DNA of 64,000 nucleotides from Mycoplana rhizolycopersici. GTDB taxonomy: Bacteria > Pseudomonadota > Alphaproteobacteria > Rhizobiales > Rhizobiaceae. Shown here in pieces: positions 1 to 64,000 of the stretch. Position 1 is the stretch's first letter. Each line of letters opens with the position of its first letter. The notes under the pieces were generated by a model, which saw only the letters and a program-made list of their open reading frames with translations, was not told the origin of the DNA and searched no databases. Where the stretch lies: assembly GCF_013378445.1 (NCBI RefSeq), contig NZ_JABXYK010000001.1, positions 124,001 through 188,000 of the forward strand, in the 5' to 3' direction. The position numbers and the translations under genes are program-made.

Positions 1-446
1 TCGTTCTCGAGATAGGTCAGGCCTGCGTCGATTTCGAGATTTTCCAACAGGCTCAGGATCTTGAGCGATGTCGTGGAGAGCACCGAGAAAGTCACGTCGG
101 GATGCTTCTCCTGAAAGGGCGCCGTAATGCGCGGCACCATCGCAAGCGTCGTCGGGATGGCGGCAAGCCGGATATGGCCGGAAAGCCCCTTACGCGCCGC
201 CCGCATCTCCTCGCGCATGGTCCGCGCATCGCCGACGATGCGCCGCGCCCACTCGAGAACGCGCTGACCTTCCGGCGTAAGCCCCTGAAAGCGCGAGCCG
301 CGGTTGACGAGCACGACGCCGAGCTGGTCTTCCAGCTGGCGAACGGCCGCAGACAGCGTCGGCTGCGAGATGCCGAGCTCCTCCGCCGCCCGGGCGAAGT
401 GCCGCTCCCGTGCCAGCGCGATAAAATATTCAAGCTTGTCGATCAT
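1..446 (-). CDS. LysR-family transcriptional regulator, truncated at the window edge
   Basis: Only the first 148 codons are inside the window; the C-terminal effector-binding part continues beyond position 1. The translation begins MIDKLEYFIALARERHFARA, a typical LysR winged helix-turn-helix (about residues 1-60), followed by the linker helix and the start of a periplasmic-binding-protein-like domain (GHIRLAAIPTT). The start at 446 fits the usual LysR N-terminus. The gene is divergent from the AcuI-type reductase, and the 112-bp gap between them probably holds a shared control region, so this protein may regulate that gene; the link is inferred from position. Effector unknown. Confidence 0.9.
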   Translation of the reverse strand, partial: MIDKLEYFIALARERHFARAAEELGISQPTLSAAVRQLEDQLGVVLVNRGSRFQGLTPEGQRVLEWARRIVGDARTMREEMRAARKGLSGHIRLAAIPTTLAMVPRITAPFQEKHPDVTFSVLSTTSLKILSLLENLEIDAGLTYLEN

Positions 447-558
447 CCGCATTCCACCCCAGCGCTCTCCCATTCATACAAAAGAACGGTGGCGCGACAA
501 ACCTTTACCGCCCTATAGGTGGAGGCAGGAAGAGAACGAGAGGTTGAGGAGCGAAGGA

Positions 559-1554
559 ATGACGTTCAGGGCACTTCTGGTGGACAAGGGCGCGGACGGC
601 GCCATTTCAGCCTCGGTTCAGGATCTGCCGGACGAACGGCTGCCGGAGGGCGACGTGACCGTCGCAGTCGAATATTCGACGCTGAACTACAAGGACGGGC
701 TGTGCGTTGCCGGCAAGGGCGGGCTCGTCCGCGCATATCCCCATGTTCCCGGCATCGATTTCTCGGGGACGGTGGAGGCATCGGCCGACCCCCGCTACCG
801 CCCCGGCGACAAGGTGATCCTGACCGGCTGGCGGGTTGGCGAGATATGGTGGGGTGGCTATGCGACCCGCGCGAAAGTGAAGGGTGACTGGCTGGTGCCG
901 CTGCCCGAAGCGCTGACGACGCGGCAAGCGATGGCTGTCGGAACCGCCGGCCTTACGGCCATGCTGGCGGTGATGGCGCTGGAAAAGGCCGGGCTGTCCC
1001 CGCCGAAGGGCGAGGTTCTGGTCACCGGGGCTGCCGGCGGCGTCGGTTCCGTCGCCGTCGCCATTCTCGGTCGCCTCGGCTACAGCGTGGCTGCGGTCAC
1101 CGGCCGGACCGAAACAGCCGACTACCTGCTTGGCCTTGGCGCCGAGACCGTCATCGACCGCGCCGAACTGGCCGAGCCATCGGCAAGGCCGCTGGAATCC
1201 GAGCGTTGGGCGGCCGCCGTCGACGCCGTCGGCGGCGACATGCTGATGCGGGTCCTAAAGCAGGTGAAATATGACGGCGCGGTCGCGGCGATCGGGCTGG
1301 CCGCCAGCGCAACGATTCCCTCCTTCACCGTCATCCCGTTCATCCTGCGCGGCGTGAGCCTGCTCGGCATCGATTCGGTGATGCGGCCGCGCGACGAACG
1401 CCTCGACGCCTGGTGCCGCATCGGCACCGATCTGCCGCTCGAAAAGCTTGACGACATGATCACCGAATACGGGCTTACCGATCTGCCGGCACTCGCACCG
1501 GCCATTCTCGACGGAAAAATTCGCGGACGGCCGGTCATCAACGTGCGGCGATAA
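559..1554 (+). CDS. acuI: AcuI/YhdH-type MDR oxidoreductase (acryloyl-CoA reductase family)
   Basis: A 331-residue zinc-independent medium-chain dehydrogenase/reductase. The family reduces acryloyl-CoA to propionyl-CoA with NADPH, a detoxification step in 3-hydroxypropionate or DMSP metabolism. The N-terminal GroES-like domain carries STLNYKD (40-46) and a PGIDFSGTV segment; the Rossmann fold has VTGAAGGVGS at 155-164. The C-terminal part RGVSLLGIDSV is typical of YhdH/AcuI. An open frame extends upstream into the LysR gene, but the ATG at 559 preceded by GAGGAGCGAAGGA is the natural start. It is convergent with the downstream ArsR gene. The substrate is inferred from family; other enoyl-CoA or quinone substrates are possible. 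Confidence 0.88.
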   Translation: MTFRALLVDKGADGAISASVQDLPDERLPEGDVTVAVEYSTLNYKDGLCVAGKGGLVRAYPHVPGIDFSGTVEASADPRYRPGDKVILTGWRVGEIWWGGYATRAKVKGDWLVPLPEALTTRQAMAVGTAGLTAMLAVMALEKAGLSPPKGEVLVTGAAGGVGSVAVAILGRLGYSVAAVTGRTETADYLLGLGAETVIDRAELAEPSARPLESERWAAAVDAVGGDMLMRVLKQVKYDGAVAAIGLAASATIPSFTVIPFILRGVSLLGIDSVMRPRDERLDAWCRIGTDLPLEKLDDMITEYGLTDLPALAPAILDGKIRGRPVINVRR

Positions 1555-1556
1555 TG

Positions 1557-1582
1557 CAAAAGGGGACGCCGCACGGCGCCCC
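1557..1582 (-). terminator. Rho-independent terminator of the ArsR gene
   Basis: Read on the minus strand, a GC-rich hairpin (GGGGCGCC, loop GTGC, GGCGTCCCC with one bulge) is followed by TTTTGC. It lies 7 bases past the ArsR stop codon, between two convergent genes. Confidence 0.65.
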
Positions 1583-1588
1583 GCCGCT

Positions 1589-1945
1589 TCAGACGCCCTG
1601 TTCGCGCAGCATGATCGGCCGGCAATAGATGTCGTAGAGCGTGCCCATGATCGCCGTGACGTTTTCGTCGGCGAGACGATAGTAGACCTGCCTGCCGTCA
1701 CGGCGCGTAACAACGAGCTGGTCCTGACGCAGACGTGCGAGTTGCTGGGAGACGACGGCTTGCGGAAGATCGAGGATCGCCTCGATCTCGCCCACCGTCT
1801 TTTCGCTCTCCGTCAGCAGGCAGAGAATCAATAGCCTCGTCTCGTGCGACAGCGCCTTGAGGAGACGACTGGCCTTCCCGGCCTGATTGGCGAAGATGTC
1901 AAAACTTCCGCCGGCCTCCATGACCGGACCCGCAGTTTGCCTCAT
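1589..1945 (-). CDS. ArsR-family repressor of the BigR/SqrR (sulfide/persulfide sensor) type
   Basis: A 118-residue winged helix-turn-helix protein. Counted from the ATG at 1945 (GGGAG five bases upstream), it has cysteines at 42 (LILCLLTE) and 108 (DIYCRP), the positions and 66-residue spacing of the two redox cysteines of BigR. The recognition helix region is QAVVSQQLARLRQ. Family members repress sulfide-oxidation genes until the two cysteines react with persulfides. A metal-sensing ArsR would have a CxC motif in the DNA-binding helix, which is absent. A GTG two codons upstream is possible but sits directly against the Shine-Dalgarno. No sulfur-metabolism genes are adjacent; the neighbours are an AcuI reductase (convergent) and an SDR. 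Confidence 0.85.
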   Translation of the reverse strand: MRQTAGPVMEAGGSFDIFANQAGKASRLLKALSHETRLLILCLLTESEKTVGEIEAILDLPQAVVSQQLARLRQDQLVVTRRDGRQVYYRLADENVTAIMGTLYDIYCRPIMLREQGV

Positions 1946-2077
1946 ATTCACTCCCGACTCGTGAACGCATTACTCAGCACGGGCTCAACTGTGAGACTGA
2001 TCTGGGGCAGCCAAAGGACGCGACAAGCAGAAAGTGGCAACTGCACGCAGGATTTTTGCGAGCGTTGCCAATTAGCA

Positions 2078-2848
2078 TCAGCAGATCAGTTGGCCGCCGT
2101 TCACCTCCAGCACCTGTCCGGTAACATAACCGGAAAGCGCATTGGAGGCGAGAAAGAGGTAGGCGGGCGCGCAATCCTGCGCGGTGCCCAGCCGCTGCAG
2201 CGGGATCGACTTACGTGTCGCCTCCAGCTTCTCGGGCGTGGAATAACGCTCGTGGAAGTTAGTCGTGATCGTCCCCGGAGAGACGCAGTTGACGCGGATG
2301 CCGTCCGGGGCGAGCTCGCGCGCAAGCGCCTTCGAATAGGTGGTGACGAAAGCCTTCGTCGCCGAATAGATGGCCGATCCCGGGCTGCCGCCGGTCAGCG
2401 CCGAAATGGAAACCGTATTGACGATCGCAGCCGACGGAGCGCGTCTGAGCGAGGGAAGCATGCCGCGCGTCATCTCCATGACCGACGTCTGGTTCAGCCG
2501 CACGACCGTCTGGTATTGCTCGTCCGTCAGCGCATCGGCCGGGAAACGGCCGACCATCGTCCCGGCATTGTTGACCAGCACATCCACCTGCTCGAACAGG
2601 TTTTCGGCATAGCGGACGACATCCAGAACGCCATGTCCGGCCAGGAAATCCGCATAGACGACATGCGCTCGCGCCTCGACGACGGCCTGGGTGAGAAAAT
2701 CGGGCAGCTCTTCAAGCGGCTTGCGGCCGCCGTGCAGCAGGACATGCGCGCCGCAATCCAGGAACTGCCGGGCGATTTCGAGGCCGATGCCCCGCCCCGC
2801 ACCGGTTACGACGACATTGGCGCCCTTGAACAAGGCCGGATGAAACAT
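2078..2848 (-). CDS. Short-chain dehydrogenase/reductase (SDR)
   Basis: A 256-residue classical SDR. The cofactor loop TGAGRGIG is at 15-22, NNAG at 93-96, the catalytic Ser in VSIS (147/149) and YSATK at 161-165; the end VTGQVLEVNGGQL is typical. The family oxidises or reduces alcohol/ketone substrates with NAD(P)H; the substrate cannot be read from the sequence. The ATG at 2848 follows GGGAGAA at good spacing, so the longer open frame to 2911 is not used. The gene is divergent from glpR and lies 132 bases upstream of the ArsR gene on the same strand. A role in polyol metabolism is possible from its place next to glp genes, but this is only inference. Confidence 0.88.
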   Translation of the reverse strand: MFHPALFKGANVVVTGAGRGIGLEIARQFLDCGAHVLLHGGRKPLEELPDFLTQAVVEARAHVVYADFLAGHGVLDVVRYAENLFEQVDVLVNNAGTMVGRFPADALTDEQYQTVVRLNQTSVMEMTRGMLPSLRRAPSAAIVNTVSISALTGGSPGSAIYSATKAFVTTYSKALARELAPDGIRVNCVSPGTITTNFHERYSTPEKLEATRKSIPLQRLGTAQDCAPAYLFLASNALSGYVTGQVLEVNGGQLIC

Positions 2849-3030
2849 GGCTTTCTCCCAATCGATCTCGCGCCACGACGCCCGTGTCGCAGCGACCGAT
2901 CCGGTCGGCAACCGAAGGACGCACGGCCGAAACTATATTCACAGAGAGGAGGCGGACTGTGCAAGGCCGGACCGCAATTTCTCTGAACGACGCGCTGTCA
3001 ACATCTGCTTGCTTGCAGCGGAATTGCGGC

Positions 3031-3067
3031 GCTTTCGTTTTTGCATATGATGAACCAAAACGAAAGC
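3031..3067. promoter_or_regulatory. Perfect inverted repeat, probable GlpR operator
   Basis: GCTTTCGTTTT (3031-3041) and AAAACGAAAGC (3057-3067) form a perfect 11-bp inverted repeat with a 15-base spacer, ending 13 bases before the glpR start. The half-site recurs in the glpD promoter (TTTTCGTTTT). The position suggests autoregulation of this DeoR-family gene and perhaps control of the divergent SDR. Confidence 0.75.
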
Positions 3068-3080
3068 ATGGGAGGATTCG

Positions 3081-3860
3081 ATGTTTCTGACAGGTCGGCA
3101 AGCGGACATCCTGGAGCTTGCCAAGGCGGAGGGCCGCGTGCTCGTCGAGGACCTCGCCGCCCGCTTCTCCGTCACCCCGCAGACCATCCGCAAGGACCTC
3201 AACGATCTCTGCGACAACAAGGCGCTGACGCGCATCCACGGCGGCGCCCTCTTCCCGAGCGGCAACGAGAACGTCAAGTACGAGGCACGCCGTTCGATCG
3301 CAGCCGCCGAAAAGCAGGCGATCGGTCAGGCCGCAGCCGCAATGATCCCGAACAACTCCTCGCTCTTCATCAACATCGGCACAACGACCGAAGCCGTCAG
3401 CGAAGCGCTGCTGGACCACAAGGAACTGATGGTCATCACCAACAATATCAACGTGGCCAACAGGTTGCGTGGATTTCCCTCGATCGAGGTGGTTATCACC
3501 GGTGGCGTCGTGCGCGGCGCGGATGGCGGCATCGTCGGCGAGGCTGCCGTCGATTTCATCCGCCAGTTCAAGGTGGATTATGCCGTGATCGGCGTGTCCG
3601 CGATCGACCATGACGGGGCTTTGCTCGACTTCGACTACCGCGAGGTGAAGGTTGCGCAGGCAATCATCGCCAATGCCCGCCACGTCATCCTCGTGTCCGA
3701 TTCGACCAAGTTCGAACGCACGGCACCCGTGCGCATCGGCCACCTTTCGCAGGTCCACACCTTCATTACCGACAGTTGTCCGCTCGACAATGTCCGCGCG
3801 ATCTGCGCCGAGCACGACGTCAGGCTTGTCGAGACCGCCTCAAAAGCCCCCCACCCCTGA
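3081..3860 (+). CDS. glpR: DeoR-family transcriptional repressor, GlpR-like
   Basis: A 259-residue DeoR-family regulator. The N-terminal helix-turn-helix (residues 1-57, FLTGRQADILELAKAEGRVL, then SVTPQTIRKDLNDL) is followed by RIHGGA and the DeoR C-terminal sugar-phosphate domain with INIGTTTEA, ITNNINVA, GGVVRGADGG and the SDSTKF motif. E. coli GlpR responds to glycerol-3-phosphate; the immediate downstream position of glpD and a glycerol ABC transporter supports the same effector here. The ATG at 3081 has GGGAGGATTCG upstream. A perfect inverted repeat lies just before the gene, suggesting autoregulation. The glpD promoter lies between this gene and glpD, so the two can be transcribed separately. 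Confidence 0.9.
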   Translation: MFLTGRQADILELAKAEGRVLVEDLAARFSVTPQTIRKDLNDLCDNKALTRIHGGALFPSGNENVKYEARRSIAAAEKQAIGQAAAAMIPNNSSLFINIGTTTEAVSEALLDHKELMVITNNINVANRLRGFPSIEVVITGGVVRGADGGIVGEAAVDFIRQFKVDYAVIGVSAIDHDGALLDFDYREVKVAQAIIANARHVILVSDSTKFERTAPVRIGHLSQVHTFITDSCPLDNVRAICAEHDVRLVETASKAPHP

Positions 3861-3882
3861 TCGATTTTCCTTCACCCTTCGT

Positions 3883-3953
3883 TTGACATTCGTAATATTT
3901 TCGTTTTAACTTCCCGTGCTTTCGCAATTGCGCAATATTGTGCACTGCGAAAG
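3883..3953 (+). promoter_or_regulatory. glpD promoter with putative GlpR half-sites
   Basis: A perfect TTGACA -35 box (3883-3888) is followed by a poor -10 region near 3906-3912 overlapped by TTTTCGTTTT (3898-3907), the same half-site as in the glpR operator. TTTCG recurs 21 bp downstream (3920-3924), and CTTTCGCA (3919-3926) pairs with TGCGAAAG (3946-3953). Repressor bound here would cover the -10 and start region. Promoter and operator calls are by inspection only. Confidence 0.65.
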
Positions 3954-3967
3954 TGCAGGGGGGTAAA

Positions 3968-5485
3968 GTGGCGGACGACGCGGTCAAGGACATCTTTGTC
4001 ATCGGTGGCGGCATCAATGGATGCGGCATTGCCCGCGACGCTGCCGGTCGCGGCTATTCCGTCGTGCTCGCCGAAATGAAGGACTTCGCCTCGGGCACCT
4101 CCTCCGCTTCCACCAAGCTCATCCACGGCGGTCTGCGCTATCTGGAACACTACGAGTTCCGGCTGGTGCGCGAGGCGCTGATGGAGCGCGAGGTGCTCTG
4201 GGCCATGGCTCCGCACGTCATCTGGCCGATGCGCTTCGTCCTGCCGTTCCACAAGGGCGGCATCCGGCCCGCCTGGCTGATCCGGCTCGGGCTGTTCCTT
4301 TACGACCATATCGGCGGCCGCAAGCTGCTGCCGGCGACGCGCACGCTCGACATGCGCCGCGATCCGTCCGGCAAGCCGCTCAAGAATCTCTTCGACAAGG
4401 CGTTCGAGTATTCCGACGGATGGGTGGACGATGCGCGTCTCGTCGTCTTGAACGCGCGTGACGCCGCCGATCGCGGCGCCGACATCCGCGTCGGAACCCG
4501 CGTCGTCTCAGCGCGGCGCGAGAACGCCCATTGGGATGTCGAGACCGAGAATATGGCGTCCGGCGAACGCGACGTCGTCAAGGCCCGCATGCTGGTGAAC
4601 GCCAGCGGCCCGTGGGTGGACAAGGTTCTCGCCGGCGCCTTCGGCCAGAACGACGTGCACAATGTGCGCCTCGTCCAGGGCAGCCACATCGTCGTCCGCC
4701 GGAAGTTTTCCGATCCGCGCGCCTACTTCTTCCAGAATCCGGACGGGCGCATCATCTTCGCCATACCCTATCAGGACGATTTCACCCTGATCGGCACCAC
4801 CGACCGCGACTATGTGGGCGACCCGCACGAAGCCAGGATCAGCGACGAGGAGATCGACTATCTCTGCCGTTCAGCCAGCGAGTACTTCGTCGAACCGGTC
4901 ACGCGCGACGACATCGTCTGGACCTATTCCGGCGTCCGCCCGCTGTTCGACGACGGCGCCAGCAAGGCGCAGGAGGCCACCCGCGACTACGTGCTGAAGG
5001 TGGACGGCAATTCCCAAAAGGCGCCGCTGCTCAACGTCTTCGGCGGCAAGCTGACCACCTATCGCCGGCTGGCCGAATCGGCACTGGAAAAGATCGGCGA
5101 GGCGATCGGCGAGAAGGGGCGCAAGTGGACGGCCGGCTCGCGGCTGCCAGGCGGCGATTTCGGCACCGGCGAATTTGACAAGGAGGTCGCCCGCCTCGCC
5201 CAGCTCTATCCCTTTGTCACTTCTGCCCATGCAAGGCGGCTGATCCGCCTATACGGCACCCGCGCGACCAGACTTCTGGGCGGTGCGAAGACAATCGAGG
5301 ACCTCGGCCGTCATTTTGGCAGCGATCTCTACGAAATCGAGGTACGCTGGTTGATGGCAGAGGAGTGGGCGCGGCACGCAGACGATGTCCTGTGGCGCCG
5401 TACCAAGCGCGGCCTGCACCTGACAGCCGCGGAGGCGGAGGCATTGGAAGACTATATGACCAAGGCGTTGCAACCCCCGAACTGA
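3968..5485 (+). CDS. glpD: Aerobic glycerol-3-phosphate dehydrogenase
   Basis: A 505-residue FAD-dependent, membrane-associated enzyme oxidising glycerol-3-phosphate to dihydroxyacetone phosphate and passing electrons to the quinone pool. The FAD loop is VIGGGINGCG (11-20), followed by TSSASTKLIHGGLRYLE; later NASGPW, the substrate-region TTDRDY, TYSGVRPL and GGKLTTYRRLAE are typical of GlpD, as is the C-terminal cap domain. The GTG at 3968 with AGGGGGG upstream gives the usual family length; a longer frame from 3938 would lie inside the operator. It is first in the glycerol operon, ahead of glpSTPQUV. Confidence 0.97.
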   Translation: MADDAVKDIFVIGGGINGCGIARDAAGRGYSVVLAEMKDFASGTSSASTKLIHGGLRYLEHYEFRLVREALMEREVLWAMAPHVIWPMRFVLPFHKGGIRPAWLIRLGLFLYDHIGGRKLLPATRTLDMRRDPSGKPLKNLFDKAFEYSDGWVDDARLVVLNARDAADRGADIRVGTRVVSARRENAHWDVETENMASGERDVVKARMLVNASGPWVDKVLAGAFGQNDVHNVRLVQGSHIVVRRKFSDPRAYFFQNPDGRIIFAIPYQDDFTLIGTTDRDYVGDPHEARISDEEIDYLCRSASEYFVEPVTRDDIVWTYSGVRPLFDDGASKAQEATRDYVLKVDGNSQKAPLLNVFGGKLTTYRRLAESALEKIGEAIGEKGRKWTAGSRLPGGDFGTGEFDKEVARLAQLYPFVTSAHARRLIRLYGTRATRLLGGAKTIEDLGRHFGSDLYEIEVRWLMAEEWARHADDVLWRRTKRGLHLTAAEAEALEDYMTKALQPPN

Positions 5486-5496
5486 CGGGGGTTTCC
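5472..5496 (+). terminator. Hairpin over the glpD stop codon, possible attenuator
   Basis: AACCCCCG (5472-5479) pairs perfectly with CGGGGGTT (5486-5493) around a six-base loop that holds the glpD stop codon. Only three T follow, so it is at best a weak terminator between glpD and glpS, or an mRNA-processing/stability element. Confidence 0.45.
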
Positions 5497-5525
5497 AATG
5501 GCTGGGAGGAACATTGGAGACATGA

Positions 5526-6602
5526 ATGCTTGAATTGAGAGATACCGCCAAGGTCGTGGGAGGGGAGACGCACATCCACCCCACCAGCCTCGTGCTCGAG
5601 CGCGGATCGCTGAACGTGTTGCTCGGCCCGACGCTGTCGGGCAAGACGTCGCTGATGCGGCTGATGGCCGGTCTCGACAAGCCGACCTTCGGCTCGGTCT
5701 GGTTCGACGGCAAGGATGTCACCGGCCTGCGCGTACAGGATCGCAGCGTCGCGATGGTCTACCAGCAGTTCATCAACTATCCGGCGATGACCGTCTACGA
5801 GAACATCGCCTCGCCGATGCGCATCAAGGGCGCCGACCGCGAGACGATCGACCGCGAAGTACGCAAGGCCGCAGACCTGCTCAGGCTCACCCCCTATCTG
5901 GACCGCACGCCGCTGAACCTTTCCGGAGGCCAGCAGCAGCGCACGGCGCTTGCGCGCGCCATCGTCAAGAATGCGAGCCTCGTCCTCCTCGACGAACCGC
6001 TGGCGAACCTCGACTACAAGCTGCGCGAGGAAATGCGCGAGGAACTGCCGAAGATCTTCGCAGCCTCCGGCGCCATCTTCGTCTATGCCACGACCGAACC
6101 TTCCGAGGCGCTCCTGCTGGGCGGCAACACCGCGACCATGGCGGAAGGCCGCATCACCCAGTTCGCGCCGACGATCGACGTCTATCGCAGCCCCGTGGAT
6201 CTGATCACCGCCGAGACCTTCGCCGACCCGCCGCTGAACACCTTTGCGCTGACCAAGGCGAACGGGCATTTCGTCCTGGAGGGCGAGCGGGTACTGAACG
6301 TTCCCGCCCATCTCGCCGGCATCGCGGACGGACCCTGCACGGTCGCGTTCCAGCCGCATCACCTGTCGCTGTCGCCGCAGTCGGCCTCGGCAGCACCGGT
6401 GACGGTGCGCACGGCGATCTCGGAGATCGCCGGTTCCGAAAGCTTCGTCCATGTCGAATTCGCCGACACGCGCTGGGTCATGCTGGCGCCCGGCATCCAC
6501 GACATCGAACCCGATGCGACGATCACCGTCTATGTCGACACGCGCCATCTGATGGCGTTCGCCCCGGATGGCAGGGCCATCGCCCGTCCGGCGGCGGCCT
6601 GA
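5526..6602 (+). CDS. glpS: Glycerol ABC transporter ATP-binding protein GlpS
   Basis: A 358-residue ATPase of the MalK/UgpC class. Walker A is GPTLSGKT (34-41), the signature is a canonical LSGGQ (132-136), Walker B LVLLDEP (152-158), D-loop LANLD, and a TOBE-like regulatory domain forms the last 120 residues. The switch (H-loop) position reads ATTEPSEAL instead of VTHDxxEAL, so the histidine is replaced by Thr190. The partner GlpT has the opposite defect (see findings). In Rhizobium leguminosarum the homologous GlpSTPQUV system imports glycerol. The ATG at 5526 has GGAG six bases upstream. It follows glpD by 40 bases and precedes glpT by 10. Confidence 0.93.
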   Translation: MLELRDTAKVVGGETHIHPTSLVLERGSLNVLLGPTLSGKTSLMRLMAGLDKPTFGSVWFDGKDVTGLRVQDRSVAMVYQQFINYPAMTVYENIASPMRIKGADRETIDREVRKAADLLRLTPYLDRTPLNLSGGQQQRTALARAIVKNASLVLLDEPLANLDYKLREEMREELPKIFAASGAIFVYATTEPSEALLLGGNTATMAEGRITQFAPTIDVYRSPVDLITAETFADPPLNTFALTKANGHFVLEGERVLNVPAHLAGIADGPCTVAFQPHHLSLSPQSASAAPVTVRTAISEIAGSESFVHVEFADTRWVMLAPGIHDIEPDATITVYVDTRHLMAFAPDGRAIARPAAA

Positions 6603-6612
6603 GGAGGAAGCC

Positions 6613-7683
6613 ATGGCACGCATAAATCTCGAGCATATCCGCCACGCCTACGGCGAGCGACCGAAGTCGGAAGACGACTATGCGCTGAAGGAAGTGCATC
6701 ACGAGTGGAACGACGGCGGCGCCTATGCGCTGCTGGGGCCTTCCGGCTGCGGCAAGACCACGCTGTTGAACATCATCTCCGGGCTGCTGCAGCCTTCCGA
6801 GGGACGGATCCTGTTTGACGGCCGCGACGTCACCGAGCTTTCGACGCAGCAGCGCAACATTGCCCAGGTGTTCCAGTTTCCGGTCATCTACGACACGATG
6901 ACGGTCTACGACAACCTCGCTTTCCCTTTGCGCAACCGCCACGTCCCGGAAGCTGAGGTCGACCGCCGGGTCCGGGAGACCATCGATATGATCGGCCTCT
7001 CCGGTTGGGCCGATCGCAAGGCGCGCCGTCTGACCGCCGACCAGAAGCAGAAGATCTCGCTCGGCCGCGGGCTGGTGCGCAACGACGTCAACGCCATCCT
7101 GTTCGATGAACCGCTGACGGTGATCGACCCGCACATGAAATGGGTGCTGCGCTCGCAGTTGAAGAAGCTGCACCGGCAGTTCGGCTTCACCATGGTCTAC
7201 GTTACCCACGACCAGACCGAGGCGCTGACCTTCGCCGACAAGGTCGTCGTCATGTATGACGGCCAGATCGTCCAGATCGGCACGCCGGCCGAACTCTTCG
7301 AGCGTCCGAGCCACACCTTCGTCGGCTACTTCATCGGCTCGCCGGGCATGAACCTGTTGCCAGCGCGCATCGACGGCAGCACCGTCTCGCTTGGCACCGA
7401 CGCGATCACGCTCGACTACCAGCCGAAGGTTGCCGCAGGGGCCAGGACCGAACTCGGCATCCGCCCGGAATTCATCCGTCTCGGCCGAGAGGGCATGCAC
7501 GTGCACGTAAAGAAGGTCGAGGACATCGGCCGGCAGAAGATCGTCCGCGCCGAATTCGCCGGCAAGTCGATCGCGATCGTCGTGCCGGAGGATGGCGAGA
7601 TCCCCGCCGAGCCACGCATCACCTTCGATCCGTCCGCCATCAATATCTACGCCGACAGCTGGCGCGTCGGCAGGGAGGCCTGA
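6613..7683 (+). CDS. glpT: Glycerol ABC transporter ATP-binding protein GlpT
   Basis: A 356-residue second ATPase of the importer. Walker A GPSGCGKTT (42-50), Walker B AILFDEP (161-167) and switch histidine 199 (VTHDQTEAL) are intact, but the ABC signature is degenerate: LTADQ (140-144) replaces LSGGQ, and the D-loop reads LTVID. Together with GlpS this predicts one canonical and one degenerate ATP site. The C-terminal TOBE region contains LGIRPEFI. The ATG at 6613 follows GAGGAAGCC; an upstream in-frame extension into glpS is not needed. The name follows the rhizobial glycerol system, not the E. coli glycerol-3-phosphate antiporter GlpT. Confidence 0.93.
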   Translation: MARINLEHIRHAYGERPKSEDDYALKEVHHEWNDGGAYALLGPSGCGKTTLLNIISGLLQPSEGRILFDGRDVTELSTQQRNIAQVFQFPVIYDTMTVYDNLAFPLRNRHVPEAEVDRRVRETIDMIGLSGWADRKARRLTADQKQKISLGRGLVRNDVNAILFDEPLTVIDPHMKWVLRSQLKKLHRQFGFTMVYVTHDQTEALTFADKVVVMYDGQIVQIGTPAELFERPSHTFVGYFIGSPGMNLLPARIDGSTVSLGTDAITLDYQPKVAAGARTELGIRPEFIRLGREGMHVHVKKVEDIGRQKIVRAEFAGKSIAIVVPEDGEIPAEPRITFDPSAINIYADSWRVGREA

Positions 7684-7685
7684 CC

Positions 7686-8552
7686 ATGGAAAGAACCTGG
7701 AACAACAAGGCCTGGTTCATGGTCCTGCCGGTGCTGCTGCTGGTTGCCTTCTCGGCCGTCATCCCGCTGATGACGGTGGTCAACTACTCGGTCCAGGACA
7801 CCTTCGGCAACAACCAGTTCTTCTGGGCCGGCACCGACTGGTTCACAGAAATCCTTCACTCCGACCGCTTCTGGGCAGCACTCGGCCGCAACCTGCTCTT
7901 TTCCGCCATCATTCTGACGATCGAGATCCCGCTCGGCATTCTGATCGCCCTCAACATGCCGAAGAAGGGGCTCGGAGTGCCGGTGTGCCTCGTCCTTATG
8001 TCGTTGCCGTTGCTCATTCCGTGGAACGTGGTGGGCACGATCTGGCAGGTGTTCGGTCGCGTCGACATCGGGCTGCTCGGTTTCACGCTGAAGGCGCTCG
8101 GCTTCGATTACAACTACGTCAACGACGTGTTCGACGCCTGGGTGACGTTGATCGTCATGGACGTCTGGCACTGGACGAGCCTCGTCGTGCTGTTGTGCTA
8201 TGCCGGCCTCGTCTCCATCCCCGAGGCCTACTACCAGGCCGCCAAGATCGACGGCGCCTCGCGCTGGGCCGTCTTCCGCCACATCCAGCTGCCGAAGATG
8301 AAGCGCGTGCTTCTGATCGCCTTCCTGCTGCGCTTCATGGACAGTTTCATGATATACACCGAACCCTTCGTCGTCACCGGCGGCGGCCCGGGCAACTCGA
8401 CCACCTTCCTGTCGATCGACCTCGTCAAGATGGCGATCGGCCAGTTCGACCTCGGACCGGCCGCGGCCATGTCGATCATCTACTTCCTCATCATCCTGCT
8501 GTTGTCGTGGATCTTCTATACGGTCATGACCAGCAGCGACGACCAGGCGTGA
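7686..8552 (+). CDS. glpP: Glycerol ABC transporter permease GlpP
   Basis: A 288-residue inner-membrane permease of the MalF/UgpA type, with about six hydrophobic segments starting at residue 10 (FMVLPVLLLVAFSAVI). The cytoplasmic EAA loop that docks to the ATPases is EAYYQAAKIDGASRW. It pairs with GlpQ to form the channel. It starts two bases after the glpT stop and ends 10 bases before glpQ, in one transcription unit. Confidence 0.94.
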   Translation: MERTWNNKAWFMVLPVLLLVAFSAVIPLMTVVNYSVQDTFGNNQFFWAGTDWFTEILHSDRFWAALGRNLLFSAIILTIEIPLGILIALNMPKKGLGVPVCLVLMSLPLLIPWNVVGTIWQVFGRVDIGLLGFTLKALGFDYNYVNDVFDAWVTLIVMDVWHWTSLVVLLCYAGLVSIPEAYYQAAKIDGASRWAVFRHIQLPKMKRVLLIAFLLRFMDSFMIYTEPFVVTGGGPGNSTTFLSIDLVKMAIGQFDLGPAAAMSIIYFLIILLLSWIFYTVMTSSDDQA

Positions 8553-8562
8553 GGAGGAAAAG

Positions 8563-9458
<896 letters not shown>

Positions 9459-9459
<1 letters not shown>

Positions 9460-9878
9460 TGGCCGCCAACGCCAACCACAACAATCGCTGGCCCTTGCCG
9501 CTCGCCGCCGTGCTGCTCATCTACGCGCTAGCCGCCGGCATGCTTATGATGTCGCTGCCGGTCAAGGACGGCGCGCGCGACTGGTTCGCACCGCTCATTC
9601 CCGGCGGATGGATGGCTTGGACATTCCCGACGGCGATGTTCTTCCTGACTATTTTCGCGCTGCTGGCGCTGCTGGCAGTCTGGGAATATGCCCGTCCGGG
9701 GGGCAATCCGCGCATCGGCATCCTGCGCTTCGAGACGACGCGCGGCGACCGGCTGTTCGTGTCGCTGCTCGGCTCGGCATACATCAATCTCGCATGGCTG
9801 GGGCTGGTCGGTCCCAACCTGTGGTGGGCACTTGCCCTGTGCGTGGTCTACGTCATCGGCGTATTCCGATACGTATGA
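9459..9878 (+). CDS. glpU: Small membrane protein GlpU (DUF2160-like)
   Basis: A 139-residue protein with three or four hydrophobic segments (about 12-35, 53-74, 99-115 and 119-136). It matches the small predicted integral membrane protein encoded in the glycerol ABC transporter operon of rhizobia. It has no known catalytic motif and its function is not established; a structural or accessory role with the GlpPQ permease is likely from its constant place in the operon. The ATG overlaps the glpQ stop by one base. Confidence 0.88.
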
Positions 9879-9948
9879 GGCAATGAAAACGGGGGGCTAG
9901 GGAGGATCCGGCCTTTCAAATAGCAGTCGCACAACCCAAGGGAGGATT

Positions 9949-11676
9949 ATGATGCGAAGGCACCTTTTGACAACGACGGCAGCCATGCTGCTGGCAATGA
10001 CTGGCACGGCGTTTGCCGACATGGACGCGGCAAAGAAATTCCTCGATGCCGAGATCGGCGATCTCTCCAGTCTCGATCGCGCCGCCCAGGAAGCGGAAAT
10101 GCAGTGGTTTATCGATGCCGCCAAGCCTTTTGCCGGCATGGACATCAAGGTCGTCTCCGAAACGATCACCACGCATGAATACGAGTCCAAGGTTCTTGCA
10201 CCGGCCTTCACCGCGATCACCGGCATCAAGATCACCCACGACCTGATCGGCGAAGGCGACGTCATCGAAAAGCTTCAGACGCAGATGCAGTCGGGCGAGA
10301 ACATCTACGACGCCTATGTCAACGACTCGGACCTCATCGGCACCCACTGGCGCTACCAGCAGGCGCGCAGCCTGACCGACTTCATGGCGAACGAGGGCAA
10401 GGACGTCACCAACCCCAACCTCGACCTCGCCGACTTCATCGGCACCTCGTTCACCACTGCTCCGGACGGCAAGCTCTACCAGCTTCCGGACCAGCAGTTC
10501 GCGAACCTCTACTGGTTCCGCTACGACTGGTTCAACGACGAGAAGAACAAGGCCGACTTCAAGGCCAAGTACGGCTACGACCTCGGCGTTCCCGTAAACT
10601 GGTCGGCCTACGAGGACATCGCCGAATTCTTCACCGGTCGCGAAATCGACGGCAAGAAGGTCTATGGCCACATGGACTACGGCAAGAAGGACCCTTCGCT
10701 CGGCTGGCGCTTCACCGACGCCTGGCTCTCGATGGCCGGTAACGGCGACAAGGGCATCCCGAACGGCAAGCCGGTCGACGAATGGGGCATCAAGGTCGAT
10801 GAAAACTCCCGTCCGGTCGGCTCGTGCGTGGCCCGCGGTGGTGACACCAACGGTCCGGCTGCCGTCTATTCGATCGAGAAGTACCTGCAGTGGCTGAAGG
10901 CCTACGCGCCGGCCGCCGCCCAGGGCATGACCTTCTCCGAATCGGGCCCGGTTCCCTCGCAGGGCGAAGTCGCCCAGCAGATGTTCACCTACACGGCGTT
11001 CACCGCGGACTTCGTGAAGCCGGGTCTTCCGGTCGTGAACGAGGACGGCACGCCGAAGTGGCGTTTCGCTCCCTCGCCGCACGGCGTCTACTGGAAGGAC
11101 GGCATGAAGCTCGGCTACCAGGACGTGGGTTCCTGGACGCTGATGAAGTCGACGCCTGACGACCGCGCCAAGGCCGCATGGCTCTATGCGCAGTTCGTGA
11201 CCTCGAAGACCGTGGACGTGAAGAAGAGCCATGTCGGCCTGACGCTGATCCGCGAATCCTCGATCGCCCACGAGTCGTTCACCGAGCGGGCGCCGAAACT
11301 CGGCGGTCTGATCGAATTCTACCGTTCGCCGGCCCGCGTTCAGTGGTCGCCGACCGGTACGAACATTCCGGACTATCCGAAGCTCGCCCAGCTGTGGTGG
11401 CAGGCGATCGGCGATGCGTCGTCGGGTGCGAAGACCCCGCAGGAAGCCATGGATTCGCTCTGCGCCGAGCAGGAAAAGGTGCTCGAACGCCTGGAACGCG
11501 CCGGCGTCATGGGCGACATGGGCCCGAAGCTCGCCGAAGAGCACGACATCGACTACTGGAACAAGGACGCCATCGCCAAGGGCAACCTCGCTCCGCAGTT
11601 GAAGATCGCCGACGAGAAGGAAAAGCCCCTCACCGTCAACTACGACGAACTCGTCAAGAGCTGGCAGGCAAATTGA
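9949..11676 (+). CDS. glpV: Glycerol ABC transporter substrate-binding protein GlpV
   Basis: A 575-residue periplasmic binding protein, larger than the usual 400-450 residues for its class. The N-terminus MMRRHLLTTTAAMLLAMTG with AFA before DMDAAK is a Sec signal peptide cleaved near residue 24. The mature part contains ITTHEYESKVLAPAF, DAYVNDSDLIG and YQLPDQQFANLYWFRYDWF, typical of the rhizobial glycerol receptor. A strong ribosome site (GGGAGGATT) precedes two adjacent ATG codons. The gene is last in the operon, 70 bases after glpU, and is followed by a terminator. Confidence 0.94.
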   Translation: MMRRHLLTTTAAMLLAMTGTAFADMDAAKKFLDAEIGDLSSLDRAAQEAEMQWFIDAAKPFAGMDIKVVSETITTHEYESKVLAPAFTAITGIKITHDLIGEGDVIEKLQTQMQSGENIYDAYVNDSDLIGTHWRYQQARSLTDFMANEGKDVTNPNLDLADFIGTSFTTAPDGKLYQLPDQQFANLYWFRYDWFNDEKNKADFKAKYGYDLGVPVNWSAYEDIAEFFTGREIDGKKVYGHMDYGKKDPSLGWRFTDAWLSMAGNGDKGIPNGKPVDEWGIKVDENSRPVGSCVARGGDTNGPAAVYSIEKYLQWLKAYAPAAAQGMTFSESGPVPSQGEVAQQMFTYTAFTADFVKPGLPVVNEDGTPKWRFAPSPHGVYWKDGMKLGYQDVGSWTLMKSTPDDRAKAAWLYAQFVTSKTVDVKKSHVGLTLIRESSIAHESFTERAPKLGGLIEFYRSPARVQWSPTGTNIPDYPKLAQLWWQAIGDASSGAKTPQEAMDSLCAEQEKVLERLERAGVMGDMGPKLAEEHDIDYWNKDAIAKGNLAPQLKIADEKEKPLTVNYDELVKSWQAN

Positions 11677-11731
11677 TCACCGCAACAGTGATCACCGGAA
11701 CGGGGCCCACGCGGACCTGAGCCCGAAGAAG

Positions 11732-11766
11732 CCGCCCGGATGGAAACGTCCGGGCGGTTCTCGTTT
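11732..11766 (+). terminator. Rho-independent terminator of the glp operon
   Basis: CCGCCCGGA (11732-11740) and TCCGGGCGG (11749-11757) form a perfect 9-bp stem with an 8-base loop, followed by TTCTCGTTT. It lies about 55 bases after glpV. A second small inverted repeat (TGATCAC/GTGATCA) begins at the glpV stop codon. Confidence 0.85.
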
Positions 11767-11894
11767 CGCCCCACGGGGCGGTGGAACATCGGCCGAAGCC
11801 CCGAGCGCAACCTGCGGGATGACTGCGTGTTTGAGTGGGCATCATTGCCTATCGGCATGCTGGATGACCGGCGCCAGTCTCCAGACCGGACAGC

Positions 11895-13016
11895 TCAGAT
11901 CCGTGTCGCCTTCAGCCGTTCCTCGTCGAGGGTGATCCCAAGCCCGGCTGCTTCGCCAAGCTCCAGCCACCCATCCCGGTGTCGCAGCGGCGCGATCATC
12001 GGATAGTCGCGCCGGGCCTCGTTCCATTCGGGATTGTCGTAAGGGTATTCCAGGAACGGCGCGTCGCCGCAGCCGGCGGTCAGGTGCGCATTGGCGAGCA
12101 CGCCGATGCCATTGGTCCAGCTGTGCGGGGTGAAGGTCACACCCGCCTCGCGTGCCTGATAGGCCAGCCTGCGACAACCGGTGATGCCGCCGACGAGTGC
12201 CACGTCCGGCTGGATCACGTCCAAGGCGCGCTCCTCGATGAGGTCACGGAACTCGTAAAGCTCTCGCGTCATCTCCCCGCCCGCAATCCGAACCGAGGTC
12301 GCCTCCTTGAGCGCTTTCATGCCCTTGCGGTCGGAGCGGAACAGCGGCTCCTCCATCCAGTAGATCCCGAGCCGCTCCAGTTCCCGCGCCACCGTCAAGG
12401 CATCCTTGAAAGTCCAGGGCAGCGTCGTGTCCCAGGGCATCCGCCAGCCCTGATTGCAGTCGACCATCAGCTCCAGCCGGTCGCCGACGCGCGCGCGGAT
12501 CGCCTCCAGCGCGGCAACATCGTCGCGCCAGCCATCCCGTCCGCCGGCGGACGAGGAAAAGCGCACCTTCATCGCCGGAAAGCCTTCCTCGACATACCGT
12601 TCCACCTGGTCGGCCATCGCCGATGGCTCGCGCAGCACGCCCGACGAGGCATAGAGCCGAACGCGGTCGGCGCGGCCGCCGAGCATCCGCCAGACCGGCT
12701 CTCCGGTGATCTTGCCCGAGAGGTCCCACAGCGCGAGGTCGAGCGGCCAGCAGCGGCCGTAGTGGAAATTGATGTGCGACAGCACCTCGTAGTGCCGTTC
12801 GAGATGGCGCGGGTCCTGGCCGACGAACAGGTCCTCGTGCCCCTCGAAGCCCTTCATCAGATCACCGGAGCCAATGCCCTCGCGCCCCTCGTCGTCCCGC
12901 ACCCGCACGATGGTGGCGTCGAAATGCCGGCGCGGCCGCCCGTCCCAGCTCGCCTTGAACGGCGGGTCCAACGGCAGTCGATGGTGGGTGATTTCGATCG
13001 AGGCAATAAGGCTCAT
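11895..13016 (-). CDS. Enolase-superfamily enzyme (mandelate racemase/muconate lactonizing type)
   Basis: A 373-residue protein with a capping domain (1-130) and a TIM barrel. Visible active-site residues are K150-V-R152 on strand 2, metal ligands D186, E222 and E248 (in VDCNQGW, MEEPLF and AGGEMT), and an Asp271/His298 dyad (IQPDVALVGG and TPHSW). The His-Asp dyad places it in the mandelate racemase subgroup, many of which dehydrate or epimerise sugar acids. The substrate is not identifiable. The ATG at 13016 was chosen because it fits the family N-terminus; the longer frame includes the repeat. Aldehyde and iron alcohol dehydrogenases follow on the upstream side, indicating one catabolic unit. 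Confidence 0.88.
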   Translation of the reverse strand: MSLIASIEITHHRLPLDPPFKASWDGRPRRHFDATIVRVRDDEGREGIGSGDLMKGFEGHEDLFVGQDPRHLERHYEVLSHINFHYGRCWPLDLALWDLSGKITGEPVWRMLGGRADRVRLYASSGVLREPSAMADQVERYVEEGFPAMKVRFSSSAGGRDGWRDDVAALEAIRARVGDRLELMVDCNQGWRMPWDTTLPWTFKDALTVARELERLGIYWMEEPLFRSDRKGMKALKEATSVRIAGGEMTRELYEFRDLIEERALDVIQPDVALVGGITGCRRLAYQAREAGVTFTPHSWTNGIGVLANAHLTAGCGDAPFLEYPYDNPEWNEARRDYPMIAPLRHRDGWLELGEAAGLGITLDEERLKATRI

Positions 13017-13052
13017 GCGTTCTCCGTCCTCTTGTTTGTTGGCTCCCCGCCG

Positions 13053-13112
13053 CCCCTCATCCGCCCGCCGGCACCCTCTCCCGCAAGCGGGGAGAAGGCT
13101 AGGGCAAGGGGC
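13053..13112. repeat. Dispersed rhizobial intergenic palindromic repeat
   Basis: The segment contains CCCCTCATCCGCCCGCCGGC followed by a CTCTCCCGC-AA-GCGGGGAG hairpin and AGAAGG. This mosaic pattern is a familiar intergenic repeat in rhizobial chromosomes. It lies between the enolase-like gene and the aldehyde dehydrogenase. Its transcript could act as a processing or partial termination hairpin. Confidence 0.7.
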
Positions 13113-13117
13113 ATATG

Positions 13118-14617
13118 CTATGCGAACTGCTGCCAGATCGTCTTGTAGTCGCAATATTTGTCGATCGCATGCACCGAACGGTCGCGCCCGAACCCGGATT
13201 GCTTGAAGCCGCCGAACGGCGTGGCGAAGTTGGACATGTCGTAGGTGTTGATCCAGACCGTCCCCGCATGCAGGCGTTCCGAAAAGCGGTGCGCGCGATC
13301 CATGTCCGTGGTGAACACGGCGCCGGCGAGGCCGTAGATCGTGTCGTTGGCGAGCCTCAGCGCCTCCTCCTCCGTATCGAAGGCGATGGCCGCCAGCACC
13401 GGTCCGAAGATTTCCTGCCGCGCCAGGCTCATGTCGTTGCTGACGTCGACAAAGACACCCGGCGATACATAGTAGCCGCCCGTCTCCGAAAGGACCTGCT
13501 CGGCGCCGAAGACGCGACGCGCGCCCTCCCTCTCGCCTGCGGCGATCATGCCGAGCACCTTCTCCAAATGCGCTTCCTCGATCATTGCCCCGATCTGCGC
13601 GGAAGGATCGAGCGGATGTTTCAGCGCGATCTCCCGATCAGTAACCTCCCTGATCTTTTCGATCAGCCTGTCCTGCACCGAACGCTGGACGATCAGCCTT
13701 GTCGAGGCATGGCAGGTCTCGCCGGAATTGTAGAAGCAGCCCCAGGCCACGGCCGAGGCGGCGGCGTCGAGATCGGCATCCTCGAAGACGACGAGCGGCG
13801 ACTTGCCGCCGAGTTCCAGCGCAACGCGCTTGACGTTGGACTGGGCCGCATAGCCCATGATGAGCTTGCCGACCTCGGTGGAACCGGTGAACGCGATCAT
13901 GTCAACGTCCATGTGCAGCGATAGCGGCTTGCCGGTCTCCTCGCCATAACCGGTCACCACGTTCAGCACCCCGGCCGGCAGCCCCGCCTCGAGACCGAGC
14001 GCAGCAAGCCGCAGCGCCGAGAGTGACGACTGCTCCGCCGGCTTCAGCACCACCGAATTGCCCGCCGCGATCGCCGGCCCGACCTTCCAGGCATCGATGA
14101 TCATCGGATAGTTCCACGGCGTGATCACGCCCACGACGCCCAGCGGCACCTTCCGCACAAGGGCACGCGCCTTGGGTCCGGTGGGGGCGATCTCGTCATA
14201 CATCTTGTCGATCATTTCGGCATAATACTGGATGCCGTCGGCGCAGAGCCGGACATCGACATTGAGCGACGCCATCACCGGCTTGCCGACGTCGATCGTC
14301 TCCAGCAACGCCAGTTCCTCGCCATGGGCGCGGATCAGGTCCGCCCATCTCAGCATGATCTTCTTCTTCTCGCCCGGCTCCTTTTGGCGCCAGATCCCGC
14401 TTGCGAAGGCGGCGCGCGCCGCGGCGACGGCGGCATCGATATCGGCGGCGTTCCCGCGCGAAAGCACTCCACCCGACCTGCCGTCCATCGGTCGGATACG
14501 GGTGAAGGTCTCGCCGGAAAGCGGCAGCCGGTAGTCGCCGTCGATGAAGTGACGTCCTTCCAACCTCAGCCCGGCCAGCAGCTTTTCCCAGTAGTCTCGA
14601 CTATGTTGCGTGGTCAT
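13118..14617 (-). CDS. Aldehyde dehydrogenase, PuuC-like (NAD(P)-dependent)
   Basis: A 499-residue ALDH-superfamily enzyme oxidising an aldehyde to its acid. Asn169 (PWNYP), the FTGSTEVG cofactor loop (243-250), Glu268 (LELGGKSP) and the nucleophile Cys302 (SGETCHAST) are all present. The opening (SRDYWEKL) and overall layout resemble gamma-glutamyl-gamma-aminobutyraldehyde dehydrogenase PuuC and betaine aldehyde dehydrogenases. There are no putrescine genes nearby, so the physiological aldehyde more likely comes from the adjacent iron alcohol dehydrogenase. It begins 17 bases after the alcohol dehydrogenase stop, in one operon. Confidence 0.93.
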   Translation of the reverse strand: MTTQHSRDYWEKLLAGLRLEGRHFIDGDYRLPLSGETFTRIRPMDGRSGGVLSRGNAADIDAAVAAARAAFASGIWRQKEPGEKKKIMLRWADLIRAHGEELALLETIDVGKPVMASLNVDVRLCADGIQYYAEMIDKMYDEIAPTGPKARALVRKVPLGVVGVITPWNYPMIIDAWKVGPAIAAGNSVVLKPAEQSSLSALRLAALGLEAGLPAGVLNVVTGYGEETGKPLSLHMDVDMIAFTGSTEVGKLIMGYAAQSNVKRVALELGGKSPLVVFEDADLDAAASAVAWGCFYNSGETCHASTRLIVQRSVQDRLIEKIREVTDREIALKHPLDPSAQIGAMIEEAHLEKVLGMIAAGEREGARRVFGAEQVLSETGGYYVSPGVFVDVSNDMSLARQEIFGPVLAAIAFDTEEEALRLANDTIYGLAGAVFTTDMDRAHRFSERLHAGTVWINTYDMSNFATPFGGFKQSGFGRDRSVHAIDKYCDYKTIWQQFA

Positions 14618-14634
14618 CCGTCATCCTCCAGGCG

Positions 14635-15777
14635 TCAGAGCGTCTTCGGCAGCGCCATGACGCGCGCGGCAAAGACGTCGATGTCTGCGTCCGTGATCTC
14701 GCGGATCGTCGAACGCCGCATCGGCTGGTTTTCCGGCGCGCGCATCTCGGCGGCAAGGGCGGCGGTGTCGAACTCGACAAACGCCTTCGGCAACGCCCGT
14801 TCGATCCCGGTGCGATCCATCAGGCCTGACACGAAGGCCGACAGCTCCGATGCCGATTGCAGCCCAAGGGCACGCGCCGCTGCGTTCAGATCTGCCGTAT
14901 TCGCCTCGGCCAGCCAGCCGATCGTCATCTCGAAGCCGAGTGCCGTCGCAAGCCCGTGATGCACCGGTGCCAGGCCCGCCAGCGCGTGGCTGATGTTGTG
15001 TGCGATCGCCGTGCCGCAATTGTCGATGGCGATGCCGGCATAGCAGGAGCCGAGCAACACCGCGCCGCGGGCCTGAAGGTTTTCCGGTTCCCGCACCGCC
15101 GTCTCCAGTGCGCCCCCGATCAGCCGCAGCGCCTCGTGCGCGTAGAATTTGCCGCCCGCATGCGCATTGCGATTGGTCGCCGCCTCGAAGGCATGGACGA
15201 AGGCATCGAGTCCGCACCACGCGGTGAGACTTGCGGGCAGCGTCATCGTCAGCACCGGATCGAGCAGGACGAGATCAGCCTTCGTCTCGGGCCCCCAGAT
15301 CCAGAGCTTCCTGCCCTCCGGCCCGGCGAAGATGTTCGTCGCCGAAGTTTCCGAGCCGGTACCGGCCGTCGTCGGCACCATGATCTTCTTCAAGGGGTCG
15401 CGGGGCAGCGGATGGGCGGCGAGCGCATAGTGCATCGCATCCTCGCCGGAGACCGCGCAGCAGGCAGCGATCTTGGCGATATCCAGCGCCGATCCGCCAC
15501 CGACGCCGATCACGAGGTCGCAGCCGGACGCAACCTCCGTTGCCTCTCTTACATGTTTCAGCTTCGGCTCGCCGGAAAAGGCGGAAAAGAGCCGGCTTGC
15601 GATGCCCTCGCCGGCAAGCTGGGCCGCGATCCTGCCCGCAAGCCCGGACTGCGCCAGAAACCCGTCGATGACGACGGCAGCGTTCCTTGCGCCGAACGCG
15701 GCGGCGGCCTCGCCGATCGTCCGGTGAAGATCATTCCCGAACCGGATCTCCGGGACGAAGGAGGTGGTGAACTGCAA
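14635..15777 (-). CDS. Iron-containing alcohol dehydrogenase
   Basis: A 380-residue group III (Fe) alcohol dehydrogenase. The nucleotide motif GVGGGSALD is at 91-99, TTAGTGSE at 136-143, and the metal ligands are Asp191, His195 (GLDAFVHAFEA), His260 (AHNISHAL) and His274 (VHHG). It should interconvert an alcohol and an aldehyde or ketone with NAD(P)H; related members include maleylacetate reductase and methanol-type dehydrogenases. It is the first gene of the minus-strand cassette, divergent from the LysR gene at 15887, which is the obvious candidate regulator. Confidence 0.93.
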   Translation of the reverse strand: MQFTTSFVPEIRFGNDLHRTIGEAAAAFGARNAAVVIDGFLAQSGLAGRIAAQLAGEGIASRLFSAFSGEPKLKHVREATEVASGCDLVIGVGGGSALDIAKIAACCAVSGEDAMHYALAAHPLPRDPLKKIMVPTTAGTGSETSATNIFAGPEGRKLWIWGPETKADLVLLDPVLTMTLPASLTAWCGLDAFVHAFEAATNRNAHAGGKFYAHEALRLIGGALETAVREPENLQARGAVLLGSCYAGIAIDNCGTAIAHNISHALAGLAPVHHGLATALGFEMTIGWLAEANTADLNAAARALGLQSASELSAFVSGLMDRTGIERALPKAFVEFDTAALAAEMRAPENQPMRRSTIREITDADIDVFAARVMALPKTL

Positions 15778-15836
15778 GGTCGTCTCCCGTGCGCAAACGC
15801 GAACGCTTTACCCTGCATCACGATCTGATATTTTCA

Positions 15837-15885
15837 AATCCATCGAATTCTCGGGAATTTTGATAATCTGAAATCATGATGGATT
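15837..15885. promoter_or_regulatory. Inverted repeat in the divergent control region
   Basis: AATCCATC (15837-15844) and GATGGATT (15878-15885) form a perfect 8-bp inverted repeat 41 bp apart (centre to centre) in the AT-rich 109-bp gap between the iron alcohol dehydrogenase and the LysR gene. A GAATTC palindrome lies between the arms. LysR proteins usually bind such spaced dyads; the assignment is tentative. Confidence 0.4.
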
Positions 15886-15886
15886 C

Positions 15887-16801
15887 ATGCTCGACAAGAT
15901 CCCCCTCGAAACCTTCCGCGTCTTCGACGCCGCCTGCCGGCACATGAACTTCTCGCGCGCCGGCCGCGAGCTGAACATAACCCAGGCCGCCGTCAGCCGC
16001 CGCATCAAAGGGCTGGAGGGGCATCTCGGCGCCGACCTGTTCACCCGCCGCGGCAAGAACCTGGCGCTGACGCCCGGCGGCGAGCGGCTGTTCCAGCGTA
16101 TCCGGGCGACGCTGGACTATCTGGAGGAAAGCCTCGAACCCTTCCGCGCCGGCTTTGGTCAGACGATCTCGATTGCCGCCAGCGGCTCGGTCTCGCACCT
16201 CTGGCTCGGCCGGCGGCTGCGCGAATTCGGCAAGGCCGATGCTGGCCTGTCGATCCGTCTTCTCACCTCCGACAGCCCTTCCGACCTCGCTTCCGAGAGC
16301 AACGACCTCGTCATCCTCTATTGTCGCGGCGAACATCCGCGCTGGTCGCTTACCCCCCTTCTGGCCGAAGAGCTCGCGCCGGTCGCCTCGCCTGACTACC
16401 TGCGCAGCCGCGAAATCGAAGACGCGGCGTCGCTGACACCGACGGACCTCGCAGCCCTCGACCTCATCGACTACGACCGCTTCAATGCAAACTGGATCTC
16501 CTTCCGCCAGTGGTTCGAAAGGCTGGGCGCACACAACGAGGCGAGAAGCGCGCGGGCGAACCTGACCTTCTCCACCTATGTAATGGCCGTCGACGCCGCC
16601 ACCCGCGGCGACGGCGTAGCGCTGGGCAGCCTCGGTCTTCTCGGCGAGCCGCTTACGGACGGCCGGCTTGTGATGCTTGGCACAAGCAGCCTGAAAACCG
16701 GCTACGGCTACTATCTGGGCCTGCCACGGTTCCGGCCATCGCCGCAGGAAGTGCTGAAGCTGCACGCGGCACTGTCCGGCCGCGAGGCGAAACCCGGCTG
16801 A
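15887..16801 (+). CDS. LysR-family regulator, GcvA-like
   Basis: A 304-residue LysR regulator. The N-terminal winged helix (LETFRVFDAACRHMNFSRAG, then ITQAAVSRRIKGLE) matches the GcvA subgroup, followed by an effector domain starting near ISIAASGSVSHLWL. It is divergent from the iron alcohol dehydrogenase, aldehyde dehydrogenase and enolase-like genes, and is therefore the probable activator of that cassette. The inducer is unknown. The start at 15887 overlaps the edge of an inverted repeat, consistent with autoregulation. Confidence 0.92.
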   Translation: MLDKIPLETFRVFDAACRHMNFSRAGRELNITQAAVSRRIKGLEGHLGADLFTRRGKNLALTPGGERLFQRIRATLDYLEESLEPFRAGFGQTISIAASGSVSHLWLGRRLREFGKADAGLSIRLLTSDSPSDLASESNDLVILYCRGEHPRWSLTPLLAEELAPVASPDYLRSREIEDAASLTPTDLAALDLIDYDRFNANWISFRQWFERLGAHNEARSARANLTFSTYVMAVDAATRGDGVALGSLGLLGEPLTDGRLVMLGTSSLKTGYGYYLGLPRFRPSPQEVLKLHAALSGREAKPG

Positions 16802-16995
16802 GCGACCTGCGGCGCCGCCGGTGCAGCCCGATCACGAATGCGTGCTGCAGGCGTCATCGCTGCCCCCTGCGCCGCCCGCTTGCCGAGAACGTATTTGTGC
16901 CCTATCACGAAGCCACCGGAAGCCCCGGCACCATCGGCCGACCGTCCCGAACCGGCCCGGTGGATCCTGCAGCGATCGGGTAACGTCATTGCGGC

Positions 16996-17796
16996 ATGCC
17001 GGACGTGAAAAAAGGCAGATACGGCAAGCTCCTGTTTGCGCTGCTGACGCTGGGCATCCTTTCCGCGATCGTGGCAACCTTCCTGCTGGCCAACAATCAC
17101 CGCAACCTGAACCGCGCGCTCGTGCATTTCGGCTTCGAGCCGATCGCCAAGACATCGGCGGCCACAGAGGCGCTCTCGCCCGATAGCCGCGGCAGGCGGA
17201 TCCCCCGTCCCAAGGTCGATATTCCCGAGCGCCTCGTCTCGCCCATCGTTCCCATGGAGACGAAGTTCGCACGCACGGTCCGGCGCGACCCCAAGGAGCT
17301 GTGTTCCGCGCTGCAGCGCACCGGCTTTGCCAATTCCGGCTGGCAGGAGGGGCTCGCCGGCGGCGGCTGGGAATGCACCTCCTTCCGCGAATTTGCGGCC
17401 GATGCCAATGAGGACAGCCCGAAGACCTCGGCCTACCTGTCCATCCGCGGCAGCAATGAGGAGCGCCTGACCTCGTTCCGGATCAAACTCAATCTGGAGG
17501 ACGAGGCGACGCGGGCAGCCCTGACCGATGCGGCGATCGCCACCGTCGGCGTCTTCTTCGAGGAGGTACGGTGGAACGAAGCCCCGGAAATCCTCGACAA
17601 TCTGCGCGCACTCAAGGAATTCGACGTCGTCGTGTTCGGCAACCGCATCCAGCTGAAGCGGGAGTTCGGCGATACGCCGCGGTTCAACTTCATCATCACG
17701 CCGGACAGATCGCGCCCGAAGAACACCTACCTGCCACCCTATTTCGATCGGGAGAAATGGCTTCCGATGCCGGATCCCCCGATGGCGGCGAAATGA
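16996..17796 (+). CDS. Membrane-anchored hypothetical protein (DUF6030-like)
   Basis: A 266-residue protein with a basic N-terminus (PDVKKGRYGK) and one membrane segment at about 11-32, then a hydrophilic domain that should lie in the periplasm. Two cysteines (in KELCSALQ and GWECTSF) may form a disulfide. It resembles the DUF6030 proteins of rhizobia, whose function is unknown. The ribosome site before the ATG is weak. It lies 53 bases upstream of a phosphatase gene on the same strand; an 8-bp inverted repeat (CATTGCCG, CGGCAATG) occupies that gap. Confidence 0.7.
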   Translation: MPDVKKGRYGKLLFALLTLGILSAIVATFLLANNHRNLNRALVHFGFEPIAKTSAATEALSPDSRGRRIPRPKVDIPERLVSPIVPMETKFARTVRRDPKELCSALQRTGFANSGWQEGLAGGGWECTSFREFAADANEDSPKTSAYLSIRGSNEERLTSFRIKLNLEDEATRAALTDAAIATVGVFFEEVRWNEAPEILDNLRALKEFDVVVFGNRIQLKREFGDTPRFNFIITPDRSRPKNTYLPPYFDREKWLPMPDPPMAAK

Positions 17797-17849
17797 TACC
17801 CATTGCCGATAACGTTTTCCGCAATGCGGCAATGCGATAAACTGGCACG

Positions 17850-18614
17850 ATGCAGACGCCGTCCTACAGCATCGTCGAGATTCCACCGTTAACCGGCAAG
17901 AAGCGCGCGCGCGTGCGTCTCAAGCTGGAAGGCCGGCTACCGACCATCTATGCGATCGGAGACGTGCATGGCTGCTTCCGCGAACTGATGGAAGCAGAGG
18001 AACGAATTCGCGAAGATGCAAGGCGAACGGACGGCGACGCTTTGATCGTCTATCTTGGCGACTACGTCGATCGTGGCCCAGACTCTGCATCCGTCCTCCG
18101 CTATCTCGCAGGCCGCCACGACGATGGGCTTGCCCGGGTGGCGTTATGCGGCAATCATGACGATACATTCTTGAAGTTTCTGCGCGATCCGTCCGGCTGG
18201 CTTCACTGGCTCGGCCCGAATTTTGGCGGATTGGCGACGCTGGCATCCTTCGGCATCGATGTCGAAGAGGCTCTTTTTCAGGACGACGCGAGCCTGACTC
18301 GGGCGGTTCCCGTCAATCAGATCGCCTTTCTCGCAGGCCTGCCCATTTTCCTGCAAGCCGGGCGCCATCTCTTCGTGCATGCCGGAGTGAAACCCGGCAT
18401 TCCCCTCGAGCAGCAGGACAACGAGGACATGCTGTGGATCCGTGAGCCGTTTCTGACAAACGGACCGGAGCTACCTCTGGTGGTCGTGCACGGCCATACG
18501 CCGTGCGGCGAACCGGAGTTCGCCGCCGGCCGCATAGGTATCGACACCGGCTGTTTCGCCACCGGCCGACTCACCGTCCTGAAAGTCGATGCCGCGGGCG
18601 CCCGCCTGCTTTAA
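17850..18614 (+). CDS. PPP-family metallophosphatase (serine/threonine or Ap4A type)
   Basis: A 254-residue calcineurin-like phosphoesterase. The two-metal site is visible: GDVHG (D38, H40), GDYVDRG (70-76), GNHD (101-104), then FVHAG and VHGHTP. The layout is that of bacterial PrpA/PphA protein phosphatases and of symmetrical diadenosine tetraphosphatase; the sequence does not decide between them. It is convergent with the mannose-1-phosphate guanylyltransferase gene, with 22 bases between stops, and probably cotranscribed with the upstream membrane protein. Confidence 0.9.
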   Translation: MQTPSYSIVEIPPLTGKKRARVRLKLEGRLPTIYAIGDVHGCFRELMEAEERIREDARRTDGDALIVYLGDYVDRGPDSASVLRYLAGRHDDGLARVALCGNHDDTFLKFLRDPSGWLHWLGPNFGGLATLASFGIDVEEALFQDDASLTRAVPVNQIAFLAGLPIFLQAGRHLFVHAGVKPGIPLEQQDNEDMLWIREPFLTNGPELPLVVVHGHTPCGEPEFAAGRIGIDTGCFATGRLTVLKVDAAGARLL

Positions 18615-18636
18615 GCGAGCGATGGGCGATATTCGG

Positions 18637-20064
18637 CTAGTCCCGGCCGAATTCATCCTCGATACGAATGATGTCGTCCTCGCCGAGATAGGAACCGGTC
18701 TGGACCTCAATCAGTTCCAGCAGGATCTTTCCGGGATTGGCAAGGCGGTGCAACTCGCCCTGCGGGATATAGACGGATTCGTTCTCGCGGAGCGGGATGA
18801 CCTTCTCGCCGACGGTTACCTCAGCGGTACCACGCACGACGATCCAGTGCTCGGAGCGATGATGATGCTTCTGAAGCGAAAGCCTGCGCCCCGGCTTGAC
18901 GAACAGCCGCTTCACCTGGAAACGGTCGCCGTTGAGGACGGACGTGTAGCCGCCCCAAGGGCGGTAGGACGTCCGATGCGTTTCCGTCAGAGGTGCCGTC
19001 TCCTTCATCGAGGCGAGGTGCTTGACCAGCTTGCCGACATTCTGGCTGTCTTCCATGCGGCCGATATAGACGGCATCCTCGCTGGCGATCACCGCGATGT
19101 CGGACATGCCCTGCACGGCGACATGTATGTCCTTCGACAGTACGAGCGAATTATGCGTATCGAAAAGCGTCGTACGGCCATCAGCGACGTTCCCCGATTC
19201 GTCCTGCTCCCCGAGCTTCCACACCGAATCCCAGCTGCCCAGATCCGACCATTCGATCGGCGAGGGAACCACGGCTGCAATGGGCGTCTTTTCAAAGATG
19301 GCGTAGTCGACGGAGATGTCGGGCGCCTTGGAAAAGGCCTCCTCGTCCAGCCGGACAAAATCGAGGTCCGCCTTTGCGCCCGCAATGGCCTGCGTCGCCG
19401 CGTCCAGCACCTCGGGTGCGAACTGGCGCAATTCCTGCAGGAAAATGCCGACCGGAAGCATGAACATACCGGAATTCCAGAGGTAGCCGCCAGCGGCCAC
19501 GAGTTGCTCCGCCTTTTCCCGATCGGGCTTCTCGATGAAGCGCTTGACGGCAAACGCACCGCCGCCGAGTTCTTCACCAGCCTCGATGTAGCCATAGCCC
19601 GTTGCCGGCTCGGTCGGCGTGATCCCGAAGGTGACGAGCCTCCCGGCATGCGCCGCCTCCGCCGCACGTGCGACACAATCGGCATAGACCTCGTTCTCGA
19701 GGATATCATGATCGGAGGCCAGCACTTGCATGACAGCGCGCTCGCCAAATTCGCTGGCGACGATCAGCGCGGCGGCCGCCAGCGCAGGCGCCGTATTGCG
19801 CGCGACCGGCTCAAGCAGGATCTTGGACACCGGCTGGTCGATCTGGCGCGCCTGCTCTGCGACGAGAAAGCGAAACTCGGCATTTGTCAGCACGATCGGC
19901 GCTTCATAGCGCTCGGTGTCGGCGACACGCGCGAGGGTCCGTTGAAACAGCGTGTTCTTTCCAAGCAGCGACATGAACTGCTTGGGCGCGGTCGAACGCG
20001 AAAGCGGCCACAGTCTGGTACCTTTGCCGCCCGCCATGATGACCGGGATTATTTTTTCAGACAT
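18637..20064 (-). CDS. Bifunctional mannose-1-phosphate guanylyltransferase / mannose-6-phosphate isomerase
   Basis: A 475-residue type II enzyme (AlgA/CpsB/ManC class) that makes GDP-mannose for surface polysaccharides. The nucleotidyltransferase part has MAGGKGTRLWPLSR near residue 10 and the FIEKPD motif; the C-terminal cupin domain (about 340-475) has RPWG, KHHHRSEHW and YIPQGELHRL, the isomerase metal site. The ATG follows GAGGATCG. It stands alone on the minus strand, between the phosphatase and the terminator of the ATP synthase operon. Common symbols are manC, cpsB or algA. Confidence 0.95.
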   Translation of the reverse strand: MSEKIIPVIMAGGKGTRLWPLSRSTAPKQFMSLLGKNTLFQRTLARVADTERYEAPIVLTNAEFRFLVAEQARQIDQPVSKILLEPVARNTAPALAAAALIVASEFGERAVMQVLASDHDILENEVYADCVARAAEAAHAGRLVTFGITPTEPATGYGYIEAGEELGGGAFAVKRFIEKPDREKAEQLVAAGGYLWNSGMFMLPVGIFLQELRQFAPEVLDAATQAIAGAKADLDFVRLDEEAFSKAPDISVDYAIFEKTPIAAVVPSPIEWSDLGSWDSVWKLGEQDESGNVADGRTTLFDTHNSLVLSKDIHVAVQGMSDIAVIASEDAVYIGRMEDSQNVGKLVKHLASMKETAPLTETHRTSYRPWGGYTSVLNGDRFQVKRLFVKPGRRLSLQKHHHRSEHWIVVRGTAEVTVGEKVIPLRENESVYIPQGELHRLANPGKILLELIEVQTGSYLGEDDIIRIEDEFGRD

Positions 20065-20224
20065 CGATCCTCATTCCAGCAAATGATGCGATAGGCCGGG
20101 CAGCGTCCCCGCCGGACCGGCATAGAAGCAGCAAACTGCTTCATTTCAAAGCAAATAGTCCCGAAGGGGGCAGCTACCTTGCCTCTTAGTTAAGGCATTT
20201 TCAGCCATGAAGTTCCTGTGTGAC

Positions 20225-20251
20225 AACAAAAAACCCCGCCGAAGCGGGGTT
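20225..20251 (-). terminator. Rho-independent terminator of the ATP synthase operon
   Basis: On the minus strand AACCCCGC (loop TTCG) GCGGGGTT is a perfect 8-bp stem followed by TTTTGTTG. It lies about 30 bases after the atpC stop. Confidence 0.9.
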
Positions 20252-20278
20252 CCATGACTTGCGACTTCAATTCTCGCT

Positions 20279-20686
20279 TCAGGCGGGAAGGATCGTCCCC
20301 TGAACCGTACCGAGTTGCGCGATGTAGCGCTCTATACCCGCGCGGTGCTCGTCATTCAGAGCCGCTTCCAGTTCACCGCGCGCAACGTCTATACGCTTGA
20401 CAATATCGTCGCGGCTGATCTCGTCGACATGAACTGCGGATTCGGCCAGAAGCGTGCAGCCGCTCGGCAGGATATCGGCGAAGCCACCAAACACCACGTA
20501 GCGATCCGTCTTTCCATCGACGAACGTGACCGTCACGATACCGGGATTGATGGTCGTCATCGTCGGCGCATGATTGGCCATGACCGTCATCTCGCCTTCC
20601 GAGGCCGGAATGACGACCGAGGTCACGCTGCCGGAAAGCAGCAGGCGCTCTGGGGAAACGAGTTCAAACTGGAAACTGTCGGCCAT
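20279..20686 (-). CDS. atpC: ATP synthase F1 epsilon subunit
   Basis: A 135-residue epsilon subunit, part of the central stalk that couples rotor movement to catalysis and can inhibit ATP hydrolysis. The N-terminal beta-barrel FELVSPERLL and GEMTVMANHAP are typical, followed by two C-terminal helices. The start at 20686 gives the usual MADSFQF N-terminus; an ATG two codons upstream (20692) has the better-spaced GAAGAAG and may be used instead. It is last in atpHAGDC and is followed by a terminator. Confidence 0.96.
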   Translation of the reverse strand: MADSFQFELVSPERLLLSGSVTSVVIPASEGEMTVMANHAPTMTTINPGIVTVTFVDGKTDRYVVFGGFADILPSGCTLLAESAVHVDEISRDDIVKRIDVARGELEAALNDEHRAGIERYIAQLGTVQGTILPA

Positions 20687-20757
20687 GACCATTCACTTCT
20701 TCTGATTTCATCAGGTCAGGAACGGACGCCCGGCAGGCAGGCGCCCGGTATTTCGGA

Positions 20758-23177
<2,420 letters not shown>

Positions 23178-23205
23178 CCGTTATCCGTCCTAGACTGGAA
23201 CCCGT

Positions 23206-24735
23206 TCAGGCGAAGGATTTTGCGAAGGCGTCAAGAGCAGCCTTGAGCTTGCCCTTGGTGTCGTCGCTGATGGCCTTCTCCGTGCGGATGGTATCGAGAA
23301 TGCCCTTGCCTTCCGTGCGCATGTACGAAAGCAGGCCCTGCTCAAACTTGCCGACCTGGGCAACGGCGATCTTGTCGAGGTAGCCGTTAACGCCGGCGAA
23401 GATCACCGCGACCTGCTCTTCCGTCTTCAGCGGCGAGAACTGCGGCTGCTTCAGGAGTTCGGTCAGGCGTGCACCACGGTTCAGCAAGCGCTGCGTTGCG
23501 GCGTCGAGGTCCGAGCCGAACTGGGCGAAGGCTGCCATTTCGCGATACTGCGCAAGCTCACCCTTGATCGAGCCGGCGACCTGCTTCATCGCCTTGATCT
23601 GGGCGGAAGAGCCCACGCGGGAAACCGACAGACCGACGTTAACGGCCGGGCGGATACCCTGGTAGAACAGGTCCGTTTCAAGGAAGATCTGGCCATCGGT
23701 GATCGAGATCACGTTGGTCGGGATGAACGCCGAAACGTCGTTGCCCTGGGTTTCGATGACCGGCAGAGCCGTCAGCGAGCCAGCGCCCATCTCGTCGTTG
23801 AGCTTTGCAGCGCGCTCGAGCAGGCGCGAATGCAGGTAGAAGACGTCGCCCGGATAGGCTTCGCGGCCCGGCGGACGGCGCAGCAGCAGCGACATCTGGC
23901 GGTAGGCGACGGCCTGCTTGGAAAGGTCGTCGTAGCCGATGAGGGCGTGCTTGCCGTTGTCACGGAAGTATTCGCCCATGGCGCAACCTGCGAACGGTGC
24001 CAGGTACTGCATCGGCGCCGGGTCGGAGGCGGTTGCAGCAACGATGATCGAGTACTGAAGAGCGCCACGCTCTTCGAGAACCTTCACGAACTGGGCAACC
24101 GTCGAACGCTTCTGGCCGATAGCGACGTAGACGCAGTACAGCTTCTCGCTGTCCGGACCACTGTCGTGGATCGCCTTCTGGTTCAGGATCGCGTCCAGGA
24201 TGATCGCGGTCTTGCCGGTCTGGCGATCGCCGATGACCAGCTCGCGCTGGCCGCGGCCGACCGGGATCAGGGCGTCGATGGCCTTGAGACCGGTCGACAT
24301 CGGCTCATGCACCGACTTGCGCGGAATGATGCCCGGAGCCTTGATGTCAACGCGCGAGCGCTGCTTGGCATTGATCGGCCCCTTGCCGTCGATCGGGTTG
24401 CCGAGCGCGTCAACGACGCGGCCGAGCAGTTCCGGACCAACCGGAACGTCAACGATGGCGCCGGTCCGCTTGACGGTGTCGCCTTCCTTGATGTCACGGT
24501 CCGAACCGAAGATAACGACACCGACGTTGTCGCTTTCCAGGTTCAGCGCCATGCCACGGATACCACCGGGGAACTCCACCATTTCGCCGGCCTGAACATT
24601 GTCGAGGCCGTAAACGCGGGCGATACCGTCACCGACGGAGAGCACCTGGCCGACTTCCGAGACTTCCGCCTCTTTGCCGAAGTTTTTAATCTGATCTTTG
24701 AGAATTGCGGAAATTTCCGCGGCGCGGATATCCAT
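23206..24735 (-). CDS. atpA: ATP synthase F1 alpha subunit
   Basis: A 509-residue non-catalytic nucleotide-binding subunit. Walker [10 protein letters not shown], the [11 protein letters not shown] start and the [15 protein letters not shown] segment identify it. Its ATG overlaps the atpH stop (TGATG), indicating translational coupling. Confidence 0.98.
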
Positions 24736-25301
24736 CAGCCGACCTCTTTCAGTGCAAGCTTAAGGGTAGAGAGTTTGGTGCGAAGCGAAGTGTCGATCTG
24801 GCGGGACCCGACCTTGACGATCAGACCACCGAGAATGGACGGGTCGACGGTGACGGCGATCGCCACGTCTTTGCCGGTGACGCCCTTGAGCGCCGCCTTC
24901 AATTCGGCCTCCTGCGCCGCGGTCAACGCATGCGCGGAGGTGATTTCTGCGGTGATCTCGCCACGATGACGGGCGGCAATCACGCGATAGGCCTTGACCA
25001 TGCCCGGCACGGCGAAAAGCCGGCGGTTCGAGGCCACGACCTTGAGGAAGTTTGCAACGAGAGGGGAGAAACCTGCCTTCTCGACGATGGCGGCAACCGC
25101 CTTCGCCTGCTCTTCGGCGGAGAATACCGGGCTCCGGATCAGGCGCTTCAGGTCTTCGCTGTCGTCGATCATCGCCTGGAAGCGACCAAGGTCGGAACCC
25201 ACCGCGTCGACGCTACCGGCTTCGAGCGCAAGCTCGAAAAGCGAAGACGCGTACCTTTCTGCAACACCGGAAATAAGCTGGGATGTGTCTGCCACGGGCA
25301 C
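24735..25301 (-). CDS. atpH: ATP synthase F1 delta subunit
   Basis: A 188-residue peripheral-stalk (OSCP-like) subunit. [15 protein letters not shown] near the N-terminus and the C-terminal [20 protein letters not shown] motif are typical. The start is a GTG at 25301, with AAGAGAAG upstream; a second GTG two codons later is also possible. It is first in the operon, so the promoter must lie in the 263-base gap 25302-25564. The F0 genes atpIBEF are not here, as usual in alphaproteobacteria. Confidence 0.96.
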
Positions 25302-25564
25302 AAGCTTCTCTTATTTTCATCCAGAGCAGCAGCTTGCGGGAATCCCGTAAACTCAACACCCTGAATTCGTTGCGATTATTTTCAGTCCTCGCCAGGCAGA
25401 ACGCCCGCTCTTTCTGAAATTCGCGGTTCGTCTAGCATAGGAACTTCGGACTCGCAACAAGGGCAGACACAGGAATCCGTGATAAGTGGAGCAGCCTTCT
25501 CCCGAATTTTGTCAAAATTGGAACCGGCCTTTCGGATTCGGCTGACGAACGAAGAAATGCAACG

Positions 25565-25948
25565 TCAAACGAAACCGAAAACATGCGCGAGCGGCAGCAT
25601 CGCCAGAAGCAACTGCACGAGCAGCAGGAGGAGCCCCTTCCAGCCGAACGAGGCGTCCGACATCATGGACAGGATGCGCCCGAACGCGGCAAGCGCGAAG
25701 GCCGAACCGACGGCCAGATACGTCCAGTCCTGCGCGACCATGATCGCACAGAGCGCCAGTCCCGCATGAAACCCACCGAGCGAGCGGGCCGCCGCACAGC
25801 CCTCCGTGCTGCCGTCGCGCAGTTGCAGGCCGTTGAATTTCAGTGAAAGTCGGGGCGCAAAGAGCCCGACGAGACCAAGCAGGAGTGCAGCGACGGCGCC
25901 GCTGAAGGCAAGAAATTCCCCTGTCTCGGTCGGAATGTAGAATTCCAT
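25565..25948 (-). CDS. Small integral membrane protein, unknown function
   Basis: A 127-residue protein with four predicted membrane segments (about 12-32, 58-75, 78-96 and 103-125). I recognise no enzyme motif; the layout resembles small DUF4345-like membrane proteins. The ATG at 25948 with GGAG eight bases upstream is preferred over a start six codons further upstream. It lies between the atp operon and priA, on the same strand as both, with about 200 bases to priA. Confidence 0.7.
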   Translation of the reverse strand: MEFYIPTETGEFLAFSGAVAALLLGLVGLFAPRLSLKFNGLQLRDGSTEGCAAARSLGGFHAGLALCAIMVAQDWTYLAVGSAFALAAFGRILSMMSDASFGWKGLLLLLVQLLLAMLPLAHVFGFV

Positions 25949-26149
25949 CGACGCGCTCCGCCGCAAGCCCTGAATTGCCCCGCCTTATGGCACAATCGCA
26001 GGCGGCAAGGAATCCGCCCCGTTTCATTTTGCACTGCGATTGCACGATCGCTTTCCGAAAGCCAAACCGTGCAATGCGGCGCCGCCGGTTTCTTGCCAGT
26101 GGGTTGCACGTCACGAAGTGCGACAAAGTGCCCCGCCGCACGTTTGTCC

Positions 26150-28354
26150 TCAGAGAAAGCTCTGCGGATCGATGTCGACCTGCACGAGAATGGATCCTCT
26201 TTCCTTCGGTCCATTGGCAATCATCGCGCGCAGATAGGCCTGCATGTCGCTCGAACGCTGGCCGTGCACCAGCAGGCGAAACCGGTGCCGCCCGCGAATC
26301 AGCGCCAGCGGCGCCTCGGCCGGTCCGAGGATGGCGATTCCCGACACGCCGGGGGCGGCCTGCCGCAATCCGCGTGCATGGGTCTCGGCTTCCACCCGGC
26401 TGTCGGCGGAGACGATTACGGAGGCCAGCCGGCCGAAAGGCGGCAGCAGCGCCTTTTCCCGCTCGCCGATCTCGCGCTCGTAAAAGTCCCGCGCATCCCC
26501 CGAAACGATGGCCTGCATCACGGGATGCAGCGGCTGGTAGGTCTGGATCAGCCCATGGCTCTTGAGCCCGGTTCGCCCGGCGCGGCCCGTCACCTGCGAC
26601 AGGAGCTGGAATGTCCGCTCGGCCGCCCGCGGATCGCCATTCGAAAGGCCAAGGTCCGCGTCCACGATCCCGACCAGCGTCATGAGCGGAAAGTTGTGGC
26701 CCTTGGCGACAAGCTGGGTGCCGATGACGATGTCGGCCTCGCCCCTGGCGATAGCCTCCAGTTCGAGCCGCAGCCGCTTTACCCCCATCAGGTCCGAGGA
26801 CAGGACAATGGTGCGCGCGTCCGGGAAATGCCTTTCGACTTCCTCTGCGATGCGTTCGACACCGGGGCCGCAGGCCGCCAGATGATCGAATGTCCCACAT
26901 TCCGGGCAGGCTTCCGGCGTGCGCTCGGCGTAGCCGCAGTGATGGCACTGGATCTGGCCGCGGAAACGATGCTCGACCAGCCAGCTCGAGCATTGCGGGC
27001 ACTGGAACCGATGGCCGCAGACGCGGCATAACGTCAGCGGCGCATAGCCGCGACGGTTCAAAAAGAGCAGCGCCTGCTCCCCCTTCTCCACTGTTTTGCC
27101 GATCGCCCGCAGCATGACGGGAGAGAGAAAGCCGCCCCTTTGCGGCGGATGGCGGCGCAGGTCGACGAGATGGAGATCCGGCAACGCGGCTTCGCCGAAC
27201 CGCGTCGGCAGGTGCAGCGCCTGGTAGCGGCCGTTGTCGGCGTTGACCCGGCTTTCCACCGAAGGCGTGGCCGAAACGAGCACGACGGGAAAATTGCCTA
27301 TGCGGGCGCGGACGACAGCCATGTCGCGCGCATTGTAAAAGACACGGTCTTCCTGCTTGTAGGCCGGGTCGTGCTCCTCGTCCACGACGATGAGCCCGAG
27401 GTCCTCGAAGGGAAGGAACAGGGCGGATCGTGCGCCGGCGACGACGCGCACTTCGCCCGTTGCCACCTGGCGCCACACCTTTTCGCGCATGCGCGGCGCG
27501 AGGTCGGAATGCCACTCCGCCGGCTTGGCGCCGAACCGATCCTGGAAGCGCTCGAGGAAGCTCGCCGTCAGCGCGATCTCGGGCAAAAGGATCAGCACCT
27601 GCCGCCCCTGCCGCAGCGTCTGGTCAATGGCCTCGAAGTAGACCTCCGTCTTGCCGGAACCGGTGATCCCGTCGATCAGCGCCACGGCGAAGCTGTCTGC
27701 GCGCACCTGCTCCACGAGATCGGCGGCCGCACCCGTCTGCGGCCCCTCCAGCCGTGGGGCGGCATAGTCCGGATCGGGAAGCGCCACGACCGGCGGCGGT
27801 GGCAGGAAGATGGTCTCGAAACTGCCCTGCGCCGTCAGGCCGTCGATGACGCTGGAAGACGTGCCTGCCGCATGGGCAAGACCGGAGCGCGTCCACGGCA
27901 CGCCCTCCTCCGCCAGCGCAAGAACCCGTTCGCGCGCCGGCGTGATCCGCTCAGGGCGCACGCCGGTAAAGCGCAAGCCCTCCACCATCGGCTCCGGGTC
28001 GAAGGCTGCGGGCGCGCGCAGCGCCATCCGCGCCACAAGCCCCGGCGGCGTCAGCGTATAGGCCGACACCCAATCGACGAACGCCCGCATTTCCTTCGTC
28101 AGCGGCGGACAATCGAACACCTTCTCGATAGGCCGCAACTTCTTCGGATCGACCTTGTCGTCGCTTTCCCGGTCCCAGACGACACCTGCCACCAGACGCG
28201 ATCCGAGCGGCACCTGCACGATGGAGCCGGGCTCGACCGCCATGTCTTCCGGCACCGCATAGGAATAAGGTCGCGGCGCCGGCATGGGAACCAGCACCGG
28301 TACCGTCCGCAGCGCCGGCGCCCCGCCGAACAGATCGTCCGTCACGCGTTCCAT
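26150..28354 (-). CDS. priA: Primosomal protein N' (replication restart helicase PriA)
   Basis: A 734-residue 3'-5' superfamily 2 helicase that reloads the replisome at stalled forks. After the N-terminal DNA-binding domain come Walker A GITGSGKTEVY, the DEEH box (VVDEEHDPAYKQED), SATPS, and the zinc-binding insert with four CxxC pairs (CRVC, CPQC, CHHC, CPEC), then GRAGR. The start at 28354 has GGAG upstream; the open frame continues to 28435, into the ATPase gene, but that part lacks family similarity. Confidence 0.96.
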   Translation of the reverse strand: MERVTDDLFGGAPALRTVPVLVPMPAPRPYSYAVPEDMAVEPGSIVQVPLGSRLVAGVVWDRESDDKVDPKKLRPIEKVFDCPPLTKEMRAFVDWVSAYTLTPPGLVARMALRAPAAFDPEPMVEGLRFTGVRPERITPARERVLALAEEGVPWTRSGLAHAAGTSSSVIDGLTAQGSFETIFLPPPPVVALPDPDYAAPRLEGPQTGAAADLVEQVRADSFAVALIDGITGSGKTEVYFEAIDQTLRQGRQVLILLPEIALTASFLERFQDRFGAKPAEWHSDLAPRMREKVWRQVATGEVRVVAGARSALFLPFEDLGLIVVDEEHDPAYKQEDRVFYNARDMAVVRARIGNFPVVLVSATPSVESRVNADNGRYQALHLPTRFGEAALPDLHLVDLRRHPPQRGGFLSPVMLRAIGKTVEKGEQALLFLNRRGYAPLTLCRVCGHRFQCPQCSSWLVEHRFRGQIQCHHCGYAERTPEACPECGTFDHLAACGPGVERIAEEVERHFPDARTIVLSSDLMGVKRLRLELEAIARGEADIVIGTQLVAKGHNFPLMTLVGIVDADLGLSNGDPRAAERTFQLLSQVTGRAGRTGLKSHGLIQTYQPLHPVMQAIVSGDARDFYEREIGEREKALLPPFGRLASVIVSADSRVEAETHARGLRQAAPGVSGIAILGPAEAPLALIRGRHRFRLLVHGQRSSDMQAYLRAMIANGPKERGSILVQVDIDPQSFL

Positions 28355-28415
28355 CACGCCGGCTCTCCGCAGGGCGGCAAGATGCCCATGCGCTCGAAGG
28401 TGCGAAGGAGTGCGC

Positions 28416-29552
28416 TCAAGCGTCGTCCTCCGCAATCTCGCCGGTCAGGCGCATGCCGTCGATCCAGGTGGCGCCGTCGTTACGAATCACGCGCTTCGCC
28501 CGCGTGCCGCAGCGGTCTTCGATCGCCGATGCCAGTTGCTCAGAGTGGGTGACGAGCCAGATCTGGCTGGAACGCGCCGCCTGCGCGACCATCTCGGCGA
28601 GCGGGTTCAGCATGTCCGGATGCAGGCTCGCCTCGGGCTCGTTGAGCGCGATCAGCGGCGGCTGGCGGTAAGACATCAGCGCTGCGGCAATACCGAGAAA
28701 CCGGATCTGTCCATCAGACAGTTCCCGCGGCTGGAAGACGCGTTGCGGAAAATCCGGGAAAACCAGCCCGAATTCCGCATACTCGCCGGGCTCGGGCACG
28801 ACAAGCCTTGCACCTCCGAAAGCGTCCGCCACCGCCCGGTCGAGATCGACCGTATCCCCGCGCGTATGAACGAGCGTCGCGAATACGGCGGCCATGTTGC
28901 CCCCGTCCTGGTCCAGCAAGGGCGAGGTGACGGCCAGGCAGGGCCGGCGCAGCGCCGAATCGCGATCCGTGCGAAAGCCGTGGAAGAACCGCCAGCCGTC
29001 GATCATACGTCGGAAGGCGCCCATCTCCGGATAGTGCCCGGCATCGCCCAGAAGCGCGATCGCCGTCTCGGACGTCATCGCCTGTTCCGGATACTCCTCC
29101 ATTCGTCCCTGCGCGCCGCGCACCATGATGCCCGGGCCACCCCGCTTCATCATCGTCACTGGCCGCGACCCGGTCTCGATCGAAAGCTCCTCCTCCTTGA
29201 TCTGCGGCTCGAACGCAAAGCCTGCCGCATCGATGGGCGGCCTCAGGCCGGCCTCGACCCGATATCGAAAGGTAACGGCGCGTTCCTCGTCGATCACCTC
29301 GACTTCGAGCTTGATACGAAAATTCTTCTCGTTGCGCCGCCTGCCCGACCATAGCGCCGAGGCCATGCCGCCCTCCGCCGCGATCTCGTAGGCGAGCGTC
29401 CCGCGCGCCGCCGCCTGGACGAGTTGCAGCGAGCGATAGAGATTGGACTTTCCGGCACCGTTCTCGCCGACGAAAAGGTTCACCCGGCCGAGATCCATCC
29501 GGATCGACCGCAGCGATCGGTAGTTCTGTGCAAGCAGCGAGCGCAGCATCAT
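28416..29552 (-). CDS. AAA-family ATPase (RecF/OLD-like, function unknown)
   Basis: A 378-residue ABC-type AAA ATPase (AAA_21 class). Walker A GENGAGKS at 29-36, an ABC-like signature LSDGQIRFL, Walker B LIALNEPEASLHP and the switch VTHSEQLA are visible; the middle segment replaces the coiled coil of SMC proteins. Related proteins act in DNA repair or phage defence, but no partner nuclease is adjacent. It lies directly upstream of priA (about 60 bases) and may be cotranscribed. Either of two adjacent ATGs (29552, 29549) may be the start. Confidence 0.85.
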   Translation of the reverse strand: MMLRSLLAQNYRSLRSIRMDLGRVNLFVGENGAGKSNLYRSLQLVQAAARGTLAYEIAAEGGMASALWSGRRRNEKNFRIKLEVEVIDEERAVTFRYRVEAGLRPPIDAAGFAFEPQIKEEELSIETGSRPVTMMKRGGPGIMVRGAQGRMEEYPEQAMTSETAIALLGDAGHYPEMGAFRRMIDGWRFFHGFRTDRDSALRRPCLAVTSPLLDQDGGNMAAVFATLVHTRGDTVDLDRAVADAFGGARLVVPEPGEYAEFGLVFPDFPQRVFQPRELSDGQIRFLGIAAALMSYRQPPLIALNEPEASLHPDMLNPLAEMVAQAARSSQIWLVTHSEQLASAIEDRCGTRAKRVIRNDGATWIDGMRLTGEIAEDDA

Positions 29553-29606
29553 CGCTTCAACTAAGCGATTCCGGCGGCCGGACAAAAGGGAAAATGTGCA
29601 GCAGCC

Positions 29607-30509
29607 TCAGGCCGGGGAAAATCGCGCGTCCGCGTCGTCGGCCAGCGAGAAGACGCAATGGCGCTCCAGTGCCTTGGTGACATCCACAGGGTCGCCCGCG
29701 AGTTGCTCGGGCCTGATCATCGATCCGACGGTGAACTCGAAGCGGTTGCTCTTCTTGTTGAGAAGCTCGTGAAAGACGGTCATGTCGCGCAGTTCCGTCG
29801 ACCATTTCGCCAGCCAGTAGAACAGACCCGAATTGCGCGCCTTCATATGGACGGGAAGGATCGGGAGATCGTATTTTCGCGCAAGCGATACCGCCGACAT
29901 CTTCCACGGCCGCTCGTTCAGGCGCCCGTCCGCCCAATAAGCAATCCTGCCCGAAGGAAAGAGGACCGCCGCCTTCCCCTCGGCAATCGCGCGGTTGGTG
30001 ATCTGGAGGGTCTCGCGCGTCTTGAGTATGCTCTTGTGCTCCTCGCGCCATTCCACCGGAATGATCATCTCGACGAAGCGGGGATTGACGCGGATGGCAT
30101 CCCGATTAGCAAAGAACATCATGTCCGGGCGGCGCTGCTTCAGAAGGTCGAAGACGGCGACCCCGTCGGCAATGCCGGTGGGGTGATTGCTGACGAGCAG
30201 GAAGCCGCCCTTCTCCGGTATCCGTTCCGCCTTGCAGACGGCGACATCCAGGTCGAGCGCGCCGCTCAGGAACTCGAAGGCCTGGAAGCCCGGCATGTTG
30301 GCCACGGCATCGGCAAACTCGATCGCGCGGCGATAGTTGAGAACCGTGTGAAGAATGGGCCGCGCGACGGGCCATAGCGGATGGTTGACGATGCGGGTGC
30401 CGCGCTCCGCAATCAGAGTATCGACAATATGGCCCGGCTGCCCCTGGGAAACGAGTGCGAGCGTTTCCGCAAGATGTGCGAATTCCGTTGCCGAATCGCG
30501 TCTAGCCAT
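29607..30509 (-). CDS. PlsC-like lysophospholipid acyltransferase family protein
   Basis: A 300-residue acyltransferase-fold protein. The catalytic motif is NHPTGIADG (H109, D115), the HX5D variant found in NHPxGxxDG subfamily members, followed by ALFP-like VLFPSGRIAY. The family moves an acyl chain to a glycerol-phosphate or ornithine-type acceptor at the inner membrane. The acceptor is unknown. There is no clear membrane helix. It is divergent from xerC and 54 bases upstream of the AAA ATPase gene. Confidence 0.82.
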   Translation of the reverse strand: MARRDSATEFAHLAETLALVSQGQPGHIVDTLIAERGTRIVNHPLWPVARPILHTVLNYRRAIEFADAVANMPGFQAFEFLSGALDLDVAVCKAERIPEKGGFLLVSNHPTGIADGVAVFDLLKQRRPDMMFFANRDAIRVNPRFVEMIIPVEWREEHKSILKTRETLQITNRAIAEGKAAVLFPSGRIAYWADGRLNERPWKMSAVSLARKYDLPILPVHMKARNSGLFYWLAKWSTELRDMTVFHELLNKKSNRFEFTVGSMIRPEQLAGDPVDVTKALERHCVFSLADDADARFSPA

Positions 30510-30581
30510 GGGTCCGCCTGTTCATTTAGCCCCCGTATCGCAGTTTCGTATGATCTAAGCGTGACAGGCGCGAAGTCAACG

Positions 30582-30597
30582 TTAACAAAACGCTAAC
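30582..30597. promoter_or_regulatory. CtrA-like motif upstream of xerC
   Basis: TTAA, seven bases, CTAAC (30582-30597) differs at one base from the CtrA consensus TTAA-N7-TTAAC. It lies 50 bases before the xerC start in the divergent gap. By inspection only. Confidence 0.3.
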
Positions 30598-30646
30598 CCG
30601 GCAACCGCTAGATTGCGCGCCTGAGAATCCGACTAAAGAGGCGACC

Positions 30647-31582
30647 GTGGACCAGTTGCTCATCATCGCCGACGAAGCACTGTTGAGGGAGCGCACGGCG
30701 TGGCTTTCGACGCTGGCGGCCGAGCGGCGGCTGTCGGAAAACACGCTCGAGGCCTATGAGCGCGATACCCGCCAGTTCCTGACGTTCCTGACCGGGCACC
30801 TCGCATCCCCGGCGCGGCTGAAGGATATCGGCGACCTCCGTCCGGCGGACCTGCGTGGATTTCTCGCTGCCCGTCGGCGCGACGGCGCGGGCGCGCGCAC
30901 GCTGGGACGCGGCCTCGCGGGGCTGCGCTCCTTCCTGCGCCATCTCGAGCGCAAGGGCATGGCAAACGCCGCAGGTGCCGCTGCGATCCGCTCGCCGAAG
31001 CAGCCGAAGTCCCTGCCGAAACCACTGACGGACAGTCAGGCGCTCTCAGTCGTCGGCACCGACGCCCAACTCGCCGACGAGCCGTGGATCAGCGTCCGCA
31101 ACGCCGCCGTCCTGACCTTGCTCTACGGCTGCGGACTGCGCATTTCCGAAGCGCTGTCGCTGACGCCGGACGATTTTGCCGGCAGCCCCAGCGCGCTGCG
31201 CATCACCGGCAAGGGCGGCAAGACGCGCATCGTGCCGCTGCTGGATGCAGCCCGGCGCGGCGTCGAGGATTACCGGCGCCTGTGCCCCTATCCCCTTGCG
31301 GCAGACGGACCGCTCTTTCGCGGCGCCCGTGGCGGCCCGCTGCAGGCGGCGATCATCCAGCGGGAGATGCAGAAGATGCGCGGCGCCCTCGGCCTGCCGG
31401 ACAGCGCCACGCCGCACGCGCTGCGCCATTCCTTCGCAACGCACCTGCTGGCGGGCGGCGGTGACCTGCGCACCATCCAGGAACTGCTCGGCCATGCGAG
31501 CCTGTCGACGACGCAGGTCTATACCGGCGTCGATTCGGCACGGCTGCTCGAAATCTACGACAAGGCCCATCCCCGCGCCTGA
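30647..31582 (+). CDS. xerC: Tyrosine recombinase XerC
   Basis: A 311-residue site-specific recombinase that with XerD resolves chromosome dimers at dif. The SAM-like N-terminal domain (ENTLEAYERDTRQFLTFL) is followed by the catalytic set: Arg in CGLRISEAL, Lys in GKGGKTR, HALRHSFATHLL, GHASLSTTQ and the nucleophile Tyr in VYTGV. The GTG at 30647 has GAGG upstream. The family assignment is clear; XerC rather than XerD is inferred from the overall sequence and length. Confidence 0.92.
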   Translation: MDQLLIIADEALLRERTAWLSTLAAERRLSENTLEAYERDTRQFLTFLTGHLASPARLKDIGDLRPADLRGFLAARRRDGAGARTLGRGLAGLRSFLRHLERKGMANAAGAAAIRSPKQPKSLPKPLTDSQALSVVGTDAQLADEPWISVRNAAVLTLLYGCGLRISEALSLTPDDFAGSPSALRITGKGGKTRIVPLLDAARRGVEDYRRLCPYPLAADGPLFRGARGGPLQAAIIQREMQKMRGALGLPDSATPHALRHSFATHLLAGGGDLRTIQELLGHASLSTTQVYTGVDSARLLEIYDKAHPRA

Positions 31583-31715
31583 TTTCGTCATCGGAATGCC
31601 GCAGACATGTGTCGCAGTGGAAAGCCGCATGCTCGCGTGGATCCGGAAGCCACCCGTTAAGGGATTGTGAGGGCTCGACGGCTAGGTTCCTGCGTAGATT
31701 GCCGGGAGCCGCGTC

Positions 31716-32798
31716 ATGAACCACTCGTCCGCCCTAGAACGGATCACCCTAGCAGACCGCATCGCCGACACGACGCTCTGGCTCGTTGCCACGCTTCACG
31801 TGATCGCGGCCGCCGCAATGTTCTTCCTTCTCCTGTCGCTTTCGCCGGCAAGCGCGAACGACCTGCCCGTCTGCGGCGGCAAGAGCCTGCTACCGCAATT
31901 GGAGGCAAGCGATCCGGCGGCTTACGCGACATTGGTCGAAGAAGCGAAGGCGACGCCGAACGGCGACGGAATCCTGTGGAAGATCGAAAGGGACGGGACG
32001 CGCCCCTCCTATCTGCTCGGCACGATGCACGTCACCGATCCCCGCGTGCTCGCCATGCCGCCGGCAGCCCAGTCCGCCTACCGGGAGGCCGAGACCGTCG
32101 TCATCGAGTCCGACGAGATCGCCGACGAGAAAAAGGCCAGCGCGACGCTGCTCGCCCGCCCGGACCTGACGATGTTCATGGACGGACGCACGATCACCGG
32201 CCTGTTGGGGGAAAAGGATTCGGCCATCCTCGCGGAGGGCCTGAAGAAGCGCGGCATGTCGCTGGCTGCCGTTTCGCGCATGAAACCCTGGCTGATCATG
32301 AGCTTCGTCGCCCTCCCCGCCTGCGAGATGGCGCGCAAGCAGGCCGGCGCCTATTTTCTCGACCAGAAACTGGCAAAAGACGCGATTGCCGACGGCAAGA
32401 CGCTCAAGGGACTTGAAACGATCGTCGAACAGATCAGCACGCTCGACGGCCTGCCGCTGGCCCCACAGCTTGCGGGCCTGGTCCAGATGGTCCAGCTGGG
32501 CGAAACGATGGAAGACATCATCGAGACGATGAGCCAGCTTTACCTCGCCGGCGACGTCGGAATGATCATGCCGCTGATGCGTGCAGCCGTGCCTGAGGGC
32601 GAGGACGAGGCTGCCGGCTACGCTGAATTCGAGCAGCGCGTCATCATCGACCGCAACCATCGCATGGCGGAGCGCGCGGCGCCGATCCTGTCCGGTGGCA
32701 ATGTCTTCATCGCCGTTGGCGCGCTTCACCTGCCGGGCAAGGAGGGCGTGGTGGAACTGCTGCGCGGCGAGGGCTTCACGGTCAGCCGCGTCCAGTAA
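31716..32798 (+). CDS. TraB/GumN-family (TIKI-like) protein
   Basis: A 360-residue protein. An N-terminal membrane segment (about 21-45, ATLHVIAAAAMFFLLLSL) ends in SPASAND, so it may be a signal peptide or anchor; the rest should be periplasmic. The TraB/TIKI-like motifs GTMHV and GALHLPG, with the metal-ligand histidines of this putative metalloprotease fold, are present at both ends of the domain. Cellular role is unknown; the GumN label comes from its presence in the xanthan cluster of Xanthomonas. Confidence 0.88.
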   Translation: MNHSSALERITLADRIADTTLWLVATLHVIAAAAMFFLLLSLSPASANDLPVCGGKSLLPQLEASDPAAYATLVEEAKATPNGDGILWKIERDGTRPSYLLGTMHVTDPRVLAMPPAAQSAYREAETVVIESDEIADEKKASATLLARPDLTMFMDGRTITGLLGEKDSAILAEGLKKRGMSLAAVSRMKPWLIMSFVALPACEMARKQAGAYFLDQKLAKDAIADGKTLKGLETIVEQISTLDGLPLAPQLAGLVQMVQLGETMEDIIETMSQLYLAGDVGMIMPLMRAAVPEGEDEAAGYAEFEQRVIIDRNHRMAERAAPILSGGNVFIAVGALHLPGKEGVVELLRGEGFTVSRVQ

Positions 32799-33006
32799 CG
32801 GCCCGTTCAGGCAGGACGGACGTTCGTGCGTTAGCCCGCCCGCCGCAAATTCACCTTCGAAGCGATCTTGCCAGTCGGCCGAAACGAGAGATGACGATAC
32901 GTTGAAGTCCATACCGAAGCACTCCTTGCATGTCCGGCCCATGATGGCGATCCGGCCAGCGGAGTGAATGAGGCGAACTGCCGCCAAGGCACAGGCAAGA
33001 AATGAT
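32799..33006. other. Intergenic stretch between convergent genes
   Basis: No supported gene. Short open frames on both strands lack a ribosome site or overlap the TraB/GumN-like gene in antisense. The lpdA terminator adjoins this stretch on its right. Confidence 0.6.
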
Positions 33007-33038
33007 GAAGCCCGGCGCAAGGGCTTGCGCCGGGCTTC
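33007..33038 (-). terminator. Terminator of the mdh-suc-odh-lpd operon
   Basis: GAAGCCCGGCGCAAG and CTTGCGCCGGGCTTC form a perfect 15-bp inverted repeat separated by two bases. On the minus strand it lies 32 bases after the lpdA stop and is followed by ATCATTTCTT. Confidence 0.85.
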
Positions 33039-33070
33039 AAGGGACGTTGAAGGGTCTGCCGTGAAACGGA

Positions 33071-34477
33071 TCACATGTGGATCGGCTTGAAGAAGGCGCC
33101 GAGGGCGGCTTCCTTGACGGCTTCGGACATCGTCGGATGCGCATGGCAGGTGCGGCCGAGATCTTCCGACGAGCCGCCGAACTCCATCAGCACGGCGATC
33201 TCGTGGATCATCTCGCCCGCTCCGAAGCCGACGATATGGCCGCCGAGCACGCGGTCGGTCTCCTTGTCCGCCAGAATCTTGACGAAGCCGTCGGTGGCGA
33301 GCATGGCACGCGCGCGGCCATTGGCCGAGAACGGGAACTTGCCAACCTTGTAGGCAACGCCCGCAGCCTTCAGTTCCTCTTCCGTCTTGCCGACGGAGGC
33401 GACTTCCGGCTGGGTGTAGACCACGCCCGGGATGACGTCGTAATTCACGTGGCCGGCCTGGCCGGCGAGGATCTCGGCCAGTGCCACACCCTCGTCCTCG
33501 GCCTTGTGCGCCAGCATCGGGCCGCGCACGACGTCGCCGATGGCGTAGATGCCCGGCACATTGGTCTGGAAATGGCCGTCGATCTCGACGCGGCCGCGAT
33601 TGTCGAGCGCCACGCCGGCCTCGGCGAGACCCAGGCCATCGGTGTAGGGCCGGCGTCCGGTCGCGACCAGCACGATATCGGCATCCAGCGTCGTCGCCTC
33701 ACCACCCTTCACCGGTTCGAAGGTCACGTTGGCGCCGGTCTTGGTCTTCTCGACCGCCGTCACCTTGGCACCGACGCGGATATCCATGCCCTGCTTAGCC
33801 AGCATGCGCTGGAACTGCTTGGAGACTTCGCCGTCCATGCCGCCGAGAATCGTGTCGAGGTATTCGACGACCGTGACCTTGGCGCCGAGGCGCATCCAGA
33901 CCGAGCCGAGCTCCAGGCCGATGACACCGCCGCCGACAACGATCAGATTCTCGGGCACCTTGTCGAGCGCGATCGCGCCGGTGGAGGAGACGACAACCTT
34001 CTCGTCGATATCGACCTTGACGCCCGGAATGCCGGCGACGTCGGAGCCGGTGGCGATCACGATCGCCTTGGTCTCGAGCACCTGCTCCTCGCCCTTGTCG
34101 CTGGTGACGGCGACCTTGCCGGCCCCGAGCACCTTGCCGGTGCCCACGATGCCGTCGATCTTGTTCTTCTTGAACAGGAAGGCGACGCCATCGACATTCG
34201 ACTTCACCGTCGCGTCCTTGTGGCCCATCATCTTTTCGAGGTTCAGCTTCGGCGTCAGCCCCTCGACACCGAGTGCGTCCATGCCGTGGGCGGCGTGGCT
34301 GTACATTTCGGAAGCATGCAGCAGCGCCTTGGAGGGGATGCAACCGACGTTGAGGCAGGTCCCGCCATAGGTCGCGCGCTTCTCGACGACAGCGACCTTC
34401 AGGCCGAGCTGCGCCGCCTTGACGGCGCAAACATAGCCGCCGGGGCCGGAACCGATAACAACGAGATCATATGCCAT
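33071..34477 (-). CDS. lpdA: Dihydrolipoyl dehydrogenase (E3)
   Basis: A 468-residue FAD enzyme that reoxidises dihydrolipoamide with NAD+. The FAD motif GSGPGGYVCA (9-18), the redox disulfide C41-x4-C46 (GGTCLNVGCIPSK), the NAD loop VVGGGVIGLELG and the C-terminal HAHPT active-site motif are present. As the last gene of the odhAB operon it is the E3 of 2-oxoglutarate dehydrogenase. The four unrelated genes between odhB and lpdA are unusual. Confidence 0.97.
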   Translation of the reverse strand: MAYDLVVIGSGPGGYVCAVKAAQLGLKVAVVEKRATYGGTCLNVGCIPSKALLHASEMYSHAAHGMDALGVEGLTPKLNLEKMMGHKDATVKSNVDGVAFLFKKNKIDGIVGTGKVLGAGKVAVTSDKGEEQVLETKAIVIATGSDVAGIPGVKVDIDEKVVVSSTGAIALDKVPENLIVVGGGVIGLELGSVWMRLGAKVTVVEYLDTILGGMDGEVSKQFQRMLAKQGMDIRVGAKVTAVEKTKTGANVTFEPVKGGEATTLDADIVLVATGRRPYTDGLGLAEAGVALDNRGRVEIDGHFQTNVPGIYAIGDVVRGPMLAHKAEDEGVALAEILAGQAGHVNYDVIPGVVYTQPEVASVGKTEEELKAAGVAYKVGKFPFSANGRARAMLATDGFVKILADKETDRVLGGHIVGFGAGEMIHEIAVLMEFGGSSEDLGRTCHAHPTMSEAVKEAALGAFFKPIHM

Positions 34478-34502
34478 GAATTATCCTTCCTGTGCGGGAC
34501 GA

Positions 34503-35258
34503 CTATCTGCCGCCGCTGACGTTGAGGGCGGCACCCGTCACATAGGATGCCGCGTCGGAGAGTAGATAGAGAACAGATTGCGCAACTTCGTCGGGCGAGC
34601 CCGGCCGCTGCATCGGGATCGCCGGCGCCATGTCGCGGGCGCGCTCCGGCAAACCGCCGGAGGCGTGAATGTCGGTGTCGATGATACCGGGACGCACCAG
34701 ATTGACGCGGATGCCTTCGGCTGCGACCTCGCGTGCAAGGCCGGTCGTGAAGCTTTCGATCGCGCCCTTGGTGGCCGCATAGTCGACATATTGCCCGGCC
34801 GAACCGAGTATCGCCGCCATCGACGAGATGTTGACGATCGCCCCGCCGCGGCCGCCGTGGCGCGTGGACATGCGTCGCACCGCCTCCTGGGCGCAGCGGA
34901 TCGATCCGATGACGTTGACTGCGAACATCCGGTCCAGCCGCTCGACCGAGATCTCGTCGACGCGCGCCGGATGACCGACGATGCCAGCATTGTTCACCAG
35001 ACCGTCGAGCCTGGAAAACGTCGCATCCAGCGCGGAGAAGATCGAGGCGAGCCCCGCCTCCGTCCCGACGTCGCCCTCGATCGCAACTGCCGAGCCGCCG
35101 GCGCTGCGGATATCGTCGACCACCGCCTCGGCGGCCGCAGCGTTCGCGGCGTAGTTCACCGCGACCTGCCAGCCGGCGGCTGCCGCCAACCGGCAGACGC
35201 TGGCCCCTATGCCACGGCTTCCGCCGGTGACGAGAAGGACGGGATGCAAGGTCGTCAT
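34503..35258 (-). CDS. SDR-family oxidoreductase
   Basis: A 251-residue classical short-chain dehydrogenase: TGGSRGIG near residue 12, NNAG, catalytic Ser in NISSMAA, YAATK, and the C-terminal TGAALNVSGGR. The substrate is unknown. The ATG at 35258, with AAGGAG upstream, overlaps the stop of the preceding secreted-protein gene (ATGA), so translation is coupled. It lies 25 bases before lpdA. Confidence 0.92.
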   Translation of the reverse strand: MTTLHPVLLVTGGSRGIGASVCRLAAAAGWQVAVNYAANAAAAEAVVDDIRSAGGSAVAIEGDVGTEAGLASIFSALDATFSRLDGLVNNAGIVGHPARVDEISVERLDRMFAVNVIGSIRCAQEAVRRMSTRHGGRGGAIVNISSMAAILGSAGQYVDYAATKGAIESFTTGLAREVAAEGIRVNLVRPGIIDTDIHASGGLPERARDMAPAIPMQRPGSPDEVAQSVLYLLSDAASYVTGAALNVSGGR

Positions 35259-35764
35259 TTCGCACACTCCTTGAAGGTCAGGAGATCCCAGGGAACGTCA
35301 GTCAGCTTCTTCTCTTCCCAGGCGCCGGAATAACGCAGTGCCGGGCCGAAGCCGGCAAGCAGCAGTGCAGGGGCGGCTTTCGCCCCCTCCTCCGGCACCA
35401 GCTCGCCGATCGCCCCATCCGGCGCCACCGGATACATCACGCCCTCCCAGACCGTGCAGGCGGCGATCTCTTCGCCGGTCACGTCTCCCGTCGGGCAATT
35501 GTGCATGACCATGGCGTTGGAGCGCGCCACTTCGTCGCCGGTCATGATGTGCCCATTGAGGAGAAGGTCGCCCTTAACCTGCCGGATCTTGAAGTGGTGG
35601 CTGACGACCGCGGCTTCCGATCCGACCGGTTCGAAGGAAAGTTCATAGGCCCCGTCCCTGTCCGTATAGACCGCCTGCGCCTGCCGGCACTCCGCGGCAA
35701 GCGCGGCAGATGCACAGGCAGCCGAAACAGTCGATGCCAGGAGAAGGGAAGCGAGAACGCGCAT
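35255..35764 (-). CDS. Exported protein of unknown function
   Basis: A 169-residue protein with a Sec signal peptide (RVLASLLLASTVSAACASAA, then LAAE, cleavage near residue 24). The mature part contains four cysteines (in AECRQ, HNCPTG, AACTVW and KECAK), consistent with two disulfides in the periplasm. No family recognised. The stop overlaps the SDR start by four bases; the start lies 3 bases after the LysE-family stop. Confidence 0.75.
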   Translation of the reverse strand: MRVLASLLLASTVSAACASAALAAECRQAQAVYTDRDGAYELSFEPVGSEAAVVSHHFKIRQVKGDLLLNGHIMTGDEVARSNAMVMHNCPTGDVTGEEIAACTVWEGVMYPVAPDGAIGELVPEEGAKAAPALLLAGFGPALRYSGAWEEKKLTDVPWDLLTFKECAK

Positions 35765-35767
35765 CGG

Positions 35768-36409
35768 TCAGACAGCCCGCTCGGTCGCAAGCTTGATGCC
35801 GAGCGCGATGAACACCACGCCGCTGGCACGATTGATCCACTGGCTGGCGCGCGAGAAGGCAGCGCGCATTGTCGGCGTCGTCATGAACAGCGAGACGCCG
35901 ACGAACCAGGCGATCAGGCACGTCGCCATCACCAATCCGTATCCGAACTTGATCGTCATCGGCGTGTGCACGCTGACGACCGTCGAGAAGATCGACAGGA
36001 AGAAGAACACCGCCTTGGGATTGAGCGCATTGGCCATGAAACCGAGCCCGAAGGCGCGGGCTGCCGACTGGCGCCGGCCGCCTGCGGGTGCGCCGGCGGC
36101 GGGCGCATCGATTTCCGCCCTTCCTGCCTTCAGCGCCTTGACACCGATATAGACGAGATAGGCGACGCCGCACCATTTGACGATGTTGAAGAGGTAGATC
36201 GACTGGGAGATGATCAGGCCGAGCCCCAGGATCGTGTAGGTCACATGCACCATAAGCGAGGCACCGATCCCGAAGGAGGTGATGACCGCCGACCGTCTGC
36301 CGTGCATGATCGACTGGCGTATGACCATCGCAAGGTCGGCACCGGGCGAAACGATGGCAAAGGCAAAGATCGCCATCAGCGAGGCGAGTTCGATCAGATA
36401 TGTGTGCAT
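35768..36409 (-). CDS. LysE/RhtB-family amino-acid exporter
   Basis: A 213-residue inner-membrane protein with about six hydrophobic segments. The family motif FAIVSPGADLAMVIRQS near the N-terminus and FMANALNPKAVFFFLS in the middle are diagnostic. The family exports basic, hydroxy- or branched-chain amino acids; the substrate is unknown. It is packed in line between the MAPEG gene and the secreted-protein gene. Confidence 0.92.
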   Translation of the reverse strand: MHTYLIELASLMAIFAFAIVSPGADLAMVIRQSIMHGRRSAVITSFGIGASLMVHVTYTILGLGLIISQSIYLFNIVKWCGVAYLVYIGVKALKAGRAEIDAPAAGAPAGGRRQSAARAFGLGFMANALNPKAVFFFLSIFSTVVSVHTPMTIKFGYGLVMATCLIAWFVGVSLFMTTPTMRAAFSRASQWINRASGVVFIALGIKLATERAV

Positions 36410-36452
36410 CTCAGGTCTCCGGTGCGTCCAGCCCGCGGACGCGGCGCGTCGA

Positions 36453-36866
36453 TCACAACAGAATTGCAGCGAACATCATGAAAAGCCCGGCAAGTGAGCC
36501 GAGCCAGATCAGCGAGCGGACGTAGGCGACGCCCGCGAGATACAGTGGAATGTAGAGAAGCCGGCAGGCGAACCAGAGCAGCGCGCCACGATAGCCCCAG
36601 CCGGTCGGATCGCCGGCAAGGGCAAGGCAGAGCGCGAGGCCGACGAAGGCGGGATAGCTCTCCCGCAGGTTGGCCGAGGCCCGTTCCGCCCGTCCGGCAA
36701 GCCGGCCAAGCGGCTTGGCTTCGCCGTCCCGCGGACCGGCATTCCAGGCCTGCCCGCGATCGCTCGTGCTCAGCGCCCCCTGCAGCATTACCTGGAAGAC
36801 GAGCAGCGCCGCGCTCCACGCCACCAGCGTGATGAAAGGCGAAGCGGCAAGCGCTGCTGCGTCCAT
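36453..36866 (-). CDS. MAPEG-family membrane protein
   Basis: A 137-residue protein with four membrane segments and the family-type pattern RAERASANLRESYPAFV (helix 2) followed by CRLLYIPLYLAGV. Eukaryotic MAPEG proteins act on glutathione or eicosanoids; the role of bacterial members is largely unknown. It lies 12 bases after the odhB stop on the coding strand. Confidence 0.88.
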   Translation of the reverse strand: MDAAALAASPFITLVAWSAALLVFQVMLQGALSTSDRGQAWNAGPRDGEAKPLGRLAGRAERASANLRESYPAFVGLALCLALAGDPTGWGYRGALLWFACRLLYIPLYLAGVAYVRSLIWLGSLAGLFMMFAAILL

Positions 36867-36878
36867 CTTTGCCCGTCC

Positions 36879-38117
36879 TTAAAGGTCCAGAACGAGGCGT
36901 TCCGGATCCTCCAGGCTTTCCTTGACGCGCACGAGGAAGGTCACGGCTTCCTTGCCGTCGACGATCCGGTGATCGTAGGAAAGTGCGAGGTACATCATCG
37001 GCCGGATGACAACCTGGCCGCCGATGGCGACCGGACGCTCCTGGATCTTGTGCATGCCGAGGATGCCGGACTGCGGTGCGTTCAGGATCGGCGAGGACAT
37101 CAGCGAGCCGTAGACGCCGCCGTTCGTGATCGTGAACGTGCCGCCCTGCATGTCGGCCATCGACAGCGAACCGTCGCGGGCGGCCTTGGCGAGGCGGCCG
37201 AGTTCCTTCTCGATCTGGGCGATCGACATCTGGTCGGCGTCGCGGATGACCGGGACCACGAGGCCCTTGTCGGTGCCGACAGCCATGCCGATGTGGCAGT
37301 AGTTCTTGTAGATGATGTCGGTGCCGTCGATCTCGGCGTTGACGGCCGGCAGTTCCTTCAGCGCGTGCGTCACGGCCTTGGTGAAGAAGCCCATGAAGCC
37401 GAGCTTCACGCCGTGCTTCTTCTCGAAGATGTCCTTGTACTTCGCGCGCAGGTCCATGACGGCCTTCATGTCCACCTCGTTGTAGGTGGTCAGCATGGCA
37501 GCCGTGTTCTGCGCATCCTTCAGGCGCTTGGCGATCGTCTGGCGCAGGCGCGTCATCTTCACGCGTTCCTCGCGCGGCGCATCGGCTTCCGACGACGGCG
37601 CGCGGGCCTGGATCTGGATCGGTGCTGCGGGCGCTGCCGGAGCGGAGATGCCCTTGGCGACAGCGGCGATCACGTCGCCCTTCAACACCTGGCCGCGCTT
37701 GCCCGAGCCGTCCACCTGCTCTGCGGACAGATTGTTCTCTGCCAGCATCTTGGCTGCGGCCGGTGCCGGCGGCATGGAGGATGCGGCAGCTGCAGGTGCT
37801 GCAGCCGGCGCAACAGCGGGAGCTGCTGCAGGCACAGGTTCGGCGGCCTTTGCGGCCGGCGCGGCGGCACCGGCAGCTGCGCCTTCCGCGATCTGGCCGA
37901 GCAGGGCGCCGAGGCCGACGGTCTCGCCGTTCGGCGCGACGATTTCAGACAGCACGCCCGAAGCCGGTGCCGGCACCTCGACCGTCACCTTGTCAGTTTC
38001 CAGTTCGACGAGCGGCTCGTCCGCCTTGACGACGTCGCCGACCTTCTTGAACCAGGTGCCGACGGTCGCTTCGCTGACGGATTCGCCGAGGGTCGGAACG
38101 CGGATTTCAGTAGCCAT
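36879..38117 (-). CDS. odhB: 2-oxoglutarate dehydrogenase E2 (dihydrolipoyl succinyltransferase)
   Basis: A 412-residue core subunit (SucB). The lipoyl domain carries Lys43 (ETDKVTVEV), then an Ala/Pro-rich linker (80-118), the peripheral-subunit-binding domain (about 118-154, [20 protein letters not shown]) and the catalytic domain with His383/Asp387 ([11 protein letters not shown]). The ATG at 38117 begins [13 protein letters not shown]; the extra upstream frame is non-homologous. It follows odhA by 101 bases. Confidence 0.98.
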
Positions 38118-38218
38118 TGTTCTAGTCCTGAAATGTTGAATGGTTGAATTCTGTTGCGGGAAGCGGGGCGCGGTGGCACTTCCCTGATGGGGAACCATGC
38201 CATAGCGCCCACCTCCCG

Positions 38219-41215
38219 TTAACCGCCGAGCGCATCCTCAAGGAACGCGGCCAGCTGTGCAAGGTGCTTGGACATCAGGCCCGTTGCCGGCGACGCGGCT
38301 GCCGGACGACCGGTGTAGCGAACACGCTGATGCTTGGCGTCGATATGGGCGAGCACCCATTCCAGGTACGGATCGATGAACGACCATGCACCCATGTTCT
38401 TCGGCTCTTCCTGGCACCAGACCATTTCCGCATGACGGAAGCGCGACAGCTCGTTGATGAGCGCCTTGGCCGGGAACGGATAGAGCTGCTCGAGACGCAG
38501 CAGGTAGATGTCGTCGATGCCGCGCTTCTCGCGCTCTTCGAGCAAGTCGTAGTAGACCTTGCCAGAGCACATGACCACGCGTCGGATCTTGGCATCCTTC
38601 TGCAGCTTGATCGGCCCGTCCTTGATGACTTCCGCGTCGTCCCACAGCAGGCGGTGGAACGAGCTTTCGCCGGCTAGCTCCGACAGGCTCGAGACCGCGC
38701 GCTTGTGGCGCAGCAGCGACTTTGGCGTCATCAGGATCAGCGGCTTGCGGAAGTCGCGCTTGATCTGCCGGCGCAGGGCATGGAAGTAGTTAGCCGGCGT
38801 CGTGCAATAGGCGACCTGCATGTTGTCTTCCGCGCAAAGCTGCAGGAAGCGCTCGAGGCGGGCGGAGGAGTGTTCCGGACCCTGGCCTTCGTAGCCGTGC
38901 GGCAGTAGGCAGACGAGACCAGACATGCGCAGCCACTTGCGTTCGCCCGACGAGATGAACTGGTCAAACACCACCTGTGCACCGTTGGCGAAGTCGCCGA
39001 ACTGGGCTTCCCACAGCGTCAGCGCGTTCGGGCGCGCCAGCGAATAGCCGTATTCGTAGCCGAGCACGGCTTCTTCGGAGAGCATCGAGTTGATGACCTC
39101 GTAGCGCGCCTGGGTCGGCGACAGGTTCGCCAGCGGGATATAGCGGTCTTCGGTCTCCTGGTCGTAGAGGACCGAGTGGCGCTGCGAGAACGTGCCGCGC
39201 TCGCAGTCCTGGCCCGACAAGCGGATCTTCGTGCCCTCGACGGCCAGCGACCCGAAGGCAAGCGCCTCGGCCATCGCCCAGTCGAGCCCTTCGCCGGATT
39301 CGATCATCTGCGCACGGTTGTCCATGAAGCGCTGGATCGTGCGGTGTGCCTTGAAGCCTTCCGGAATGGTCGAAAGCTTGCGCCCGATTTCCTTCAACTG
39401 CTTCATCGGCACCGATGTCTTGCCGCGACGCTGCTCGTCGGCATTGTCGGCGGTGCGCAGGCCCGACCACACGCCATCCAGCCAATCGGCCTTGTTCGGC
39501 TTGTAGGACTGGCCGGCATCGAACTCCTGTTCGAGCCTGGCGCGCCAGTCGGCCTTCATCTTCTCGAATTCACCCTCGGTGATCAGGCCTTCCTCGATCA
39601 GCCGCTGGCCGTAGAGCTGCACGACCGTCTTGTGGGCGCGGATCGCCTTGTACATCTTCGGCTGCGTGAACGCCGGCTCGTCGCCTTCATTGTGGCCGAA
39701 GCGGCGGTAGCAGAACATGTCGATCACGACCGGCTTGTGGAACTTCATCCGGTATTCGGTGGCGATCTTGGCGGCATAGACGACCGCTTCCGGATCGTCG
39801 CCGTTGACGTGGAAGATCGGCGCCTCGATCATCTTGGCGACGTCGGACGGATAGGGCGACGAACGCGAGAAAGCCGGATTGGTGGTGAAGCCGATCTGGT
39901 TGTTGATGATGACGTGCATCGTACCGGCAACGCGGTAGCCGCGCAGGCCGGAAAGGCCGAGGATCTCCGCGATGACGCCCTGGCCGGCAAAGGCCGCGTC
40001 GCCATGGATCAGGAGCGGCATCACCTTGGCGCGTTCGCGCAAGGGAATGATGTCACCTTCGAAGACCGTCGCCATCTGGTCCTGCTTGGCGCGGGCCTTG
40101 CCCATGACGACCGGGTTGACGATCTCCAGGTGCGACGGGTTCGCCGTCAGCGACAGGTGCACCTTGTTGTTGTCGAACTCGCGGTCGGAAGAGGCGCCGA
40201 GGTGGTATTTCACGTCGCCCGAGCCTTCGACGTCGTCAGGGGCGTAGGAGCCGCCCTTGAATTCGTGGAATATCGCCCGGTGCGGCTTCGCCATGACCTG
40301 CGAAAGCACGTTCAGGCGGCCGCGATGGGCCATGCCGAGAACGATTTCCTTCAGGCCTTCCTGGCCGCCGCGCTTGATGATCTGCTCCAGCGCCGGGATT
40401 AGCGCTTCACCGCCGTCGAGGCCGAACCGCTTGGTGCCCTTGTACTTGACGTCGATGAACTGCTCAAAGCCTTCGGATTCGATCAGCTTCTGCAGGATCG
40501 CCTTCTTGCCCTCGGGCGTGAAGTCGACGCCCTTGTCGGGGCCTTCGATGCGCTCCTGGATCCACGCCTTGATCTCCGGATCGGAGATGTGCATGAACTC
40601 GACGCCGAGCGTCGAACAATAGGTGCGCTCGAGAATTTCGAGCATCTGCGGAATGGTCGCGTATTCGAGGCCGAGCACGTTGTCGAGGAAGATCGGCCGG
40701 CTGTAGTCGGCTTCCGTGAAGCCGTAGGACTTCGGCGACAGCTCGTCATAATCCTCCACCGGATCGGCAAGGCCGAGCGGGTCGAGCTTGGCATGCAGGT
40801 GGCCGCGCATGCGGTAGGCGCGGATCATCATGATGGCGCGGACGCTGTCGCGGCTCGCCTGCTGGACGTCGCTGGCATTGACCGGAACGCCCGTCGCAAC
40901 GGCGGTTTCCTCGGCCTTTGCCTTGATCTTCTTCTCGACGACCTTCTCGACCGTGCCCCAGTCGCCATCCAGTGCGGATACGAGCTCGCCATTCGCGGCG
41001 ATCGGCCAGTTCTTCTTCTTCCACGACGCGCCCTGGGCCGCCTTGAGGACATCGGCCGGACTGTCGTCGAGCGCCTTGAAGAAACCCTGCCACTCGGGAG
41101 CTACCGAGGAGGGATCCTGTTCGAAGCGCGCATAAAGCTGTTCGATGTATGCCGCATTGGCACCGTCGAGGAACGACGTCACCTGAAACTGTTCGTTGGC
41201 GTCTTGTCTTGCCAT
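38219..41215 (-). CDS. odhA: 2-oxoglutarate dehydrogenase E1
   Basis: A 998-residue TPP-dependent E1 (SucA) that decarboxylates 2-oxoglutarate. The N-terminal motif [20 protein letters not shown] binds E2; [21 protein letters not shown] and the GHNEGDEP segment are the TPP-domain signatures. A GC hairpin (GCGGGCGC, GCGCCCGC, 41224-41240) lies 9 bases before the ATG, between it and an upstream GGAGG, so initiation may depend on mRNA structure. It follows sucD by 154 bases. Confidence 0.98.
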
Positions 41216-41331
41216 GGTCGCTCGCGGGCGCCGCGCCCGCCTCCTGACTGTAATCCACCCCGGGGAAAGCGTCCGGGAGAAACGCCCGCCCGGGCTCCCG
41301 TCCTCGACGGCCCCAGGCGATGGGAAGAACA

Positions 41332-41356
41332 GGCGGCCGGCATCGTACCGGCCGCC
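41332..41356 (-). terminator. Hairpin between sucD and odhA
   Basis: GGCGGCCGG and CCGGCCGCC form a perfect 9-bp stem with a 7-base loop, 13 bases after the sucD stop. The T tract on the minus strand is weak (TGTTCTT), so partial termination or mRNA processing within the operon is more likely than full termination. Confidence 0.5.
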
Positions 41357-41369
41357 AAAGTTGTCAGTC

Positions 41370-42272
41370 TCAGCCCTTCAGGACTTCGACGAGAGTCTTG
41401 CCTAGACGCGCCGGGGAAGGCGACACCTTGATGCCTGCCGCTTCCATGGCTGCGATCTTGGATTCCGCATCGCCCTTGCCGCCGGAGACGACAGCGCCGG
41501 CGTGGCCCATGGTGCGGCCCTTCGGCGCCGTACGGCCCGCGATGAAGCCGGCCATCGGCTTCTTGCGGCCCTTCTTGGCTTCGTCGATCAGGAACTGGGC
41601 TGCGTCCTCTTCGGCCGATCCGCCGATTTCGCCGATCATGATGATCGAGGTCGTGGCTTCGTCGGCGAGGAACATCTCCAACACGTCGATGAACTCGGTG
41701 CCCTTGACCGGATCGCCGCCGATGCCGACAGCCGTCGTCTGGCCGAGGCCTTCGTTCGACGTCTGGAACACGGCCTCATAGGTCAGCGTGCCTGAGCGCG
41801 AAACGATGCCGACCGAACCCTTGCGGAAGATCGAACCCGGCATGATGCCGATCTTGCACTCTTCCGGGGTCAGGATGCCCGGGCAGTTCGGGCCGAGCAG
41901 GCGCGAGTTGGAACGGTCGAGGCGGGCCTTGACGCGCACCATGTCCATGACCGGGATGCCCTCGGTGATGCAGGTGATGAACGGGATCTCGGCGTCGATC
42001 GCCTCGATGATCGCGTCCGCGGCACCTGCCGGCGGAACGTAGATCACGGAAGCATCTGCGCCGGTCTTTTCCTTGCCTTCGGCAACCGAAGCGAAGATCG
42101 GCAGGGTTTCGCCCTTCGAGCCGGTCCAGGTTTCGCCACCCTTCTTCGGGTGGATGCCGCCGACCATCTGCGTGCCGTAATAGGCGAGCGCCTGTTCTGT
42201 GTGGAAGGTACCGGTCTTGCCGGTAAGGCCCTGAACGAGAACCTTGGTATTCTTGTTGACGAGAATAGACAT
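41370..42272 (-). CDS. sucD: Succinyl-CoA ligase alpha subunit
   Basis: A 300-residue subunit that binds CoA and carries the phosphohistidine (His257, [10 protein letters not shown]). [14 protein letters not shown] and [12 protein letters not shown] are typical. With SucC it makes succinate, CoA and a nucleoside triphosphate from succinyl-CoA. It lies 16 bases after sucC. Confidence 0.98.
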
Positions 42273-42288
42273 GTATCAGGTCCTCAAA

Positions 42289-43482
<1,194 letters not shown>

Positions 43483-43512
43483 GGAAAATTTCCTCTCTCT
43501 TGGCCGAAGCGA

Positions 43513-44547
<1,035 letters not shown>

Positions 44548-44573
44548 TTAGCGCCCAAAGCCTTAAATATCAA

Positions 44574-44601
44574 CTAATACTTTTTGAGGTAGGTATTTCA
44601 A
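44574..44601 (-). promoter_or_regulatory. Putative sigma-70 promoter of the mdh operon
   Basis: Read on the minus strand: TTGAAA (44601-44596), 16-base spacer, TATTAG (44579-44574). It lies in the AT-rich gap about 100 bases before the mdh start. A second candidate, TTGATA with TAATCC 17 bases later, is closer to the gene. Confidence 0.45.
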
Positions 44602-44615
44602 TCGGTTAGATGACA

Positions 44616-44641
44616 AAATTCTTACGTAAACGTAAGAATTT
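44616..44641 (-). terminator. Terminator of zapE
   Basis: AAATTCTTACG and CGTAAGAATTT form a perfect 11-bp stem with a four-base loop, 14 bases after the zapE stop. On the minus strand TTTTGTCATCT follows. The stem is AT-rich, so strength is uncertain. Confidence 0.6.
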
Positions 44642-44655
44642 ATGTCGCGAGATCG

Positions 44656-45837
44656 TCACAATTCATTCATTCTGCGGTGATGGTTCTCGGCATATTCCAC
44701 GCTGCGGATCTCGATCAGGCGCGAAACCGTGCGGTCGAACTCGAAACCTTCGGTCCCCTTCTTGGCCACCAGCAGGCTTTCCGGCGCGGCCGCGGCGGAC
44801 GCGAACAACCGAGCGCCGTGATCGTAGATCGTGTCGACGAGATTGATGAAACGCTTCGTCTCGTTGCGTCGATCCGGTCCGAGAAAGGGGATATGATCGA
44901 GGAAGATGGTATCGTAGCGTTCCAGCACCGCCAGATAGTCGGCAGCCCCCAGCGGTCTTTCGCAGAGGTCGGAAAAAGAAAAGCGCGCGGCTCGCCCGGC
45001 GGCGGCCGGAACCGCGATCTTCCGCCCGCGGAACGCGATCGCCGAGGGCTCCGCCGCCTGGCCCGCCGTTTCGCGCAGCCATGCCTTGTCCATTGCCCGG
45101 TCCGCATCAGCGCCCAGCGGATAGCGAAAGACCGGCAGGCCCTCGTCCTTCTCCAGCCGGTAGTCCGTACCGTTGTCCAGCGCGACGATATCGACGTGCT
45201 TCTTCAGGAGATCGACGAAAGGGAGGAACAGGCCGCGATTGAGGCCGTCCTTGTAGAGATTGTCGGGCTCAACGTTCGAGGTCGCGACAAGAATGCACCC
45301 ACGTGCGAACAATTCGCCGAACAGTCGCGACAGGATCATGGCGTCGGCAATGTCGGTGACGGAGAATTCATCGAAGCAGAGCAGCCGCGCCTCCCCGATC
45401 AGCGCCTCCGCTACCGGCGGCACCGGGTCAGCCTGCTTGGTCTCGCCGTTTTTCAGCTTCTGGCGATGCTTGTGGATGCGGTCGTGCACATCGGCCATGA
45501 ACTCGTGGAAGTGCGCCCTGCGCTTGCGCTTGATCGGCACCAGCGAAAAGAACAGGTCCATCAGCATGGTCTTGCCGCGACCGACGCCGCCATGGATGTA
45601 GAGCCCGCGCGGAACGGCCGACTTCTCGGGCTTGCGTGCGGCGAAAAGCCAGCCCAGCGCGCTCGACTTTCGCGCCGGCCGCTGCGCCTGGATCGCCTGC
45701 AGCAGCGCGTCGAACCGCAGCGCCATATGCGCCTGCACCGGATCGGGCTGCAGGTCGCCGGCAGCAACCATCGCCTTCAGCTTGTCGGATACGCCGTGCT
45801 CGGGATGAGCGGAGACCTTGTCCCAATCCTGTTTCAT
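44656..45837 (-). CDS. zapE: Cell division protein ZapE (AFG1-like ATPase)
   Basis: A 393-residue AFG1/ZapE ATPase. Walker A GGVGRGKTM, Walker B CFDEFSVTDIADAMIL, sensor ATSNVEPDNLY and the C-terminal SFSDLCERPLGAADYLA are diagnostic. In E. coli ZapE modulates the Z-ring; mitochondrial AFG1 helps respiratory complex turnover, which fits the sdh and mdh neighbours, though this is only suggestive. The ATG at 45837 is preferred to a GTG two codons upstream. Confidence 0.95.
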   Translation of the reverse strand: MKQDWDKVSAHPEHGVSDKLKAMVAAGDLQPDPVQAHMALRFDALLQAIQAQRPARKSSALGWLFAARKPEKSAVPRGLYIHGGVGRGKTMLMDLFFSLVPIKRKRRAHFHEFMADVHDRIHKHRQKLKNGETKQADPVPPVAEALIGEARLLCFDEFSVTDIADAMILSRLFGELFARGCILVATSNVEPDNLYKDGLNRGLFLPFVDLLKKHVDIVALDNGTDYRLEKDEGLPVFRYPLGADADRAMDKAWLRETAGQAAEPSAIAFRGRKIAVPAAAGRAARFSFSDLCERPLGAADYLAVLERYDTIFLDHIPFLGPDRRNETKRFINLVDTIYDHGARLFASAAAAPESLLVAKKGTEGFEFDRTVSRLIEIRSVEYAENHHRRMNEL

Positions 45838-45879
45838 GGGCACCGCAGCAGATCTCCGTGACAGTCTATTTCGCTTCGA

Positions 45880-46434
45880 TCAGCGCGACAGGCTAACCGG
45901 CTGGCCGCCCGTGGTCGATCCGTCGAACCGGGAATCGGCGGTCCTGTAGAGCCGTGCAATGGCGTTGCCGTCGCGATCCTTGATAACGACCTGCTTGCCG
46001 GCCACTTCCCAGGACCCCATCTGCGTCAGCTCGCCGGCGCAGCCGCGCGTGCCGCCGCGCGAGCCAGAACCGAGGTTGGTCAGCGTCAGGAACATGTCAC
46101 AGGAGGTCGGGCCGTTGCTGACCCGCCAGTTGCCGACCATGGCTTCCTTCTTGACGTCCATGCCGGCGGCGGATGCTCCGCCGTCAGCGCCCGGCATGCC
46201 GCCGGCGCCCGGCGTCGCCATCGCTGTATCGGTCGTGGGCGCCACGGGGAACTGCGAGCCGCCGGTCGTGCTGGTGGAGGGATCGGGAAGCTGGCTGGAG
46301 GAGACCGAGCCGACCGGTGCGGGCTGCAACGGAGCCGTCGGCTGCGTGTCGATGCCGCCCATGGAGGAGGTCCGCTGGCAACCCGTCACCGCAAGCGCCA
46401 TCATCAGTCCACCTGCCATATGTACAATCCGCAT
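45880..46434 (-). CDS. omp19: Omp19-like outer-membrane lipoprotein, AprI/Inh protease-inhibitor domain
   Basis: A 184-residue lipoprotein. The signal peptide ends in ALAVTG with lipidated Cys19. A Pro/Ser/Thr/Gly-rich linker (about 22-90) precedes an Inh/AprI beta-barrel with MVGNWRVSNG, a likely disulfide pair (TSCDMF, RGCAGEL) and SRFDGSTTGGQPVSLSR at the end, very close to the end of Brucella Omp19. Brucella Omp19 inhibits proteases. The ATG at 46434 gives a proper lipoprotein signal; the open frame extends further without one. Confidence 0.88.
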   Translation of the reverse strand: MRIVHMAGGLMMALAVTGCQRTSSMGGIDTQPTAPLQPAPVGSVSSSQLPDPSTSTTGGSQFPVAPTTDTAMATPGAGGMPGADGGASAAGMDVKKEAMVGNWRVSNGPTSCDMFLTLTNLGSGSRGGTRGCAGELTQMGSWEVAGKQVVIKDRDGNAIARLYRTADSRFDGSTTGGQPVSLSR

Positions 46435-46593
46435 GTCGAAACTCCTGCCCCTTCGTCGATGCCCTGGATAAGCGACAATCATGGCGGCTTAACGTGAATC
46501 GCCCGTTTAAATCAAGTGTTGGCCGGAAATGTTTCATCGTGGCACAACTGCGACCGCGCCCGGCTCGGCAAGCATTGCGACTGCCGGACATGA

Positions 46594-46620
46594 AAATGCC
46601 GGGCAACGAGCCCGGCATTT
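46594..46620 (-). terminator. Terminator of the sdh operon
   Basis: AAATGCCGGG and CCCGGCATTT form a perfect 10-bp stem with a seven-base loop, 33 bases after the sdhB stop, followed by TCATGTCC on the minus strand with TTTT at the stem end. Confidence 0.8.
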
Positions 46621-46652
46621 CCCATTCATGCGATAGCGGCAGCCGCAGCCCG

Positions 46653-47432
46653 TCAGAGCCGACGCTCGACCAGCATCTTCTTGATCTCGCCGATTGCCTT
46701 GGCCGGGTTCAGTCCCTTCGGGCAGGCCTGCGCGCAGTTCATGATCGTGTGGCAGCGGTAGAGGCGGAACGGATCCTCGAGATTGTCGAGACGCTCGCCG
46801 GTGGCCTCGTCCCGGCTGTCGATCAACCAGCGATAGGCCTGCAGCAGCACGGCCGGGCCGAGATAACGGTCGCCGTTCCACCAGTAGCTCGGACAGGAGG
46901 TCGAGCAGCAGGCGCAAAGGATGCACTCGTAGAGGCCATCGAGCTTCTGACGATCCTCGTGGCTCTGCTTCCATTCCTTCGCCGGCGTCGGCGAAACCGT
47001 CTTCAGCCACGGCTCGATCGAGCGGTGCTGCGCGTAGAAATGCGTCAGGTCGGGCACCAGATCCTTCACGACGGGCATGTGCGGCAGCGGGTAGACCTTC
47101 ACCGTCCCGTCCACCTCGTCCATGCCCTTGGTGCAGGCGAGCGTGTTGGTGCCGTCGATGTTCATCGCGCAGGAGCCGCAGATGCCTTCGCGGCAGGAGC
47201 GGCGCAGCGTCAGCGTCGGGTCGATCTTGTTCTTGATGTAAAGCAGCGCGTCCAGCACCATCGGGCCGCAGTCGTCGACATCGACATAGAACGTGTCGAT
47301 CGACGGGTTCTTGCCGTCGTCCGGGCTCCAGCGGTAGATGCGGAACTCGCGGGTGTTGGTGGCGCCGGCCGGCTTCGGCCAGACCTTGCCTTCGGTCATC
47401 TGCGAGTTCTTCGGGAGAGCGAGTTCAACCAT
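46653..47432 (-). CDS. sdhB: Succinate dehydrogenase iron-sulfur subunit
   Basis: A 259-residue subunit with three clusters: the [2Fe-2S] site [12 protein letters not shown] with a later LAC, the [4Fe-4S]/[3Fe-4S] sites [16 protein letters not shown] and [17 protein letters not shown]. It passes electrons from SdhA to ubiquinone at the inner membrane. Last of sdhCDAB, 17 bases after sdhA. Confidence 0.98.
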
Positions 47433-47449
47433 GTCCAGCTACCTCGGGA

Positions 47450-49291
47450 TCAATAGACGCGAGCCTTGGGCGCGATCTTCTTCGGATCGATCCCTTCGGC
47501 GATGAGGTCGGTATGGACCGGCCGGTAGTCGAGCTTGACGTTGCCGTTCGCATCCACCCAGGACAGCGTGTGCTTGCGCCAGTTGACGTCGTCGCGGCCG
47601 CCGAGCGGGCCGTCCTTGTAGTCCTCGCGGGCATGCGCGCCGCGGCTTTCCTTGCGCGCTTCCGCGCCGACGACGGTGGTGATGGCGTTGGCCATCAGGT
47701 TCTCCAGCTCCAGTGTTTCCACCAGGTCGGAGTTCCAGATCAGCGAACGGTCGGTGACCTTGATGTCGGCCATCTCGTCCCAGATCTCCTTCATGCGGCG
47801 GCAGCCGTTTTCGAGAGATTCCTGGGTACGGAAGACGGCCGCGTCTTCCTGCATGGTGCGCTGCATCTTGTCGCGCAGCACCGCCGTCGGCGTGCCGCCG
47901 CTGGCGTAGCGCAGCTTGTCGAAGCGCTCCATGATCTTGTCGCAGGCCGCCTTGTCGAGGGCGGGGATGGGCTCTTCGCGGTTGATTACCTCGCCGGCTC
48001 GGATCGCAGCCGCGCGGCCGAAGACCACAAGGTCGATCAGCGAGTTGGAGCCCAGGCGGTTCGCGCCGTGTACCGAGGCACAGCCGGCCTCGCCGACGGC
48101 CATCAGGCCGGGTGCGACGCGCTCAGGATTGGCGCTGTCGGCATTGAGAACCTCGCCCCAGAAGTTCGTCGGCACGCCGCCCATGTTGTAGTGGACGGTC
48201 GGAAGAACCGGGATCGGCTCGCGGGTGACGTCGACGCCGGCAAAGATCTTGGCGCTTTCCGAAATGCCGGGAAGACGCTCGTGCAGCACGGCCGGATCGA
48301 GATGGTCGAGATGCAGGAAGATGTGGTCCTTGTTCTTGCCGACACCGCGGCCTTCGCGGATTTCCAGCGTCATGCAGCGCGAGACGACGTCGCGCGAGGC
48401 TAGGTCCTTGGCCGACGGCGCATAGCGCTCCATGAAGCGCTCGCCCTCGGAATTGACGAGATAGCCGCCCTCGCCGCGGGCACCCTCGGTGATCAGGCAG
48501 CCGGAACCGTAGATGCCGGTCGGATGGAACTGCACGAACTCCATGTCCTGCAGCGGCAGGCCGGCACGGGCAATCATGCCGCCGCCGTCGCCGGTGCAGG
48601 TGTGCGCCGACGTCGCCGAGAAGTAGGCGCGGCCGTAGCCGCCCGTCGCCAGCACGACCATCTTGGCCGAGAAGCGATGGATCGTGCCGTCGTCCAGGTT
48701 CCAGGCGACGACGCCGGTGCAGCGGCCGTCGGGCGACATGATCAAGTCGAGCGCAAAGTACTCGATGAAGAACTCGGCGTTGTTGCGCAGCGACTGGCCG
48801 TAGAGCGTGTGCAGGATGGCGTGGCCGGTACGGTCGGCGACCGCACAGGTGCGCTGCACCGGCGGGCCTTCGCCGTAGTTCTGCATGTGGCCGCCGAACG
48901 GCCGCTGGTAGATCTTGCCTTCCTCGTTGCGCGAGAAGGGAACGCCGTAGTGCTCGAGCTCATAGACCGCCTTCGGCGCTTCCATGGCGAGGTACTGCAT
49001 GGCGTCGACGTCGCCGAGCCAGTCCGAACCCTTCACGGTATCGTAGAGGTGCCACTGCCAGCTGTCCGGCGTCATGTTCTGCAGGGAGGCGGCGATGCCG
49101 CCCTGGGCTGCGACCGTGTGCGAACGGGTCGGGAAGACCTTGGTGATGCAGGCCGTGCGGAAACCCTGCTCGGCCATGCCGAGGGTGGCGCGAAGACCCG
49201 CGCCGCCCGCGCCGACCACGACCACGTCATAGGCGTGATCGACATACTGATAGGCTTTGCCGTTCGTCGCCGGCGAGGAGTTCGGTGCCAT
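47450..49291 (-). CDS. sdhA: Succinate dehydrogenase flavoprotein subunit
   Basis: A 613-residue flavoprotein that oxidises succinate to fumarate. The FAD loop [12 protein letters not shown], His58 for covalent FAD ([11 protein letters not shown]), HPTGIYGSG and the catalytic Arg region [10 protein letters not shown] are visible. It starts six bases after the sdhD stop. Confidence 0.98.
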
Positions 49292-49297
49292 GGTGAA

Positions 49298-49678
49298 TTA
49301 TCCTGCGAAAGCGATCTTCAGGACGGCGAAGAGACAGAGCCCGCCGATGAGAGCCGCAAAGAAGGTATTGAGCATCAGAAGTCCGATCTTCGGGCCTTCC
49401 GCGTGGACGTAGTCCTCGATGATGACCTGCATGCCGAGCTTCATGTGATAGATGCCGGAGATCACGACGAGCGCCATGACGACGGCTACGACCGGATGCG
49501 ACAGCGCCGCGCGCACTTCCGCATAAGGTGCGCCGGCATAGCAGACGACGAAGCCGATGAAGAAGAGAAGCAGCGGCACGTTAGCGACTGCCGTCAGCCG
49601 CTGGCGCCAGAAGTGCTCCGTTCCGTCCTTGGCCGAGCCGAGGCCGCGGACGCGGCCGAGAGGTGTACGCATGTCCAT
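49298..49678 (-). CDS. sdhD: Succinate dehydrogenase membrane anchor subunit
   Basis: A 126-residue protein with three membrane helices (about 30-50, 60-80 and 96-122). The haem-ligand region is [19 protein letters not shown]. The ATG at 49678, with GAGG upstream, lies 11 bases after the sdhC stop; a second ATG two codons later is also possible. Confidence 0.95.
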
Positions 49679-49689
49679 GTCAGTAATCC

Positions 49690-50082
49690 TCAGCGCACCA
49701 GGAAGCCGATCACCCAGGTCAGCACCGTAAGCGCGACCGAGACGATGGGCATGATCTTGGCGATCTTCGTGGAGAGGTGCTTCTCGTAGCCGTGCCCCGT
49801 ATCCCAGACGAAATGGCGCAGGCCTCCGAGCATGTGATGGAACAGGGCCCAGGTGTAGCCGAACAGGATCACCATGCCGATCCAGGTCCCGAAGAACCAG
49901 CTGACCCAGTTGTAGTAGCCCTCCCCCATCGCCGCCGCGATCAGCCACCAGGCAACGAGGACGGTGCCGAAGTAGAGTGCGCCGCCGGTGATGCGATGCA
50001 CGATCGACATGACCATGGTGGGGATAGGCTTGTAGATTTGGAGATGCGGCGAGAGCGGCCGGCCTTTTGTGACATTCGTCAT
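49690..50082 (-). CDS. sdhC: Succinate dehydrogenase cytochrome b556 subunit
   Basis: A 130-residue subunit with three helices. [12 protein letters not shown] and SIVHRITG are the SdhC signature, and the haem ligand is in [13 protein letters not shown]. The ATG at 50082 has GTGAGGGTTCT upstream. It starts the sdhCDAB operon. Confidence 0.96.
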
Positions 50083-50393
50083 CAGAACCCTCACGGAAAT
50101 TCCGGAGAACGGCCGCGAAAACTGGACGATTTTACTCCGGAATTGCACTTGGTTTGTGCAGTATGCAGTGATTGCGACGTTTAATCACAGGAATGCGGAA
50201 CCACAAGTGTCATTGCACTGCAAAATCAATTTAATCGATTAGGACGAAATTGTGGCACCCCGCGCGAGCCATTGCGGCGTTAACCATTGTTAACGAATAT
50301 GACCGCCGCGTTAACCAAACCCGTGACTTTCCTGAGAAACTGGGCAAAAGTGGCTTCCAGGAACCGTTCAGCGTAAACCGGAGGCGAAACAGA
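50083..50393. promoter_or_regulatory. Divergent control region between sdhC and the Arg/Asn-rich secreted protein; CtrA-like TTAACCAT motif
   Basis: The 311-base AT-rich gap has no supported gene. It must hold the sdh promoter (minus) and a plus-strand promoter. TTAACCATTGTTAAC (50280-50294) contains TTAACCAT, the CtrA half-site reported in Rhizobiales, but the TTAA halves are six, not seven, bases apart. A further GTTAACC occurs at 50310-50316. Confidence 0.4.
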
Positions 50394-51119
50394 ATGAGTC
50401 TGTTTTCCAGAGCCTGCATGACTGCAATCGCGCTCGCCGCCACATTTCCCCTGATGCTGGCACAACCTGCAGCGGCGCGGGACCGTCATGAGGGCGGCGG
50501 CAACCGCAGCTTTTCCAACTCGAACGTCAGCGGCGGCAACATGCCCCGTGATCGCCATTGGAAGCGCAAGCACGACGCCCGCAACAACGACCGAGACGGG
50601 CGGCGCGATCGCCACTGGAACCGCGATCGGAACTTTGCGGGCCGGGACGTCCAGGGCGGCAACGTCTTCACCGACAACTGGCGCTGGCGGCGCGACTGGC
50701 GTGCCGGAAACGACTGGGGCCAGAGAAACGACCGGGGCCAGAGAAACGATTGGCGCAACGATGCGAACCGCCGCCATGCCGGATCGATCTGGCGCAACGA
50801 CGCGTGGCGCGGTCCTGCGCGGCCTTACTATGCCCGCCCCTATTACGAAGGCTCGGCCCGACCGTATTACGCCGGGCAAAGCGCCGGCCGCGAGCACTTC
50901 ACCAACAATTTCTACGGCGGCTCGATTTCCGCCTACGAAGACCCGGGCAACGGCAACTATTTCTATGTCGACAATTACTATGACGAGATCGGTGATGCGG
51001 GCGGCAACTACATGCCCGCGCTTCGTGCTGCCAACAATGCCAAGGTCGTCGTCGTAACACCCGAAACCGAAACTGCCGCCTGCAGCTTCGAAGCGGGCGT
51101 CTGCGTGATCAGGCCCTGA
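50394..51119 (+). CDS. Secreted Arg/Asn/Asp/Trp-rich low-complexity protein
   Basis: A 241-residue protein. MSLFSRACMTAIALAATFPL with AQPAAARD is a Sec signal peptide. The mature part is dominated by Arg, Asn, Asp, Gly and Trp (for example RDRHWNRDRN, GQRNDRGQRNDW), then Tyr/Pro-rich repeats (RPYYARPYYE, ARPYYAG) and a more ordered C-terminus with two cysteines (AACSFEAGVC). It suggests a periplasmic or surface protein, possibly binding polyanions or metals; no family is recognised. GGAGG precedes the ATG at 50394. Composition is unlike its neighbours. Confidence 0.75.
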   Translation: MSLFSRACMTAIALAATFPLMLAQPAAARDRHEGGGNRSFSNSNVSGGNMPRDRHWKRKHDARNNDRDGRRDRHWNRDRNFAGRDVQGGNVFTDNWRWRRDWRAGNDWGQRNDRGQRNDWRNDANRRHAGSIWRNDAWRGPARPYYARPYYEGSARPYYAGQSAGREHFTNNFYGGSISAYEDPGNGNYFYVDNYYDEIGDAGGNYMPALRAANNAKVVVVTPETETAACSFEAGVCVIRP

Positions 51120-51137
51120 GCAAGAGGACCTCGAGAA

Positions 51138-51161
51138 GAGGGATAGGCCAGCCTATCCCTC
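51138..51161. repeat. Perfect 11-bp inverted repeat spanning the ABC-F stop codon
   Basis: GAGGGATAGGC, two bases, GCCTATCCCTC. It includes the stop codon of the ABC-F gene and lies 19 bases after the convergent secreted-protein gene. No T tract follows on either strand, so it may be a bidirectional hairpin rather than a classical terminator. Confidence 0.5.
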
Positions 51162-52979
51162 CAGTTCCTCGCGCAGCATTTCCAGCTCAAGCCATTCTTC
51201 TTCCATGCGGGTGACCTCTGCCCGCAACTTTTCCGTCTCCGCGGCCAGCCGGTTGAATGTCGCCGGATCCTTCGAAAAGAGCGCCGGATCGGCCATCTTT
51301 TCCTCGCGGGCGGCGATCTCGGCTTCCCTCTTCGCCATTTCCTTCGGCAGGTTCTCCAGTGCGAATTTCTGCTTGTAGGACAGCTTGCCCTTGGCCTTCT
51401 CCGCCGGCTTTTCGTTGGAAGCGATGTCGGCGACTTTAGCCTTGTCCGCCTTTTCCGCCTTGCGCCGTTCCTCGATCGCACCGCGACGCTGCGCCATCAT
51501 GTCGGTATAGCCGCCGGCGTATTCGATCCAGCGCCCGTCGGGCGCCTCCGGATTTGCCGGCGCGATCGTCGACGTTACGGTGCGGTCGAGAAAATCGCGG
51601 TCGTGGCTGACGAGGACGACGGTGCCGACAAAGCCGGCTACGATCTCCTGCAGGAGGTCCAGCGTCTCGATGTCCAGATCGTTGGTCGGCTCGTCGAGGA
51701 TCAGCAGGTTTGTCGGCCGTGACAGGATGCGGGCCAGCATCAGCCGCGCGCGCTCGCCGCCGGAGAGGTTGCGGATCGGCGTGCGGGCCTGCTCGGGCTG
51801 GAACAGGAATTCCTTCATGTAGCCCGTCACATGCCGTTGCTCGCCATTAACTATGAGGCTCTCGCCCCGCCCGTCTGTGAGGTAGTGCGCCAGCGTATCG
51901 TCGGGATTGAGGTCCTCGCGCCGCTGGTCGAGCGTCGCGATCTCCAGATTGGTGCCGAGCTTGACGCTGCCGCTGTCCGGCACGAGCTGGCCCGTCAGCA
52001 TTTTCAGAAGCGTCGTCTTGCCGGCGCCGTTGGGTCCGACAAGGCCGATGCGGTCGCCACGATGGACGCGGATGGAGAACGGTGCCACCACGGTGCGCTC
52101 GCCGTAAGCCTTCGTGACCTTCTCCGCCTCGATCACCAGCTTGCCGGACTCCTGCGCCTCGGATGCCGTCGCCTGTACCGCCCCCTGCGGGCCCTTGTGG
52201 CCCCGATAGCGCACGCGCATGTCCTGCAACTCGCCGAGACGGCGCATGTTGCGCTTGCGCCTTGCCGTCACCCCGTAGCGGAGCCAGTGCTCCTCGCGCT
52301 GGATCGCCTTGCCGAGCTTGTGCTGCTCCAATTCTTCGGCTTCCAGCACCTCGTCGCGCCACGCTTCGAAATGGGCAAAGCCGCGATCGAGGCGCCGCGA
52401 CGTTCCCCGGTCCAGCCACACCGTCGCATTGGAGACCTTCTCGAGAAAGCGGCGGTCGTGCGAGATGACGACGAGGGCGGAGCGGCTGCGGATCAGCTCG
52501 TCTTCCAGCCACTCGATCGTCGGCAGGTCGAGATGGTTGGTCGGCTCGTCGAGCAGAAGGATGTCCGGTTCCGGCGCCAGCACCCGGGCAAGCGCTGCCC
52601 GGCGCGCCTCGCCTCCCGACAGCGTGTTTGGATCCTCCGCACCCGTCAGGCCGAGATGCGACAGCAGGTAGGTGACGCGATAGGGATCGTCGCCCGGTCC
52701 CAGCCCGGCTTCGGCATAGGCTGCAACGGTGGAAAATCCGTCGAAATCCGGGGCCTGCTCGAGATAGCGCACGGTGGCGGAGGGGTGGCGGAAGACCTCC
52801 CCGGACTGCGCCTCTGCGAGGCTTGCGGCGATCTTGAGCAGCGTCGACTTGCCGGAGCCATTCCGGCCGACGAGGCAGATACGGTCGCCCGGCTCCACCT
52901 GCAGGCTGGCGCCGTTCAGAAGCGGCGTCCCGCCGAAGCTGAGCGTGATGTCGTCGAGTTTGAGGATGGGCGGTGCCAA
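51153..52979 (-). CDS. ABC-F family ATPase (Uup-like)
   Basis: A 608-residue protein with two ATPase domains in tandem and no membrane segment. First Walker A GRNGSGKS at 38-45 with LSGGEARR and DEPTNHLDL; second GPNGAGKT with LSGGERAR and DEPTNDLDI; the interdomain linker is long and charged, and a C-terminal Lys/Glu-rich coiled coil (about 500-608) is typical of Uup. ABC-F proteins act on ribosomes or, for Uup, on branched DNA and replication. The start is a rare TTG at 52979, with AGGAG eight bases upstream, 3 bases past the thiamine pyrophosphokinase stop, so the two are translationally coupled. Confidence 0.92.
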   Translation of the reverse strand: MAPPILKLDDITLSFGGTPLLNGASLQVEPGDRICLVGRNGSGKSTLLKIAASLAEAQSGEVFRHPSATVRYLEQAPDFDGFSTVAAYAEAGLGPGDDPYRVTYLLSHLGLTGAEDPNTLSGGEARRAALARVLAPEPDILLLDEPTNHLDLPTIEWLEDELIRSRSALVVISHDRRFLEKVSNATVWLDRGTSRRLDRGFAHFEAWRDEVLEAEELEQHKLGKAIQREEHWLRYGVTARRKRNMRRLGELQDMRVRYRGHKGPQGAVQATASEAQESGKLVIEAEKVTKAYGERTVVAPFSIRVHRGDRIGLVGPNGAGKTTLLKMLTGQLVPDSGSVKLGTNLEIATLDQRREDLNPDDTLAHYLTDGRGESLIVNGEQRHVTGYMKEFLFQPEQARTPIRNLSGGERARLMLARILSRPTNLLILDEPTNDLDIETLDLLQEIVAGFVGTVVLVSHDRDFLDRTVTSTIAPANPEAPDGRWIEYAGGYTDMMAQRRGAIEERRKAEKADKAKVADIASNEKPAEKAKGKLSYKQKFALENLPKEMAKREAEIAAREEKMADPALFSKDPATFNRLAAETEKLRAEVTRMEEEWLELEMLREELEG

Positions 52980-52982
52980 GCG

Positions 52983-53645
52983 TCAGGCTCCTGAAAAATC
53001 GTGCGGCCGGGCGAGAAGGATCGCCCGGCCGGAATCGAGGGTGATCGTGACGCGGCCAAGCGCCACGTTGGAGACGGTGCGCGACGAGCCGAACGCCAGG
53101 TCGAAGCCGTGCAGCGGATAGCGAACGTTTTCGATGGAGAGGCCGGCGAGCGCCGTCAGGCCGAGGACGGAGAAGAGGCTTTCTGCCGGCAGGTCGACCG
53201 CAGTCCGCCCGGTCGCAAGCGGCCAGGCTTCCTCCATGCCGGAGGTGAGCATGACGTCTACGCCCGCCTCCCTGAGGGCGGCGGCATGCAGAAGATGCAT
53301 CAGAGCGTGGTCGCTGCGCTCTCCGCCCAGCGCGCCGGCCAGGATCAGCCGCGTCGCCCCCCGCTCCAGCGCGGCGCCGACGGCGATCTCGCCGTCCGTC
53401 GCGTTCTTGGCGACGGGATAGGGTTCGCGGGGCACATGCGCCCAGGCCTGCAGCTCTTCGGCGGACGAGGAATCGAAGTCGCCGACCCAGATTTCCGGAG
53501 TGACGCCGAGCGCAGCGGCATGGCGAATTCCGCCGTCGGCGGCGATGAAGCGCGCACCGTGCACCATCGCCCTGAACCGCGGGGTCGGTTCGAGCGTTCC
53601 CCCGAGGAGAACGACAAAAAGCTGGTCAGTGGCGGCAATCGTCAT
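52983..53645 (-). CDS. thiN: Thiamine diphosphokinase
   Basis: A 220-residue thiamine pyrophosphokinase making TPP from thiamine and ATP. AADGG (36-40), GDFDSS (55-60) and KNATDGE (80-86) are the substrate and Mg-binding motifs. The ATG at 53645 matches the family length. It is divergent from the thiamine importer genes thiBPQ, a coherent salvage locus, and precedes the ABC-F gene by three bases. Confidence 0.93.
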   Translation of the reverse strand: MTIAATDQLFVVLLGGTLEPTPRFRAMVHGARFIAADGGIRHAAALGVTPEIWVGDFDSSSAEELQAWAHVPREPYPVAKNATDGEIAVGAALERGATRLILAGALGGERSDHALMHLLHAAALREAGVDVMLTSGMEEAWPLATGRTAVDLPAESLFSVLGLTALAGLSIENVRYPLHGFDLAFGSSRTVSNVALGRVTITLDSGRAILLARPHDFSGA

Positions 53646-53746
53646 GGGCACACCGTCTAGCGCATGTCGCCCGCGAATGGAAACGCCTTTCCGACCTGCC
53701 AAGCCGCTTGCAAGCGCTGCCCGCTGGGACTAATGCTTGCTCTCGC

Positions 53747-53840
53747 TCTAACGGGGTGCCTTCGTTCATAAAACGAAAGGCTGAGAGGCATCTGCCAACC
53801 CGCGGAACCTGATCCGGTTTGTACCGGCGGAGGGATTAGA
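53747..53840 (+). ncRNA. TPP riboswitch (THI element)
   Basis: All conserved THI-box elements are present: P1 TCTAA (53747-53751) pairing with TTAGA (53836-53840), ACGGGGTGCC, a variable P3 hairpin (TTCGTT...AACGAA), GGCTGAGA, CCCGCGGAACCTGATC, GGTT-GTACC and CGGAGGGA. It lies 50 bases before thiB and should reduce thiBPQ expression when TPP is plentiful. Confidence 0.95.
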
Positions 53841-53851
53841 CGGCTCACTCA

Positions 53852-53888
53852 GCGCCTATTCCCGTTCATATGGATTTGAAGGAGGCGC
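53852..53888 (+). promoter_or_regulatory. Putative Shine-Dalgarno sequestering hairpin of thiB
   Basis: GCGCCT (53852-53857) can pair with AGGCGC (53883-53888), which contains part of the thiB ribosome site GGAGG. With no T tract downstream of the aptamer, this suggests control of translation start rather than transcription termination. Confidence 0.5.
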
Positions 53889-53890
53889 CG

Positions 53891-54901
53891 ATGCGCAGGA
53901 CCACACTCACCGCCCTTATGCTTTTCGCAGCGACTTCCGCAGCCCTGCCGGCGCTTGCAGCCGAAAAGACGCTGTCGATCTACACCTATGAAAGCTTCGT
54001 CACCGAATGGGGGCCGGGGGCGAAAGTTGCCGCCGAATTCGAGAAGACCTGCGACTGCAAGATCGAATGGGTGGGCGTTGCCGACGGCGTCGAGCTGCTG
54101 ACCCGTCTCAAGCTGGAAGGCGAAGGCACCAAGGCCGATATCGTGCTCGGCCTCGATACCAATCTCGTGGCCGAAGCCAAGGCGACCGGCCTCTTTACGC
54201 CCCATCAGCTTTCGCCAGAGGGCCTGACTGTCCCTGGAAACTTTGCCGACGACACCTTCCTTCCCTACGACTATGGCCATTTCGCCGTGGTCTACGATAC
54301 CGGGACCCTGAAGAACCCGCCAAAGAGCCTGAAGGAACTGGTAGAGGGCGATCCGAACGAGAAGATCGTCATCGAGGATCCGCGCACTTCGACGCCCGGC
54401 CTCGGCCTGCTTCTGTGGGTGAAGTCCGTCTACGGCGACCAGGCGGCCGACGCCTGGGCGAAACTGAAGGATCGCGTGCTGACGGTCACGCCCGGCTGGT
54501 CGGAAGCCTACGGCCTCTTCACCAAGGGCGAGGCGCCGATGGTGCTGTCGTATACCACATCGCCCGCCTACCACATGGTCGCCGAAGACACCGAACGCTA
54601 TCAGGCCGCTGCCTTCTCGGAAGGTCATTACGTGCAGATCGAGGTCGCCGGCATGACGAAGACGTCGCACGATCCGGAACTGGCGCGCAAGTTCCTCGCC
54701 TTCATGACCGGCCCCGACTTCCAGTCCATCATCCCCGAAACCAACTGGATGATGCCGGTGGCGGCCACCAAGGAGCCGCTTCCCGCGGCTTTCGACAAGC
54801 TCGTGAAGCCTGAACATACCTTCCTCTACTCCGCCGACGAGGTCGCGGCCAATCGCAAGGCCTGGATCGACGAGTGGCTGGCGGCGATGAGCGCGAAGTA
54901 A
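53891..54901 (+). CDS. thiB: Thiamine-binding periplasmic protein
   Basis: A 336-residue substrate-binding protein of the thiamine/TPP importer. The signal peptide ([20 protein letters not shown], then LAAE) is cleaved near residue 24. The mature start [18 protein letters not shown] is characteristic of ThiB/TbpA. The ATG at 53891 with GAAGGAGG is preferred over an ATG seven codons upstream. It is preceded by a TPP riboswitch and followed by thiPQ. Confidence 0.96.
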
Positions 54902-54957
54902 GGATCGCACGCCGGCGGCCGGGGCAGGGAAACGGCCGCCGCATTTCGGGGCACGGC

Positions 54958-56571
54958 ATGTATACGACCAGCGAGCGCAGGGCGATCACGGGGGCGGGCG
55001 GGTTCACGCTCGCCTTCATCGTGCTGTTCGCCGGACTCGCAACCGGCGTGCTTCTGCTCCATGCACAGGACGGGGCGGGCGGCACGCTGTTCGATGCCTA
55101 TCTCTTCCGCATCACGCGCTTCACGCTCCTGCAGGCGGGGGTTTCGACGCTGCTGTCGGTGGTGCTCGCCATTCCGGTGGCACGCGCCCTGGCGCGCCGC
55201 CGCGCATTCACAGGCAGAAGCTGGATCATCCGGCTCTCCGCCCTTCCCCTGGGCCTGCCCGCGCTCGTCGCAGCCCTCGGCATCGTCGAGGTGTGGGGTC
55301 GGCGCGGGGTCATCAACGAGCTTCTGGCTGCGATGGGGCTCGCAAATCCCGTCAGCGTCTATGGCCTCGCCGGCATTCTCATCGCCCATGTCTTCTTCAA
55401 CCTGCCGCTGGCGGTGCGCCTGCTGCTCGCTGGCCTTGAGCGCATTCCGGCCGAGTACTGGCTGACCTCCGCCAATCTGGGCATGCGTTCGGGCGCCGTA
55501 TTCCGCCTGATCGAGTGGCCGGTCATCCGTGGGTTGCTGCCGGGCGTGGCAGGCCTCGTCTTCATGCTCTGCGCCACGAGCTTCACGATCGTGCTCACCC
55601 TCGGCGGCGGACCGGCCGCCACCACGATCGAGGTCGCGATCTACCAGGCGCTTCGTTTCGACTTCGACCCGCCGCGCGCCGTGATCCTCTCCGCCTTGCA
55701 GATCCTGTTGACGGGCACGCTCCTGCTTGTGCTGCGCCTGCTCGGCACGCCGGCGGAAGAGGCGCCGACAACCGGCCGCACCATCCGCCGCTTCGATGGA
55801 GCACGCGAACGGCTGACGGATGCGCTTGTCATCGGCGCCTTCGTTGCCTTTACCGCAGCACCGCTCCTTGCCGTCGTCGCATCCGGCCTTGCCGCCGACC
55901 TGCCGCGGCTGGCTGTTGATCCGCTGCTGCACCGGGCACTGATCACGAGCCTTTTGATCTCGCTCGCCTCCGCTACGCTCTGCCTCGTCATCGCCATTCC
56001 GACCGTGGCCATCGGCCCCGCCTCGGAAAACCGTCCGGAAACACCGCTCCGCCTCCTCGCCGGCGGCCTGCACGCGGCGAGTTCGCTCATCCTACTGGTA
56101 CCGCCGGTCGTTGTGGCAACCGGATGGTTCCTGATGCTGCGCGGTCTTGGCGGCACGGCGCGATTTGCGCCCTTCGTCATCGTTGTCATCAATGCACTGA
56201 TGGCGCTACCCTTCGTCGTTCGCGTGCTTGCCCCGGCCTATCGCACCCATGTCGCCCGCACGGGACGCCTGTCGGTGAGCCTCGGCGTCACCGCCTGGCA
56301 CCGTATCCGCTGGATCGACCTGCCCGCATTGCGGCGTCCGCTGATGACGGCCTTCGCCTTCGCCATGGCGCTCTCGCTCGGCGACCTCAGCGCCGTCGCG
56401 ATCTTCGGCGCCGACGGCATCGTCACGCTGCCGTGGCTGCTTTTCAGCCGCATGGGCAGCTATCGCACGGCGGATGCTGCCGGTGTCGCGCTGCTTCTCG
56501 GCATCGTCTGCCTGCTGCTCACCCTTCCCTCCACTGCGTCCGAAAAGACCACGAGTAAACACGATGCCTGA
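54958..56571 (+). CDS. thiP: Thiamine ABC transporter permease
   Basis: A 537-residue protein with two fused permease halves, each with an EAA-type loop (first RIPAEYWLTSANLGMRSG, second VARTGRLSVSLGVTAW), the ThiP architecture. About twelve hydrophobic segments are visible. The ATG at 54958 is 56 bases past thiB; an in-frame longer version has no ribosome site. Its end overlaps thiQ by eight bases. Confidence 0.95.
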   Translation: MYTTSERRAITGAGGFTLAFIVLFAGLATGVLLLHAQDGAGGTLFDAYLFRITRFTLLQAGVSTLLSVVLAIPVARALARRRAFTGRSWIIRLSALPLGLPALVAALGIVEVWGRRGVINELLAAMGLANPVSVYGLAGILIAHVFFNLPLAVRLLLAGLERIPAEYWLTSANLGMRSGAVFRLIEWPVIRGLLPGVAGLVFMLCATSFTIVLTLGGGPAATTIEVAIYQALRFDFDPPRAVILSALQILLTGTLLLVLRLLGTPAEEAPTTGRTIRRFDGARERLTDALVIGAFVAFTAAPLLAVVASGLAADLPRLAVDPLLHRALITSLLISLASATLCLVIAIPTVAIGPASENRPETPLRLLAGGLHAASSLILLVPPVVVATGWFLMLRGLGGTARFAPFVIVVINALMALPFVVRVLAPAYRTHVARTGRLSVSLGVTAWHRIRWIDLPALRRPLMTAFAFAMALSLGDLSAVAIFGADGIVTLPWLLFSRMGSYRTADAAGVALLLGIVCLLLTLPSTASEKTTSKHDA

Positions 56572-57304
56572 GCCGTCGAGCCCTAAGCCCGATATCCACG
56601 CCATCCGCCTTGCGGCGGCGACAGTATCGTTCAAGGACAAGAACCTCGTCTTCGATTGCACGATCCCGCAAGGCGCGTCTGTCGCGGTCACCGGTCCTTC
56701 GGGGGCGGGCAAGTCGACCCTGTTCAACGTGATCGCAGGCTTCCAGCCGATCCGGTCCGGCAGCGTCGAGATCTTCGGCAAGGACATGGCCGGTCGCGAC
56801 CCGGCGGAGCGCCCCGTTTCCATCGTCTTTCAGGAGAACAATCTCTTTGCGCATCTGACGGTCGAACAGAACGTGGGACTCGGCATCGATCCGTCGCTGC
56901 GTCTGGACGCTGATGGCCGAGGGCGCGTGGACGATGCCTTGTCCCGCGCCGGCCTTGGCGGGTTCGGGCAGCGCAAGCCCGCGCAGCTTTCCGGCGGGGA
57001 GCGGCAAAGGGTCGCGCTGGCGCGCGCGATCGTGCGCCGCCGGCCGATCCTGCTTCTCGACGAGCCCTTCGCCGCCCTCGATCCGGCCATGCGCGCCGAC
57101 ATGGCTGCACTGCTTGCACAATTACGCGAAGAGACGAACAGCACGCTGCTTTTCATCACCCATCAACTCGAGGACGTGCAGCGCCTTGCCGACCGGGCGA
57201 TGTTCATCGACCGGGGATTGATTGCCTTTGCCGCCCCGCTCGAAACCTTCCTCGAACATCGCCGGTTGCCGGCGCTCAACGACTTCCTCGGCATTGATAG
57301 ATAA
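56564..57304 (+). CDS. thiQ: Thiamine ABC transporter ATP-binding protein
   Basis: A 246-residue ATPase of the thiamine importer. Walker A GPSGAGKS at 44-51, Q-loop FQENNLFAHLTV, signature LSGGERQR, Walker B LLLDEPFAALD and switch His in ITHQLEDV are complete. ATG at 56564, overlapping the thiP stop by eight bases, so translation is coupled. Confidence 0.96.
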   Translation: MPEPSSPKPDIHAIRLAAATVSFKDKNLVFDCTIPQGASVAVTGPSGAGKSTLFNVIAGFQPIRSGSVEIFGKDMAGRDPAERPVSIVFQENNLFAHLTVEQNVGLGIDPSLRLDADGRGRVDDALSRAGLGGFGQRKPAQLSGGERQRVALARAIVRRRPILLLDEPFAALDPAMRADMAALLAQLREETNSTLLFITHQLEDVQRLADRAMFIDRGLIAFAAPLETFLEHRRLPALNDFLGIDR

Positions 57305-57560
57305 TGGTTTTCGACGCAGTTGCCTTATTTTGGACGCCCCGCTGTGTCACCGCAGCCACATCGGAAGTCGATTCTGGAATCGGGAGTTGTCGGCAAGGGG
57401 CGTGGCGTCTATCTCTCGACTAAGGGTCCAGACAGGACCGATCGGGCCAGCGCTCGATATATCGGACAGCCGTAAATCATTCCGAACAGACGAGGTCTTC
57501 GACGTCGAATCGGTTACGGTCCGAATGTCGAAGCGCTGACTGCTTCCTGGACCAAGGATA
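57305..57560. other. Intergenic stretch after thiQ
   Basis: 256 bases without a supported gene. No strong terminator hairpin with a T tract is visible. It must hold the promoter of the downstream peptidase gene. Confidence 0.5.
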
Positions 57561-59093
57561 GTGCTGCGAAAGGGCATGGGGCGAATGCTGGACGAGCTTC
57601 GGCACGCAGGGCTGGTGAGGAAACGCAGGTCGGCGGGCACGCGCGCCGGGCTGGTGCTTTTGCTCGCCGGTCTTCTGACGGCCTGCCAGTCTGCGCTGGA
57701 ACAGACCTATGAGCCGACGGTGGCGCCGTCGTCCAACCCGCAGATCGTCGACGAGGTCCAGAAGAACGATCCCCGCGCAGCCATGGGCGCGCGCGAACAT
57801 CCGCGTATCGTCGCAAGCTATGGCGGCGAGTACAAGGATGCCAAGACCGAGCGCCTCGTTGCGCGCATCGCCGGCGCGCTGACGGCCGTGTCGGAGAACC
57901 CGAACCAGTCCTATCGCATCACGATCCTGAACTCGCCGGCGATCAACGCCTTCGCACTGCCCGGCGGCTATCTCTACGTCACGCGTGGGCTGCTGGCGCT
58001 CGCGAACGACGCCTCGGAGGTGGCCGCTGTCCTGTCGCACGAGATGGCGCACGTCACTGCCAATCACGGCATAGAGCGGCAGAAGAAGGAGGAGGCCGAA
58101 GTCATCGCCAGCCGCGTGGTGGCCGAGGTTCTCTCCAGCAACATTGCCGGCAAGCAGGCGCTCGCCCGCGGCAAGCTGCGGCTCGCCGCGTTCTCGCGCA
58201 ACCAGGAGCTCCAGGCCGACGTCATCGGGGTGCGCATGCTCGGCGAAGCCGGCTACGACCCCTATGCCGCCGCGCGCTTCCTCGACAGCATGGCGGCCTA
58301 CGGACAGTTTACAGCCGTTGATCCGGAATCGGACCAGAGCCTCGACTTCCTTTCCAGCCACCCCAACGCCCCCCAGCGCGTCGAGCTGGCGCGGCGCCAC
58401 GCGCGTGCCTTCGGCGCGGAGGGGACCGTGGGCGACCGCGGCCGGGACTACTACCTCGCCGGCATCGACGGCCTGCTCTACGGCGACAGCCCGCAGGAGG
58501 GGTATGTCCGCGGCCAGACCTTCCTGCACGGCAAGCTCGGCATCCGCTTCGACGTGCCCCAGGGCTTCCAGATCGACAACAAGGCGGATGCGGTGCTTGC
58601 GACCGGTCCCGGCGACATTGCCATCCGCTTCGACGGCGTCGCCGACAACCAGCGCCAGAGCCTGGTGAACTATATCTCCAGCGGCTGGGTCACGGGCCTG
58701 AAGCCGGACACGATCCGGCCGATCTCGGTCAACGGACTGGAGGCCGCAACTGCGCGCGCGGCAGCGGATCGCTGGGAATTCGATGTCACCGTCATCCGCA
58801 TCGGCGACCAGATCTACCGCTTCCTGACGGCGGTCCCGCAGGGCTCGCCAGCGCTGGAGCCGACGGCTAACGTGCTGCGCAGTTCGTTCCGCCAGTTGAC
58901 GGCGCAGGAGGTGGCCTCGCTGAAGCCGCTGCGCGTGCGCATCGTCACCGCGCGCCCGGGCGACACCGTTGCGTCCCTAGCCGCCCGGATGATGGGAACG
59001 GATCGCAAGCTCGATCTTTTCCGCCTCATCAACGCGCTGACGCCGACGAGCACGATCAAGCCCGGCGAAAAGGTGAAGATCATTACCGAGTAG
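57561..59093 (+). CDS. M48-family zinc metallopeptidase lipoprotein with LysM-like C-terminus
   Basis: A protein of up to 510 residues. A lipobox LLTAC puts the lipidated Cys at 42 (counted from the GTG at 57561; later starts at 57576 or 57585 shorten the signal and look equally plausible). The BepA/LoiP-type peptidase has HEMAH (160-164) and the third zinc ligand E216 in ELQAD. A second domain follows, and the last 55 residues (VRIVTARPGDTVASLAARM to IKPGEKVKII) resemble a LysM-like peptidoglycan-binding unit. It probably degrades misfolded envelope proteins in the periplasm. Confidence 0.9.
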   Translation: MLRKGMGRMLDELRHAGLVRKRRSAGTRAGLVLLLAGLLTACQSALEQTYEPTVAPSSNPQIVDEVQKNDPRAAMGAREHPRIVASYGGEYKDAKTERLVARIAGALTAVSENPNQSYRITILNSPAINAFALPGGYLYVTRGLLALANDASEVAAVLSHEMAHVTANHGIERQKKEEAEVIASRVVAEVLSSNIAGKQALARGKLRLAAFSRNQELQADVIGVRMLGEAGYDPYAAARFLDSMAAYGQFTAVDPESDQSLDFLSSHPNAPQRVELARRHARAFGAEGTVGDRGRDYYLAGIDGLLYGDSPQEGYVRGQTFLHGKLGIRFDVPQGFQIDNKADAVLATGPGDIAIRFDGVADNQRQSLVNYISSGWVTGLKPDTIRPISVNGLEAATARAAADRWEFDVTVIRIGDQIYRFLTAVPQGSPALEPTANVLRSSFRQLTAQEVASLKPLRVRIVTARPGDTVASLAARMMGTDRKLDLFRLINALTPTSTIKPGEKVKIITE

Positions 59094-59249
59094 CCATGCG
59101 CGCCTGTGCGCGAACCAATCTGCATTGCAAGATTACTTCAATTATACCATCTTCCGGCTTACCCCGCGTAAATGCTAGTTAAATACTCCCGCTCGCAAGG
59201 AGCGGCGGGCAGAGTGACTTCCTGGAAGTTAATCGAAGGCGCTGGTTGC

Positions 59250-61310
59250 ATGTCGAAATTGCCCGCATTTCTGTCCTCGCTTGTCTTTTGTCTCATGGTG
59301 TTTGTCGCCTTCCCGGTCGTGGCCCAGTCAGGGTCTGCCGGCAACGCCCCTGCCGCAGCCCCGCCGCCCGAAAAGGTCGCCCAGCTTCTGAAGCTGCTCG
59401 ACGACCCCGAGGTGAAGACCTGGTTGCAAAACAGGCCGCCAACGACGATCGAGACGGCCGAGAAGGAGGCCACCCTCGAGGTCGAGAACATCGAGGCGCA
59501 GGCGCGCTCTCGTTTTCGTGCCTTGCGTGCCGCCGTTCCGACCGTTCCCTCCGAGATCGCGAAAGCGGCTCGCCGGGTCCACCAGCAAGCAAGCGAAAAT
59601 GGATTTGCCCCTGCCGCCATCCTTCTCCTCGGCATCCTCTGCGTGGGCGCAGTATTCGAGTGGCTGTTTCGCCGTACGCTTCACAGGACCAAGTTCGAAA
59701 GCCCGGCTTTGGCGCAGGCCTACGCCCAGTTCGGCCCGCTGATCGTTTTCGCCGTGGTATCGGCGCTGGTGTTCTTCGCCGTCGAGTGGCCGCCGCTGCT
59801 GCGCGTCGTCGTGCTTTATTCCCTGCTCTCGGTCATCGCATACCGGCTGGTGCTCGGACTCTTTCGCATTTCGATGGATGTCGGCGGTACCTCTCGGTTT
59901 CACTACAGCCGCATCCGGATCTTTGCCGCGGTTCTTGCTTCCGGCATTGCGATCTGGGCCATGTGCCGCCCGCTGGGCGTGGATCCCGATGCACGATCGG
60001 TGATTGTCTATGTCTTTTCCCTGGCGCTCTTCCTCATCGCGCTGGAGACGATCTGGCACCGGCCGTTCGATCGAAAAGGCAATCCACCGACGCGCACCGG
60101 CAACATCCTCGCCTCCCTTTATGTCGCAGCCCTCTGGCTGCTCTGGTGCATCAATCTCGGCGGCGTCTTCTGGATCGGCATCTATGCAGTTGTTCTTCCC
60201 AGAATTCTTTCGGGAGCGGAACACATCACCAGTGCCTTCGCGTTGACACGCTGGAGCGAAGAGGCTGTCAACTCGCCGCGCATGGTCCTGCTTGTCAGGG
60301 GCGTGCGCGCCATCATCATCCTGCTCGCACTCGGCTGGCTCGGTCTTGTCTGGCGCTACAATCCGAACGTCATCGCGCGCGACAATCCGCTTTTCCAGAC
60401 GCTGGTCTATGGACTGTTCAAGAGCATCATCATCCTGCTGATCGCTGATCTTGCCTGGCAGCTTGCCAAATCCTACATCGACAGCAGGCTGCCATCCGCC
60501 GAGACCGACCTCGGCCTCCCCCCGGACGTCGTCGCCCGGCGGGCACGCATGCGCACGCTGCTCCCGATCTTCCGCAATGCGCTGGCAGCCGTGCTCATTT
60601 GCGTCGCCGCCATGACCGTGCTTGCCGAAATGGGCGTCCAGATCGGTCCCATCATCGCAGGCGCCGGCATTTTCGGCGTGGCCATCGGCTTCGGGTCGCA
60701 GACCCTCGTCAAGGACATCGTCAGCGGCGTTTTCTACCTGATGGACGACGCCTTCCGCGTTGGCGAATGGATCGAAAGCGGCAGCTATAACGGCGTGGTG
60801 GAATCCTTCAGCCTGCGCTCGATCCGCCTAAGGCATCACCGCGGCTCGGTCTTCACCGTCCCCTTCGGTGAGTTGGGCGCCATCCGCAACGGCAGCCGCG
60901 ACTGGGTCGTTGACAAATTCCGCATCCGTGTGCCGTTCAAGACCGATATGAACAAGGTCGGCAAGATCGCCAAGGAGATCGGCAAGCAATTGTTGGAGGA
61001 TCCGGAACTCGGGCCGCACTTCATCAAGCCCTTGAAGTTGAAGGGCGTCGAGCAGATCGGCGAATTCGGCATCGAGATCAGCTTCGGCTTTACCGCACGC
61101 CCCACAGGCGAGCAGGCCGCAATAAGGCGCCGCGCCTACACAATGATCACGCAGGCCTTTGCGGAAAACGACATCGCGTTCGCCCAGCCCACCTTCCAGG
61201 TCGGCGGCGAGGACAAGGAAGCGGCGGCTGCAGCACTCTACAAGCGGCAGGCCGACGCCGCGGCCCAAGCGGCAGCAGCAGCCGGCGGCGGAGCGTCCGG
61301 GGGACCGTGA
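59250..61310 (+). CDS. MscS-family mechanosensitive channel, large type
   Basis: A 686-residue channel. A signal-like N-terminus (SKLPAFLSSLVFCLMVFVAF, then AQS) is followed by a periplasmic segment (about 25-120), several membrane helices, and the MscS core from about residue 460: GPIIAGAGIFGVAIGFGSQ (pore helix), LVKDIVSGVF and the beta domain. The C-terminus is Ala/Gly-rich. It should release solutes under hypo-osmotic shock. The ATG at 59250 was chosen because it begins the signal peptide. Confidence 0.92.
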   Translation: MSKLPAFLSSLVFCLMVFVAFPVVAQSGSAGNAPAAAPPPEKVAQLLKLLDDPEVKTWLQNRPPTTIETAEKEATLEVENIEAQARSRFRALRAAVPTVPSEIAKAARRVHQQASENGFAPAAILLLGILCVGAVFEWLFRRTLHRTKFESPALAQAYAQFGPLIVFAVVSALVFFAVEWPPLLRVVVLYSLLSVIAYRLVLGLFRISMDVGGTSRFHYSRIRIFAAVLASGIAIWAMCRPLGVDPDARSVIVYVFSLALFLIALETIWHRPFDRKGNPPTRTGNILASLYVAALWLLWCINLGGVFWIGIYAVVLPRILSGAEHITSAFALTRWSEEAVNSPRMVLLVRGVRAIIILLALGWLGLVWRYNPNVIARDNPLFQTLVYGLFKSIIILLIADLAWQLAKSYIDSRLPSAETDLGLPPDVVARRARMRTLLPIFRNALAAVLICVAAMTVLAEMGVQIGPIIAGAGIFGVAIGFGSQTLVKDIVSGVFYLMDDAFRVGEWIESGSYNGVVESFSLRSIRLRHHRGSVFTVPFGELGAIRNGSRDWVVDKFRIRVPFKTDMNKVGKIAKEIGKQLLEDPELGPHFIKPLKLKGVEQIGEFGIEISFGFTARPTGEQAAIRRRAYTMITQAFAENDIAFAQPTFQVGGEDKEAAAAALYKRQADAAAQAAAAAGGGASGGP

Positions 61311-61406
61311 TCCTGCCTGCACTGATCAGCAAGATCGCATGACGGCGCACCCCCGCGCCGGCACCGGTCACAGTAGAGGCCCAAGGCAGAAAGAAGGCAA
61401 GCCTGT

Positions 61407-62261
61407 TCAGGCGAATGCCGGGGACGCCTCGCAGAGCGCAATCTTGAGCTTCTCCATCGCACGGTTCTCGATCTGGCGAACCCGTTCCTTGGATATGCCG
61501 AGGTCGGCACCGAGTTCTTCCAGCGTCGAACTGCTGTCGGCCAGCCTTCGGGCGCGGATGATCTTCATCTCGCGCTCGTTGAGCCGCGACAGCGCCCTTT
61601 GCAGCCACGCACGCCGGCGCTCGCCGTCGATCATTTCGGTGACCTCCTCATCAGGCAGCGGCGCATCGCTGGCGAGGAAGTCCTGATGGCTCGCACCGCC
61701 TTCCTCGCCGCCCGAAACCGGTGCCTGCAGCGAAACGTCGGACGAGGCCAGCCGCGCGTCCATGTTACGTACGTCGGCGGTGCTGACTTTCAGCGCACCC
61801 GCGATCTCGTTGTAGATCGTCTCCGACGTAAGGTTCACGTCTCCGCGGGCTATGCGCGCGCGCAACCGTCGCAGATTGAAGAACAGCGCCTTCTGCGCCG
61901 AGCTTGTGCCGCCGCGCACGATCGACCAGTTGCGCAGTACATAGTCCTGGATGGACGCACGGATCCACCAGGTGGCATAGGTCGAGAAACGTACCTCCCG
62001 CTCCGGCTCGAAACGGGCGGCGGCCTCCAGAAGACCGATATATCCCTCTTGCAGGAGATCGTTGAAGGGTAGGCCGAAATTGCGAAACCGAGCCGCAATC
62101 GAAATGACGAGGCGCATGTGCGCCATTGCAATCCGATTTCGGGCTTCCTGATCGTGATCCTTCCGCCACGCCACGGCGAGAGCCTGCTCTTCGTCACGCT
62201 CCAGATACGGTGCGGACATGGCGATCTTGATCATGCGACGATCTGCGGCGGTGGTAGCCAT
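61407..62261 (-). CDS. rpoH2: RNA polymerase sigma-32 factor, RpoH2 type
   Basis: A 284-residue heat-shock sigma factor. Region 2 has MRLVISIAARFRNFGLPFNDLLQEG and FSTYATWWIRASIQDYVLRN; the RpoH box is QKALFFNLRRL; region 4 ends with LGISKERVRQIENRAMEKLK. The N-terminus (DRRMIKIAMSAPYLERDEE) is like Sinorhizobium RpoH2 rather than RpoH1. The ATG at 62261 has GGGGAG upstream; the open frame runs upstream for 54 codons without similarity. Confidence 0.95.
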   Translation of the reverse strand: MATTAADRRMIKIAMSAPYLERDEEQALAVAWRKDHDQEARNRIAMAHMRLVISIAARFRNFGLPFNDLLQEGYIGLLEAAARFEPEREVRFSTYATWWIRASIQDYVLRNWSIVRGGTSSAQKALFFNLRRLRARIARGDVNLTSETIYNEIAGALKVSTADVRNMDARLASSDVSLQAPVSGGEEGGASHQDFLASDAPLPDEEVTEMIDGERRRAWLQRALSRLNEREMKIIRARRLADSSSTLEELGADLGISKERVRQIENRAMEKLKIALCEASPAFA

Positions 62262-62586
62262 TGGCGTCTCCCCTGAGCCGGGATTGAAAGGATCCACGAT
62301 CAACCCGACCGCGGTATTCACCTGACAATGCATGCGTCTGCGAAATCTTCGCTGGGTACCTCGTGCGGCTGCGAAGACCGAAGGCCTTGGAGGAGAAATC
62401 TCCCTGGGATCTGTCACCTGCAAGGCATGTTACACTGCTCCCAGCTGGTGAGCGAGTGGTGAAATCTTGTAGCCGGTACGGCCTTCTCCCGGCTTGTCGA
62501 TCCTTTCGATTTCTGGACGAACGAGCGGCAAAGGGTGAACTGCCGCAAAGAAACAGACGTGCCAGCACGGATTGTCATTCGACCGG
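62262..62586 (-). other. Long 5' region of rpoH2
   Basis: About 325 bases between the putative promoter and rpoH2 with no supported gene. No ROSE or FourU-type thermometer was recognised by eye. Confidence 0.5.
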
Positions 62587-62611
62587 AATTCGTGCGGTGC
62601 AAAAAAGTTCC
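62587..62611 (-). promoter_or_regulatory. Putative EcfG/RpoE2-type promoter of rpoH2
   Basis: Read on the minus strand: GGAAC (62611-62607), 16 bases, AATT (62590-62587). The general-stress consensus is GGAAC-N16/17-CGTT, so the -35 is perfect and the -10 partial. Sinorhizobium rpoH2 is known to be RpoE2-dependent. It directly follows the carD terminator. Confidence 0.4.
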
Positions 62612-62612
62612 A

Positions 62613-62644
62613 ATAAAAAACCCGGCTGGGGGACCAGCCGGGTT
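62613..62644 (-). terminator. Rho-independent terminator of carD
   Basis: AACCCGGCTGG and CCAGCCGGGTT form a perfect 11-bp stem with a four-base loop; on the minus strand TTTTTTATTGG follows. It lies 26 bases after the carD stop. Confidence 0.93.
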
Positions 62645-62669
62645 GAATAATGAAGCGGATGACAGCGCC

Positions 62670-63239
62670 TTAGGCGGCTTCGTCCTGCGCGTCGTCCTCT
62701 TCGATGACCTTGCCGCGCTTCGGCCCCTTGTTCAGGTTGGCCTCGACTAGACGAACGGCCTCGGTTTCCGACATCTTGTTCACGGCGGCGATTTCGCGCG
62801 CCATGCGGTCAAGGGCAGCTTCGTAGAGCTGACGCTCGGAATAGGACTGCTCAGGCTGGTTCTCGGCACGGTAGAGGTCGCGCACGACTTCTGCGATGGA
62901 GATCAGGTCGCCGGAATTGATCTTGGCATCGTACTCCTGCGCGCGGCGCGACCACATGGTGCGCTTCACGCGGGCCTTGCCCTGCACAACCTTCAACGCG
63001 CGGTCGACGAAATCGGTTTCGGAGAGCTTGCGCATGCCGATGGAAACGGCCTTGGCGACCGGAACCTTCAGGCGCATCTTGTCCTTTTCGAAGTCGATGA
63101 CAAAAAGCTCGAGCTTCATGCCGGCGACTTCCTGCTCTTCGATGGCGACGATCTGTCCGACACCGTGAGCCGGATAAACGATGGATTCACCGGTCTTGAA
63201 ACCCTGACGCGTGGAAGATTTCTTCTGCTGGATCGTCAT
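62670..63239 (-). CDS. carD: CarD-family transcriptional regulator
   Basis: A 189-residue RNA-polymerase-binding factor (CdnL/CarD). The N-terminal TRCF-like domain has TGESIVYPAHGVGQIVAIEEQEVAG and the C-terminal DNA-binding helices contain KINSGDLISIAEVVRDLYRAE. CarD proteins stabilise open complexes at rRNA and stress promoters. The ATG at 63239 starts MTIQQKK; it stands as a single gene with a good terminator. Confidence 0.94.
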   Translation of the reverse strand: MTIQQKKSSTRQGFKTGESIVYPAHGVGQIVAIEEQEVAGMKLELFVIDFEKDKMRLKVPVAKAVSIGMRKLSETDFVDRALKVVQGKARVKRTMWSRRAQEYDAKINSGDLISIAEVVRDLYRAENQPEQSYSERQLYEAALDRMAREIAAVNKMSETEAVRLVEANLNKGPKRGKVIEEDDAQDEAA

Positions 63240-63621
63240 TCTATTCAAATACTCCCTGTAACGCTCCCGGCATGGCCGGGGCCGGGTCAAGAAGGCCCGG
63301 GAAAGACGGAGACACCGTCGGAGTGACACCATTCCTGGTCCGGCCAACAAGGCACAAACGAAAGTGGCGGCGCGAACACGAAACAGCAACGCTGACGTGT
63401 CTTATGAAGGTGAGCGGCGCCTTTAGGATCGTTTGCTTTCGTGGTGGTGTTCGGGCACACCAAGTGCCTCAACGTGGATCAGTTTCGAGACCCTACCACA
63501 AAAAAGTGCGGAAATCAATAATTTGCTTCGCATGGGTCATCAAGCCTGCCCTATCACTTTCGGGCTGGCTTGTCGTGTTTTCCCCAGTTCGAACGTCGCT
63601 CTGCCGGCGCCTGCAGCCGGG
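63240..63621. other. Gap between carD and the ferredoxin gene
   Basis: 382 bases without a supported gene. A six-base inverted repeat (TGGTGT, ACACCA, around 63447-63460) is the only structure noted; it has no T tract. The carD promoter lies here. Confidence 0.5.
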
Positions 63622-63960
63622 TCAGTCGCCCTGGCCGGGCTCGGCGGAGAAGTACTTTTCGTACTTTCCTTCCTCGCCGTCAAAGGCCTTGGCTTCGGCC
63701 ATCGCATCCTTCTTGACCGTGATGTTCGGCCAGATCTGTGCGAATTCCGCGTTGATCTTCAACCACTTGTCGAGCCCCGGCTCGGTATCCGGCTTGATGG
63801 CCTCGGCCGGACATTCCGGTTCGCACACGCCGCAATCGATGCATTCGTCCGGATGGATGACGAGAAAGTTCTCACCCTCGTAGAAACAGTCCACCGGGCA
63901 GACTTCGACACAATCCGTATACTTGCAGCGAATGCAATTGTCGGTCACGACGTACGTCAT
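63622..63960 (-). CDS. fdxA: 7Fe ferredoxin FdxA
   Basis: A 112-residue ferredoxin. Cys9, 12, 17, 21, 25, 40, 43, 46 and 50 match the Azotobacter FdI pattern shifted by one residue: Cys9/17/50 for the [3Fe-4S] cluster and Cys21/40/43/46 for the [4Fe-4S] cluster, with Cys12 and Cys25 as the free cysteines of that family. It is a low-potential electron carrier; the partner is unknown. The upstream gene lies outside the window. Confidence 0.95.
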
Positions 63961-64000
63961 GAATAACTCCAGCGAATTTCCTTCACCGAGGGCGGGCGAC

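Follow-up and report, generated by a model that had tools for sequence, protein, structure and literature searches.

Complementary motif changes in GlpS and GlpT suggest one hydrolytic and one remodelled ATP site in a putative glycerol importer

GlpS and GlpT, the two ATPases of a putative glycerol importer, probably form a heterodimer with one hydrolytic site and one remodelled, ATP-holding site, as judged from their motifs. The observed basis of this explanation is the sequence states of the two proteins, their conservation, the constant pairing of their genes in one operon and the predicted fold of each subunit. The number of ATP molecules that an ABC importer spends per substrate, and the need for both sites to fire, have been debated mostly from transporters with two identical sites. 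GlpSTPQUV was described as a glycerol ABC transporter of Rhizobium leguminosarum VF39 by Ding et al. 2012 (as cited in PMC7912956), and the title of that paper, as cited there, states that glycerol utilization requires the transporter. An operon mutant of glpVSTPQ of Ruegeria pomeroyi was tabulated for glycerol (PMC10130141), and a Pseudodesulfovibrio was also reported to carry glpSTPQUV (PMC11505543). Uptake, regulation, growth or gene content have thus been described for operons of R. leguminosarum, Cupriavidus, Ruegeria and Pseudodesulfovibrio (PMC7912956, PMC10130141, PMC11505543); the covered parts of the R. leguminosarum and Ruegeria glycerol operon papers do not mention the ATPase motifs, on which the present analysis is focused. 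No account of the ATP-site asymmetry of GlpST was found among the papers listed from the open-licence literature, which represents the field in part and does not include Ding et al. 2012, so this absence weighs little.

Results

The window, which is the whole 64-kb stretch of DNA that was analysed (genome of 5.6 Mb), carries glpR-glpD-glpS-glpT-glpP-glpQ-glpU-glpV in one direction from 3081 to 11676.

3081..3860, + strand: glpR, DeoR/GlpR-type repressor (best match PRK10906, 278 bits, below its cut-off of 331)
3938..5485, + strand: glpD, glycerol-3-phosphate dehydrogenase (PRK12266, 798.6 bits, above the cut-off of 360)
5526..6602, + strand: glpS, MalK-type ATPase of 358 aa; LSGGQ kept, switch His lost
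6613..7683, + strand: glpT, MalK-type ATPase of 356 aa; switch His kept, signature and D-loop altered; alternative upstream start at 6568
7686..8552, + strand: glpP, permease (BPD_transp_1)
8563..9459, + strand: glpQ, permease (BPD_transp_1)
9459..9878, + strand: glpU, small membrane protein DUF2160 (PF09928, 119.1 bits), the operon marker
9949..11676, + strand: glpV, solute-binding protein (SBP_bac_1)

Gene content and order were the same as in the glycerol ABC operon on an annotated R. leguminosarum plasmid (L304). By these two features, the window operon comprises GlpSTPQUV-type glycerol transporter genes with a putative role in glycerol uptake. The small glpU gene sits between the permease and binding-protein genes. 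On the R. leguminosarum plasmid glpV is followed by glpK; no glpK was identified downstream of glpV in the 64-kb window, and the sole glycerol kinase above the family cut-off in the own genome lies on another contig (C5). The longest open reading frame of GlpT opens at 6568 (371 aa) and stops at 7683. AGGAGG is found just upstream of the ATG at 6613, and relatives often begin with MARI or similar there, which makes this ATG the best predicted start. It gives a protein of 356 aa, so the numbering of His199 used in the earlier note is correct.

Both proteins belong to the ABC ATPases (ABC_tran, PF00005: GlpS 95.9 and GlpT 92.6 bits, cut-off 25). The Pfam domain OB_MalK was matched by GlpT only; the models of both proteins matched MalK-type chains over the full length, including the MalK C-terminal OB/regulatory domain. 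The cut-off of 432 for NCBIfam UgpC (PRK11650) was reached by neither GlpS (239.9 bits) nor the 356-aa GlpT (296.5 bits). AlphaFold models, built with alignments of 49 (GlpS) and 47 (GlpT) family members, had pLDDT values of 89.7 and 88.1, and the best PDB matches of both were full-length MalK-type chains, mostly with TM-scores of 0.8-0.9 and about 27-37% identity. A PDB sequence search with GlpS and GlpT returned the same MalK-type relatives, and no structure of GlpS or GlpT was among the 60 top-ranking PDB sequences listed for each query. These models indicate that GlpS and GlpT each have a predicted MalK fold. They share the full-length fold, C-terminal domain included, with E. coli MalK and other MalK/UgpC-type (CUT1) ATPases, but GlpST differs from these in having two diverged subunits instead of one, in the alteration of one composite site and in scoring below the UgpC cut-off with both subunits.

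A tree of 87 domains (25 GlpS, 25 GlpT, 11 foils and 26 from the own genome) placed GlpS and GlpT in one clade each (100/100), with respective stem lengths of 1.6 and 1.5 changes per column, among MalK-type ATPases. Since each forms one clade on a long stem, the asymmetry lies on both stems and is older than the divergence of the sampled sequences. An origin of GlpS and GlpT as sisters from a recent duplication was unsupported, as the two long-stemmed clades stood in different parts of the MalK-type tree. The nearest neighbours of GlpT were other two-ATPase systems of the own genome, weakly joined (83/85, long branches), and this join is possibly a long-branch effect. Named GlpST members occurred in Alpha-, Beta- and Gammaproteobacteria. 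Many copies are located on plasmids, so spread by transfer is possible.

In ABC dimers, the D-loop reaches across the dimer interface. Each ATP site combines Walker A, Walker B and the switch residue of one subunit with the signature of the other (PMC7756269). Applied to GlpS and GlpT, this gives two composite sites, A and B, with the following elements.

5625..5651, + strand: GlpS Walker A GPTLSGKTS, residues 34-42; site B, altered, Lys40 kept
5919..5933, + strand: GlpS signature LSGGQ, residues 132-136; site A
5991..5996, + strand: GlpS Walker B Asp156-Glu157; site B, catalytic Glu kept
6093..6095, + strand: GlpS Thr190 replacing the switch His; site B
6736..6762, + strand: GlpT Walker A GPSGCGKTT, residues 42-50; site A
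7030..7044, + strand: GlpT signature LTADQ, residues 140-144; site B
7105..7110, + strand: GlpT Walker B Asp165-Glu166; site A
7114..7128, + strand: GlpT D-loop LTVID, residues 168-172; reaches site B in trans
7207..7209, + strand: GlpT switch His199; site A

The earlier note had claimed that GlpS keeps LSGGQ but carries Thr190 at the switch, and that GlpT keeps Walker A and His199 but has LTADQ as its signature. The former was confirmed from the open reading frame 5526-6602 and the alignments, the latter in the 356-aa numbering. Two further changes were found in the same composite site as Thr190 and LTADQ: the Walker A of GlpS reads GPTLSGKT, against GPSGCGKT in GlpT, and the D-loop of GlpT reads TVID, against ANLD in GlpS and SNLD in single-ATPase relatives. 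All four deviating elements (GlpS Walker A and Thr190, GlpT signature and D-loop) fall in site B and none in site A, so that site A is complete, as had been claimed. Site B had been called doubly damaged. Both changes are indeed there, together with those of the GlpS Walker A and the GlpT D-loop, but the site appears remodelled and conserved, with Lys and Glu kept. One canonical and one degenerate site are thus supported at the level of sequence and fold.

From these states, GlpS and GlpT would act as an obligate MalK-like heterodimer that serves the permeases GlpP and GlpQ, because by motif only the heterodimer yields one complete site and neither homodimer could. Site A (Walker A, Glu166 and His199 of GlpT with LSGGQ of GlpS) would hydrolyse ATP. 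Site B joins Walker A and Glu157 of GlpS, with Thr190 in place of His, to the L-T-A-D-x signature and TVID D-loop of GlpT; it would bind nucleotide through the kept Lys and Walker B and presumably retain ATP. Its hydrolysis would be slow or absent because of the lost switch His, the Asp in the opposite signature and a TVID D-loop, and its role may be structural or one of timing. With hydrolysis at site A only, a cost of one ATP per glycerol import cycle, not two, would be the natural consequence.

To avoid picking relatives by the motifs under study, operons were gathered through PF09928, the GlpU family, which as a marker takes no account of ATPase motifs; the constant presence of GlpU in this first set is therefore by construction. 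PF09928 was matched in 48 of 385 genomes of a class sample and in 84 of 398 of a phylum sample. The set comprised 126 loci (L058-L183), leaving out the window's own locus and a match in G076 below the family cut-off. Both GlpS and GlpT were present at 116 of the 126 loci, and L129, at a contig end, had GlpT only. The nine others (L073, L074, L121-L127), found via partial DUF2160 matches, held a different single-ATPase system. This system, with GlpP/Q/V-like genes and a single canonical ATPase, is possibly a single-ATPase cousin of the Glp system.

Results showed that all 116 GlpS of the GlpU set had the LSGGQ signature, with Thr (105) or Ser (11) and never His at the switch. The 117 GlpT without exception had the switch His and TVID, and none had a GG core; their fourth signature residue was Asp in 115, Glu in one and Ala in one. 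Walker A Lys and Walker B Glu were present in all 116 GlpS and 117 GlpT. As a foil, 11 other MalK-type ATPases of the marker loci (nine from single-ATPase systems and two Glp-operon neighbours) all had LSGGQ and His. A second set was gathered by the permease GlpQ in named genomes; it held the best 80 of at least 592 relatives, mostly from Alphaproteobacteria and several from Gammaproteobacteria. Both genes were found in 79 of these 80, the short contig L263 having GlpT only. The combined sets gave 195 GlpS and 197 GlpT, with some genomes in both and 192 of 195 pairs distinct. The GlpS of L228 reads broken and has no in-frame signature; without L228 there were 194 readable pairs, 112 of them non-redundant at 80% identity.

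In the combined sets, the GlpS switch was Thr in 184, Ser in 11 and His in none of 195, and every readable GlpS kept Walker A Lys and Walker B Glu. GlpT had the switch His and the TVID D-loop in 197/197 and a GG signature core in 0/197; its third signature residue was Ala (185), Pro (11) or Val (1) and never Gly, its fourth Asp (195), Glu (1) or Ala (1). Complementary states thus occurred in 116 of 116 pairs of the GlpU set and in the 194 readable pairs of the enlarged set. The same states were seen in all four named plasmid operons inspected, from R. leguminosarum, Comamonas, Aliiroseovarius and Azospirillum, which are examples out of 261 matching records. An alignment of many GlpS and GlpT at the switch and signature positions, as the earlier note had proposed, therefore revealed universal, family-wide changes; losses specific to one strain are ruled out by both sets. 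Ser at the GlpS switch occurred together with Pro in the GlpT signature in 9 of 195 pairs, with two cases each of Ser alone and Pro alone; coevolution is not claimed, because those pairs may be one lineage.

A different arrangement would place GlpS and GlpT in separate complexes, each as a homodimer in a different assembly. MalK-type ATPases are homodimers as a rule, which speaks for it. The two genes, however, stand side by side in an operon with a single permease pair at all 116 loci with both, and a GlpS dimer would be without both His, as a GlpT dimer would be without both canonical signatures; we consider separate homodimers extremely improbable. Covariation between GlpS and GlpT (152 pairs less than 90% alike, effective number about 108) gave inter-protein scores as high as intra-protein ones and so carries no signal either way on their contact.

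The two sites of the proposed heterodimer were compared over the 112 non-redundant pairs. Mean entropy was 0.11 bits at the motif positions of site A and 0.53 at those of site B, against 1.04 for NBD columns, and 15 of 21 motif positions were invariant in site A against 9 of 21 in site B (paired sign-flip p 0.006, sequence relatedness not modelled). Lys and Glu of site B did not vary, although its other positions were looser than those of site A; position 5 of the GlpT signature and parts of the GlpS Walker A varied widely. This variability would suit a site B that decays under relaxed selection and has no role. Against such decay, TVID is kept in 197/197 and Asp143 in 195/197 GlpT, the GlpS switch is solely Thr or Ser in 195/195, and Lys40 and Glu157 are retained, so that we hold decay to be highly improbable. 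Site B is looser than site A yet well conserved, and in these alignments a kept binding site fits better than decay. Invariant TVID, near-invariant Asp143, Thr/Ser190 and the kept Lys and Glu make binding without efficient hydrolysis likelier than a dead site.

The base rate of such changes was surveyed in the own genome, where 150 ABC domains were listed (150 of 289 candidates scored) and 40 regions were hand-picked. Together with the window, these regions yielded 101 domains. Of these, 90 were complete at signature, Walker B and switch, and their switch residue was His in 74, Gln in 8, Ser in 5, Thr in 2 and Gly in 1. From their motifs, we take the domains discussed here to be of MalK-like, RbsA-like, LivG/LivF-like and Opp/Dpp-like types. 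All 22 hand-picked MalK-like single-gene ATPases had the GG core, and 21 had the switch His, with Gly in one. As these 22 are near-uniformly canonical, the changes in GlpS and GlpT go beyond chance. The MalK-like ATPase with Gly at the switch (HVTGSETE; L209:587-1660) has an intact signature core and no partner ATPase paired within 1.4 kb, so loss of the His alone need not imply a heterodimer.

RbsA-like twins had a non-GG core with His in 10 of 10 N-halves; their C-halves had GG in 8/8 readable cases, the switch His in 0/7 readable and Arg for the Walker A Lys in 7/8 readable. Compared with this last count, the presence of Walker A Lys and Walker B Glu in every readable GlpS favours the view that both GlpST sites hydrolyse ATP, the altered switch and signature being compensated and the asymmetry merely tuning rates. 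With this Lys and the catalytic Glu intact, hydrolysis at site B is conceivable, and some ABC proteins are reported to tolerate switch or signature changes; both points count against a purely ATP-holding site B. On the other hand, four elements of one site deviate jointly, among them an acidic residue at a signature position near the gamma-phosphate. Hydrolysis at both sites is thus unlikely in our judgement, and we retain the reading of one hydrolytic and one ATP-holding site.

LivG/LivF-like pairs combined a His member with a Gln member in 7/7 cases, and the signature was changed in the His member in 6/7. The LivG-like members (L202, L203, L211, L213, L214) combine His with a changed signature (L[SP]YG or LSHG) and the LivF-like ones SGG with Gln, in the same complementary layout. 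The Opp/Dpp-like ATPases of the own genome appear intact. A second MalK-type pair (L207:842-1936 and 1942-2994; G000:C4, about 145341-147493) has LSVNI in one member and Asp for the Walker B Glu in the other. Strong homologues of its second member were found in 4 of 199 genomes of the order, the own included; two of these homologues (74% and 67% identity) stood in pairs that showed the same two changes, and a third (45%) was canonical.

Neighbouring or fused NBDs in L058-L307 and the window were scored as pairs when both domains were complete and their starts lay less than 1.4 kb apart. Of the 220 pairs, 198 had Glp motifs, and every one of these carried two defects at a single site, the other site being free of them. 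The 22 others included 15 with at least two defects, six with none and one with a single defect. In all 15 the defects were confined to one composite site; L083 among them proved to be a GlpST pair that had escaped the motif filter. Without it, 14 of 14 non-Glp pairs or twins confined their defects to one site and none split them over both, but these counts are not independent because they are drawn from few families (six RbsA-like twins, six LivG/LivF-like pairs, the second MalK-type pair and one other twin, L216, which may be an exporter). One defect was seen in 13 of 71 unpaired domains; nine of the 13 seem to come from pairs or twins left incomplete by the filter, another is the GlpT of L228, and three (L209, L058 and L097) fit neither case.

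Discussion

Degenerate sites have been reviewed for the exporters TM287/288, TAP, CFTR and Pdr5 (PMC7756269). Like exporters with one degenerate site, GlpST has a changed catalytic motif in one NBD opposite a changed signature in the other, and the NBD2 signature of Pdr5, LNVEQ, resembles that of GlpT in its acidic fourth residue. The altered site of Pdr5 is without the Walker A Lys and Walker B Glu (PMC7756269), whereas GlpS keeps both, and GlpST is an importer, unlike these four. The earlier note had presented such asymmetry as well known in exporters, and it is indeed reviewed there, but it is not confined to them. One degenerate site has been noted in each of the fused importers RbsA and NupO (PMC11466899), and the RbsA-like twins of the own genome likewise have all defects in one site. 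RbsA-like twins, LivG/LivF-like pairs and the second MalK-type pair of the same genome all mark ATP-site asymmetry as not special to exporters. RbsA/NupO-type importers differ from GlpST in their fused NBDs, their CUT2 family and the mostly lost Walker A Lys of the C-half; GlpS and GlpT are encoded by two separate genes. In the outward-facing form of E. coli DppD/DppF, two ATP analogues were bound (PMC12136057).

These comparisons suggest, from motif patterns, that a design with one altered site is frequent in importers built with two different ATPase units; if so, the default picture of import energetics would shift. More tentatively, and with less than even confidence, bacterial importers with two different ATPases may have converged repeatedly and independently on one hydrolytic and one remodelled site, with one ATP per cycle as perhaps their ordinary mode. 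If this is true, the maltose transporter with its two identical sites would be a poor model for such importers, and GlpST, whose altered site retains both Lys and Glu, would provide a conserved example of a MalK-type importer in which the holding and the burning of ATP are separate. GlpST is one of several similar importer cases, and its chief value is a clean experimental handle: it is a natural importer of MalK type whose two sites can be disabled one at a time, each through a point mutation in a different gene, and growth on glycerol would serve as an easy readout for site mutants.

Another pair of MalK-like ATPases in the own genome (L204:622-1719 and the open reading frame 1424-2719) has His in both members and LAGGD as one signature, and is possibly a mild form of GlpST-like asymmetry at the sequence level. 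It lies just upstream of genes that, judged by eye, resemble parts of dihydroxyacetone kinase.
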